Of a DNA stretch of 45,002 nt, positions 1-45,002 are shown piece by piece. Numbering within the stretch: position 1 is the first letter of the stretch; every line of letters begins with the position of its first letter. The position numbers and the translations under genes are program-made. The notes below the pieces were generated by a model, which was given only the letters and a program-made list of their open reading frames with translations, searched no databases and was not told where the DNA came from. The stretch spans positions 1-45,002 of the IMG/VR virus record IMGVR_UViG_3300010885_030297, one strand, 5' to 3'. This DNA comes from a virus.

Positions 1-809
1 GCATCACGTTCAATGTTGAACAATAGACCTTTGAAACGTTCAACAGACCAACGTCCATTAGAGTCAATGTCTAAGTCAAATGTACCAGCTGTTGCTGTTG
101 CTGGAGAACCAGTCTTAGCAACTTTGTAGATTGTACGAACAACTTCGCGGTTGATTTCAAACATGAATTCTTGTGACAAGATGTTTGACAACTCTGCTTC
201 AGCGTCAAGACCGTGAATTGCCTTCAAGTCTTGTGCCAATTCAACAGTATATTCTGCTTTCAATGCTCTTGACTTAGCAGTAACTGTTGTCTTGTCGATA
301 GAGAAGCTCATTTCGCCGAAAGTATCTTGACCTTCCATTGCGCCTGTGTTTGTAGCATTCGCAGTATTGTATGTACCAAATACTGGGTTGTTACCTTCAG
401 CGTTTGTAAATGAGCTAGAGAAAGAAGTATTTGCTTCGTTGAACAATGCTTCTTTTCTTGTCGTTGTGTTATTACGCTCTGAACCATACATAGATCTCAT
501 TGCGAAGATCAAGCCTGTTGGGCCAGTCATTGGTTGTACACCGCAAATATCATATGCCATTAGGTTAGGCATAGCACGACGTACTAGACCAATCATAATA
601 GGATCATACTTATCAATACCAGATGTTGCGCTAATATTGTTTGTAGGTGCTGTTTCGAAAAGTGCTTGACGCTCTTCACGTAAAGACTTTTCTTGGTTCT
701 CTAACAATACAGCAGTTACTTGACGCTTGTAATTGTCTTTGATTTGAGGAAGATCTGGGTGGTCAAGAATCGCACTCCATTTCTGTTGGATATTTTCCGA
801 TAAAAACAT
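1..809 (-). CDS. gp23: Major capsid protein gp23 (partial, C-terminus beyond window edge)
   Basis: The minus frame is open from an ATG at 809 to the window edge, giving 269 codons. The translation begins MFLSENIQQKWSAILDHPDLP and continues with the gp23 hallmarks GLVRRAMPNLMAYDICGVQP and MTGPTGLIFAMRSMYG. In T4, gp23 forms the hexamers of the head shell and its N-terminal delta region is removed by gp21. The cleavage site cannot be fixed by eye here. A strong AAGGAG Shine-Dalgarno sequence lies 8-13 nt before the ATG and an exact late promoter box lies 40 nt upstream, as expected for the most abundant virion protein. It follows scaffold gp22 in the canonical order. Roughly the last 40 percent of the gene is missing because of the window boundary, not because the gene is broken. 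Identity is secure. Confidence 0.96.
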   Translation of the reverse strand, partial: MFLSENIQQKWSAILDHPDLPQIKDNYKRQVTAVLLENQEKSLREERQALFETAPTNNISATSGIDKYDPIMIGLVRRAMPNLMAYDICGVQPMTGPTGLIFAMRSMYGSERNNTTTRKEALFNEANTSFSSSFTNAEGNNPVFGTYNTANATNTGAMEGQDTFGEMSFSIDKTTVTAKSRALKAEYTVELAQDLKAIHGLDAEAELSNILSQEFMFEINREVVRTIYKVAKTGSPATATAGTFDLDIDSNGRWSVERFKGLLFNIERD

Positions 810-848
810 TTTCTGTCTCCTTGTTGTGACTTTTTAAATGACTTATTT

Positions 849-856
849 TATTTATA
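849..856 (-). promoter_or_regulatory. Late promoter box for gp23
   Basis: The minus strand reads TATAAATA, an exact match to the T4 late promoter -10 element recognised by sigma gp55 in T4. It lies between the gp22 stop (859) and the gp23 ATG (809). It is also embedded in a short inverted repeat (ACTTAT at 841-846, ATAAGT at 854-859), which may be incidental. Confidence 0.8.
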
Positions 857-858
857 AG

Positions 859-2031
859 TTATTGTCTTTTGATTGTTCTTGTTAAGGCGCTTGCATACGC
901 TGAAACAACATCGTTGCCTTCAGTAAAGTTTGCCTGTGTCCCTGTGTCTTCTGTTAGTGCCTGAGGAGCTGCCTTTTTAACAGCATCTTCGCGGGGGAAA
1001 TAATTTTCCTTAATAACAGAAACTTTTTCTTTGTAGATTTCTTCGTTATCAAAATCCACACCTTCTAAAAGTTTTGTTAGTTTGCTTGCTTCAGTATCTG
1101 CTAGATCTTTTGACATTTCCTTAATAATAAGTTTACGCTTTAGATCTGTTACTTCTGCATTTAAGCCAACATTGTCTTCCACATGGCCATTTAGGCTTTC
1201 TTCCAACTCTGTTACCTTAGCTTGTAATTCACCTAGTACATCATATTTTTCTTCAGGCACTTCAACGTAATGTTCTTTGAAGAGCGCCTTTAGACCTGAC
1301 ATGAAATCTTCTGCAATCTCAGTGCGAAGACCATTTTCAATCGCCAATTTATTTTCTTCAATGTAGTTCTCAACTACATAATTCATATAAGCATCAACTT
1401 TTTCTACAATACTTTCTTTATATGCTACAAATTCTTCAGCATATCTTTCTTCTAATGAAGCAGCAACTTTTTCCATTTCATTGTTTACGCGAGCAATAAC
1501 TGCTGCCTCAAAAATGGATGTTGCTTTTTCTCTGAATTCTTCAGATAATTCTTCACCGAAGATTGGAGACAAGTCAATTGGTTCTACCAATGTTTCTTCC
1601 TCGTCTTGAGTTAAGTCTTCTTCAGAAATAACTTCTTCGTTTTTCTCAGTACCTTCTTGGAATACAACTCCTGTATTCTGAGGGATCTGAGATAGATCTT
1701 TTGTTGTTGTGAAGTTTGGAGCTTGACCAACGGGGGCTTTCATTTGGATATCATTTTTAGATATTCCGCCTGAAACCTTTGCACCTTGGTTCTCGTCTTT
1801 TTCATCGCGAGTCTCAAAACTTGCTTCCTTTGAATCGCCTTGCTTTGGTGACGAACTATCGCCAGAGTTGGCAGGGCTAATTGTGGAATCTTTTCCGCTA
1901 GTTGGAACTTGAGGTCCTGCGTGTGGGGCATCTTTGGAATCACCCTGGCGCGGTTGGCCTAGGTCTTCTTGTAAAGAAGCTTTAACATTTACACGCTCTA
2001 GCAATTCCTTAACTTTACTTTCTACTGACAT
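859..2031 (-). CDS. gp22: Prohead core scaffold protein gp22
   Basis: This 390-aa, strongly acidic, Glu-rich protein is longer than T4 gp22 (269 aa). Residues 1-150 are low-complexity and rich in Ser, Asp, Gly and Gln. Residues 165-330 are predicted by composition to be helical or coiled coil, with heptad-like Glu/Leu/Ala stretches. The C-terminus (SAYASALTRTIKRQ) matches the conserved tail of T4-like scaffolds. In T4, gp22 forms the inner core on which gp23 assembles and is then degraded by gp21. The gene sits between gp21 and gp23 in the usual order and has its own late promoter. The N-terminal extension is the unusual part. Identity rests on position, composition and the C-terminal motif. 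Confidence 0.9.
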   Translation of the reverse strand: MSVESKVKELLERVNVKASLQEDLGQPRQGDSKDAPHAGPQVPTSGKDSTISPANSGDSSSPKQGDSKEASFETRDEKDENQGAKVSGGISKNDIQMKAPVGQAPNFTTTKDLSQIPQNTGVVFQEGTEKNEEVISEEDLTQDEEETLVEPIDLSPIFGEELSEEFREKATSIFEAAVIARVNNEMEKVAASLEERYAEEFVAYKESIVEKVDAYMNYVVENYIEENKLAIENGLRTEIAEDFMSGLKALFKEHYVEVPEEKYDVLGELQAKVTELEESLNGHVEDNVGLNAEVTDLKRKLIIKEMSKDLADTEASKLTKLLEGVDFDNEEIYKEKVSVIKENYFPREDAVKKAAPQALTEDTGTQANFTEGNDVVSAYASALTRTIKRQ

Positions 2032-2066
2032 TAGTGTCTCCTAAATGTATGAATATTCTCAATCAA

Positions 2067-2074
2067 TATTTATA
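2067..2074 (-). promoter_or_regulatory. Late promoter box for gp22
   Basis: Exact TATAAATA on the minus strand in the gap between the gp21 stop (2082) and the gp22 ATG (2031), 36 nt upstream of the start. Spacing and position match the gp23 box. Confidence 0.78.
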
Positions 2075-2081
2075 ATTCTAG

Positions 2082-2732
2082 TTACCTAGACAATTGATTA
2101 ATAAATTTTTCAAAAATCTGTAACTTAACTTCGTCTAAATCCTTAGCAGAAGTCTTCTTAATTTGTCTTTGTGCAATCTCAACGTCCATTGCTTTCCAGA
2201 TACCGTTATCTAGTATCCATTCTGCATTTTCCATAATTCCTTGCACAAAGGCGTCTGGAGCAGAAGGATCAGCAACGATGTCAACAGTTGCAAGATAAAA
2301 ATCATCCTGCACCTCATTGATACCTTCGGAGTTCATTTTAAGCGATCCTAACCCTCTTGTGGATACGCCCAAACGAACTTCATTTTCTATTAAATTCTTT
2401 GCAATAACTCCCATTGGAGTTTCTAATATTTTTGCTCTACCAATAACATCTTTACCTTCCATTCTAAGGCTAGTTATTAGGTGGGAAACCTGATGGAGGT
2501 TGATAGAAGGATTCTCCGGATGGCCAAGCTCTCCGAGCGAACGCTTTTCGCCTATTAACTTTTGATAGTTATTAACTTCACGTTCCATAATACCTTGACC
2601 ATATGAACGCTTGTTTCTATTAGGTGTTTCTGCTTGCGCAAAGATGCCTTCGATAAAAACATTTTTACCGCCGCCTTCTTTCGCTTCTACAAGATAGTTT
2701 AAATCCTGTGCAACTTCTTTAATTAGCTTCAT
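2082..2732 (-). CDS. gp21: Prohead core protease gp21
   Basis: This 216-aa protein is close in length to T4 gp21 (212 aa). It has the family pattern: VFIEGIFAQAETPNRNKRSY near residues 25-44, GELGHPENP with the candidate catalytic His71, and LGVSTRGLGS with candidate nucleophile Ser124. These fit the herpesvirus-assemblin-like fold of the gp21 family. In T4 the enzyme digests the scaffold core and trims gp23 and gp24 during head maturation. It lies directly upstream of scaffold gp22 and capsid gp23. The motif residues are visible; the catalytic assignment follows from the family. Confidence 0.95.
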   Translation of the reverse strand: MKLIKEVAQDLNYLVEAKEGGGKNVFIEGIFAQAETPNRNKRSYGQGIMEREVNNYQKLIGEKRSLGELGHPENPSINLHQVSHLITSLRMEGKDVIGRAKILETPMGVIAKNLIENEVRLGVSTRGLGSLKMNSEGINEVQDDFYLATVDIVADPSAPDAFVQGIMENAEWILDNGIWKAMDVEIAQRQIKKTSAKDLDEVKLQIFEKFINQLSR

Positions 2733-2745
2733 AATAGTTTCCTAA

Positions 2746-3147
2746 TTATTTCTTAGTCTGTTGATCTGGTTCAATGAACCCGGCAGTCTTAGATAAGTGT
2801 AAATATATTATACTATTTGCAGGCAAAGTAACCGAGATATTTGCACTATTATTTGAGGTATCTGCAAACCCAAACATTTGAGATGTTGACCAGTTGTCAT
2901 TACCATTTAATATCATCGTTGTAGAATTATTACGGGTAATTACAATTGGAAATGCGTCTGGAGCAGACCACATTATACCAGTAATATTCATTTGTATGTT
3001 AGGTTGATCTAAAGTTTCATCTGTTAATTTTAATTCAAGCGGTCCAATATTTGCTGTTCCATCAGATGTACCCGCAGAACGATCGCCTACAATTTTAACA
3101 ACCGCTTGTTGTCTTACTTTTTTAAGGACTGTACGAATTACTGGCAT
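2746..3147 (-). CDS. Conserved hypothetical protein in the prohead operon
   Basis: This 133-aa protein has a basic N-terminus (MPVIRTVLKKVRQQAVVKIV) followed by a segment that looks all-beta (SANISVTLPANSIIYLHLSKTAGF). T4 has no gene here; the T4 order runs directly from 68 to 21. It resembles short uncharacterised proteins I associate with marine T4-like phages, but no characterised family can be named. Head-operon position and small beta-rich character make a capsid accessory or decoration role possible. That is inference only. Spacing to its neighbours is 12-13 nt, so it is cotranscribed with the protease and core genes. Confidence 0.75.
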   Translation of the reverse strand: MPVIRTVLKKVRQQAVVKIVGDRSAGTSDGTANIGPLELKLTDETLDQPNIQMNITGIMWSAPDAFPIVITRNNSTTMILNGNDNWSTSQMFGFADTSNNSANISVTLPANSIIYLHLSKTAGFIEPDQQTKK

Positions 3148-3159
3148 TTAATATCTCTC

Positions 3160-3528
3160 TTATTCTGTTGGTTTCTTGTTTGTGGGAGGAAGGCCCATTC
3201 TCTTTCGTAGGTTCTTTAATTGATCCTCATCTGAACCACCGGTTAAAGCTTTACTAACTTTACCTGCAACTTTTTTTGCGGCATCAACTACGCCACCTAC
3301 CATATCGCCCATTGCACCTTCTTCAACAGATTCAACGTCTTCATTTCTAGATTTGCCTTTAGCAGCATAAGATGCAGCCAACGCCATTTGAATTCGTTTC
3401 TTTTTAGATTTGCCTGCAAACTTAGGATTGTCGGAATGCACGAAATCGTGTATGTATGTTCCGGCAGGATCAGACGCCTTTAATTTTTCTTCTAAAGTTT
3501 CTTCTCTAAGTTGATTAAACTGTTTCAT
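3160..3528 (-). CDS. Small basic prohead protein in the gene 68 position
   Basis: This 122-aa protein carries a conserved block near residues 19-57 (DPAGTYIHDFVHSDNPKF followed by a Lys-rich stretch and MALAASYAAK). I associate that block with small proteins in marine T4-like phages. The middle is Gly/Ala/Val-rich, from about residue 70 to 95, and could be an amphipathic or membrane-active helix. The gene sits between the gp67-like gene and gp21 where T4 has gene 68, a prohead core protein of 141 aa. Sequence identity to T4 gp68 cannot be claimed by eye, so the assignment is positional. It overlaps the upstream gene by 14 nt. Confidence 0.75.
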   Translation of the reverse strand: MKQFNQLREETLEEKLKASDPAGTYIHDFVHSDNPKFAGKSKKKRIQMALAASYAAKGKSRNEDVESVEEGAMGDMVGGVVDAAKKVAGKVSKALTGGSDEDQLKNLRKRMGLPPTNKKPTE

Positions 3529-3694
3529 CTTCGATAACTTCCGTTTTGCCGATAGATGATGCTATTTCTATTTTCTTTGTATCTAATGCGTCAGATAATT
3601 TAACAGAAATAGCATCGTTAAAATGTTGTAAAGCATCTGCTTGACGATTTGCTATAATATTATCAACCATTTGTTGTATTGCTGTAGATTCCAT
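3515..3694 (-). CDS. Small prohead core protein, gp67-like
   Basis: This 59-aa protein begins MESTAIQQMVDNIIANRQAD. The longer reading from an ATG at 3715 is unlikely because the late promoter box lies at 3720-3727, so transcription would start at or after that codon. The ATG at 3694 has a good AAAGGAA Shine-Dalgarno. The motif KLSDALDTKKIEIASSI is typical of small core proteins located directly after the portal gene in T4-like marine phages. T4 gp67 (80 aa) is a prohead core component that is later cleaved to internal peptide. The acidic C-terminus (EVIEDETV) fits. The role is inferred from motif and position. Confidence 0.72.
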   Translation of the reverse strand: MESTAIQQMVDNIIANRQADALQHFNDAISVKLSDALDTKKIEIASSIGKTEVIEDETV

Positions 3695-3719
3695 TTTTGT
3701 TTCCTTTGCTAGCATTATT

Positions 3720-3727
3720 TATTTATA
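3720..3727 (-). promoter_or_regulatory. Late promoter box for the head core operon
   Basis: Exact TATAAATA on the minus strand, immediately downstream of the gp20 stop codon (3730) and 26 nt before the preferred start of the gp67-like gene. It would drive the 67-68-unknown-21 group. Confidence 0.75.
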
Positions 3728-3729
3728 GA

Positions 3730-5295
3730 TTACTGAGGCGGCTGTTGCTGATCTTGTCCCGGTGGTAATTGACCAGGAGGCATACCAGGCATACCTATTT
3801 GTGGAGGAGGTGGTTCAGCTTTAATCTGAGCATCCATATCCTGTATATCATAATCAGACATACGCAAGACATTTTTCTTGATGTAGTTCTGACTAAAATA
3901 TGCGCCTACAAAAGGTTGCATTTGCGCCAATAAATCTATTCTATTACGTAAATTCTCAGCATTTTTCATTTCTTCAAAATACTGATCCTGAGCATATCTA
4001 TATTGGATATCATCTTTAATTTGATTCCAATCTTTTTCTGTAACAACACCCTTTAACAACAACTGTGTTCTTAACAGATCTTGAAATAGCTCATTAAATT
4101 TCTTTCTAAGTCTGCCAACAAACTTAGCAAATTTTAATTCATCTCTAGTTATCTCTGTTGCTCTACCAAAATAAATGCCAGTTTGAGGCTGCATTCTTGA
4201 TACAGGAACATTTAATGCCTGATATAACTTAGTCTGAAAGTAATTAATGTCCTCAATTTGTCCGAGATTTTCTCCACCCGGCAATGTAGTAATTTCTGTT
4301 CCTCTACCACCTTCTCTGCGAGGTAACCAGAAATCTTCAAGCATCGACATCATTTTACGATCGTCTCTAATTTCGCCTGTGCTGGAATCGTATACAATCT
4401 TGTTACGATAACGAGCCATAATATCTTTTAAATATTGCTCAGCTTTTATCTTTGGTAAATTTCCAACATCAATATAAAATATTCTTCTCTCAGGCGCTCT
4501 TGCCAATCTATAAATCACCAAAGCATCTTCCATCATCTTTAGTTGATTTACTGGCTTAATTGCCTTGTGTAGATGCCCTAACACTACATTTTTATCTAAA
4601 TCCATCAAACCTGACGGAACAAATGTTATCGCATCTAATGCAATTTTTATACCCTGACCTGAATTGGCAGTAGTCGAAGTATATCCCGGATTATAAGTAA
4701 TCCCTTTTTCATTATATAGAAAATAGTCTTCTGAGGATTTGATAATTTCTACACCCGTAGTCTTATCTTTTTCTTTTTTAACCTCGCGAATTTTTTTAAT
4801 TTTTCTCGGATCAATTATTAGCGTTTCTAAAATACCTCTTTTTGGATTAGAGGTATCTATAATTTTTTGCATATAGAATCTACCATCTATATACCAGCGT
4901 CTAAAATAATCTAATCCTTTATCATCAAAATTAATTAATCTATAAATTTTATCAAATTCTGATACAATAGTATCTTTAATATCGTTCGGTATATCTAGTT
5001 TATCTAAATTAATTTCTACCGAAGGTTCGTCATCTAATGCAGCAATTGCTTCAGTTATAATTTCATCTACTGCCGCGGAAGCGTCAGAGTATAATGCTGC
5101 TTCTCTGTATCTAGTAATTAACTCATATTCAGATTTTGCTGTAGCATCTAAATCAACATATGTACCAAAATATCCACCGGCCTGAACCGTGGATGCGCCG
5201 TCGTCAGAAACAGGAGTAGCAAAGCCTTGTAGCTTTCTGTCTATTTCTAAGTCCTCATCTTTACCAATGGTAAAACCAAATAGTTTAATCGCCAT
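3730..5295 (-). CDS. gp20: Portal vertex protein gp20
   Basis: This 521-aa protein is in line with T4 gp20 (524 aa). Typical blocks are SEYELITRYREAALYSDASA near residue 55, WYIDGRFYMQKIID near 138, LIIDPRKIKKIREVKKEKDK near 160, APERRIFYIDVGNLPK near 267 and GGENLGQIEDINYFQTKLY near 340. gp20 forms the dodecameric portal that nucleates the prohead and docks the terminase. The C-terminus is Pro/Gln/Gly-rich (PPPPQIGMPGMPPGQLPPGQ), probably disordered and exposed. It is followed by the head core genes and preceded by tube gp19, the T4 order. Identity is secure. Confidence 0.97.
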   Translation of the reverse strand: MAIKLFGFTIGKDEDLEIDRKLQGFATPVSDDGASTVQAGGYFGTYVDLDATAKSEYELITRYREAALYSDASAAVDEIITEAIAALDDEPSVEINLDKLDIPNDIKDTIVSEFDKIYRLINFDDKGLDYFRRWYIDGRFYMQKIIDTSNPKRGILETLIIDPRKIKKIREVKKEKDKTTGVEIIKSSEDYFLYNEKGITYNPGYTSTTANSGQGIKIALDAITFVPSGLMDLDKNVVLGHLHKAIKPVNQLKMMEDALVIYRLARAPERRIFYIDVGNLPKIKAEQYLKDIMARYRNKIVYDSSTGEIRDDRKMMSMLEDFWLPRREGGRGTEITTLPGGENLGQIEDINYFQTKLYQALNVPVSRMQPQTGIYFGRATEITRDELKFAKFVGRLRKKFNELFQDLLRTQLLLKGVVTEKDWNQIKDDIQYRYAQDQYFEEMKNAENLRNRIDLLAQMQPFVGAYFSQNYIKKNVLRMSDYDIQDMDAQIKAEPPPPQIGMPGMPPGQLPPGQDQQQPPQ

Positions 5296-5316
5296 AATTT
5301 AAATCACCTATAAGAA

Positions 5317-5892
5317 TTAAGCAAGAGTTGTCAATGAATCAATTAATTGTGCTGCAGGATTATTCGTAAATTCAAAAGTTTGATATTGGAATGTAACTGA
5401 GAATGTTGATAATTGATCGTTAGATCCAAAATCTAATCCAACTGCACCAAGGTCAACTGGGAATGCTCCCAATAATTTATATTGTTTCAACACCGCACCG
5501 TTGCGGTCTAATTGAGAAACAAACATATCTGTTTGATATTGAGCTGGCTGTAAAGCACCTGTCTTATTAGCCATGTTCTCTATACCATTCATCCATTGTT
5601 CGATAGCGGATCTAATAGTAAATCCGGAATCGTTTAGGACTGTTATTTGGAATGGAGCAAATTCTCTGTCACCTGCCATTTTAATTAATCTACCGCGGTA
5701 GTATACTGGGGTAACCCCTAAGGATTGCCCTGGCAATTCTGCAACAGTAACCAAGAATGGAGACTTCGTTACAGCACCTGCTCTAGATGAGACATAGTTT
5801 GGGAATGTCAACTGAACAGCAAACTGAGTGGGACGTGCCCCACCATTGGTAAGTTCGGATTTAAATCTTTCTACATTAAATGGTATTGCCAT
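5317..5892 (-). CDS. gp19: Tail tube protein gp19
   Basis: This 191-aa protein compares with 163 aa for T4 gp19. The start MAIPFNVERFKSELTNGGARPTQ, the VAELPGQSLGVTPVYYRGR block and the C-terminal beta sheet FSVTFQYQTFEFTN are typical of the Hcp-like tube fold in T4-like phages. It polymerises as hexamer rings forming the inner tail tube through which DNA passes. It sits between sheath gp18 and portal gp20, as in T4. No late promoter box was found in the 15-nt gap, so it is probably cotranscribed with gp18. Confidence 0.95.
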   Translation of the reverse strand: MAIPFNVERFKSELTNGGARPTQFAVQLTFPNYVSSRAGAVTKSPFLVTVAELPGQSLGVTPVYYRGRLIKMAGDREFAPFQITVLNDSGFTIRSAIEQWMNGIENMANKTGALQPAQYQTDMFVSQLDRNGAVLKQYKLLGAFPVDLGAVGLDFGSNDQLSTFSVTFQYQTFEFTNNPAAQLIDSLTTLA

Positions 5893-5907
5893 TTTTCTAT
5901 ACTCCTA

Positions 5908-8553
5908 TTAAGCGCCGACTTCTTCGAAGGAAACGCCTGTTCTTGTAGCTACAAAATTCAACTGGATAAAGTTGATTGCTCTTGCAGGTTTGATGTAAAT
6001 GTCTGCAACGAATTCATTGCGATCTACGATATCTGCAGTGTTGTTTGTTTCATCACACACTACTCTAAAGTCTGTAATGCCTCGACGACCTTGAACATCT
6101 CTTAAGAATGGTTCTACAAGATTCTTAAATTGAGCTCTTGTAAATGGATCGTTGAATTCAAACAACTGGAATTTTGATGCTGTTGAAATAGATTTTTCCA
6201 ACACTATAAACAATCTACGTACATTTATACGATCAAATGCACTTGGTCTTGACAATAGTGTTTTATCTCCGAACAACAATGTTCCTTGTCCTGGGAATGT
6301 AACTACAGGATTAATACCTGCTTTGTATAAATTGTCTCTATCTGTCTTAGATGGAGAATATGCCAATTTAACAACATTCTTAATTACGCCTCTGTTATAT
6401 CCTGCAGGTGAGAACCAAGGATCAGCGATATAATCTGTTCTCGCTGCAAGACCTGCAATGTCGCCATTCAATGGAACATAGCGATACTTGTCATTGTAGC
6501 GATCATATTGATATTTCCAACCAGAGTCTAGAACAGCAAAAGATGAACTTGTTAATTGATTTCTGTAATTAACAATATTTGTTGCAGCGTTTGTAGTATT
6601 AACAACATCTGTATATTGAGGAGAAGCAAATACTATGCAATCTCTTCTAGATTCTGCGATACCAATAACAGTATTAACGACACCGATATTTGTAGTTGGT
6701 CCCATTGGGATTAAACTTACATCATACAATTCGTCATTACTAAACAATTCATATCCTGCCTGTACGTTTCCAGCAGAAACTGACGCGCCGTCTACACCGC
6801 CAGACAATGTCGTAGTAACATTTGCAGTCAACTCTACGAATGTTGTTGTGCTTTGTCCGCCCCAATTTGTTCCTTGAGCAGGATGGTCAATCCATTTAAT
6901 ATATTTAGATTGATTGTTAATTACATTTTTGTAGTAATTTGTAGAATTGTCAGAATTCTTAGAATCCGATGCTTTAGATACGAATGAGAATTTTTCTAAG
7001 ATTGAGTTTCTAGTTCCAGAAATCTTACCATCGTTGTCAACAACAATTACGTGTAATTCATCTGAACTGCCGCCTCTTCCAGAAACATACGAAGATGTGT
7101 TTGGAGCTGCGTCAAACTGAGAAGCATATTGCCATCCTGAGAACGAATCATTATCTGCAAAGGATACCTTAATAGAATTTCCTAATGTACCAGGATATTT
7201 TGCAGCAAATGAACCATATCCAAATCCGCCAGACGCAAATTCGTTGTTATATACGTCTTCATTTTCAATCAACAACGCTGCTCTGTTAATAATAACATTA
7301 CCCTGTGCAACAATATTAGAAGAATCTATAATTGTTACTGTAGGAGCAGAAGAATATTGACTTCCACCATTTATAATATTAATACGATTTATAGTATATC
7401 CAACAGAAGCAATTGCTAACGCATTACTTACATATGGACGATCTTGTGTAGCTGGGGTAATAATTACGTTAGGAGTACTTGTCCATCCTGAACCTGCACT
7501 ATCTAATGTAATTTGAGAAATTAATGCTTCAATACGAACAGTTGCTTTAGCAAGAGTTCCACCAAGAGTGCTATTCTTATTAATAGTAATATTTGGGGTG
7601 TAACCATAACTACCTTGAGCACCATTTACTACGGTAATTGTATCTACAAGTCCGTAACCAACATTTGCAACAACGCTAGGTGCAACATTTACATTTGGTC
7701 CACTAATTGTTACGTTAGGTGCGCCAATATATCCATTACCCATAGATGTTATAGCAAATCCTACAACAGATGTATTTGATCTAATAATTGTAGCTGTTGC
7801 GTGATTTCCGCCAGCTACAAGGTTTCCTGAGAATACAACATTTGCGTTGCCAGAAACATTACCTGCACTGTTAATTTGCAATCCAGTTAATTTGTAATGG
7901 ATGTTCAATCTAGCAGATGCTCCTGTAGATTGTTGATTTTGTATTACAATATTGGATGCGCTGCTATAATTGTTACCCGAATCTTGTACAACTATATCTA
8001 CAATTTCGCCTGCGCCTAAAACGGCAGTTGCTGTAGCACCAGAACCGCCACCACCACTAAATGAAATTGTTGGTGGTGTAGCATAACCGTATCCTCTTAA
8101 TACCATATTAATACCGGACAAAGTGCCAGTAGAGGATAATATTGCATTACCTGTTGCTCTAGTACCACCAGAATCTGGTGTAGAGAATGTAACTGTTATA
8201 TCGTTTTGATTAATAAAGCTTGCGGGATTAGTTGATAATGTTACTCCTGTAACGGTACCGGATGGAGCAGAAACCGCATTTCTAGCTATGGCTTTATCTA
8301 CTACGCGAACTAATTTTAAATTGTTTCCATATGACAAAAAGTTTGCTGCAGTAAAGAAATATCCTGCAGTTGTGTCGTCGGGGTTTCCAAATTTTTCTAC
8401 AAGACTTCTCTCTGTATCCACAGTCGTAACTTCTTCGACCGGTCCCCATTGAAAGGCTCCCGAAAATGCCCCTGCGGTAGTTGCTACCGAAGGCACACCC
8501 GCGGTGTTGTCAATTTCGGTAACTTGTACGCCTGGTGAAAGCTGAAATGCCAT
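5908..8553 (-). CDS. gp18: Contractile tail sheath protein gp18 with large repeat insertion
   Basis: This 881-aa protein is much longer than T4 gp18 (659 aa). The N-terminal region (SPGVQVTEIDNTAGVPSVAT, residues 6-25, and YFFTAANFLSYGNNLKLVRV) and the C-terminal region (GINPVVTFPGQGTLLFGDKT, RINVRRLFIVLEKSI, FEFNDPFTRAQF) are the conserved sheath core that contracts during infection. Between them, residues about 95-425 form a repeat insertion with at least six units centred on G-x-GY-x(3)-P-x-V/I-x-I (near 154, 193, 272, 314, 354 and 397). The core resumes at ALLIENEDVYNNEF. The insertion probably projects from the sheath surface, where T4 gp18 also carries its protease-sensitive domains. 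Late promoter upstream. Confidence 0.96.
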   Translation of the reverse strand: MAFQLSPGVQVTEIDNTAGVPSVATTAGAFSGAFQWGPVEEVTTVDTERSLVEKFGNPDDTTAGYFFTAANFLSYGNNLKLVRVVDKAIARNAVSAPSGTVTGVTLSTNPASFINQNDITVTFSTPDSGGTRATGNAILSSTGTLSGINMVLRGYGYATPPTISFSGGGGSGATATAVLGAGEIVDIVVQDSGNNYSSASNIVIQNQQSTGASARLNIHYKLTGLQINSAGNVSGNANVVFSGNLVAGGNHATATIIRSNTSVVGFAITSMGNGYIGAPNVTISGPNVNVAPSVVANVGYGLVDTITVVNGAQGSYGYTPNITINKNSTLGGTLAKATVRIEALISQITLDSAGSGWTSTPNVIITPATQDRPYVSNALAIASVGYTINRINIINGGSQYSSAPTVTIIDSSNIVAQGNVIINRAALLIENEDVYNNEFASGGFGYGSFAAKYPGTLGNSIKVSFADNDSFSGWQYASQFDAAPNTSSYVSGRGGSSDELHVIVVDNDGKISGTRNSILEKFSFVSKASDSKNSDNSTNYYKNVINNQSKYIKWIDHPAQGTNWGGQSTTTFVELTANVTTTLSGGVDGASVSAGNVQAGYELFSNDELYDVSLIPMGPTTNIGVVNTVIGIAESRRDCIVFASPQYTDVVNTTNAATNIVNYRNQLTSSSFAVLDSGWKYQYDRYNDKYRYVPLNGDIAGLAARTDYIADPWFSPAGYNRGVIKNVVKLAYSPSKTDRDNLYKAGINPVVTFPGQGTLLFGDKTLLSRPSAFDRINVRRLFIVLEKSISTASKFQLFEFNDPFTRAQFKNLVEPFLRDVQGRRGITDFRVVCDETNNTADIVDRNEFVADIYIKPARAINFIQLNFVATRTGVSFEEVGA
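7279..8271 (-). repeat. Degenerate tandem beta-repeats encoded within gp18
   Basis: Residues about 95-425 of gp18 contain six or more imperfect units of 40-45 aa. Their cores include RGYGYATPPTISFSGG, GNGYIGAPNVTISG, GSGWTSTPNVIITP and GSQYSSAPTVTIID. The repeats are visible at protein level; DNA identity between units is low, indicating old duplication. The function is unknown, and an exposed decoration or adhesion domain is a plausible inference. Confidence 0.75.
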
Positions 8554-8604
8554 CTTCTTCTCCTTGATAATTTTATAGATAGCTCTATAATATGATTTTC
8601 TATT

Positions 8605-8612
8605 TATTTATA
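8605..8612 (-). promoter_or_regulatory. Late promoter box for gp18
   Basis: Exact TATAAATA on the minus strand within the 70-nt gap between the gp17 stop (8624) and the gp18 ATG (8553). The start codon is preceded by an AAGGAG Shine-Dalgarno (CAAGGAGAAGAAG). This explains separate high-level expression of sheath and tube. Confidence 0.8.
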
Positions 8613-8623
8613 ATTATCAGCAT

Positions 8624-10297
8624 TTAGACATTTTCGAGCCATTTTCTTTGTAACTCTTGAATTTCATTCGGAGATTTTGAATTGGCGGCAAACCAAATTC
8701 CATCTGACATAACCTCTGGTTGGAATTGTTCTGGTATTCCAGTATCAACAATACCAAACGGTGTAAGATTTTCTTCAATCTGTTTCATTTGATCTTCGTA
8801 TAGAGCTTTTCTGAGATTACTGTCAGTTAAGTCCTTGAAGAATGATTCGTTAGTAGCCCACGAAAATAGGACTAAGCACATAACCAAATCGTCCTGGTAT
8901 CCCTCGTCTGCCTTATGAGTTCCTCGGACCTCAATAAATGTCGATATTTCATTAATAATATCTGGGTCGTGAATTAGTAGTTTCGTACCTTCAACCAAAC
9001 TCTTGAATGATGTACAACCTAATCGTTTTACTTGTTTTGTCGTTCTAACGCCAAGTGTAGCACCATTACTAAATCCTCCAGAAAGATACTGTCCAGATTT
9101 ACTATTACTTCCAACAAAGAATACGTTTTCATATTCTAAATCCATATACAAAGTATCTGCTACTTGCTGACCGTTGTCATTTATCTCTATTAGACAATAT
9201 GCTTTATGATAATCTTTTGCAACTTTATAAATTATATTTGGAAATAACAACGGACTTATCTTGTTACTTCTATACTTTGCAACTACGGAATATGGATATG
9301 ATGTGATATCTAAAACCGTAAACGCTGAGTAATCTCCACCGACGCCTCTCGAGGTATCAGCAACTAACATATAAACATGGTCTTCTTCGGGTTCGACAAA
9401 TACGTCCAAACCGTCTTTACTATATACATAGGGTTTAACCGACATTTTACCAATAGTATCAGGATTGATAAGTGTATTAGAAGATCCTAAGAAGTTACAT
9501 AAAACCTCTTGATTGAACTTAAGTTCGCCGAGCATTGCTCTTTGTTCTTCAGCCCACTTATCATCTCTACCCGGTATTCTGTTATAAGGAATAAACATAG
9601 GAACAAATCCGTTTAATCCCTGTTCCGCTTCATTCCAGAATTTCCAGAAATGATTATATCCTAGCGGAGTAGATGTTAGCAGAATCTTTGTTGTCTGACC
9701 CGCAGAAATTGTTGGGTAAACAGATGTAAAGAAATCCTCTGCAACATTGTTTGGAATAATTGCTGCTTCGTCAATATATAACCAATTTACAGATTTACCT
9801 CGAATACCTGAAGAACTTGTCGCTGCTGTAAATACTTTGGATCCATTTTCTAATTCAATGTCACCTTTGTTAAATGTCTTAACACCTTGTTGCATCCATA
9901 TAGGAAGCATTTCATACATCAGTTCATAACGAGATAAAACCTCACGGGCTGCTGAAGATTTGTTCGCCAGAATAGCAACTGTTTTATTTTCCTGAAATAA
10001 CGTATACCATAGAATACATGCTGCAGATGTAATGGTCTTGCCCTGTTGGCGACCTTCCATTAGAATCACTTTGCGATTATTTAGAATAGTATGTACTTTT
10101 TCTTTTTGGCAATCATATAATTTAAACGGCACTAAACCTTTATCCAAAGAAACAATTTGACAATAATTTTCAATGAAGTAAATCGGATCCTGCGTACACT
10201 TTATAATTTCTTTAACTTGTTCTGTGGTGTACGATATGACAGTCCCAATCTGTTTTAGATTGGGATTGCCGTTATATGATGTTGGTTTATTGCTCAA
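8624..10297 (-). CDS. gp17: Terminase large subunit gp17
   Basis: This 557-aa protein compares with 610 aa for T4 gp17. The ATPase domain has Walker A GRQQGKT at residues 82-88 and Walker B WLYIDEA at 172-178. The coupling motif LLTSTP lies at 206-211. The C-terminal RNase H-like nuclease shows acidic motifs VADTSRGVGGDYSAF (Asp314), CLIEINDNG (Glu371) and YQDDLVMCL (Asp469/Asp470). It translocates and cuts concatemeric DNA during headful packaging, docking on portal gp20. The N-terminus is shorter than in T4. The gene overlaps gp16 by 11 nt, consistent with translational coupling. Identity is secure. Confidence 0.98.
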   Translation of the reverse strand: MSNKPTSYNGNPNLKQIGTVISYTTEQVKEIIKCTQDPIYFIENYCQIVSLDKGLVPFKLYDCQKEKVHTILNNRKVILMEGRQQGKTITSAACILWYTLFQENKTVAILANKSSAAREVLSRYELMYEMLPIWMQQGVKTFNKGDIELENGSKVFTAATSSSGIRGKSVNWLYIDEAAIIPNNVAEDFFTSVYPTISAGQTTKILLTSTPLGYNHFWKFWNEAEQGLNGFVPMFIPYNRIPGRDDKWAEEQRAMLGELKFNQEVLCNFLGSSNTLINPDTIGKMSVKPYVYSKDGLDVFVEPEEDHVYMLVADTSRGVGGDYSAFTVLDITSYPYSVVAKYRSNKISPLLFPNIIYKVAKDYHKAYCLIEINDNGQQVADTLYMDLEYENVFFVGSNSKSGQYLSGGFSNGATLGVRTTKQVKRLGCTSFKSLVEGTKLLIHDPDIINEISTFIEVRGTHKADEGYQDDLVMCLVLFSWATNESFFKDLTDSNLRKALYEDQMKQIEENLTPFGIVDTGIPEQFQPEVMSDGIWFAANSKSPNEIQELQRKWLENV

Positions 10298-10730
10298 TTA
10301 TATTACCGTTATCTTTATTTTGTTTTAACGCTTTAAATAGTTCTGCAGTTGACCCCGCAAACACCACATTATTTTGAGTCCCAATTTTTTGCTGAGGCTC
10401 ATCTGCTTTTAAATCTTTAACTTGTTTTTGTAGGTTCAATAAATCTTTGGATACATCCGACATTGTTTTCATAAACTGCCCAGCAACTTCATATGTTCTT
10501 GGGTGTTCTGAATTTTTAGACAATTCAATTAATTCATCTAATGTACTTTCACCCTTCATCAACAGCTTTCTCATAGTTTGTCTTGCTAGTTGATAATCGT
10601 CTTCCTGGTCTTCTTCTTTATTGTTGTTTAGGTTTTCAGGAATCGAAGGTAAATTTCCAGGTTCAGGGACATCATTAAGATCAAAGATATCATTGAGATT
10701 TTGTATATTTTTCATTTTAAAAGTCTTCAA
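10287..10730 (-). CDS. gp16: Terminase small subunit gp16
   Basis: This 147-aa protein compares with 164 aa for T4 gp16. It has an acidic N-terminus, a central helical part (LARQTMRKLLMKGESTLDEL, then MKTMSDVSKDLLNLQKQVKD, coiled-coil-like) and the C-terminal NNVVFAGSTAELFKALKQ typical of T4-like small terminases. It recognises concatemer DNA and stimulates gp17 ATPase. It overlaps gp15 at its start by 14 nt and gp17 at its end, an arrangement that favours coupled translation of the packaging motor. Confidence 0.9.
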   Translation of the reverse strand: MKTFKMKNIQNLNDIFDLNDVPEPGNLPSIPENLNNNKEEDQEDDYQLARQTMRKLLMKGESTLDELIELSKNSEHPRTYEVAGQFMKTMSDVSKDLLNLQKQVKDLKADEPQQKIGTQNNVVFAGSTAELFKALKQNKDNGNIIEQ

Positions 10731-11466
10731 AGTTTTCTAAATAACCAAACGTGTCCGTGGTATTTGCCAACGGAGGATTTGTTTGAATTGTAGCAATTTG
10801 TCGTTGCTGTGTCAGAGAAGGATCATTAAATGTAGTTGCGGTAACTTTTCTAATAATACTGCCCTTAGTAACAGGGCCATAAAAATTAAGTTTAATAGTA
10901 AAACTCAATGTCCACATTATGGATCTTCTAGTTGTTAGATCGCCTTCATAGTCATCTTCAAACCCTATTGTATTTAAAATAATAGGCATATCATTTCTTA
11001 TATTTAACTCAGGTACTGCCTTGATAGTTAAATTATAATCTGGATTAAAGTATGGGAGTATTTGTTCTATAATTTGCAAACCGTCATCTTGATTCTTTGC
11101 ATAGATGAAAAGTAAGATGCCTATATTATACGGAGTAGGGGCATATTGAGAATTAGCAGATGTACCACTATTAATTGTTCTCGATTGTTGTATAGGTGCA
11201 ATTTTTCTATTAGGATCATAGTCCAAAGAAATCATCTCAAATCCCATACGAGGAAGAACAATCTGTACGTTTTGTGTATCAACGTTTGGTTGTTGTCGTA
11301 TTTTAGTTAAGAATTTTTGTTTAGGAGAATATGCTAACGGCACCTTTTGTATTTGTACTACATTGCCGTCAGCGTCTTTACGTTCAATAGTTATATTATT
11401 GAACATACTTCCAAAAGCAACAATTGCTTTTCTAATAGTGCCCCAGTAAAATCTTTGGTCTAACAT
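10717..11466 (-). CDS. gp15: Tail terminator / sheath stabiliser gp15
   Basis: This 249-aa protein compares with 272 aa for T4 gp15. The opening MLDQRFYWGTIRKAIVAFGSMFNNI and the blocks QKVPLAYSPKQKFL and VQIVLPRMGFEMISLDYDPNRK are the family signature. gp15 caps the head-proximal end of the tail and joins it to the neck (gp13/gp14). The start overlaps the gp14 stop at 11466 and the gene precedes gp16, as in T4. Identity is well supported by motif and synteny. Confidence 0.94.
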   Translation of the reverse strand: MLDQRFYWGTIRKAIVAFGSMFNNITIERKDADGNVVQIQKVPLAYSPKQKFLTKIRQQPNVDTQNVQIVLPRMGFEMISLDYDPNRKIAPIQQSRTINSGTSANSQYAPTPYNIGILLFIYAKNQDDGLQIIEQILPYFNPDYNLTIKAVPELNIRNDMPIILNTIGFEDDYEGDLTTRRSIMWTLSFTIKLNFYGPVTKGSIIRKVTATTFNDPSLTQQRQIATIQTNPPLANTTDTFGYLENFEDF

Positions 11467-12215
11467 TATCTACCTACATCTCCGAAAGGATTTCTTTCAG
11501 AAAAATCCAATATGTTATCTGCTTCTGCGGCAAAGGTGTCATTATCCGCATTGCCAGGATCATTATCAATTATATAATCTTCATTAACTATAGGAGTAAG
11601 AGCATTTGACTCTGAAACTAAAGTATCTCCGTTTTCCAAAACCATTTCAAATTTATCGACGGATTGTGTAAATTGTCCAAACAAACTATCGATTTCATCT
11701 ACACCTGTATTAAAGACTTCACTAGAATATTGTAGTAATTCGCAACTCATTCTATATACAAACAATTTGCCTACCTGAAAAAACGGAGTCTGACTATCGA
11801 CTTTGCGTATTTCGAATAAGGATTGAGTTAAAGGCATATAAATTATATCACCTTCAGCTGGTCTTGTCGATAGAACTGAAGTATTAGTACTACCCACAGT
11901 CTCTAACCATCTTCTTCTTGCGACAATAAAGGTTGCTGAATCTCGAATATCCAAACCAAATTTTGTAATTAATTCGTCTTCGCCCGCATACCCCGTTACG
12001 TTTTCCATATACATTTCAATGGGAAAAGCATTCTCATAACTGTTATATGGATCTTCGCCCAAAATCTTATCAGGATTGTTGATCTTACGTGGAAGGTAAT
12101 AGGCTTCGAACCCATAAATTCTCATAGACTCAATAATTAAATCCTCATAGAGCGTCTGCTCGTTGGAATTTCCTATTGTTCTACCTGACTGGAAATAATG
12201 ATTAACTGTTGCCAT
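11466..12215 (-). CDS. gp14: Neck protein gp14
   Basis: This 249-aa protein is close to T4 gp14 (256 aa). Conserved N-terminal blocks are EQTLYEDLIIESMRIYGFEA and YLPRKINN. A central AFPIEMYMENVTGYAGEDEL and FGLDIRDSATFIVARRRW follow. In T4, gp14 with gp13 forms the neck on the DNA-filled head to which the tail attaches. The C-terminal 50 residues are acidic and Asn/Asp-rich and end FSERNPFGDVGR, a conserved tail in this family. It overlaps gp15 by one base. No late box was recognised in the 68 nt upstream. Confidence 0.94.
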   Translation of the reverse strand: MATVNHYFQSGRTIGNSNEQTLYEDLIIESMRIYGFEAYYLPRKINNPDKILGEDPYNSYENAFPIEMYMENVTGYAGEDELITKFGLDIRDSATFIVARRRWLETVGSTNTSVLSTRPAEGDIIYMPLTQSLFEIRKVDSQTPFFQVGKLFVYRMSCELLQYSSEVFNTGVDEIDSLFGQFTQSVDKFEMVLENGDTLVSESNALTPIVNEDYIIDNDPGNADNDTFAAEADNILDFSERNPFGDVGR

Positions 12216-12283
12216 ATTCCTATTGACTTTCTATTGACTCGGTGTTATCATTTGCTATGTACCGGGTTAATAAAAATAACTAA

Positions 12284-13027
12284 TTATCCTGTAAACATAT
12301 CTACTGGTAATTCGAATCTTAATTGCATTTCTGTTTCAATCTTCAAGATTTCATCCATTGCATCTTGATATATCTGATCTGCATTTAGAGTTACTCCTCC
12401 AGGAAGTTGTACTCCGACAAACTTCTTCAAGTTCAAACCCCATTGTCTCTTAATCAATGCTGTGCAGTATCTTTTAAGGAACATATCATTGTAGACATCT
12501 CTGTATGTTTCCGGATCTAATATTCGATAACACTCTACAATGATGTAATCTCCGACATTTACATCTCCGCTCCAGTCCATATCTATGTATAGACGATTCA
12601 TATGTCTATTAAATCTAACAGGTTTAACACCTACTAATACTTGATTAATCAATTCCAATTCTTGTTTAACCTGATAATAATATATCAAGTTAGTGGACAT
12701 TAAACTATATAAATCGTTTATTAAAATTTGATATCTAATACTAAATATATTTGTTCCGTCAGATTTGTTTGAGAACGGTAGTATTCTCTGGACGCCCACA
12801 ACAGTATCAGGCACTTCAATATATTGGTTTGCTATATTCTGCGCGGTCATTTGATGTTTTAAATAAACCGTTTCTACCGCATCATAATGATATTCTCTAT
12901 AGAATTGAAAAGCATCATCTATTCTATCTTCTATTTGGTCATCATCTACATTTATTTCTATGACAGGTGCGCCTAAATTCCGCAAGCAATAATCTTTTAG
13001 GCCTTCTCTAGATGTTACGATTGCCAT
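12284..13027 (-). CDS. gp13: Neck protein gp13
   Basis: This 247-aa protein is shorter than T4 gp13 (309 aa), as is usual for marine relatives. The start MAIVTSREGLKDYCLRNLGAP and VEINVDDDQIEDRIDDAFQF-type motif (here VIEINVDDDQIEDRIDDAF) are diagnostic. Later blocks are FNRHMNRLYIDMDW and MFLKRYCTALIKRQWGLNLK. It is the adaptor between portal and gp14. The gene directly follows the fibre cassette, so it marks the boundary between variable and conserved genes. The downstream gap (12216-12283) shows no clear promoter or terminator. Confidence 0.95.
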   Translation of the reverse strand: MAIVTSREGLKDYCLRNLGAPVIEINVDDDQIEDRIDDAFQFYREYHYDAVETVYLKHQMTAQNIANQYIEVPDTVVGVQRILPFSNKSDGTNIFSIRYQILINDLYSLMSTNLIYYYQVKQELELINQVLVGVKPVRFNRHMNRLYIDMDWSGDVNVGDYIIVECYRILDPETYRDVYNDMFLKRYCTALIKRQWGLNLKKFVGVQLPGGVTLNADQIYQDAMDEILKIETEMQLRFELPVDMFTG

Positions 13028-13040
13028 ACCTTATCCTTTT

Positions 13041-13850
13041 TTATTTTAGTATTATTGCAAATTTAGTCCACACATTTGAGTCTGGGTAGCTTGTATCAGT
13101 TGCATAGATACCTGTTCCTGTATACAAATAACCGCTAGGAGGAGGAAATATATTTGCCTCATATCCAGCGTGAAGCCAAAACAATCCACTTGGATCAGAC
13201 GGATCCTGATTATCAAACACAAATGGTTTTATTCCTAAATTACTACTAGTTCTTGCCCAATAGTCTATAGTAATTGGCCAGGTACACCAAACATTACTAG
13301 TTGTTGTATTTACTAAACCATCGTGAAGCGGTCCTATACCATAATCAGTATTAATATTTTTAACTTTTAAAACAGGATTTCCACCAAATAATGTGGAATA
13401 TGTTGATACAGAAAAAACATTTGCGGGTGCAAGAGATACATATGTATTACTCATAACATCGCCCCACACCAAAGTACCATTTACGTTTGCTATTCTAAAT
13501 AATGCAACGGTGTTTCCAGTTTGTATAGATAATTGAGCTTGTGAGCTAGGGGTTTCTCCAAAGTCTGTTCTAATGCCTTTGGTTATTCGTATATCTCCTA
13601 TTTCACCTTCCCATCCTCTTTGAAGATCAACTCTACCGACCATGTTTAGTAATGGATCTACTTTATTTGTTCCAACTCGAATTCTTGTTAATCCTTTTGG
13701 TTGATATGCTGCAGGCACAGAGGAACCCACTCTCAATTGGCTACCGAAGTATCCATATATTTCAGTTGCCGAACTGTTAATAAACAACTGTATTACACGT
13801 TTGCCTTGTTGTGCAACAGAGGACATAAAGGCATGAAATATTCCAGCCAT
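13041..13850 (-). CDS. Unknown protein of fibre cassette, possible lectin-like segment
   Basis: This 269-aa protein has no confidently recognised family. Composition is beta-rich, with many Gly, Asn, Thr and aromatic residues and few charges, typical of phage fibre or tip proteins. Residues about 83-90 read EIGDIRITKGIR, which resembles the DIRITKGxxR strand of concanavalin A/LamG-like domains. That is a weak single-motif hint. The start codon overlaps the stop of the collagen-like fibre gene at 13850, so the two are translationally linked and may function together, for example shaft plus tip or chaperone. It lies in the region where T4 carries gp12 and fibritin. The role is inferred only from context. 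Confidence 0.75.
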   Translation of the reverse strand: MAGIFHAFMSSVAQQGKRVIQLFINSSATEIYGYFGSQLRVGSSVPAAYQPKGLTRIRVGTNKVDPLLNMVGRVDLQRGWEGEIGDIRITKGIRTDFGETPSSQAQLSIQTGNTVALFRIANVNGTLVWGDVMSNTYVSLAPANVFSVSTYSTLFGGNPVLKVKNINTDYGIGPLHDGLVNTTTSNVWCTWPITIDYWARTSSNLGIKPFVFDNQDPSDPSGLFWLHAGYEANIFPPPSGYLYTGTGIYATDTSYPDSNVWTKFAIILK

Positions 13851-16084
13851 TAACTTACTCCAACACCACTAATCCACCATGCATTGGTATCAACCTTTAA
13901 TAGTGAAGCAAATCCCCACGATGAAATATTTGCATTAGATCTTGGATTGGCGGAAGTTCCTGCTAAATATAAAGTTACACCAGGATGTCTTACCTGAATA
14001 TTTGCTGAGCCCTGAACCACAATACTTATTGCTGTTCCTATAGCAAATGGCACATTTGCTTGTGGAGGTATTGTTATTACTTGAGTAAATGCTGCATTTG
14101 CATCCCAACTATGAATGAATTTTCCTGAATCTGATAAACGTAATGTATAGTTTCCATTTTGTACGTTTTGTGGGATACCCATAAACCCAGCAGACTTTGA
14201 ACCTAAACTTCCAGTTTCATTTACATTTGCTGTTAAATTTCCACTTGCTATTTCTACAGAAGTTGCGACAATTGCGCAAGCTCTCGTGTTTCCTGTAACA
14301 GTTACATTTCTAGATTGAACTGTTCCTTCGAGTGATAAAAGAAGATTATTGACTGTCAGATTATATAATGATATATTTCCATCTGCTAAGGCAGATAATA
14401 CTCTAGCATTAGTAAAATATAAATTAGCAGATGTTTCTCTAACATTTGCCGTTGTTAGTGTAGGAGAAACTACACCTAGTATACTCGATGCATTCCCTAC
14501 AGAACCCGCAGGCCCCGTTGCTCCAGTAGCACCTGCTCCTGTTGCGCCTGTTGCGCCTAGTGATCCTGTGGCTCCTGTTAGTCCCGTAGCACCCACATTT
14601 CCAGATAATCCAGTATTTCCTGTTATCCCTGTTGCACCAACAACATTACCAACAACTATAACATTTGAATTGTTTAAAGTTAATCGTAATATTCCAGATA
14701 TTATATTTGCGCTAGTTACATATAGTCCGGTTGCTCCGACATTTCCTGTACCACCAATAGGGCCGGTTGCTCCTATACCGGTAGCACCAGTATTACCTGC
14801 AGGTCCGGTTGCGCCTTGAATACCTGTGGCACCCGTTGCACCTATTCCTGTTGCACCGGTAGCTCCTGCTCCTGTTGCGCCAACAACGTTTCCTATGACT
14901 ATTGTATTAGAGTTATTTAAAAATAATCTTAATGTTCCATCGCTTATATTTGCGCTAGTTACATATAATCCGGTTGCGCCAACATTACCGTCTCTACCAA
15001 CATATCCATCTGGACCTGTGGCACCTGTTAATCCTGTGGCACCTATTAATCCAACAAATCCTCGAAGACCTGTTGCCCCGGTTTCTCCTGTTGCACCTGT
15101 TGCACCTGCTCCTGTTGCTCCTGTAGATCCTAAAGGTCCTGTTGCTCCTGTTGCTCCCGTTGAACCGGTAGACCCAAGAAATCCTGTTAATCCTATTGGA
15201 CCTTGTGGGCCCGTAGCGCCCTGCAACCCTGTAGCACCAGTTGATCCATTGTCACCTTTAACTCCTGCCGCACCCGCAAATCCTCGCAATCCACTTGCTC
15301 CAGTTGCTCCAGCATCTCCTGTTAATCCAGTAGCGCCTTGTGAACCTGTTGCGCCCTGTGTTCCTGTAGCACCTGTTGCACCAATACCTGTAGCACCAGT
15401 TAATCCTGTAGCGCCTCGAATGCCTGTAGCACCTTGTGTTCCTGTTGCTCCTGTAGCGCCAACTCCTGTAGCGCCAGTTAAACCGGTTGCACCAATACCG
15501 CCCGTTTCGCCTGTAAATCCTATAGGTCCTGCAACTCCTCGAACACCTGTCGCGCCTGTTAACCCGGCAACACCTTGTGAACCTGTAGCACCGACATTAC
15601 CAGTAGCGCCCACATTGCCAGTTAATCCCGTAGATCCTTGTGACCCAGTTGCACCTCGAAGACCTGTAGCACCAGTTAATCCAACTCCTGTTGCGCCCAC
15701 ATATAAAAATATTGGATTAAATGCTGCAGGTGTTTCTGGTTGTATACTTATTGATCCTGGAACTGCACCTGGATTTACTGTTACAATACCGTCCGATACT
15801 CTATCTACATTTGAACCATTAATGGAATTTATGTAATATACATATCTTCCCATATCAATATTTGCAGTTACCCCAGAAGTCAATCCATATTGAATTACGC
15901 TATTACCTATATCAGTAATAGTTGACGTAAATGCAACAATGACATTGCCACCAGTAGATCTTTGGATTTGTCCGTAAATTACTGAACCAACAAGGGATAT
16001 TGGATTTCTATTATCATCCAAATGCTGTATGGTGTCGGTAAACGTTAATCCCTGGGTTAACGAAATATTTTTGGTTAATGACAT
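13850..16084 (-). CDS. Collagen-like fibre protein
   Basis: This 744-aa protein has three parts. Residues 1-129 form a beta-rich head ([19 protein letters not shown]) resembling the N-terminal attachment domain of phage fibre proteins. Residues about 130-530 are Gly-X-Y repeats dominated by GAT, expected to form a trimeric collagen-like shaft. Residues 531-744 form a globular C-terminus with fibre-type motifs ([58 protein letters not shown]). Two Gly-X-Y gaps hold copies of a 30-35 aa beta motif. Phage collagen-like shafts are known from tail fibres. Host receptor binding or fibre attachment is the likely role by inference. Confidence 0.88.
14495..15697 (-). repeat. Collagen Gly-X-Y repeat tract with two non-collagen spacers
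   Basis: This low-complexity DNA tract encodes GAT-rich Gly-X-Y triplets (residues about 130-530 of the fibre protein). Two non-collagen interruptions, at about 14881-14973 and 14638-14733, encode near-identical motifs starting LYVTSANI and ending IGNVVGATG or VGNVVGATG. The repetitive DNA also produces a long Pro/Val/Ala open frame on the plus strand, which is a shadow. Confidence 0.85.
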
Positions 16085-16086
16085 TT

Positions 16087-16284
16087 TTAGATGTATCCGT
16101 TATTTCTTAATTCTGTTTCTATTAAGTTAACTAAATTATCATCAAAAGAACTATGTTGACCTGTTAAAGTTATAATGAATTTGTTTTTCATTCTTTTCAC
16201 AGAATTCTTTTCTTCATATTCTTCTGCTGTGACAACGGTGTTGTCCTCAACATGGTTAACTGCTAAACTTATAATATTAATCAT
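16087..16284 (-). CDS. Small hypothetical protein
   Basis: This 65-aa protein begins [20 protein letters not shown] and ends [15 protein letters not shown]. It has mixed charge, no membrane segment and no recognised family. It overlaps the upstream gene by 4 nt and ends 2 nt before the collagen-like gene starts, so it is tightly built into the fibre operon. Size and position would suit an assembly helper or fibre chaperone, but nothing in the sequence proves that. Confidence 0.6.
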
Positions 16285-16763
16285 TTAAATCTCCCGTAAT
16301 ATACTCTGTATGCAATGTTAATAATATCATCGCCTGAGATATTAGTATAACCTTGTCTATCAAAATTATGTTTTATAACTAATTTTAGAATTCCTGGTTC
16401 AACAACTGTGGTTAAAATAGAAGACCCTAAAAATAGTCCTGTACTAGGTTGTATTATTTGCCTAAATACTGTTGATCCTGCCCCTGCTATAACATAGCTT
16501 CCTGTGTCTGCTACGCCACCATTTATCTTATAAAATGGCATAACAAAATAGTCATTAGTATTTATTAAGGCATTATTAACAAGAACGTACTCTTCAGTTC
16601 TGTTTATATACCCAGCAGTAGGATTCAATCCTAATACTTGAGGTACTCCTATATATCCAGGAACATTATATAAAATGTGCGGCATTTTTCGATCAAGCGA
16701 AAACTTGGTATTACCTTGCCCATCGGTAATTGTAAAATTTGAACTATTTAAAGATAAACCCAT
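16281..16763 (-). CDS. Unknown structural-type protein of fibre cassette
   Basis: This 160-aa protein opens with MGLSLNSSNFTITDGQGNTK. It is beta-rich and low in charge, with the segment FSLDRKMPHILYNVPGYIGV and a C-terminus [14 protein letters not shown]. No known family is recognised. Its start overlaps the upstream stop as TAATG at 16763, implying coupled translation within the cassette. The composition suits a small virion component such as a tip or adaptor, which is inference. Confidence 0.7.
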   Translation of the reverse strand: MGLSLNSSNFTITDGQGNTKFSLDRKMPHILYNVPGYIGVPQVLGLNPTAGYINRTEEYVLVNNALINTNDYFVMPFYKINGGVADTGSYVIAGAGSTVFRQIIQPSTGLFLGSSILTTVVEPGILKLVIKHNFDRQGYTNISGDDIINIAYRVYYGRFK

Positions 16764-17899
16764 TATTGAAATCCAAGATAAACTAAATTACCAGTCATTT
16801 CTGCACTTCCGTTTAAGAAAAAGGAAGACGTATTATATTTGTATGTTAATACCGATCCGCGGCCAGCAATAGTTTCTCCATGTGGCCAAACTATTAAATT
16901 CTTTGCGAGAGCAATAGACCCTATACGTTCGTCATATAATCCTCCAGTTAAAGGATCACTAGTACTACTATCATCTATGTTTCTACCTTGAGAATATCCA
17001 TATAAAATGTAATGTTCTGTTGCACCATAAGTATCATAACCATACTGTTGTCTTATATCAGAATACTTATTTAAATAAGCAATAGGATTAAATGTTATTG
17101 CTCTAGGGTCGGTTACATAATTTAATTGTCCTTTTGCATAATCTGTGCCAAAAGACTCTATTAAATCTGAATAACTCGCGATATATCTTAATGCGTCTGC
17201 TGCAGAAATATAAAATAAATTTACTGGGAGAGAACCACTTGTACCTTTTGGTAATCCCGGTATACTTTGAATATAATCATTAGGATCCTCCGTAGTAGTT
17301 GTGCTTCGTATTTCTTCTCCTCCAGATAAATTTCTTAAAAATAAATTTAATTCTGTTGGGATATACTCATATTTGTCGCCCACTTGAATTGCAGTATAAA
17401 GTAAATTTTTACTTATTTCAATACCATACCCTAAGTCTTCATCTTTTGCAACATACCCATATTTTGTTCCGATTCTTTCCCAGTTATATTTTGTATATTT
17501 TATTTGCTTAGATATAAATCCTGTAAAAGAAATATCACCTATATAGAATTCAAAATATCCCGTTTTAATTGGAGGTTTATCTATTAATAAAATAGCAATA
17601 AAAGATGTTGTATCTAGGTTACCGTCTACTGAATAATTTTCAATAAAAGGTCCTGCTGTAGGAACATCTGGTCCTAGTGACTCTCTTCTACTAAGTGCAC
17701 TATAATCTGAGATTGTTATTCCTGCACTTGTCTCTTGATATAACTGCAATGATGAATCTTGCAATGTACTAGTAAATGCATAACTTAATGTTGCAGAATA
17801 TTGTGTTAGATTTTTGTATATGTATCCTCTCGCAGTACTAAAAACATTACCTAGAGTAACTGCTTCGGGCGATACATTTAAAAGATATACGTTTGCCAT
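16763..17899 (-). CDS. Unknown fibre-cassette protein with YIASY/Y-G-R type repeats
   Basis: In this 378-aa protein, residues about 230-315 contain two units of a roughly 50-aa repeat: ADALRYIASYSDLIESFGTD and PIAYLNKYSDIRQQYG, each closing with a Y-x-Y-G or xY-x-G type end (HYILYGYSQGRNID). I know this repeat from large secreted or surface proteins of bacteria and from some phage tail proteins; its function is not defined. The N-terminal half is beta-rich, and the C-terminus ends GSAEMTGNLVYLGFQ. The gene is packed between two other unknown beta-rich genes. A host-contact role is plausible by context only. Confidence 0.72.
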   Translation of the reverse strand: MANVYLLNVSPEAVTLGNVFSTARGYIYKNLTQYSATLSYAFTSTLQDSSLQLYQETSAGITISDYSALSRRESLGPDVPTAGPFIENYSVDGNLDTTSFIAILLIDKPPIKTGYFEFYIGDISFTGFISKQIKYTKYNWERIGTKYGYVAKDEDLGYGIEISKNLLYTAIQVGDKYEYIPTELNLFLRNLSGGEEIRSTTTTEDPNDYIQSIPGLPKGTSGSLPVNLFYISAADALRYIASYSDLIESFGTDYAKGQLNYVTDPRAITFNPIAYLNKYSDIRQQYGYDTYGATEHYILYGYSQGRNIDDSSTSDPLTGGLYDERIGSIALAKNLIVWPHGETIAGRGSVLTYKYNTSSFFLNGSAEMTGNLVYLGFQ

Positions 17900-17900
17900 T

Positions 17901-18437
17901 TTATGCTATAAATGCTGGTACGTCGGCTTGATTACTAAATGCTAATAGAGTATATCGTCTTGTTATAGATGGCAATGAACTTTGATATGCTAAATATCGT
18001 TCTCTAATGTAAAAATTTTGAGTATCCATTAATAATGATGCAATTCTATATGACGTACTATTTACTGATTGTATATATGTTGTAGATGAAACTATTTCTC
18101 GAGTATCATAATCCACTAATATTGCTGCAGGTATATAACCAAACCCATGTATAGCAACTGTGTATGTTACAGTATTTTGGTTTGGAGTTTCTAACCCGTC
18201 TGGAAATCCTTCACTATATACTATAGGGTTTATACTAACCGATGGAAAGCTTTGTACAAAATCTGTTTGCCAAAGAATGTTTAAATAATCAAATCTAGTA
18301 TCAAAATAAACACGATCCAAATATTGTGTTGGATTTGTTAATGGCAAATTACTACCTGTTTGTCCCGTAGGATTATTAAAGATAGATACTACCTTTTTTC
18401 CTCCAGTAGTCCCTGCCCAAAAAACATTAGTTGTCAT
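17901..18437 (-). CDS. Unknown protein of fibre cassette
   Basis: This 178-aa protein starts MTTNVFWAGTTGGKKVVSIF. It is rich in aromatic residues, Asn, Ser and Thr, and beta-rich by pattern (TVTYTVAIHGFGYIPAAILV). No signal peptide and no recognised family. It overlaps the upstream 536-aa fibre-like gene by 4 nt (ATGA) and is followed after 1 nt by the next gene. It is probably a virion component of the tail tip or fibre system, on context alone. Confidence 0.7.
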   Translation of the reverse strand: MTTNVFWAGTTGGKKVVSIFNNPTGQTGSNLPLTNPTQYLDRVYFDTRFDYLNILWQTDFVQSFPSVSINPIVYSEGFPDGLETPNQNTVTYTVAIHGFGYIPAAILVDYDTREIVSSTTYIQSVNSTSYRIASLLMDTQNFYIRERYLAYQSSLPSITRRYTLLAFSNQADVPAFIA

Positions 18438-20044
18438 AGTTCAATTCTAATATATTTGCTGTTCAAATCTATTATCATTCTGCCGTCTGTAGATCTAAAT
18501 ATACCTGCTGTTATAGTGCCAGCATTTTGAGATATTTCTGACAATGTGTTTGCACTAACGGATACACCAGTAAATATATTGGGTGCAAGTTGTGATCTAC
18601 CAATAGTTCCTGTAGTAATTTTGGAACCACTTATAGAATTACTTGCAATTTCTCTATCAGTTATAGAACCAGATTGTATTTTGCCAGAAGTAACAGCGTT
18701 TGCTGCTAGTTTAAATGAACTAATAGAACTGTTAGCAATTTCTCTAGATGTTATAGTTTCAGGAGTTAGGTTTAGTCCTAAAATAACATTAGATGCAATT
18801 TTTCCAGATATAACAGAATTTGATGCAAGCTCTACATTACTAACTTGTCCAGCATTTAAACCAATGCCAGTAATTGTGCCGCCTACGCCCCCAGGTGTAA
18901 AGAATGCCCAAGATGACTTATCTTCTTTTAAGATATAAGTTATCCCGCTTAATATAATTAAATCGCCTGGATTATATACTGATACATCTGAAGGTAAAGA
19001 TGTTACTGTTTTTATTCTTGCAGTACCTACGTTTGCAGTATATTGTTGTATTGTATTCCATGTGCCAGTATTGTAGATATACAACCCTGCATTTGTTCCT
19101 GTTTTTCTATATAATTCGAATGCATTTGCTGTTGGAGGTAAAGTTCCACTCGATGGTGGTTGTCCGCTTCCTGAGCCACCTACATAGTCACTTAATAATT
19201 TCCAAGAACCGCTAGTAAAAATATAGGCAAAATTACCAACAACAATCGTTCTTCCAGAATAATTAGAAGGATCATTTGTCAAAGGAACAGTTAATAATAC
19301 TTCTAATCCAGATGGTGCACTAGATGTAACTACACTTGAAAGAGTTCTCCATTGTCCCGACACAAACAAATAAGGTTTGGTGTTTGATGTTTCATAAAAC
19401 ACTGTACCTTCTGGTGCGGTTTGTGGTTTTACTAATCCCACTTGGAATGCAGTATCACTTCTAAATCTAACCCAGCGAGAATCTGAACCTGCCGCTCTTG
19501 CAATAGATGCATCTGCGGGCAATCCTATGCCATTACCTACTGGATAGCTAGAATATATCCAAACGTCTCCTGCATAAAATACAATTCTTCCAGACTGATT
19601 GCCAACCGCGGGCAAGGAAGATACTACAGGAATTCCGTTTATTGTTACGTTTGCGCTTCCGCCGCCTGTTGATACACTAATATTTGCCGCACTAATGCCG
19701 CCAGTAAAATTTGTTAGTAAAGCAGTGACATATTCTTGAGTGGCCAATGGTTTAGTAAACCATTTAATTGTTCCATCTTCATTTAATGTTAATCCTTCAG
19801 CTCCATTTAAAGCAAACCCAATTTGACCCTGAGCAGGATGATACATACCCGTATCTCTATCACCGTCAAAAGTAAATGCTGGCGCCAACTTAGAATCGTT
19901 AGAATACCCTAAATGTTGTCCTCCCGAGTAAAGACCATTGATGTTATTATTTACTTTAATAAAGGCATCGCGAAGTAGATCTCCTTCTCCAGAATTGGCG
20001 ACAGATCCTACATTTACGTTTGATAGATTTTTTGATGCTGGCAT
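18434..20044 (-). CDS. Fibre-like structural protein with short shaft repeats
   Basis: In this 536-aa protein the N-terminus (GEGDLLRDAFIKVNNNINGLY, residues about 18-38, then GDRDTGMYHPAQGQIGFALN) is a block I associate with fibre and baseplate proteins of marine T4-like phages. Residues about 400-500 hold short repeats such as ASNSVISGKIASN, ANAVTSGKIQSG and ASNSISGSKITTG, a pattern seen in phage fibre shafts. The C-terminus (GTITAGIFRSTDGRMIIDL) resembles the end of siphophage tail-tip J-type proteins. It follows the DUF4815 pair and the small coiled-coil gene. It is likely a short fibre or baseplate-periphery protein, perhaps in the role of T4 gp10-gp12, but homology to those is not visible. 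Confidence 0.8.
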   Translation of the reverse strand: MPASKNLSNVNVGSVANSGEGDLLRDAFIKVNNNINGLYSGGQHLGYSNDSKLAPAFTFDGDRDTGMYHPAQGQIGFALNGAEGLTLNEDGTIKWFTKPLATQEYVTALLTNFTGGISAANISVSTGGGSANVTINGIPVVSSLPAVGNQSGRIVFYAGDVWIYSSYPVGNGIGLPADASIARAAGSDSRWVRFRSDTAFQVGLVKPQTAPEGTVFYETSNTKPYLFVSGQWRTLSSVVTSSAPSGLEVLLTVPLTNDPSNYSGRTIVVGNFAYIFTSGSWKLLSDYVGGSGSGQPPSSGTLPPTANAFELYRKTGTNAGLYIYNTGTWNTIQQYTANVGTARIKTVTSLPSDVSVYNPGDLIILSGITYILKEDKSSWAFFTPGGVGGTITGIGLNAGQVSNVELASNSVISGKIASNVILGLNLTPETITSREIANSSISSFKLAANAVTSGKIQSGSITDREIASNSISGSKITTGTIGRSQLAPNIFTGVSVSANTLSEISQNAGTITAGIFRSTDGRMIIDLNSKYIRIEL

Positions 20045-20048
20045 AACT

Positions 20049-20255
20049 TTAACTTAACTTTAAATGTGATTTGATTGTTTCAAGTTCCGATTTCAACATA
20101 TTTATTTCCTCTTGCATTGACTGAATTTGAGATGATATTTTTTTCTTTTGTTTATATTCAATTAATGCATGTCTATCAGTGTTTACAATAGCATGGCTAC
20201 AAGGATCTTTAGAAAATCCAGATTCGCCTTCTATAGGTACATAAGTTTGATTCAT
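20049..20255 (-). CDS. Small coiled-coil protein
   Basis: This 68-aa protein has the N-terminal motif GFSKDPCSHAIVNTDRHALIEYK, followed by a C-terminal coiled coil (ISSQIQSMQEEINMLKSELE). Short proteins with a D-x-x-S-x-A-I/V-x-N-x-D start and a coiled-coil tail are common beside baseplate genes in many tailed phages. Their function has not been shown as far as I know. It is separated by 1 nt from the 573-aa gene upstream and 4 nt from the fibre-like gene downstream. Confidence 0.78.
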   Translation of the reverse strand: MNQTYVPIEGESGFSKDPCSHAIVNTDRHALIEYKQKKKISSQIQSMQEEINMLKSELETIKSHLKLS

Positions 20256-20256
20256 T

Positions 20257-21978
20257 TTATAATAAAGATGTTGCTACTAAATTTTTTATTTTCGGCAATA
20301 TTGAAGGATCGTTTGCATAGAATACTATTTTGACTTGATATTGAGAAAAGTCTTTAAATGTTCCAGTAACGGATGCATTGGTTGCAACATTTGCAGTATT
20401 TTGATATATCAATCCTGGCTCTAATACTCTATATGTTTCTGTAGTAAATAATCGTTCATTTACGCCAGCAAAAGATTTTATTGCAGGTGCAACCAACGGT
20501 ATTCTTGTCCATGGTCTACCTTTAATTCCTGTAGAAAAACCAGAGTCGTTTCTACTCAATACTCTTGCAAAAACTTCTATATCAGTACCAATTTTTCTAT
20601 TAACGTCTACTTTAACTTCTAACCCTGTAGAATCAAAGTCTTGATCTAAACTTACAACTTTACTTATATACCTTGATCTTGCAGTTCCATGATTTGGTTT
20701 TAATTCTGTATCTGATACATCTGCAGAATAAGGCAATATTCTAGTATTAAATATTTGTCCTTTTAAAAGTTGCTTATCTAACATAGGAGAAACGTCTGCA
20801 TTTTTAGTAGTCATAGTAACTTGGACTTTAATATCGCCAATTTCTCTTGCCCGTTGTCTTCCTATAACTTTTGCTAGATCTCCTGCAGCAACTTCTTTAA
20901 ATTCTGATGCAAGTCCAGTACCTGCTTGCGTTGTCTGTACTTTATACGTGACACCTGCAGTATCACCAAAATTAATTTCAGTACTTAATAAACGCAATCT
21001 ATTAAATTCTAAATTATTGAGAGCTTTTGTTTGTACTGTAAATGTAGAAGATCCTGTTTCAAATTTTGCTTTTCTTAAAACAAAGGTCAAATCTTCTGTA
21101 TTATCTCCAACCCATTCGCCGGTGTTCTGTGGTTTAAATAGAGTGCCCGCAAAAGGTTGTTTGACGGTTTTACCATCTCCTGCCTTTGCTGATAATAATT
21201 GATACTTATCGGATTTTGTTGTTACACAAAATGCATATTCTCCTGGCGTCAAATATATAGGATGGTCAAATATAAAAGCAGTAGCTAGTGTTGTTCCTGC
21301 TGTAGGATCTGCTGCATTTATACTTGCGGGTTGTTTTAACACAAAGGATCCATTAAAATATTCTGTAGTCGAAGGTTTACCATTACTCATTGGTCTTAAT
21401 TCAACTGCCAGTGGAAGAGCATCATCTTTAGTATATATGTATAGGTTAACTCCTGTCATAAAGAGACCAAGAGGATATCTAGTTTGATCCACAACAAAAG
21501 TTTGTGCTAAAGGATCTAATCTTGCTTGTGTAGTATTTACATCTCCAGATGATCCTTGAGGATTTGTTCTAAATTTTTCAGTTCTTCTTAAAGAAATTGT
21601 TCCGCCTTGTTCAGTATCCACAAGGTCTAATCCATGATTCATTAAAATGGATTCTGAAATATACTTACAATTTTCTATGCCATTTGGACTATCACCAAAC
21701 GTAAGACGTATTTCACCTGTTAAAAATTTATATTGTCCTTCTGTACTTGGTATGTATAACCAACCCGAAGCATTTCCTTGTTGATCTGTTATTACAGCGT
21801 CTCCTAACACTGCGCCGACATTGCCTGGTCCAGTAAAGGGTGAGATATTAACACCGTTTACATATGTGTATATCGCAATATTTGGTGGCATTTGAGATAC
21901 ACCAAATGCAAGTAATTCCGATCCCGCAAAAACGGGTATGTCGGATAATCGTGTCGATTCTTGTACTTGTTCTTCCAT
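20257..21978 (-). CDS. DUF4815-type baseplate protein, C-terminal-half homologue
   Basis: This 573-aa protein has central blocks DPLAQTFVVDQTRYPLGLFM, VNLYIYTKDDALPLAVELRP and FDHPIYLTPGEYAFCVTTKS, the pattern usually found in the later half of large DUF4815-type tail proteins. The start codon directly abuts the stop of the 1564-aa gene (TAAATG at 21981-21976), giving zero spacing. Together the two genes look like a single ancestral large protein divided in two. T4 has no equivalent; the position corresponds to the T4 gp9-gp10 region after gp8. A baseplate-periphery or fibre-attachment role is inferred. Confidence 0.85.
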   Translation of the reverse strand: MEEQVQESTRLSDIPVFAGSELLAFGVSQMPPNIAIYTYVNGVNISPFTGPGNVGAVLGDAVITDQQGNASGWLYIPSTEGQYKFLTGEIRLTFGDSPNGIENCKYISESILMNHGLDLVDTEQGGTISLRRTEKFRTNPQGSSGDVNTTQARLDPLAQTFVVDQTRYPLGLFMTGVNLYIYTKDDALPLAVELRPMSNGKPSTTEYFNGSFVLKQPASINAADPTAGTTLATAFIFDHPIYLTPGEYAFCVTTKSDKYQLLSAKAGDGKTVKQPFAGTLFKPQNTGEWVGDNTEDLTFVLRKAKFETGSSTFTVQTKALNNLEFNRLRLLSTEINFGDTAGVTYKVQTTQAGTGLASEFKEVAAGDLAKVIGRQRAREIGDIKVQVTMTTKNADVSPMLDKQLLKGQIFNTRILPYSADVSDTELKPNHGTARSRYISKVVSLDQDFDSTGLEVKVDVNRKIGTDIEVFARVLSRNDSGFSTGIKGRPWTRIPLVAPAIKSFAGVNERLFTTETYRVLEPGLIYQNTANVATNASVTGTFKDFSQYQVKIVFYANDPSILPKIKNLVATSLL

Positions 21979-24900
21979 TTAAATTCCTACTAAGTTATAG
22001 TTAACTGCTTTATATCCATTTGGCATAATCTTAACAGCATTTGGATATAATACTTCCACTTCATTTGCCATAAATCCAAGCCATCTTCCTTGACCTGCTA
22101 TATGTTTAAATTCTTTCTTATATTCGAATGAATATAGATTTAATCCATTTGGTAACGTCGTTTCTAATTTTATATTTTCTTTCATTCGTTCATCTGAGAA
22201 TAGATCACCGAAGAATCCACCAAAGATCGTATCATCTACCCAAGAAACAACTTCAACTGCTACGTAAGCAATCGCAACGGCAGCAACTATTTCAAATGCA
22301 AGCAGTCCTGCGGATCCAAGTTCTAAGCCTAACGCTACACCGGCACCTTCAACTGCTGCTGCACCTTCATAAAATAACGTTGTTGCGCTAGACAAAATAC
22401 CTGCGCCGCCACTTACCGCGGATCCTGCAACTGCATAATCAGACGCTAAACAAATTTCAGCAAATCCTCCACTAGCTAATGCGGCTTCGCCTCCAGCCAC
22501 AACAACTGCTGCAACCGCACTTGAACCTGCCGCAATTTCTGTTGTTGCAATTCCTGCTTCTGCTGCTACACCTCCCCAAACTTCAACAACTTGTGCACTA
22601 GATGCTATTGCTCCTCCACCTTCCGCTAAAGGAGCAAGTTCCATAACTGTATAAGAACCGCCGTTGACTAAGCTTGTTACTGCGCCTGTTACTGATGCTT
22701 CTGTTGCTACAGCACCTGGAACTGCTAGAACTTTAGATGCGGCATCTATACCAAATAACGAATTGTATATAGAATATCCAAGATCCTTCATAGCTCCCCA
22801 TGCAACAGATAATACGCCTTCTCCATTAACTGCTGCTGCTTCTGCAAACGTAACTCCTCCTGTGCCTCCAACAAGTCCCCCTGCTATAAATCCTCCGCCT
22901 ACTGCATTAAATGCTGCGGCTCGAACGACTGATCCTAATACCAATGCTTGATATGTTTGATATGCAATATATCCTGCTAGTAATAATCCACCCGTTGTTA
23001 ATAAATTAACACTAAAAGAATTTTGTTTACTTAATTTAGATCTTCCTCTTCCATCATTAACTGCACCAGGATTTGGATTTACTAAAGAGTTTGCTTCAAG
23101 TTGAGCTACAAATACTTCTTCTACATATTTTTTCGTAATAATATCATTAAAAATTGCTACATCGGTATCATTTAATAATTCAAGATCAACGTTGTAAACA
23201 TCTGAACCAGGATAGCATGTTCGTTGATTTTTATTAATTACGGATGTAAAATATCCGCTTGCCAAGTCTGCTTTATCTGTACTAGCAAAAGTTTCAACGA
23301 GTATTCCAGATTTTAATAAACTTTCTCCGTTGTCATTTGTGATAATAGATTTAATTTGTGCAATTTCTACACTATGTAACTTAACAGCTTTATCTAATTT
23401 GATAGTTAGTTTATCTATTTTTCCAATGTCCTTCATTGTATATCGTTTATTGTCATCATATCTTATGATGACTTCAAATGCAGATACGCAATATGGAGGA
23501 ATTTGTAAAGTTGCAATACTTAATTTTGTTAAATCTGAGGAATATTCTTCAATTACACCCACATTTGTACTATCTACGCCTGTTTCTACATAAAACTTAT
23601 TATACGGCGAAGCATAGTTTTGTAAATTATTAGTTACATATATTCTATCCATTCTTCCTAAATAATATGTAACATCTACTTCAGTAGTAACGGTACTTGT
23701 AGGAATAACAGCAGTATCAAAATTTTGATAATCCTCGTCATTTTTTCTTCTTGGTCTAAAATCTATACAATCTCGTAAAGCAAATTTATTAGAATCCGTA
23801 ACTGAAGTATAAGTAGGAATGCTACCATATAAACTTGCTGGATAAGAATCTACGGTCAATGGCCCTTCGCCTGAGTGTGTAAAATAATCAAATGTTATAA
23901 TAACATTTCCTGGCAAATCCGCAGTTGGGCCAATATATTTTACCGTGCCGTGATCATATATTTCATCTCGTTGTCCAATATCTAATGAAAAGTTTCCTGA
24001 GTTTTCTCTTTGAATTGCTGACCATGCGTTACCATATGCAACCGAAACATTTGAAGATGGGATTAATGCTGTATATGGTAATTCGCCATATGTAACAATA
24101 TCATTGTATGTATATGAGTTCGATGAATTCCAAGCACCTCTATATCTACTAGGAGTTATTGGGAAAATTCCTTTGTAATCTATAATATCCGCAATACCCA
24201 TAGAATATGCAAGATCGGCAACTTTTATATTTAAAATCTTTGCTGCATTCTTTACTCGTGCTTTGGTTCTTATTTGTGTATCATCGTTTTGTATACGCAA
24301 AGATATATCAGCTAAACCATTAAATCCTGAATCGCCTACATTGATAGTTACTGTTGCTGCAGATCCAGCAACAACAACCGATCCTCTTTCGAAATTAAAT
24401 GCCCCTAATTTAATGTTAGCTGTTGCTCCAGATTTAACTAATATTGTGAAATGAGATCTCGCAGTACTTGCAGGGATAGTTCCATCTCCAAGTGCAAATG
24501 ACTCGGGAAGAGATAGCGTTCTGGAATACACACCGGATGAAAATATAGCGTTAGTAATTACTTTAATATATTCTGTTTTTATGTTTTGTACAGTTTTAAC
24601 AAAATCTTTTCCGATTGGATATACTAATCGCTGTGCCGGATTTGGATCAAATATTTTTGTAACGCCGTTTGATTCAAATCCATTTGGATCTGAAATATCA
24701 GAATAAAAGAATGGCGTACTATACGTCGCAGATGTTCCTTGAGAAGTTAATTCATTTGATACACCAACAATACTTTTTATTTTAGTAACATCTAAGAAAC
24801 CATCATAAAATGGGCTATTGTTTATTACTTCTAAATAAGATTTACTATTTGTTAAAATTCTTGCAGCATCTGTTGTTGAAGTACCCTTGACAAACAAGGC

Positions 24901-26673
24901 AAATGTTTCTTTAAGTTTTGCTACATCTCTACCATTATTATTCCACACATTCCACCAATACGCAACTCCTGCAGTATCAGGTTCTCTAAATAAGCCATAG
25001 TATGCAGTCGATGCTGGGCCAAAATTTCCTAGTAACGAATTATTAGTAAACAATACATTTGCTACATACTGTCCCTCATCTGCAGGTATTTTATATTTTG
25101 TTGACCAGGCAGACCAAGTTGGTGGTGCTTCTGTTGCTGGAGAATAAAATTCAAAATACAATTTATGTTGTGTATCCGTTCCAAGAGAACTATCATATTC
25201 TAAAGATTTAAATGCAATTGTTCCTATTCTTGTATTTGCCGCAGTTGGCTTTCTTGTATTATGCAATTCCAAAAAGTTACGACTTGCAGTAAATGTCTGA
25301 GGCGGAATCAACGAATATAAAACGTTTGATACTTTGAAATAATTACTTTGTGTAGTATTAATATTATAAGATGTTTTTGTTTCCGTAGTTGCAGATTTTG
25401 GAACAGTTATTTCAGTTGGTCCAACAGTAACAACTGGATATCCTCCGACATATGCTTTGCCTGCACTAACCTTGAATGTCATTGTTGCATCTGATTCCAA
25501 TCCATTAACTGGAGTAATTTTGAAATTATCAACAACATAGCTTCCGGACTCGTCAAAGGTTCTTTCTGCTAATTTTTGTTCAAGAACACTATCGTTTGTT
25601 AATTCTTTTAGATACTCAATTTCGCCTTTATTAAAATTTAGTAAGGGAACTAAATCTTCTTTTACGTTTGGCTTAAAATCTGCATTTAATTCTAAACTAG
25701 ATAGATTCAAATCTACCTTTAATCTATCTGCACCTGACGCAAAATAATTAGAACTACCTAATGCAGGATCTAATAATGTCGGATCATCTTCACTAGTGAT
25801 AACTTGTTGATCACTTAAAAAAGCAATTAAACGAGTAGGATATGCTGTATTTTTATCGGGTACTACTTTTTGTATTGTGGATGTTACAAAAAATCCATAT
25901 TTGTAAAATACTGCAGAATCCTGTGTAAGAATAGATGTAGGACAAACTGCTTTCTTAACATAAGAAATATTTTCTCCACCTATAGTAACATCGGGTGCCT
26001 CACTTATAATTAATTCTAATGGGTTTACTATTTGTGTTACATAAACTTTTTTGGCTAAGGAAGGATGAACTAATAAATCGCCAACCTCAATAATTGTACT
26101 TGGATTTGTTAAAATTACAGTTGTAGAATATTGTTTAGTTGTACTTGTAGCATTCTTTGTAATATCAGCTACAGTTATTGCTGTGTAGTTAGGTGTTTCT
26201 AAATTAAGAGCAGCTGTATAGTCAGTATAAAAATATAATTCTGTTTCTTCGTCAAACATACCATCATTTATGGTATTAAATCTTTTCAAGGTAATAACAA
26301 GAGATGGAGGATCTCCTACAACAGGATCGTCTGCTTCATATATAAATTCTACATATCCTATTACCTCTGAATTTTCTGCTCTTACATAAGTATTCAAATA
26401 ATTTGAAAGAGTAATAGGAACATTTCTAGAATCAGATGTTTTTAGACGTATTGTTCTTGCATCTAAATTTACTGAAGGCTTAGGGCCGGTTACTTTATCA
26501 CCATCCGAAAATAAATAGTCTCCTACTTTTTTAATCTGATTTTGCAGAATAGTTTGTGATTGTGTCAATTCCCTGGCTTGTACTGCAACACCGGGCTTAA
26601 ACAACACTCGCATGAAATTTTTAGTTTCGTTGAAGTCGTCAAAGTAAGGGGAAACATTTATATTAACCGCCAT
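21979..26673 (-). CDS. Giant DUF4815-type baseplate/fibre protein with S74-like chaperone tail
   Basis: This is a 1564-aa protein. Residues 10-60 (FDDFNETKNFMRVLFKPGVA, VQARELTQSQTILQNQIKKV) are the DUF4815 N-terminal signature of tail proteins. Residues about 535-620 (YYGLFREPDTAGVAYWWNVW) resemble a DUF4214-type domain. Residues about 1030-1070 (YYLGRMDRIYVTNNL) are again DUF4815-type. Residues 1223-1492 form an Ala/Gly-rich hydrophobic block with several membrane-compatible stretches. Residues 1493-1564 (SDERMKENIKLE, LGFMANEVEVLYPNAV) are an S74-like intramolecular chaperone domain, which in other fibres drives trimerisation and then cuts itself off. Whether the catalytic Ser and Lys (Ser1493, Lys1498) act here is untested. 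Confidence 0.88.
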   Translation of the reverse strand: MAVNINVSPYFDDFNETKNFMRVLFKPGVAVQARELTQSQTILQNQIKKVGDYLFSDGDKVTGPKPSVNLDARTIRLKTSDSRNVPITLSNYLNTYVRAENSEVIGYVEFIYEADDPVVGDPPSLVITLKRFNTINDGMFDEETELYFYTDYTAALNLETPNYTAITVADITKNATSTTKQYSTTVILTNPSTIIEVGDLLVHPSLAKKVYVTQIVNPLELIISEAPDVTIGGENISYVKKAVCPTSILTQDSAVFYKYGFFVTSTIQKVVPDKNTAYPTRLIAFLSDQQVITSEDDPTLLDPALGSSNYFASGADRLKVDLNLSSLELNADFKPNVKEDLVPLLNFNKGEIEYLKELTNDSVLEQKLAERTFDESGSYVVDNFKITPVNGLESDATMTFKVSAGKAYVGGYPVVTVGPTEITVPKSATTETKTSYNINTTQSNYFKVSNVLYSLIPPQTFTASRNFLELHNTRKPTAANTRIGTIAFKSLEYDSSLGTDTQHKLYFEFYSPATEAPPTWSAWSTKYKIPADEGQYVANVLFTNNSLLGNFGPASTAYYGLFREPDTAGVAYWWNVWNNNGRDVAKLKETFALFVKGTSTTDAARILTNSKSYLEVINNSPFYDGFLDVTKIKSIVGVSNELTSQGTSATYSTPFFYSDISDPNGFESNGVTKIFDPNPAQRLVYPIGKDFVKTVQNIKTEYIKVITNAIFSSGVYSRTLSLPESFALGDGTIPASTARSHFTILVKSGATANIKLGAFNFERGSVVVAGSAATVTINVGDSGFNGLADISLRIQNDDTQIRTKARVKNAAKILNIKVADLAYSMGIADIIDYKGIFPITPSRYRGAWNSSNSYTYNDIVTYGELPYTALIPSSNVSVAYGNAWSAIQRENSGNFSLDIGQRDEIYDHGTVKYIGPTADLPGNVIITFDYFTHSGEGPLTVDSYPASLYGSIPTYTSVTDSNKFALRDCIDFRPRRKNDEDYQNFDTAVIPTSTVTTEVDVTYYLGRMDRIYVTNNLQNYASPYNKFYVETGVDSTNVGVIEEYSSDLTKLSIATLQIPPYCVSAFEVIIRYDDNKRYTMKDIGKIDKLTIKLDKAVKLHSVEIAQIKSIITNDNGESLLKSGILVETFASTDKADLASGYFTSVINKNQRTCYPGSDVYNVDLELLNDTDVAIFNDIITKKYVEEVFVAQLEANSLVNPNPGAVNDGRGRSKLSKQNSFSVNLLTTGGLLLAGYIAYQTYQALVLGSVVRAAAFNAVGGGFIAGGLVGGTGGVTFAEAAAVNGEGVLSVAWGAMKDLGYSIYNSLFGIDAASKVLAVPGAVATEASVTGAVTSLVNGGSYTVMELAPLAEGGGAIASSAQVVEVWGGVAAEAGIATTEIAAGSSAVAAVVVAGGEAALASGGFAEICLASDYAVAGSAVSGGAGILSSATTLFYEGAAAVEGAGVALGLELGSAGLLAFEIVAAVAIAYVAVEVVSWVDDTIFGGFFGDLFSDERMKENIKLETTLPNGLNLYSFEYKKEFKHIAGQGRWLGFMANEVEVLYPNAVKIMPNGYKAVNYNLVGI

Positions 26674-26682
26674 ATTTTTTCC

Positions 26683-27981
26683 TTAAAATTCTATTACAAG
26701 ATGTAAATTATCTGTTTGATCTGTTGATCGTGTTATTGGTGTTCTATTTTCTATATACATGATATCTCCGGAATCTTTTAATACTTCAGATGATAAAGTA
26801 TTTGCAACCAGTGCTGTTGCTCCAGATGTTTTTCCTATTATAGATTCACCAATAGTAAATGTTCTATAATTGTCTGTTATGCCAAAAGATTGAACATATC
26901 TTAAATATCCATTGCCTGAAACTACATTTGATGTTACTATATAGGCATTCGCCTTAGATGTAACCCCCTCAACATATTCGTTGTTGTTGAAGCTTCCTGT
27001 AACTTCGTTAATTGTTATTCCCCTTAATCCGTTTAAGGTAGAAACATTTGCAATTTTACCATCTAAAGATTTTGGATTTTTAACTAATCCTAATTTTCTA
27101 AATGTAAAGCCTTCTGGGAAATCTCCAAAACCTTCATTATACTCAGTTTTTACATTTATCATTAAGTATCGAGCATTCAATTCTTTAATAGGATTGCTTC
27201 CGTGTCCCCCGACAGGGCTTATTATTGCTCTAATATTTGCAGATCTGCCCGATCTTGTTGGGTCAGTTACATATGCATTAGCAAATCTAAAACCAGACCC
27301 GTTGTTTGTATATGTAAAATCATATATAACTCCTAAGTTTTGTCTTGCTAAAATATTCGCATTGGTTCCATCGCCCTCTACAACCACTCTGGAAAATACA
27401 GAATAATCGGTTCCACCGTTTAATATTTTAATGTTTTCTATTGCACCATCTTTTGCAACTGCTGCAACATCTGAGTTAACAGTAACCGGCATCCAATTAC
27501 TTGTTAAAAATTTCAATCTGTCAGATGTTGAAACAGAATAAAGGTATTTCCATTTATAATTATCTGCGGTTGTGAATATGTTTAAATTTTTCCCTGTGGG
27601 TTCTATTGTGGATTTGTTCCCGTTATAATTATCTATGCATTTATATACATCATAATCTTTATTAATTACATAGAAATTTTTATCTAACAGATTTGGATCG
27701 GTATTATCATATTCAGTATATACTGTTTGTTTTTCCCATGTTATTCTTTTTACGACATTGACTATATTCGTCGGAACAATTTTCTTCAAACTTATCACCT
27801 CGTCCCACACCCGATGTTCATTTTCTTGATTATCAATCGGGGTAGGTGGAGAATCTTCTATTCCCCAGGGAGAGGCTTTAGCTAGAAAGAAGTACAGTGT
27901 ACTGTTTCCGTTAGCAGACAATCCGTCTAAGAAATTCTTAGCGTTGTCTATTTTAAACTTATTAGTTATAATATTCGGCAT
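26683..27981 (-). CDS. gp8: Baseplate wedge protein gp8
   Basis: This 432-aa protein compares with 334 aa for T4 gp8. The start MPNIITNKFKIDNAKNFLDG, the FFLAKASPWG motif and YKWKYLYSVSTSD correspond to T4 gp8 features. The C-terminus (DIMYIENRTPITRSTDQTDN, ending LHLVIEF) aligns clearly with the T4 end (MIYMENRPPIIMAMDQTEEI). gp8 is part of the baseplate wedge with gp6, gp7, gp10, gp53 and gp25. The extra length lies in the middle, where units such as KILNGGTDYSVFSRVVVEGD and NNGSGFRFANAYVTD resemble the repeats inserted in gp18. Identity is secure; the insert is noteworthy. Confidence 0.93.
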   Translation of the reverse strand: MPNIITNKFKIDNAKNFLDGLSANGNSTLYFFLAKASPWGIEDSPPTPIDNQENEHRVWDEVISLKKIVPTNIVNVVKRITWEKQTVYTEYDNTDPNLLDKNFYVINKDYDVYKCIDNYNGNKSTIEPTGKNLNIFTTADNYKWKYLYSVSTSDRLKFLTSNWMPVTVNSDVAAVAKDGAIENIKILNGGTDYSVFSRVVVEGDGTNANILARQNLGVIYDFTYTNNGSGFRFANAYVTDPTRSGRSANIRAIISPVGGHGSNPIKELNARYLMINVKTEYNEGFGDFPEGFTFRKLGLVKNPKSLDGKIANVSTLNGLRGITINEVTGSFNNNEYVEGVTSKANAYIVTSNVVSGNGYLRYVQSFGITDNYRTFTIGESIIGKTSGATALVANTLSSEVLKDSGDIMYIENRTPITRSTDQTDNLHLVIEF

Positions 27982-27991
27982 CTATTATTTA

Positions 27992-29464
27992 TTATAGGTT
28001 GTAGGTCAGTGTAACTAAATCCACAGTAATTGGAGCATTTTGAACTCTAGTATTACTTGCATTTAGTGTGGTTCGTCTTAGATCTGTACTTAATGTGAAA
28101 AAAGTACTAATTTCTGTATCATTTGCGACTTTTGCACTAACCGAATTTGTTTGTTCGGGGAATGTTTCATTATTTATTTCACTAAAAATAGACAATCCCG
28201 CAGGATGTAGTACAGATTTTACAGAATCTTTCCATACATCTATAGAGATTGAAGACTTTATCACATATGAAAAAGGTTGATAATATGCTATTGATTCTTC
28301 TGATGCAAATGGAGTTCTGCCCTGTAAAAACATATTTTCAGATAACTGTCCTGTAGTGTCTTTCCAAAAGCTTTTTCCAGAATATGTACTGCCAATATTT
28401 GCTCGCAAATCCGCCTTATCCAAAAACTCTATTGTTACGTTTCCAGAATACTCTTCATCTGACGTAATTAGTGTGTTTCCTGAATCAACTATTTCAATAA
28501 TACCTGAGCTTGTTTCGTTTCCTCCGGTTGCAACATAAAAATATTCAGATTGCTCAAAAATATAATCATCTCTAACATCTAATGTTACGTGTGCAACATT
28601 ACCAGAAGTTGCGGGGAAATATCCTTCCAGCGAAGATAATCTACTAAAATCGCCAAGTGTTACGTCTCCTTGGGCTTTTATTATTTTATAAGGAACGACT
28701 ATATTATCGGGAAGATTTAAAGTAGATAAAGTTATAATTACATTACTACCCTCTACGACTTTTTGTTTATTTGCTGATAGATAATAATTTGGAGGAGGTG
28801 TGATTGATGTGTCTTGTATAGATATCGTTCCAGATACTTGCAATGTATATGGAAAATCTGGACTCATTAACAATACAATTGTTTCTCTTCCTTCGGTTAA
28901 TTTGTCGTCTGCAACTGCAAGTGTAAGATTTGCTTGTGTAGTATTTGGAGTTCCTGTTGCAATAAAAGTTAAAAGTCCTGTAAGACTTCCTGTTGCTAAA
29001 TCGTCTGCTTGTATACCTAATACTCTATAAGGTACAACTGTGCCTGCCGTTAAATCTTTAGCTCGTACATAAAATGTCGCATAACTTCCTTCAACTATAC
29101 TAGACGATGCAGATGTTATAGAAAAAGCAACAATCGTATTTGTAGTTGTTCTAGATGTATCATTGATAATAATAGGTAGCGTTTCATCGTTTCCTGTGCT
29201 AGTCAATCTCAAATAAAATGTTTCTGCATATTCTGTTTTTAAATCATTTTTAATATCAATTACTATTTTTCCCTGATTATTTCGTATTAAAAAATTACCA
29301 GCTAACGTTGTAGTTGCGGGAAAATCTGCGGCATCTATGCCTGTACCGTATATGCTAAATGGAATAAGTGTTCCATTTGCGATTCCAACAGTATCCAAAA
29401 CGATGTTTACATTTGAACCTTCGTTTACTGTGGACGACGATGATGATAAAGTATATGTTGCCAT
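27992..29464 (-). CDS. Baseplate-associated protein with three Calx-beta-like repeats
   Basis: In this 490-aa protein three units of about 110 residues start near 1, 112 and 222 with patterns like STVNEGSNVNIVLDTVG, SSIVEGSYATFYVRAKD and QKVVEGSNVIITLSTLN. They end with a D-x-x-x-E-x-x-E-x-F/I-x-L strand (DLKTEYAETFYLRL). This is a Calx-beta-like arrangement. The C-terminal part (FLQGRTPFASEESIAYYQPF, then SYVIKSSISIDVWKDSVKSV and LHPAGLSIF) is a block I associate with baseplate proteins of cyanophage-type T4 relatives. It abuts the wedge protein gene upstream (stop 29465). A wedge or tail-surface role is inferred. Not recognised in T4. Confidence 0.8.
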   Translation of the reverse strand: MATYTLSSSSSTVNEGSNVNIVLDTVGIANGTLIPFSIYGTGIDAADFPATTTLAGNFLIRNNQGKIVIDIKNDLKTEYAETFYLRLTSTGNDETLPIIINDTSRTTTNTIVAFSITSASSSIVEGSYATFYVRAKDLTAGTVVPYRVLGIQADDLATGSLTGLLTFIATGTPNTTQANLTLAVADDKLTEGRETIVLLMSPDFPYTLQVSGTISIQDTSITPPPNYYLSANKQKVVEGSNVIITLSTLNLPDNIVVPYKIIKAQGDVTLGDFSRLSSLEGYFPATSGNVAHVTLDVRDDYIFEQSEYFYVATGGNETSSGIIEIVDSGNTLITSDEEYSGNVTIEFLDKADLRANIGSTYSGKSFWKDTTGQLSENMFLQGRTPFASEESIAYYQPFSYVIKSSISIDVWKDSVKSVLHPAGLSIFSEINNETFPEQTNSVSAKVANDTEISTFFTLSTDLRRTTLNASNTRVQNAPITVDLVTLTYNL

Positions 29465-30835
29465 TTAGAAACCCGGATATCTATATCTAATTGATCTTAC
29501 TGTTGGTACGGATAATACTGTTGCCGTGTGTGAAGTGTTATCTATTGCACTAAACACATTTCCTGAATAATATGCTCGAATAGTTTTTCCTCGTGTCAGT
29601 CCGTGCTGATACGGGAAAGTCACAGTAACTGCACCTTTTCGAATACGATAAGTTCCATTTATTGGAACGCTAGGATATCCTGCATCTATAATAGTATTTG
29701 CAGAATAATTTACTCCTGGTTCTATAACATTAATATTTTTTATCGAGCCAAATCTATTAACATTTTCAATTTCCGCTTTAGCAATTATTCCAGTTTCGTC
29801 TGTTATTGTTAGTTGTGTTCCGGGTCGATATCCTAAACCTCCGTCTCTAACATCGACCTTACTTATAATAGAATATAATTTTGCATTTATTGTGGTTGTG
29901 GTTGTATCTATAAGAGATATTGTTTTTACGGCAATTATATCTTCATTAGGTAAAAAATTACCCGATATACTAGTTGTATCTAAAATTAATTCATATATCT
30001 CATATCCCGATAGATTTAATTTTATGACTTTGTTTACTATTGCTTTAGCTCCAGACGTTTTTCCTAATATTTCGGTATTTTCAAAATCAAAAATATTCTG
30101 TCTATCTATATATTTTCGTACTCTAAGAGCATATATCGTTGTCCATTTACCATCCGATGGCTTTAATACTACATCGTATGGATAGAAAAAATCTATAGAT
30201 TCTTTATATAAAACGTTGAATAACATTCTATAAGATGGCTCTGTTCCTTTTTTACTATAAATCTCTCTTATCTTTTTTACTAATTCTCTATTACTTGTTA
30301 TATTAGATTTAGTTAAATCTGTAGCGTAGTTTGTAAAAAACTTATTGATTAGATCTTCTGTAGTTTTATCTATATCTGAATATTTAGTTATATCCTGTAA
30401 TACTTCTTGTGCTTGATTATTTTGTTCTAAAAACTCATAATAAGCTTTTAAAAACTTAACAAACATATCATAATCTGATTGTATAAAATCCGGTAGTTGA
30501 TCTTCAATTAATATTGATAATTTATTTTGTATTCTCTTAAAAGGATTTTCGGCACCTGGACCAGTATATTTAGTATATATCAATGGGTCTTTATTTTTAC
30601 CAATATTAGTAAAACTATCTGGCATATAAAATTCGCCAGGAACACTATAAAAATTAATAACCCGATAAATGCCTTTTCCGCCTCTATCTTGATCTGCTTG
30701 TATTGCTTCAGTCCTAGTGACATACAAAGGATAGAACCAACCTTCTAGATAACCAGCAAAAGTATCTGGCTTAGATGTGCCATATATTTTTAGGGGTCCT
30801 AATAATTCAGTAGGGGCGTAAACTATATCTACCAT
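29465..30835 (-). CDS. Baseplate wedge protein in the gp7 position
   Basis: In this 456-aa protein residues about 95-215 (LPDFIQSDYDMFVKFLKAYY, REIYSKKGTEPSYRMLFNVL, YKESIDFFYPYDVVLKPSDG) are a block widespread in T4-like marine phages and some other tailed phages. The C-terminal half has beta units (VRDGGLGYRPGTQLTITDET; EPGVNYSANTIIDAGYP) of the type inserted in gp18. It lies between gp6 and gp8 with 1-nt spacing, exactly where T4 has gp7 (1032 aa). It is less than half that length and no direct gp7 similarity is visible. The wedge role is inferred from position and conserved block. Confidence 0.82.
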   Translation of the reverse strand: MVDIVYAPTELLGPLKIYGTSKPDTFAGYLEGWFYPLYVTRTEAIQADQDRGGKGIYRVINFYSVPGEFYMPDSFTNIGKNKDPLIYTKYTGPGAENPFKRIQNKLSILIEDQLPDFIQSDYDMFVKFLKAYYEFLEQNNQAQEVLQDITKYSDIDKTTEDLINKFFTNYATDLTKSNITSNRELVKKIREIYSKKGTEPSYRMLFNVLYKESIDFFYPYDVVLKPSDGKWTTIYALRVRKYIDRQNIFDFENTEILGKTSGAKAIVNKVIKLNLSGYEIYELILDTTSISGNFLPNEDIIAVKTISLIDTTTTTINAKLYSIISKVDVRDGGLGYRPGTQLTITDETGIIAKAEIENVNRFGSIKNINVIEPGVNYSANTIIDAGYPSVPINGTYRIRKGAVTVTFPYQHGLTRGKTIRAYYSGNVFSAIDNTSHTATVLSVPTVRSIRYRYPGF

Positions 30836-30836
30836 T

Positions 30837-32678
30837 TTATGCCGATACTGTTACTGTTAAACCTGATGTTCTGCCGGATGAAGAATCTAATGTGCTATCA
30901 TCTATAACTAATATTAGATCTTTTGTGGAACTAATATCGAGCTCATCCATCTTTGCGTATATTCTTATATCCTTGGTGTTTTCTATAAACCCTGCAGGTT
31001 TTAATTCGGGTAAACTTATAATTCCGTTTGTATAATCAATTGTCCCAACAGCAGATGTTAATTTTTTATCGCTATAAAAATCTATTAAATCTATTTCACC
31101 TGTTGTTGTGGTAACATACGAATCTTTCAAGTATACTGCTTTTATTTCGCTATTAATATTATAATAAAATGCTGTAGATTGTATAGTACCTGAAGTTATT
31201 TTATTTGCATATTTTATAGTATTAGGACCAGAATAACTATTCACAACATTTATTGTGGGGCTTATTCTTTTTTGCAGTTTAAATGAACTAACGTTACCTA
31301 TAATAGATTGATCTACAGAATCAATATTTTTTGACAATTTTGAATATACAAAATCTTTATCGAATTTTTGTAATTCTGTACTAAAGTATTCATTTATTTT
31401 TCCTCGAACTAATATACCTATTTCGTTTTCTGTATATCTAGAATTCTTTGGATCGTATTTTACTTTAGTGTCTAAACCAATATACAAATAATTAGGATCT
31501 GCAAATTCTGGAATAATTGTCATCATCTTTTTATCTGCCAGAATATCTTGTTTAATTTTATTTTTAAGTTCTGTACTGATAGTAAATCCTGAATAAGGCT
31601 TTAGCGATATAATAACTTTTCCATATAATGGCGGAACATTTTCTTCCCCTCCCCAAACTGAAATAGATTCAACTAACGGGTAGTTTGCTTCAATAATTGC
31701 TTTATAATCATTCGCAGTTACTGCTCTATTGAATGATGAAAGAAATCTAGGAGCCTTAAATTTAATTTCTTCTATAGTATCTGCAACATCTCCACCTGTG
31801 GAATTTGATGATGCTATTATAGTGGATGGTAGTGTTACCCCTCCGACCTGAGTGCCTAATGAGAAAGATTGTTCTATGTCATTTGATACATTACAGTCTG
31901 AACCATTACTAACTAAGTATTCTATACGAACCAAATTACCAGAAGATAGTTTTTTACCAAGAACACCATCGCCAAAATAAATTTCATAATATCCCGTTGG
32001 ATTTTCTTCGAGATAGAATATTCTAGATGTGGCGGAAGCGCCTTCGAGATTATCCGCCAACGTATATGTGGTTGTTGTCAAATCCGCATATGAGTTTTGT
32101 ACGGTAACTCTTATAGTGGTTGTGTCTATATTTTTATTTGGTATTGTATATTTTTCGCCAGGACCAGATACATCAACTCTGTATGTGTAGGAAAGCGGTA
32201 CGCCTTCAACTATTTCTATATCTGTAAATGTATATTCCCCGTTTGTAGGCTTTATTGTTACGGAATCTAAATTCGAAAATGAATATAGTATTCCATTTAT
32301 AGTTGTAGTGAAGGACGCAAATTTAGGTAGTGTCAGTGTTGCGGGTGCGCCTACTGGATTAAGAATTGTAAATGTAACTCTTGCTCTTGCACTTCTATAT
32401 GATAAAGGAGTATATCCTAGATGTTTAGCAATTGATACTGCGGATTCTCTTTTAACTACAGAATCTAAAAACATTTCATTCGCTACCATATTTGCAAGAT
32501 ATGCATTATAATGAGTATTATATGATAACAAGTCTATAAGTATAGATAAACTAGAAGCATCAAAATCATAATCTTTAAAGATTAGATTGTCGTCTTTGTC
32601 TCTATAGTTTGTTAAAAATTGTTTTAAATTTACTTTGATATCGTCAAAGTCTAATTCTGCTAATCTGTAATTTGCCAT
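30837..32678 (-). CDS. gp6: Baseplate wedge protein gp6
   Basis: This 613-aa protein compares with 660 aa for T4 gp6. The N-terminus (MANYRLAELDFDDIKVNLKQ; YDFDASSLSILIDLLSYNTH; YNAYLANMVANEMFLDSV) is the unmistakable signature. The gp6/J-like core with FKAPRFLSSFNRAVTANDYK follows. gp6 dimers with gp7 make the ring of wedges around the hub and control the sheath-contraction trigger. It is separated by 1 nt from gp25 upstream and from the gp7-position gene downstream, preserving the 25-6-7-8 logic. Identity is secure. Confidence 0.97.
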   Translation of the reverse strand: MANYRLAELDFDDIKVNLKQFLTNYRDKDDNLIFKDYDFDASSLSILIDLLSYNTHYNAYLANMVANEMFLDSVVKRESAVSIAKHLGYTPLSYRSARARVTFTILNPVGAPATLTLPKFASFTTTINGILYSFSNLDSVTIKPTNGEYTFTDIEIVEGVPLSYTYRVDVSGPGEKYTIPNKNIDTTTIRVTVQNSYADLTTTTYTLADNLEGASATSRIFYLEENPTGYYEIYFGDGVLGKKLSSGNLVRIEYLVSNGSDCNVSNDIEQSFSLGTQVGGVTLPSTIIASSNSTGGDVADTIEEIKFKAPRFLSSFNRAVTANDYKAIIEANYPLVESISVWGGEENVPPLYGKVIISLKPYSGFTISTELKNKIKQDILADKKMMTIIPEFADPNYLYIGLDTKVKYDPKNSRYTENEIGILVRGKINEYFSTELQKFDKDFVYSKLSKNIDSVDQSIIGNVSSFKLQKRISPTINVVNSYSGPNTIKYANKITSGTIQSTAFYYNINSEIKAVYLKDSYVTTTTGEIDLIDFYSDKKLTSAVGTIDYTNGIISLPELKPAGFIENTKDIRIYAKMDELDISSTKDLILVIDDSTLDSSSGRTSGLTVTVSA

Positions 32679-33074
32679 TTATCGTACTCTACTTAGTAAA
32701 GTTGTAACCGTTATTGGTGTGTCTGAATTTTTTAAAGAAAAAACAATATTAACATCTAGTGTGTTTATATCATCTGTTTCTATAATACTTAAATCTATTA
32801 ATCTAACCCTTGGTTCATAACTTTCTATTGCTTGTTGTATTGTTCTTTCCATTGCAATTTTTACTGCAGGGGAAAAATTTTCAAATAGCAAAGAATGAAC
32901 TTGTGTACCAATTTCTGGGTGAAATGGTCGTTCAAAATTTCTAGTTTGAATTAGATTTTTAAGTGCTGTTTTTACAGCTTCCTCATCTGTTTTTAGATAA
33001 ATGTCTTTTGTAAAAGGATTTACTTTAAACGACAAATCTAAATCTACGAATTTTTTAACTTTTTTAATGCTCAT
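32679..33074 (-). CDS. gp25: Baseplate wedge protein gp25
   Basis: This 131-aa protein is essentially the T4 gp25 length (132 aa). It has the gp25/TssE-like fold markers ALKNLIQTRNFERPFHPEIG, LFENFSPAVKIAMERTIQQA and the EPRVRLIDL motif. gp25 links the wedge to the first sheath ring and serves as the template for sheath assembly. In T4 gene 25 is elsewhere; here it sits between gp5 and gp6, as in many marine T4-like phages. No strong Shine-Dalgarno is visible before its ATG. Confidence 0.96.
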   Translation of the reverse strand: MSIKKVKKFVDLDLSFKVNPFTKDIYLKTDEEAVKTALKNLIQTRNFERPFHPEIGTQVHSLLFENFSPAVKIAMERTIQQAIESYEPRVRLIDLSIIETDDINTLDVNIVFSLKNSDTPITVTTLLSRVR

Positions 33075-33086
33075 ACTTGATATTTA

Positions 33087-35621
33087 TTATGCTAGATTTA
33101 CCAATGTATTATACTTTGATTGATGATTAACAAATGTCTGTACGGGTGCTCGCGTAGATTGTACCAATGTACCATTTTTAGATAAGAATGCTAAATGAAT
33201 CCAAGCAACCCTAATCTTGGTTGATCCTTCATATAATTCATATTCTAATAGTACTTGTCTATAAGGAACATTTCCGACTATCCAATCTGCAATAGATTTT
33301 ATTTCACTCAGTTTTCTATTAGGCCAAACCAAGTCTACTGCTGCTCCTATGTTATGGTCGCTACTACTTTCCCCTGAGCGAAACCCGCTACTAATAATTA
33401 GATCAGGGTATTTAGCTCGAATTGGTTCTAAACAATTTTCTGCTAATTGTATCATATTGCATACAATATCTTTTTCTTGTAGATTTCTTTGCGCCTGTAA
33501 TGCTGTTCCATATTTGCCAATTAGCATATTACCCAACGTAAAGTTTTTAGATATTTTAAATGATCTAGGGAAACTATTATTAAACTTGTTACATATTTCG
33601 CACCCAACTTCGGAAACTTCAACAACCGATCTTGCTGATCTAAACGAGCGTGTCGATAATATGTCAGATGAAGTTGCCTGCAATAATATATTATTTGAAA
33701 TATCTCCAGATGCTACTCTACTTGCGCTATAATCTGCGGAACCTGTTTCTCCAGAATCAAATAAGAAAGAATCATCATTTAATGCTTTTCGTTGTAGTAC
33801 AGGAATTTGTGTAGTATTAGGTGTCTTTTTACTTGGTATTTTTAATATACTAAGTGCCAATGCCCCGATACTAGTAGCGCCCATTTTAGATCTAATTGAC
33901 AGAGCATCTAATAATAAAGATATTCCGCCCTTTATACTTATTTGATATGCCTTACCTGATTGTAATGACAAGTCTTTACTCGCCTTCATAGTAACTGCAC
34001 CATCCTTGGCATAAAAGTTTATATCTTTGCCTTGCATATTAATTGTACCTTCCGATACAATATCCATTCCTTTTTTTGTAGTTATAATTGCCGATTCTGA
34101 AGAAACCGCAACCGACCCTGCGCTTTGAACTAACGTATCACCATGTCCTGTCACTGATACGTCACCTTCTACTTCTATTGTAGCATCGTCTTTAACTAAA
34201 ATACTAGTCTTGCCTTCAACCGTTAAGCATTGTGCACCTTTGACGTATACAAAATTATTACGATCCATCACCTCATAATTTTCGCCTACGACTTTTCTTA
34301 CCATTGATCCATTTACATCTATTTCTATATAAGTTCCAGCTTTATGAAATATATGTAAGCGTTCTGCGTTAGGTGTACTATCAATTTCTATTACGTGCCC
34401 AGCTTCGGTTTCTATTACTTGATTATATGGATAGTGACCGCCATATCCCGGTTCCGGTTCATCCCAGGTTTGTTCTGTTCTAGCTAACGGTATCTTTTCA
34501 ATTTTTTTATTTTCTTTTATTTGAAAAGACAAATGTGACCTATCGCCTGTTGCTAATTTGTTTAGATCCGATAACCCTAGGTATTCGTATTTAGGATATT
34601 TTTTATTAGGATCTTGGAATCCTCTTATTTTTGCTAAATCTTCATTATTAAGTGAAGATGTTTCAGGCAAAAAATTTCCTGCTTCTTGATATGCTCGTAC
34701 AAATTCTTTAGAATTTCCACCTAGTGTAGAATTACCTAAGACAAAATAATCTTCTGCTTTTTCCCCTGCGGCATTTTTCTTATCAAATTTATCTGCATTT
34801 TTAGGGCCCATTACATGTGCAACTGCTAGTAATCCACCCACAACAGGATACTCATCTGTTTCTTTTATCTTACCCAAACGAACTAACGTGTTGTAGTTTG
34901 CCTTTGTGTACTCAAACATTGCAGATTCTTGTATAGTGTCACTAGAAAGAAAATTACTTTTCGATCCTATTCCATCTTTATTGACCCATAAAGTATTGTC
35001 GTCTAATATACTATTAGTAATTATGCCGCCTAAGGGTCTTTTCACATATCCTAAATCTATTAGTGTTGACGCAGAAAATTGATACTTACCAACATCGCCT
35101 GTACTAGAAACATAACTATAACTTCCGCTTGATAGTTTATTTCCCAATGAATCGAATAATTTAGCCAAGTCTTGGGATTTTAAAGGTTTTAAAGAATCTC
35201 TTTCATAAACAACCTGGTCTATATTTTGTATTGGGTTGCCCATTTCATCAACAACGACATTTCCTCGTTCATCTTTAAGAACACCTTGCAATACTTGACT
35301 TTGTTTCTTTTTAATAGATGCTTCTACACTTGCTGAAGGTTTACCAGCAATAGTACCCATTATAACGGGCTTTTGTCCTTCATCTCCATCTAGAAAGAAC
35401 CCTACAACCCACGACCCCGTAACTATACCAACCGGAGTTGTTCCCACCCCAGATGTAGCAGCGGAAGTTATAGGTTGCATTGGAAGTGCCCATGGTAAAA
35501 CATTCGTAGGCAATAACTGAACATCGTCGGTATGCCATCCAAAAATTCTAACACGGCAACGACCTAACTTTTCAGGATCGTCTCTATCTTCAACTACGCC
35601 CGACCACCAGATCATGCTCAT
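33087..35621 (-). CDS. gp5: Baseplate hub/spike protein gp5 with lysozyme-like region and M15-type peptidase domain
   Basis: This 844-aa protein is longer than T4 gp5 (575 aa). Residues 1-95 form an OB-fold (MSMIWWSGVVEDRDDPEKLG, RCRVRIFGWHTDD). Residues about 147-340 resemble a lysozyme/transglycosylase-like region (GDVGKYQFSASTLIDLGYV at 175-193), but the position where relatives carry catalytic Glu before S-x-G-x-Y reads Leu-Ser-Ser-Gly (163-166). Residues about 385-580 are short beta repeats expected to form the triple beta-helix needle. Residues about 700-812 form a M15-type peptidase domain with zinc ligands SDHNIGAAVD (His756, Asp763) and WIHLAF (His809). The spike punctures the envelope and opens peptidoglycan. 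It overlaps the hub gene upstream by 4 nt. Confidence 0.92.
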   Translation of the reverse strand: MSMIWWSGVVEDRDDPEKLGRCRVRIFGWHTDDVQLLPTNVLPWALPMQPITSAATSGVGTTPVGIVTGSWVVGFFLDGDEGQKPVIMGTIAGKPSASVEASIKKKQSQVLQGVLKDERGNVVVDEMGNPIQNIDQVVYERDSLKPLKSQDLAKLFDSLGNKLSSGSYSYVSSTGDVGKYQFSASTLIDLGYVKRPLGGIITNSILDDNTLWVNKDGIGSKSNFLSSDTIQESAMFEYTKANYNTLVRLGKIKETDEYPVVGGLLAVAHVMGPKNADKFDKKNAAGEKAEDYFVLGNSTLGGNSKEFVRAYQEAGNFLPETSSLNNEDLAKIRGFQDPNKKYPKYEYLGLSDLNKLATGDRSHLSFQIKENKKIEKIPLARTEQTWDEPEPGYGGHYPYNQVIETEAGHVIEIDSTPNAERLHIFHKAGTYIEIDVNGSMVRKVVGENYEVMDRNNFVYVKGAQCLTVEGKTSILVKDDATIEVEGDVSVTGHGDTLVQSAGSVAVSSESAIITTKKGMDIVSEGTINMQGKDINFYAKDGAVTMKASKDLSLQSGKAYQISIKGGISLLLDALSIRSKMGATSIGALALSILKIPSKKTPNTTQIPVLQRKALNDDSFLFDSGETGSADYSASRVASGDISNNILLQATSSDILSTRSFRSARSVVEVSEVGCEICNKFNNSFPRSFKISKNFTLGNMLIGKYGTALQAQRNLQEKDIVCNMIQLAENCLEPIRAKYPDLIISSGFRSGESSSDHNIGAAVDLVWPNRKLSEIKSIADWIVGNVPYRQVLLEYELYEGSTKIRVAWIHLAFLSKNGTLVQSTRAPVQTFVNHQSKYNTLVNLA

Positions 35622-36961
35622 TCTGTTACTTCCTTACTTGCAAAAGAATCTCTAACAACTGTCATAGTAATATAATGTGTTTTTAAGTTAATTTTGTGAT
35701 TGATACTTGTTATTAAATAATATCCAGAATATAACATATCATCTCTATAATCATTTTTATCTTCAGATGTCAGTGCTCCCGGAGTTTTTTTTGGCATTTT
35801 AATGTTTATGATTGTGCCGGCTTCTATGTCTGTTCTTCCTGGGATAACTACCTCCATAGAAAAATTTTGCAATTCTAGCATATTTGATCGTCTGTTGCCA
35901 AAAATATGCTTGGTGCTCGTATCAAAATTATTATCATTCTCATCATATAATTTGGAATGCTTATAATTAATTTCAGTATATGCTTGCGGATTTCTAACTA
36001 TATCTGCAGAAAATAGAGGAACCGGGTTTTGTTGTACCGAATGCGAATAATTTTTAAAATTTGCACCGTGGTCATAATCCACGTTTTCGTATTTTTTATT
36101 ATATAGATCGACATCTATCAATCTGTTAGATAAGTACCCCGACATATTATTTTCTAATTGATCATATGTTTTATCTATTCTTAAAGATTTTATAGCAAAC
36201 ATAGATTTACTTCGTTCGTCACTTTTTAGACTATTAATATATGATTGAGAAAATACATATTCTCCTGTAGTTATTGCTTCAGGATTTTCGTAGATGCTAT
36301 CCATACTTCCAAAATAAAATCCTTTAGTTGTTTCCCAAAATAGAAAATTGGCGGCCTTATTATTTTTTGGTAGGGTTTTACTTGCAATCCAATTTATACA
36401 TTGCACAGGTGTCCAGCCTGGACTTACAAATTTTATAGTATTATCACTTTCACTTAGTATAGTTATTGGAGATTTTATTTCTGTAGGGATCTCACCTTCT
36501 ATCGTTACATTTCTGTCTGCTTGTAGATAATCCACAAATATTTGTGTTATAATGTCTTCCGGTTTACCTTCAAAGGATCGATATATCGGATTTGCTAAAT
36601 CATTAAATTGTTCTATAGAAGAAAAGTTTAATTGATATAACAAGGTGCTACCATCATTTACATAACTTTTATTCTGTAAACCATATAATTTAAATGCTTT
36701 AGATATACTATAGTCTATATCTAATCCAGGTGTTTTTATTGTCATTATCAAATATTCATCACCAACGAATGCAAATTCTTGAACTAAGTTTCTGCTATCA
36801 GATAATGTTAGTGTCCCGGACAATACAGGATTAAAAATACTTTCATAGATATTCAATTCTGAGAGATAATCTTGTAAATTTACATACTTATTTTGAGCAA
36901 AAGATACCAAGGCGAGATTTACTATCTCAACTTCACCGGGTAATTGTAATACATCTTCCAT
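35618..36961 (-). CDS. Baseplate hub protein, gp27-like candidate
   Basis: This 447-aa protein compares with 391 aa for T4 gp27. The N-terminus (EIVNLALVSFAQNKYVNLQD, YLSELNIYESIFNPVLSGTL, TLSDSRNLVQEF) is a tube-like beta domain found in hub proteins of marine T4-like phages. Later blocks are GWTPVQCINWIASKTLPKNN and FSMEVVIPGRTDIEAGTIIN, which match the late-control-D/gp27 pattern. gp27 trimers cap the spike gp5 and continue the tube. The gene overlaps gp5 and abuts gp53, so it is placed in the hub operon. Assignment to gp27 is by fold pattern and position; direct T4 identity is low. Confidence 0.78.
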   Translation of the reverse strand: MEDVLQLPGEVEIVNLALVSFAQNKYVNLQDYLSELNIYESIFNPVLSGTLTLSDSRNLVQEFAFVGDEYLIMTIKTPGLDIDYSISKAFKLYGLQNKSYVNDGSTLLYQLNFSSIEQFNDLANPIYRSFEGKPEDIITQIFVDYLQADRNVTIEGEIPTEIKSPITILSESDNTIKFVSPGWTPVQCINWIASKTLPKNNKAANFLFWETTKGFYFGSMDSIYENPEAITTGEYVFSQSYINSLKSDERSKSMFAIKSLRIDKTYDQLENNMSGYLSNRLIDVDLYNKKYENVDYDHGANFKNYSHSVQQNPVPLFSADIVRNPQAYTEINYKHSKLYDENDNNFDTSTKHIFGNRRSNMLELQNFSMEVVIPGRTDIEAGTIINIKMPKKTPGALTSEDKNDYRDDMLYSGYYLITSINHKINLKTHYITMTVVRDSFASKEVTE

Positions 36962-37578
36962 TATTGACTTATTAGTGTTTTATAATTACTTAAAATTTCT
37001 TGAACATACTCAGATTTTAATATTTTAATATTACGATAATTTTCATTTTTGATTTCCTCAACCTCATAATTACTAACATAGTCCGTTATGTCAGGAGAGT
37101 CTGCATATTCTATAGGTGTGTTTATTGAATTTATATCATTACTTTCAAATAATATTCTTACAGGATCGGTGTGTGTAGATTCTTCTGATAATAAGAAAAA
37201 TGTTTCTACTTGATATCCTTCTTTATTTTTTGCTCTATTGATTGTAAACGTGTTTTTTTCACCACCGTATCTATCAGCAACTGCTTTTAATAAATTTTCC
37301 TCGGATACTGGCCATTCAAATCTAGGATCAACTATATCATTAATCATTAATATTAGCCAATGTAAAGATTGAGTGCCGTAAAATCTATAAGATACTTCTT
37401 CGGGAGTTTCTCCATGGAGTACTTCATATTCTTCGTAGTATGCGGAATTTTCTTTATATTCTTTTGAGAATATTACTCTCTTAAATATATCTACAACAAC
37501 TTGTTCACTGCCATTATCATCTAGCGTGTAGGCAATTCTCGGAAAATCTTGAAAAAGATTAGTAGCCATGTTGTTCAA
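36961..37578 (-). CDS. gp53: Baseplate wedge protein gp53
   Basis: This 205-aa protein is close to T4 gp53 (196 aa). The start NLFQDFPRIAYTLDDNGSEQ and the LysM-like central block YEEYEVLHGETPEEVSYRFY, followed by GTQSLHWLILMINDIVDPRF, are diagnostic. gp53 locks wedges together around the hub. The stop overlaps the next gene start by one base at 36961, and the start lies 20 nt inside the gp48-like gene. Two Met codons near the start (residues 1 and 4) are both possible. Confidence 0.95.
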   Translation of the reverse strand: MNNMATNLFQDFPRIAYTLDDNGSEQVVVDIFKRVIFSKEYKENSAYYEEYEVLHGETPEEVSYRFYGTQSLHWLILMINDIVDPRFEWPVSEENLLKAVADRYGGEKNTFTINRAKNKEGYQVETFFLLSEESTHTDPVRILFESNDINSINTPIEYADSPDITDYVSNYEVEEIKNENYRNIKILKSEYVQEILSNYKTLISQ

Positions 37579-38692
37579 TTCCCTCAGATGTCATTTGTTC
37601 TAATTCATGGAATGTTAACATCATACCAATTTCTACAGGAGATCCATCCTCAAATGTAGCAAATTGTTCTCCTCCGTAATCTACTTGCAAATCAGTTAAA
37701 GCACATCTAGCAAATCTGTGAAGATAATCATTTTCTTTATCTTTATAAAAATATTGTATATCGAATTCAGATGGATATAGATAAAATAACTTTCCTCCTG
37801 TCAATTCAGGATGCATATGTATTTTAAATGTTTCTATTATTTTAAATATTGCTTGACTTTCCGCAGCATTTTTAGGAAAAAATCTATATCTAAAATTGAA
37901 TGCTCTATAATCTACGGATTCAAATAATACTTCTCTAAATGGATTCGTTGTTTCTCGTGTAGATAATTCTCTTAAATTGTTTATAACAGGCATCTTTGCT
38001 ATTTGAGATAACACCCTTGCCTGAATTTCCGGCTCCATTTGTTTTATTTGGTTTGCTGTTTCTGCAGCTGATCCTTGTATCAATAACCCAGTTATAAAAC
38101 CCATATCTCTGGTAGTATACTTAGTGCCATATTTTACTGATGGTCTATCCTCCATGTGCAACGTAATAACTTCTTTTAATCTAGATGTTCCCCCAGATTG
38201 AAAATTTTGTAATTTTGCTGCATCTAACATTTTAGCAGTTAGTTTTGCTACGCCAGCAACTGCTAACGTCTCTCCAGCTAATCTAGGCAAATCTTTTAAT
38301 CTAGTACCAAGACCTAATTTTCCAAGAACATAAGCTCCCGCTGCTAAAGTTCCTGCATATTTCTTTGCAGTATTTACCCCTGCATTTATATCAGATTGTC
38401 TTAATCTTGAACTCTTATCTTCATTTAAAAGATTAACTCTTTTTTGTTCTTCTTTGCTGACAAGATAATCTTTGTTCTTTGGATTATTTGCACCACTTCT
38501 GCTTTTATCTCTAACGTTAATATAAAATGCAACATAATGTTGTAGATCCGGTTTCGTTCGCAATCCCTGAGGATACTCTTTTGCACCAACATTATAATTA
38601 TTCTTAAGATTCTGATTTTTATACCTAGCGTCGTACTTCTTACGCTTTTCGGAAACGTAATCAGAAGATGGAGTAAATTGATTTTGTGGCAT
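37559..38692 (-). CDS. gp48: Tail tube cap / baseplate protein, gp48-like
   Basis: This 377-aa protein compares with 364 aa for T4 gp48. The C-terminal half (ESVDYRAFNFRYRFFPKNAA, FKIHMHPELTGGKLFYLYPS, EFDIQYFYKDKEN, FEDGSPVEIGMMLTFHELEQ) matches gp48/gp54-type proteins that join the tail tube to the hub. The N-terminal 150 residues are basic with a short Ala/Gly-rich stretch (AGTLAAGAYVLGKLGLGTRL). gp48 and gp54 are related, so the choice of gp48 rests on length. This is the first gene of the long leftward operon, with an exact late promoter box 33 nt upstream. Confidence 0.85.
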   Translation of the reverse strand: MPQNQFTPSSDYVSEKRKKYDARYKNQNLKNNYNVGAKEYPQGLRTKPDLQHYVAFYINVRDKSRSGANNPKNKDYLVSKEEQKRVNLLNEDKSSRLRQSDINAGVNTAKKYAGTLAAGAYVLGKLGLGTRLKDLPRLAGETLAVAGVAKLTAKMLDAAKLQNFQSGGTSRLKEVITLHMEDRPSVKYGTKYTTRDMGFITGLLIQGSAAETANQIKQMEPEIQARVLSQIAKMPVINNLRELSTRETTNPFREVLFESVDYRAFNFRYRFFPKNAAESQAIFKIIETFKIHMHPELTGGKLFYLYPSEFDIQYFYKDKENDYLHRFARCALTDLQVDYGGEQFATFEDGSPVEIGMMLTFHELEQMTSEGIEQHGY

Positions 38693-38701
38693 ATATTTTC
38701 T

Positions 38702-38709
38702 GATAAATA
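38702..38709 (+). promoter_or_regulatory. Probable late promoter box for gp4 operon
   Basis: GATAAATA on the plus strand, 7 of 8 matches to the T4 late consensus, 28 nt before the gp4 ATG (38737). It lies in the 44-nt divergent gap. Its transcript would run across the gp48 late box on the opposite strand. Confidence 0.55.
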
Positions 38710-38724
38710 TTGTTGGATCATAAT

Positions 38725-38732
38725 TATTTATA
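38725..38732 (-). promoter_or_regulatory. Late promoter box for the leftward baseplate operon
   Basis: Exact TATAAATA on the minus strand in the gap between divergent gp4 and gp48, 33 nt upstream of the gp48 ATG. It is the only convincing promoter seen for the gene string from gp48 leftwards to gp13. Confidence 0.75.
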
Positions 38733-38736
38733 GCAA

Positions 38737-39192
38737 ATGACGTACACCAAAACCTACAAGGGAAAATTTAAAACCAAAAATCCATTGAAATACAAGGGCG
38801 ATATCACTAATATTGTTTATCGTTCATTGTGGGAACTGCGGTTTATGAAGTGGTGTGACCAAAATCCTGCAGTACAAGAATGGGGATCTGAGACTATTAT
38901 AGTCCCATATATTTCCCCACTTGATAGAAAAGTGCATAGGTATTTTGTAGATTTCTATATTAAAATTAAAAACAAGCACGGAATAGTGCAAAAATATCTA
39001 GTAGAGATTAAACCCGAGAGATTCACGAAACCGCCCGTTATCCCAGAAAGAAAAACTAAAAGATTTATGGATGAGGTATTCCAGTGGGGCGTAAATGAAG
39101 CTAAATGGAAAGCAGCTTTTGAATTTTGTAAAGATAGAAATATGACTTTTATGATATTAACCGAAAAAGACCTAGGACTAATCAATGGCTGA
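38737..39192 (+). CDS. gp4: Head completion protein gp4
   Basis: This 151-aa protein matches T4 gp4 (150 aa). Signature blocks are VYRSLWELRFMKWCDQNPAV, WGSETIIVPYISPLDRKVHR and YFVDFYIKIKNK, followed by YLVEIKPERFTKPP. The fold resembles restriction-endonuclease-type proteins (E-x-R-F, D-F, E-I-K residues). In T4, gp4 (also called gp50) acts with gp2 after packaging to complete the head before tail joining. It is first in the plus-strand operon and overlaps the next gene by 8 nt. Confidence 0.96.
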   Translation: MTYTKTYKGKFKTKNPLKYKGDITNIVYRSLWELRFMKWCDQNPAVQEWGSETIIVPYISPLDRKVHRYFVDFYIKIKNKHGIVQKYLVEIKPERFTKPPVIPERKTKRFMDEVFQWGVNEAKWKAAFEFCKDRNMTFMILTEKDLGLING

Positions 39193-39757
39193 AAATATAT
39201 TCAAAGCAGTTAGTATGAAAAAGGGCGATGCCCAAAAATCATATACCTGGTATAGAGCACAGGTTAGAAATTTGGGATCAGGTGTTTCTGGATTAAATTT
39301 ACTTAGAAGCGAAACATTATCATCTAGAATAATTCCTGGAGAAATGTATCTATTCATGTATGACCCAAAACATAAAGACACATTACCTTACTATGATACT
39401 ATGCCCCTAGTGTTACCCTTTAGGCAATTACCAGATGGGTTCTTAGGTATCAATTTACATTATCTTCCATATCTAGCTAGATTCAATATACTAGGCGAAC
39501 TTAGTAAATTAGCAACTGATAAAAATATGGATGAGAATACAAGAATAAAAATATCTTGGCAAATATTAAATAGTTCTACAAGTTATACTATGGCAACAGC
39601 ATGTGTAAAACACTATTTAAAGAATCATATTAGAACTAGATTTTTAAAAATAGATATGCGAGATTGGGTCACGGCAGCAATGTTACCTGTAGAAAATTTC
39701 AAGAAAGCCAAAAAAGAAACTGTTTGGCAAGATACAAAAAACAAATATGGATATTAA
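39185..39757 (+). CDS. Conserved phage protein beside gp4
   Basis: This 190-aa protein contains the block IIPGEMYLFMYDPKHKDTLP, YYDTMPLVLPF, DGFLGINLHYLPYLARFNIL. I know this block from many T4-like marine phages, where it usually lies beside gp4 and is annotated as hypothetical or DNA end protector. In T4, gene 2 (DNA end protector) is adjacent to gene 4, so a gp2-type role is possible, but T4 gp2 is 274 aa and no direct similarity is claimed. It overlaps gp4 and abuts the tube-fold gene (stop 39757, next start 39758). The function is unproven. Confidence 0.85.
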   Translation: MAENIFKAVSMKKGDAQKSYTWYRAQVRNLGSGVSGLNLLRSETLSSRIIPGEMYLFMYDPKHKDTLPYYDTMPLVLPFRQLPDGFLGINLHYLPYLARFNILGELSKLATDKNMDENTRIKISWQILNSSTSYTMATACVKHYLKNHIRTRFLKIDMRDWVTAAMLPVENFKKAKKETVWQDTKNKYGY

Positions 39758-40336
39758 ATGTCAACATTTTCACTAAAGCAATTTCATACGCAGGTCAGAA
39801 GAACTGGTCTTGCGAAACAAAATAGGTTTGAAATTGAATTCCCAGTACCTCAGCTATTACAAAAGCGAGGAATATTTCAGGGAAGAGTAGTTAATTTATT
39901 TTGCGAGTCTACGAGCCTGCCACCGCAAAGTATAAATATAAAACAACAAAGAATATATGGTCCAGCATATCAAAGACCATTTTCATCTGACTACGGCGGC
40001 GACGGAATCAGTATGACATTTTTGCTAGATCAACCAATGGATATAAAGGCATTCTTTGATGCTTGGTTAAGTATTATTGTTGATCCTGTACAATATTATG
40101 TCCATTATCAAGACGATTATGTTGTACCAATAAAAATAAAACAATTAAATGAAAAAGATCAGGTCACCTATACTGCAGAAATAATAGATGCCTTTCCTAG
40201 AAATTATTCTATGTTAGAAGTAAATAACGCTTCAACAAATTCTGTTCACAAAATAAATGTAATGTTTGCTTATAGAAAATGGAATCCTATTCATCGTTCT
40301 ATAAATGCTTTAAGTAAATATGCGGTTAACCCTTAA
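39758..40336 (+). CDS. Tail tube-fold protein, candidate tube initiator (gp54-type)
   Basis: This 192-aa protein has the pattern of the gp19/Hcp-like tube fold in T4-like phages: FHTQVRRTGLAKQNRFEIEF, CESTSLPPQSINIKQQRIYG, GISMTFLLDQPMDIKAFFDA, IIDAFPRNYSMLEVNNAS, INVMFAYRKW. It is distinct from gp19 at 5317-5892. T4 has two further tube-fold proteins, gp48 and gp54, at the baseplate end of the tube. Because the gp48-like gene is separate, this one could fill the gp54 role, although it is shorter than T4 gp54 (320 aa). It stands directly upstream of gp26 and the tape measure, the place where siphophages carry the tube gene. The role is inferred. Confidence 0.85.
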   Translation: MSTFSLKQFHTQVRRTGLAKQNRFEIEFPVPQLLQKRGIFQGRVVNLFCESTSLPPQSINIKQQRIYGPAYQRPFSSDYGGDGISMTFLLDQPMDIKAFFDAWLSIIVDPVQYYVHYQDDYVVPIKIKQLNEKDQVTYTAEIIDAFPRNYSMLEVNNASTNSVHKINVMFAYRKWNPIHRSINALSKYAVNP

Positions 40337-40351
40337 TAAGGAAATTTGAAT

Positions 40352-41044
40352 ATGTCATTGCCAAAATTAGATACCCCTTCGTATGAATTGATTTTACCTT
40401 CAACCGGAGAAAAAATTAAATATAGACCATTTTTAGTAAAAGAATATAAAATTCTTTTAACAGCATTGGAATCTGATGGTGAAGAAATACATCGTATAAT
40501 TACAGACTTAGTAGATGTTTGTACTTATAAGAAACTTAAAATAGACGAACTACCAAATTTTGATATTGAATATTTGTTTTTAAATTTAAGAGCAAAATCA
40601 GTAGGAGAAACTACAAGCCTTACCCTTCAATGTAATAATTGCGAAAACAAAATTACATTTGATTTAGATATCACAAAGGCTGAGATTAAAAAAGATCCAG
40701 ACCATACGTCAAAGATATTGATATCAGAAAATATTGGATTAGAAATGCGATATCCAAAGTTTGATGAAATGATTAACATCTATCAAAATTTTAAATCTGA
40801 AAGCGTAGTAGAATTATTGTGCAATTGTATTAAGAATGTTTATACCGATGAACAATTATACGATAGTTATACGAAAGAAGAATTAATAGAATTTGTTAAC
40901 TCATTCTCAAAATCTCAATTTGAACTATTGGAAAAGTTCTTTTTAACTATGCCGAAAGTAGTACAGCATGTTGAACAAGAATGTCCAGCATGTAAAGCCC
41001 ACAATGAATTGAATTTAGAGGGCCTTCAAAATTTTTTCGTCTAA
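40352..41044 (+). CDS. gp26: gp26-family baseplate hub / tail assembly protein (0-frame product)
   Basis: This 230-aa product compares with 208 aa for T4 gp26. The start at ATG 40352 is preferred over TTG 40346 because AAGGA (40338-40342) lies 9 nt before it. The block ELILPSTGEKIKYRPFLVKE, YKILLTALES and the zinc-ribbon-like pairs CNNC (residues 94-97) and CPAC (211-214) match the T4_baseplate (gp26) family. T4 gp26 is an assembly protein of the central hub. The gene ends in NFFV-stop across the heptamer A AAT TTT (41029-41035), which permits -1 slippage into a 65-codon extension. It is flanked by the tube-fold gene and the tape-measure gene, so a tail-assembly-chaperone role like lambda gpG is inferred. 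Confidence 0.9.
   Translation: MSLPKLDTPSYELILPSTGEKIKYRPFLVKEYKILLTALESDGEEIHRIITDLVDVCTYKKLKIDELPNFDIEYLFLNLRAKSVGETTSLTLQCNNCENKITFDLDITKAEIKKDPDHTSKILISENIGLEMRYPKFDEMINIYQNFKSESVVELLCNCIKNVYTDEQLYDSYTKEELIEFVNSFSKSQFELLEKFFLTMPKVVQHVEQECPACKAHNELNLEGLQNFFV
41029..41035 (+). promoter_or_regulatory. Putative -1 ribosomal frameshift site at the end of gp26
   Basis: A AAT TTT in the gp26 frame, an X XXY YYZ slippery heptamer, followed by T TCG TCT AAC; the 0-frame stop TAA is at 41042-41044, only 6 nt after the site. A weak imperfect stem (GTCT at 41039-41042 and CTC at 41045-41047 with GAGGGAC at 41056-41062, bulged AA) may follow; its spacing is short, so it may not matter. Confidence 0.7.
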
Positions 41045-41232
41045 CTCTTTCACACGAGGGACTCCTTAACTTTTATCAGCTTAATTTCACATTAATGAAT
41101 CAGCATGGGTATTCATTATATGATATAGAAAATATGCTACCGTGGGAAAGAGATATTTACGTTCAAATGTTAATTAATTATGTCAACGAACAAAACGAAA
41201 AATTAAAAGCAAAGCAACAAGCGAGTAAATAA
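41035..41232 (+). CDS. -1 frame extension of gp26 (gene 51 position), product of frameshift
   Basis: The frame stays open from a stop at 41005-41007 to TAA at 41230-41232. Read after slippage it gives FRLTLSHEGLLNFYQLNFTL, then MNQHGYSLYDIENMLPWERD and IYVQMLINYVNEQ, ending KQQASK: 65 residues, making a 293-aa fusion with gp26. No ATG, GTG or TTG occurs in frame before the ATG at 41094, which has no Shine-Dalgarno and would discard the LNFYQLNF part. A separate gene is therefore unlikely. The segment lies where T4 has gene 51 (hub assembly catalyst, after 26), but homology to T4 gp51 is not claimed. It corresponds in layout to the T part of lambda gpGT. Confidence 0.75.
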   Translation, partial: FRLTLSHEGLLNFYQLNFTLMNQHGYSLYDIENMLPWERDIYVQMLINYVNEQNEKLKAKQQASK

Positions 41233-41234
41233 AA

Positions 41235-42824
41235 ATGGCATTACCCCAAAATCCATTAAGCAATAGTGACAGAGCAGTATTTGACACATTGAATGCGCAG
41301 AACGACAATCTAAAAGCGCAAACAAAAGTCTTACATAAACTATCAGACAGTATTGCCGACCAACGTAAAGAATTTTCAGAACTTCGAAAATCTTTTAGAG
41401 AATCTCAGAAAGAATTCTTTGCTGGTAATGATAAGGGAATGTCTGAAATACGAAAATATTTTGAGAAGTATAAAGCTGCTCCAAGCGGAGATTCTAGGAT
41501 ACGGGATAAAGACCAATCCACCGGATTTTTTAAAAATGCTTTAAATAAATTATTTGGACCATCTAAATATCAACAAAAGACAATAGATGAAATAACAAGA
41601 CTGCGCGAAATAACCGAACTACAAGCATTAGATATTAACTTTATAAAAAGACAAAATGAAGATGGCCCTCGCGCGCGAGAAAGAGAACTATTAGCTCAGG
41701 CGATCGCGGATAAAATAAATGCAGGCACCTCAAATAATAGCGGAGAAAGTGGTCCAGGATTATTTGGAACAATAGGAAGACTATCTGCAGGCCTACTAGT
41801 AGGCCTTGGTTCAATCGTCGGAACCTTAGCATCCACATTAGTGTCCGCATTAGGCCGACTGTGGTCTGTTCTTATGGATATTTTAGGAGCAGTCGGCGGA
41901 GCATTTAGCGGTCGAGGACCTACTGCTACACCAAGTAAGACAGGTATTCCTCCAATGGAAGAGCCTACTAAAACACCGCCCACAAATTCAAACCAACAAA
42001 GATTGCCAGGAAAAGAAATTCCAAAATTAGAAGGACCCAGAGCGCCCATTGATATGGGAGAATTAAAACAGAACAAAACTGGAGTATATGTGCCAGAAGG
42101 TGTTGCTGGGCAGGGTATTAAATTTGGAATATTACAAGCATTGAAAAAATTTGGACCTTATGGACTAGCTGCTGGTACTGTTCTAGGTGAACTATTGGGC
42201 GAAAAGTCTGCGCCACCTCCAGAACAAAATGATCCAGAAAACCCAATGCAAAAATTAGATAAGATGCTGGAAGATACTTGGTTAGGAAAAGCTTGGAACT
42301 CTACAAAAAATAAAGCGGCAGAATTAAGTTTTAGTGCTACAGAAGGTGAAGCTAATAGAGCAAGAAGAGATTTTGCGGAAAATGATCCTAGAAGACTTGA
42401 TAAAAAAATTGACGATGTAGAAGCAAATACTGATATGTTTAATGACGCAATTAAACAAGTTGTCAATGGTCTTGTAGGTATGGGCGACGCTTTAGATGAT
42501 GTTGCTAATCAGGTTATAATCGATTCTCGAAAAATGTTAGCAGACCCCTTAAATAAATTGGGAGAAATAGAACTAGCGGGCGGACAAAAAATAAATCTAA
42601 TGCCAAATCTAGGTGATGCTGCATTTGACGTATTAAAAGAAAGCTACGATGATAGTAAGGCAATGACTAAAGCATTGGCAGAAGGTGCAGGCACAGTTAT
42701 TAATAATGTATACAATAATATGCAAGAAGGTGGAAAGGGAGCAACATTAGTTCCATTATCCGCAAGTTCTATTGCAACAACAACCTCAATGTCTGCATAT
42801 TTAAGAATGCGAGGATTCCGTTAA
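41235..42824 (+). CDS. gp29: Tape measure protein, gp29-like
   Basis: This 529-aa protein compares with 590 aa for T4 gp29. Residues 1-170 are largely helical with coiled-coil character (LNAQNDNLKAQTKVLHKLSD; QRKEFSELRKSFRESQKEFF). Residues about 180-228 form a hydrophobic Gly/Ala/Leu segment (IGRLSAGLLVGLGSIVGTLA; STLVSALGRLWSVLMDILGA) as in tape measures that contact the host membrane. A Pro/Thr-rich linker, a second helical part and a Gly/Ser-rich end follow. Such a layout, and the place directly after the tail-assembly chaperone pair, identify it as the tape measure that sets tail length. The ATG has no clear Shine-Dalgarno and lies 2 nt after the frameshift ORF stop, implying translational coupling. 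Confidence 0.85.
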   Translation: MALPQNPLSNSDRAVFDTLNAQNDNLKAQTKVLHKLSDSIADQRKEFSELRKSFRESQKEFFAGNDKGMSEIRKYFEKYKAAPSGDSRIRDKDQSTGFFKNALNKLFGPSKYQQKTIDEITRLREITELQALDINFIKRQNEDGPRARERELLAQAIADKINAGTSNNSGESGPGLFGTIGRLSAGLLVGLGSIVGTLASTLVSALGRLWSVLMDILGAVGGAFSGRGPTATPSKTGIPPMEEPTKTPPTNSNQQRLPGKEIPKLEGPRAPIDMGELKQNKTGVYVPEGVAGQGIKFGILQALKKFGPYGLAAGTVLGELLGEKSAPPPEQNDPENPMQKLDKMLEDTWLGKAWNSTKNKAAELSFSATEGEANRARRDFAENDPRRLDKKIDDVEANTDMFNDAIKQVVNGLVGMGDALDDVANQVIIDSRKMLADPLNKLGEIELAGGQKINLMPNLGDAAFDVLKESYDDSKAMTKALAEGAGTVINNVYNNMQEGGKGATLVPLSASSIATTTSMSAYLRMRGFR

Positions 42825-42845
42825 AAAGCCCGCACAAGGCGGGCC
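42823..42845 (-). terminator. Rho-independent terminator for leftward gp32 transcription
   Basis: A 6-bp GC stem (GCCCGC at 42828-42833, GCGGGC at 42839-42844) with a 5-nt loop; on the minus strand it is followed by TTTTT (42827-42823). It lies 27 nt past the gp32 stop and touches the stop codon of the tape-measure gene on the opposite strand. On the plus strand there is no U tract, so it is one-directional. Confidence 0.85.
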
Positions 42846-42871
42846 TAAAACTGAACCTGACGAGTTAGTTT

Positions 42872-43801
42872 TTAATCTTCTGCTAATTTAGCAAAATAAG
42901 ATAATGAATCATCGTCATCATCAAAGTCTACTTCCTTAGCTGGCGCTTTAACAGGCGCCTTTTCTGTCTTTGATGTGAATGATGGCTTCGAAGTATAGCC
43001 TTCGTCCAAGTCAACATCTGCTGCAGGTTTTACTGCTGCTGTAGATGCACCATTCAAGCCCATAACCATTTCGAATTTCTTCTTCAATTCGTCATATGAC
43101 TTAAAGTGCTTTTCATCCAAGAACTGTGTCAAGGAATGTTGCTTGTTCCAGATACCTTCTACGATATCATCATCTTCCGAGATTGGCCCAGGTGTGTCAA
43201 ACTCTGACTTATCGTAATTACGATAACCCTCAACATTACGAATCTTGAGTTTAAAGTTTGCACCTGTGTCAAAGTCAAATACGTTGACAGGCTTTTCATC
43301 TTGGAATTGTGGTTCAGCCATATCCTTAATCTTATCAAAGATCTTTTTACCAAACTTATAAAGTCTAACTTGACCTTCGTTTTCGGGATGTGCAGGATCC
43401 TTAACAATGAGAATGTTCGTAGTATAACTTAGCTTGCGCTTTTGTTTACGAGCAATTTCTTTACTTGCCTCAGAACCAGAGTTCCATAGTTCTGTATTGT
43501 GCTCAGAAACAGGATCTGCTTTGCCTAGTGTTGTTAGAGAATTTTCGATATACCATTTTCCGCTTGGACCTTGGAATCCATGATTCCAAATCCTTACCCA
43601 TGGTAAGTCTTCCCCTTTAGGTGTAGGTAAGAATCTGATAACAGCATAGCCGTTACCTGCTTTGTCTACTTCTGGTTGCCAGAAGCGATCATCAGCACCT
43701 CTAGATTCTCCTTGGGGGTTAGAGATCTTTTCGACCTCTTTCATTAGAGATTCAAATCCGCCGCGGGATTTTCTTAGATCAGCGAGTGAATTGATAGCCA
43801 T
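42872..43801 (-). CDS. gp32: Single-stranded DNA-binding protein gp32
   Basis: This 309-aa protein compares with 301 aa for T4 gp32. The N-terminal B domain begins MAINSLADLRKSRGG. The OB-fold core has GYAVIRFLPTPKGEDLPWVR, the zinc-region equivalent WNHGFQGPSGKWYIENSLTT, and NILIVKDPAHPENEGQVRLY. The acidic C-terminus (FDDDDDSLSYFAKLAED) is the partner-interaction A domain. The T4 zinc ligands Cys77, Cys87 and Cys90 correspond to Ser88, Asp96 and Ser99 here (DPVS in place of CPVC), and the protein contains no Cys, so structural zinc is absent. gp32 coats replication and recombination intermediates. A strong AAAGGA Shine-Dalgarno precedes the ATG. Confidence 0.97.
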   Translation of the reverse strand: MAINSLADLRKSRGGFESLMKEVEKISNPQGESRGADDRFWQPEVDKAGNGYAVIRFLPTPKGEDLPWVRIWNHGFQGPSGKWYIENSLTTLGKADPVSEHNTELWNSGSEASKEIARKQKRKLSYTTNILIVKDPAHPENEGQVRLYKFGKKIFDKIKDMAEPQFQDEKPVNVFDFDTGANFKLKIRNVEGYRNYDKSEFDTPGPISEDDDIVEGIWNKQHSLTQFLDEKHFKSYDELKKKFEMVMGLNGASTAAVKPAADVDLDEGYTSKPSFTSKTEKAPVKAPAKEVDFDDDDDSLSYFAKLAED

Positions 43802-43839
43802 AATATTTCCTTTCGTATTTACGGTGTATGTTTATTGTA

Positions 43840-44046
43840 TTAACGCTGTTTGAATTTACCATTACCAAATGTCAAATAATCATAATCAAAATCATCAATA
43901 TCATCATCTGCTTTTTTAGATGATGCTATATTATATATAATCTTTCGATGCTTGTCTATAGCATTTTTACGCTTTATATTTTTAAGTTTACCTTCTCGAT
44001 CACTGTCATATAAATCGGGATTAAAATTTCTTTTCTTGATACTCAT
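43840..44046 (-). CDS. Small charged hypothetical protein between gp59 and gp32
   Basis: This 68-aa protein is basic at the N-terminus (MSIKKRNFNPDLYDSDREGK) and has an acidic stretch DDDIDDFDYDYLTF near the C-terminus. No family is recognised. The nearest AAGGAG is 15 nt before the ATG, longer than usual, and a stop in frame just upstream excludes a longer form. It lies in the interval between gene 59 and gene 32, where T4-like phages carry the late co-activator gp33 nearby. The DYLTF stretch loosely recalls a clamp-binding motif but is internal. Function unknown. Confidence 0.65.
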   Translation of the reverse strand: MSIKKRNFNPDLYDSDREGKLKNIKRKNAIDKHRKIIYNIASSKKADDDIDDFDYDYLTFGNGKFKQR

Positions 44047-44078
44047 GTTAAAAGCTTAAGGCTCCTTATACCTCACAG

Positions 44079-44306
44079 TTAAACTCTATCGTCCTCATCC
44101 TTGCTAGAACGAACTACTATATATGGCCAAGTTGAAATTTTCTTAGTAACTTCTGCTTGATTGTATGCCAATTTCATTAGATATCTTTGGGTTTCTTTCA
44201 ATGACTCTATTGTGTGTTGTAATATTTCTCTAGTAGACTCTAATTCTTGTTCAAGTTGTTTTATCTTCTGAGAGCTTATGTCCAACTCTTCTTCTAAATA
44301 TTGCAT
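44079..44306 (-). CDS. Small coiled-coil protein in the gene 33 region
   Basis: This 75-aa protein starts at ATG 44306, which has AGGGA about 8 nt upstream. A longer frame to 44402 exists but would overlap gp59 by 150 nt and lacks that signal. Residues 1-35 form a Glu/Gln/Leu coiled coil (MQYLEEELDISSQKIKQLEQ). The C-terminal part (LKETQRYLMKLAYNQAEVTK, then KISTWPYIVV) is a motif I associate with short proteins near gp32/gp59 in cyanophage-type T4 relatives, some annotated as late transcription co-activator gp33. Similarity to T4 gp33 is not visible, so this is a candidate only. The start overlaps the gp59 end by 56 nt. Confidence 0.7.
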   Translation of the reverse strand: MQYLEEELDISSQKIKQLEQELESTREILQHTIESLKETQRYLMKLAYNQAEVTKKISTWPYIVVRSSKDEDDRV

Positions 44307-44880
44307 CGAATTTTTCCCTATCAAAGCGTAAAAACGGTTTATACTTTCGCATAAGCCTAGATATGTCTGGCCAGATAATTTTGTCCGATATATTCGAATC
44401 AAAGTTATCTAGAAACGGGTCAAGCTTTTCTAAAATAACTAAAGTCTCAAGACTGATTGTTTTTCTTAAAAATGCTTTTATTATATATGGATGCTGGGAT
44501 TTTGTGATTTTAAAGGAATCGTGAAAAGTCATGTTATCTTTATCAAGCTCTTCTAACAATCTATCTAAATCGTTAGTAAACATATAACCAAGACTTTCTA
44601 TTCTCTTCTTCCATTCTAAATATCGCTCACCTGCTTCTGCATCAAACATCCCACCCCAGCGATCTCCGGATATAAAATTTGCAACTAGAAAATTTGCAAC
44701 TTCTTCATCTGAATATGTCTTTGATACTTTTCGTATAGAAAAGATATCTTTTCTTTTAGCAAATGCTTGCCGGCTTGCCCTTACTCGTCCCTTTTGTGCA
44801 ATAACATCATAGTTTTCCGTAGTAAAATGCAACTTCAATGCGAGATACATCTTATATACTGAATATTCATCCATGGTCAC
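44251..44880 (-). CDS. gp59: Helicase loader gp59
   Basis: This 209-aa protein compares with 217 aa for T4 gp59. Blocks YSVYKMYLALKLHFTTENYD, SDEEVANFLVANFISGDRWG, YLEWKKRIESLGYMFTNDLD and HPYIIKAFLRKTISLETLVI match the family. gp59 loads gp41 helicase onto gp32-coated forks and recombination intermediates. Two starts are possible: GTG at 44880, with AGAGGA about 12 nt upstream, or ATG at 44874, which is further from that signal. The GTG is kept on spacing grounds. The start overlaps the stop of the preceding gene (44877-44879), so translation is coupled. It is encoded next to gp32, as in T4. Confidence 0.94.
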   Translation of the reverse strand: MTMDEYSVYKMYLALKLHFTTENYDVIAQKGRVRASRQAFAKRKDIFSIRKVSKTYSDEEVANFLVANFISGDRWGGMFDAEAGERYLEWKKRIESLGYMFTNDLDRLLEELDKDNMTFHDSFKITKSQHPYIIKAFLRKTISLETLVILEKLDPFLDNFDSNISDKIIWPDISRLMRKYKPFLRFDREKFDAIFRRRVGHKLSEDKTT

Positions 44881-45002
44881 AGTGGTAACTTTCCTCTAGG
44901 TTTCAAATAGTTTTGATCTTCAGCTTCAATTTGAACTTTATCTTTTAGAGACTGATTAATCAATTTAGAAATAGATTCAATATCAATATCGACTTCTGTA
45001 CA
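44877..45002 (-). CDS. C-terminal end of an unidentified protein (partial)
   Basis: The minus frame is open from the window edge for 41 codons to TGA at 44877-44879. The translation starts CTEVDIDIESISKLINQSLK and ends NYLKPRGKLPL. The stop overlaps the gp59 start region, as between co-translated phage genes, which supports a real gene. Too little is present to name a family; it is acidic and helical. Missing sequence lies to the right of the window. Confidence 0.65.
   Translation of the reverse strand, partial: CTEVDIDIESISKLINQSLKDKVQIEAEDQNYLKPRGKLPL

Follow-up and report, generated by a model that had tools for sequence, protein, structure and literature searches.

The gp26 gene of an uncultured T4-like bacterial virus (IMG/VR record IMGVR_UViG_3300010885_030297) very probably gives rise, through a programmed -1 ribosomal frameshift near its 3' end, to two tail assembly chaperones (TACs), a short form that is gp26 itself and a long form in which gp26 is fused to gp51. 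This reading was drawn from sequence and from comparison with relatives, the window being the whole stretch of DNA that was analysed (45,002 nucleotides). A frameshift joining gp26 to a C-terminal extension had been proposed in an earlier note on the same DNA, and the conservation of the slip site together with the selection acting on the extension now strongly supports it.

The gp26 reading frame and its predicted slip site

The features discussed below are as follows:

39758–40336, plus strand: upstream neighbour, gp54/tail-tube family (phrog_45 tail tube, 2.6e-32)
40352–41044, plus strand: gp26, predicted short form (TAC-N), 230 aa from ATG to TAA, identified by PF12322, phrog_150 and translation
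41018–41022, plus strand: GAGGG, putative Shine-Dalgarno-like stimulator preceding the heptamer by 9 nt
41029–41035, plus strand: A AAT TTT, the heptamer of the earlier note, present and not conserved
41032–41038, plus strand: T TTT TTC (Phe-Phe), predicted -1 slip site, kept in 243 relatives
41038–41232, plus strand: -1-frame extension (gp51, TAC-C), 64 codons after the slip plus the stop, without a start of its own
41045–41062, plus strand: short hairpin (CUC...GAG region) of low stability directly behind the stop, possibly a stimulator but unsupported as such in the window's clade
41235–42824, plus strand: 529-aa ORF, a tape measure candidate on the grounds of its place and length only

Translation of the ORF from the ATG at 40352 to the TAA at 41042–41044 gives a 230-aa protein, which matches the PF12322 T4_baseplate profile over residues 9–229 (1.9e-59, 201.5 bits for a cut-off of 24.5) and phrog_150 (9e-63). 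The Pfam match spans the whole protein and exceeds the curated cut-off, assigning the predicted product to the T4 gp26 family; the short form and T4 gp26 thus belong to the same family. The gp26 frame ends over the slippery run, as the earlier note had described, and the -1 frame is open from 41008, with a stop immediately before, to the TAA at 41230–41232. Within the window, no ATG, GTG, TTG or CTG was found in this frame from 41008 to the ATG at 41095, and no Shine-Dalgarno-like sequence was seen before that ATG (TTTTATCAGCTTAATTTCACATTAATG). The absence of the first three start codons and of a Shine-Dalgarno had already been pointed out and was confirmed, as was the length of the fusion, but the ATG had been placed at 41094 and needs to be moved by one position. 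Joining the two frames at Phe229 and adding the 64 codons of the -1 frame yields 293 aa, with LQNFFRLTLS as the junction peptide, a sequence that is identical whichever of the two heptamers (A AAT TTT or T TTT TTC) slips.

The choice between these heptamers came from the relatives, which were IMG/VR viral contigs fetched by protein similarity and isolate phages (Kyanoviridae, Vibrio phage nt-1, Pseudomonas phage Milchi, and Aeromonas, Stenotrophomonas, Agrobacterium and Desulfovibrio phages). Inspection of their gp26 ends, a check suggested by the earlier note, revealed T TTT TTN in the gp26 frame in 243 of the 245 relatives examined whose end was readable. These 243 correspond to 191 distinct junctions, among which the heptamer varies as T TTT TTC/A/T, with T TTT TTC in 184/191, and the stop follows one codon after the heptamer in 184 of the 191. 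Elsewhere in gp26 the in-frame frequency of T TTT TTN is 0.00096 per codon, which sets the chance level. A AAT TTT is indeed present at the place given in the earlier note, but it was rejected as the slip site: at the same position the relatives carry C GAT TTT, A AGT TTT, G AAT TTT and others, and what they keep is T TTT TTC, one codon later.

A set of 53 lineages below 75% nucleotide identity was used to examine this conservation at the level of codons. Outside Met and Trp columns, no wobble position in gp26 is invariant except those of the XXT and TTT codons, and 57 sequences gave the same picture. The codon preceding TTT encodes Asn, Asp, Ser or Ala, yet always ends in T. Reading in the -1 frame begins only downstream of these invariant wobble Ts, so their conservation cannot be due to overlap coding. 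The recurrence of the site also settles whether one intact gene might have been split by a sequencing or assembly error, homopolymers being classic places for such a frame break: 243 contigs and isolate genomes whose flanking sequences have diverged share the same break, which refutes an artefact and leaves it practically no probability.

The heptamer is absent only from two distant Ackermannviridae-type relatives, PhaxI and K387 (TTTTC), where gp26 ends in GAG ATT TTC (around 3795) and TCA CTT TTC (around 3567), respectively. Both have an open, gp51-like -1 frame of roughly 55–60 codons without the standard heptamer, and another slip mechanism may apply at their junctions.

The extension and its counterpart in T4

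The -1 frame is open for 56–68 codons in 190 of 191 junctions. The dN/dS ratio is about 0.30 for the codons that follow the gp26 stop up to the first ATG, and 0.31 downstream of that ATG; purifying selection acts on the start-less part of the -1 frame. Profile searches matched the extension to phrog_634, 'baseplate hub assembly catalyst' (8.9e-25, profile positions 56–119 of 121), and to the C-terminal part of phrog_150 (7.6e-7). As judged from these matches, the extension belongs to the gp51 family and corresponds to the C-terminal domain of T4 gp51; the extension put forward in the earlier note is not new.

In T4, gene 26 (115802–116428, minus strand) and gene 51 (116479–117228, plus strand) lie on opposite strands without a frameshift between them, whereas here the two parts are joined by a predicted frameshift. 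The T4-type gp51 profile aligned with gp26 over residues 6–200 (hhalign 97.6%) and with the extension over residues 200–246 (95.1%), the two alignments meeting where the frameshift joins gp26 and the extension. Moreover, T4 gp51 matched phrog_150 from position 13 to 280, that is over its whole length. The two-part alignment and the whole-length match imply that T4 encodes as one gene what frameshifting is predicted to yield in this phage, so that, on the basis of these profile comparisons, T4 gp51 appears as a natural counterpart, encoded by a single gene, of the predicted 293-aa fusion.

Alternatively, gp51 could be a separate short gene whose translation begins at the ATG at 41095 or at a non-standard start, through coupling or reinitiation once gp26 has terminated. 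A separate gp51 is annotated in most of the cyanophage records examined, an ATG at +53 is common and one at +5 frequent in marine relatives, the ATG overlaps the stop in nt-1 and YB07, and a few relatives have TAATG or TGATG overlaps. A separately started gp51 could thus be present in addition in cyanophages with a +5 ATG or such overlaps. Several observations nevertheless make a separate gene highly improbable as the explanation of this locus. The window offers neither a start before 41095 nor a Shine-Dalgarno at that position, and initiation there would lose about 19 codons that are under purifying selection equal to that of the remainder. This ATG is not conserved in the L018, L025 and L029 contigs or in the L005 group, the first three being devoid of any ATG before +92. 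In addition, the invariant T-run, as well as the GAGGG without a start behind it, would be left unexplained, and T4 gp51 carries a gp26-like part in the same chain.

One isolate differs at this place: Synechococcus phage S-SCSM1 keeps TCT TTT TTC (around 2979–3047) with an interrupted -1 frame. About 11 additional bases behind the gp26 stop lead to a -1-frame stop four codons on, and its gp51 is found in a different frame, where it has an ATG of its own. This interruption is due to a sequencing problem, or else the frameshift has been lost naturally in this phage.

Candidate stimulatory elements

Internal Shine-Dalgarno sequences stimulate -1 shifts at a spacing of 9–14 nt, according to a review (PMC5009743), and no -1-frame start codon is found at initiation distance from the GAGGG of the window. 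The Glu codon at this position is GAG in 17 of 18 junctions of the window's clade, versus 13% gene-wide, and in 121 of 142 junctions of the other relatives, versus 29%. Over the 53 lineages, the GAG fraction of this column (0.83) is the highest of 11 well-populated Glu columns, the next GAG-rich one reaching 0.70. These codon preferences indicate that GAGGG is favoured by selection against codon usage.

A structure 3' of the stop was considered as a second stimulator. The hairpin of the window folded no better than shuffled sequences (z = -0.62 against synonymous-codon and 0.01 against dinucleotide shuffles), and a 3' stem was rejected as a stimulator in the window's own clade, where the fold was not better than shuffles. 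Many marine relatives have strong 3' stems at the junction, whereas those of the window's clade are weak. For 45 cluster representatives, the junction fold had a mean z of -1.90 against synonymous-codon shuffles, compared with -0.25 for a control 60 nt further (Wilcoxon p 2.7e-7 for junction versus control). The P-SSM2/S-PRM1-like subset showed an 11-bp stem with 85.9% of cells paired, against at most 47% when the stem was slid, and its covariation was modest (12 double-changed cells versus 4.6 in shuffles).

The same review (PMC5009743) describes the dnaX-type signal, which shares with the present one an internal Shine-Dalgarno about 9–10 nt before the heptamer and, sometimes, a 3' stem-loop. 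The slip sequences differ, A AAA AAG in dnaX and U UUU UUC here, and the 3' hairpin of the window's clade is weak. We tentatively envisage, with a confidence falling a little short of even, that a dnaX-like internal Shine-Dalgarno and U UUU UUC together set the gp26 frameshift of T4-like phages, and that only some marine lineages acquired or reinforced a 3' stem-loop. Interchangeable stimulators would then tune the ratio of short to long chaperone in each lineage, and S-SCSM1 would perhaps represent a step towards the separate genes of T4.

The nature of these elements also bears on whether the polymerase, rather than the ribosome, slips. RNA polymerase slippage on the run of six Ts would produce a share of mRNAs of altered length in which both frames are joined, and transcriptional slippage on runs is known, as the same review states (PMC5009743). 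The conserved pattern is nevertheless a frame-registered heptamer, T TTT TTC/A/T, beyond mere run length, and a Shine-Dalgarno-like element spaced at 9 nt, like the stem-loops at the junction, fits ribosomal control. Six Ts, furthermore, make a short run for bacterial polymerase slippage, and we regard this origin of the fusion as very unlikely.

Predicted products and relation to known systems

Under ribosomal frameshifting, ribosomes would translate gp26 up to AAT TTT TTC, and most of them would continue through GTC to the TAA at 41042, releasing the 230-aa short form, which would thus be in excess. With two Phe tRNAs on TTT TTC, some would slip back by one base to TTT TTT, presumably aided by pairing of the Shine-Dalgarno-like GAGGG behind the ribosome. 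The slipped ribosomes would bypass the stop and read 64 more codons, giving the 293-aa gp26-gp51 fusion. By homology to T4 gp26 and gp51, the two products are most likely a short and a long tail assembly chaperone, a role for which we draw on homology and the literature, and their client is probably the 529-aa product of the next gene.

The locus presents the hallmarks of a frameshift-type TAC (TAC-N/TAC-NC): a -1 extension that overlaps the 3' end of the short ORF without a start of its own and a conserved slippery heptamer at the overlap. It is flanked by the phrog_45 tail tube match upstream and by the 529-aa ORF downstream. A long ORF closely follows the extension in most relatives where it is readable, as it does in the window, and its length varies from roughly 380 to 950 aa, as expected for a tape measure protein. 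The 529-aa ORF contains hydrophobic stretches and a coiled-coil-like N-terminus. It had no significant Pfam or PHROG family match, and a tape measure identity by homology was not retained, the family search and a profile comparison with T4 gp29 having given nothing. Elsewhere in the window, the tail sheath gene (5908–8553, minus strand) encodes 881 aa for a sheath profile of 496 positions, and its residues about 98–285, which also match virion structural and tail fibre families, seem to form an inserted domain.

The structure models were confident (pLDDT 88.5 and 86.8). Fold searches of the PDB with the T4-type gp51 model returned no match at E <= 0.001 and no solved tail chaperone, and a PDB sequence search for a solved tail chaperone relative returned none; in the viral library, fold matches were, where named, mostly to gp26-type baseplate hub proteins. 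A mixed profile built from 13 distantly related gp26 proteins diverged too strongly to be of use in searches.

The analogy with lambda gpG/gpGT, drawn in the earlier note, finds strong support: both systems combine a -1 shift, predicted here, close to the 3' end of a short ORF with a C-terminal extension in the -1 frame and a long ORF behind it. They differ in the slip sequence, which is G GGA AAG in lambda, and no match to a solved tail chaperone fold was found here. A 2022 study by Vladimirov et al. reportedly described TAC-N and TAC-NC in T4-like phages, with frameshifting conserved in several groups, and is said to have described T4 itself as having two separate genes, 26 for the short and 51 for the long form. 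In PMC12846349, Vladimirov, Gautam and Davidson (Virology 2022, 566:9-15) are credited with poly-T -1 frameshift signals in T4-like TAC-N genes, and in PMC10885494 the same work is credited with the finding that in some T4-like phages the short protein and the long fusion have a gene each. The frameshifted gp26-gp51 arrangement is thus already reported for T4-like phages and is known in kind. The view that no frameshift had been described for the gp26 family is therefore outdated, and the statement that genes 26 and 51 are separate holds for T4 itself, given their coordinates and opposite strands. Compared with that work, the present case concerns an uncultured virus, and the exact heptamer, the Shine-Dalgarno-like stimulator and the clade-specific stem-loop were derived here. 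Pseudomonas phage Adele (Vandenendeviridae/Andersonviridae), as described in PMC12846349, likewise has a poly-T slip site at the end of TAC-N and a long uninterrupted -1 frame; it differs in its motif, GTTTTT, and in belonging to another phage group.

Our reading also bears on the annotation of marine phages. Sullivan et al. 2010 (PMC3037559) noted that gp51 of cyanophages and marine vibriophages is without about 200 N-terminal residues; these would be missing because gp26 supplies them through the frameshift. In the records of S-WAM1 and S-PRM1 gp51 is not listed, and in that of Mosig it is shortened, the conserved -1 frame being wholly or partly unannotated in all three. Many database records still hold a free-standing gp51 or none, so that the product would be misannotated in abundant marine phages. 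Finally, one protein pair that would be made by frameshifting in one branch and from two genes in another would make the evolution of recoding testable.
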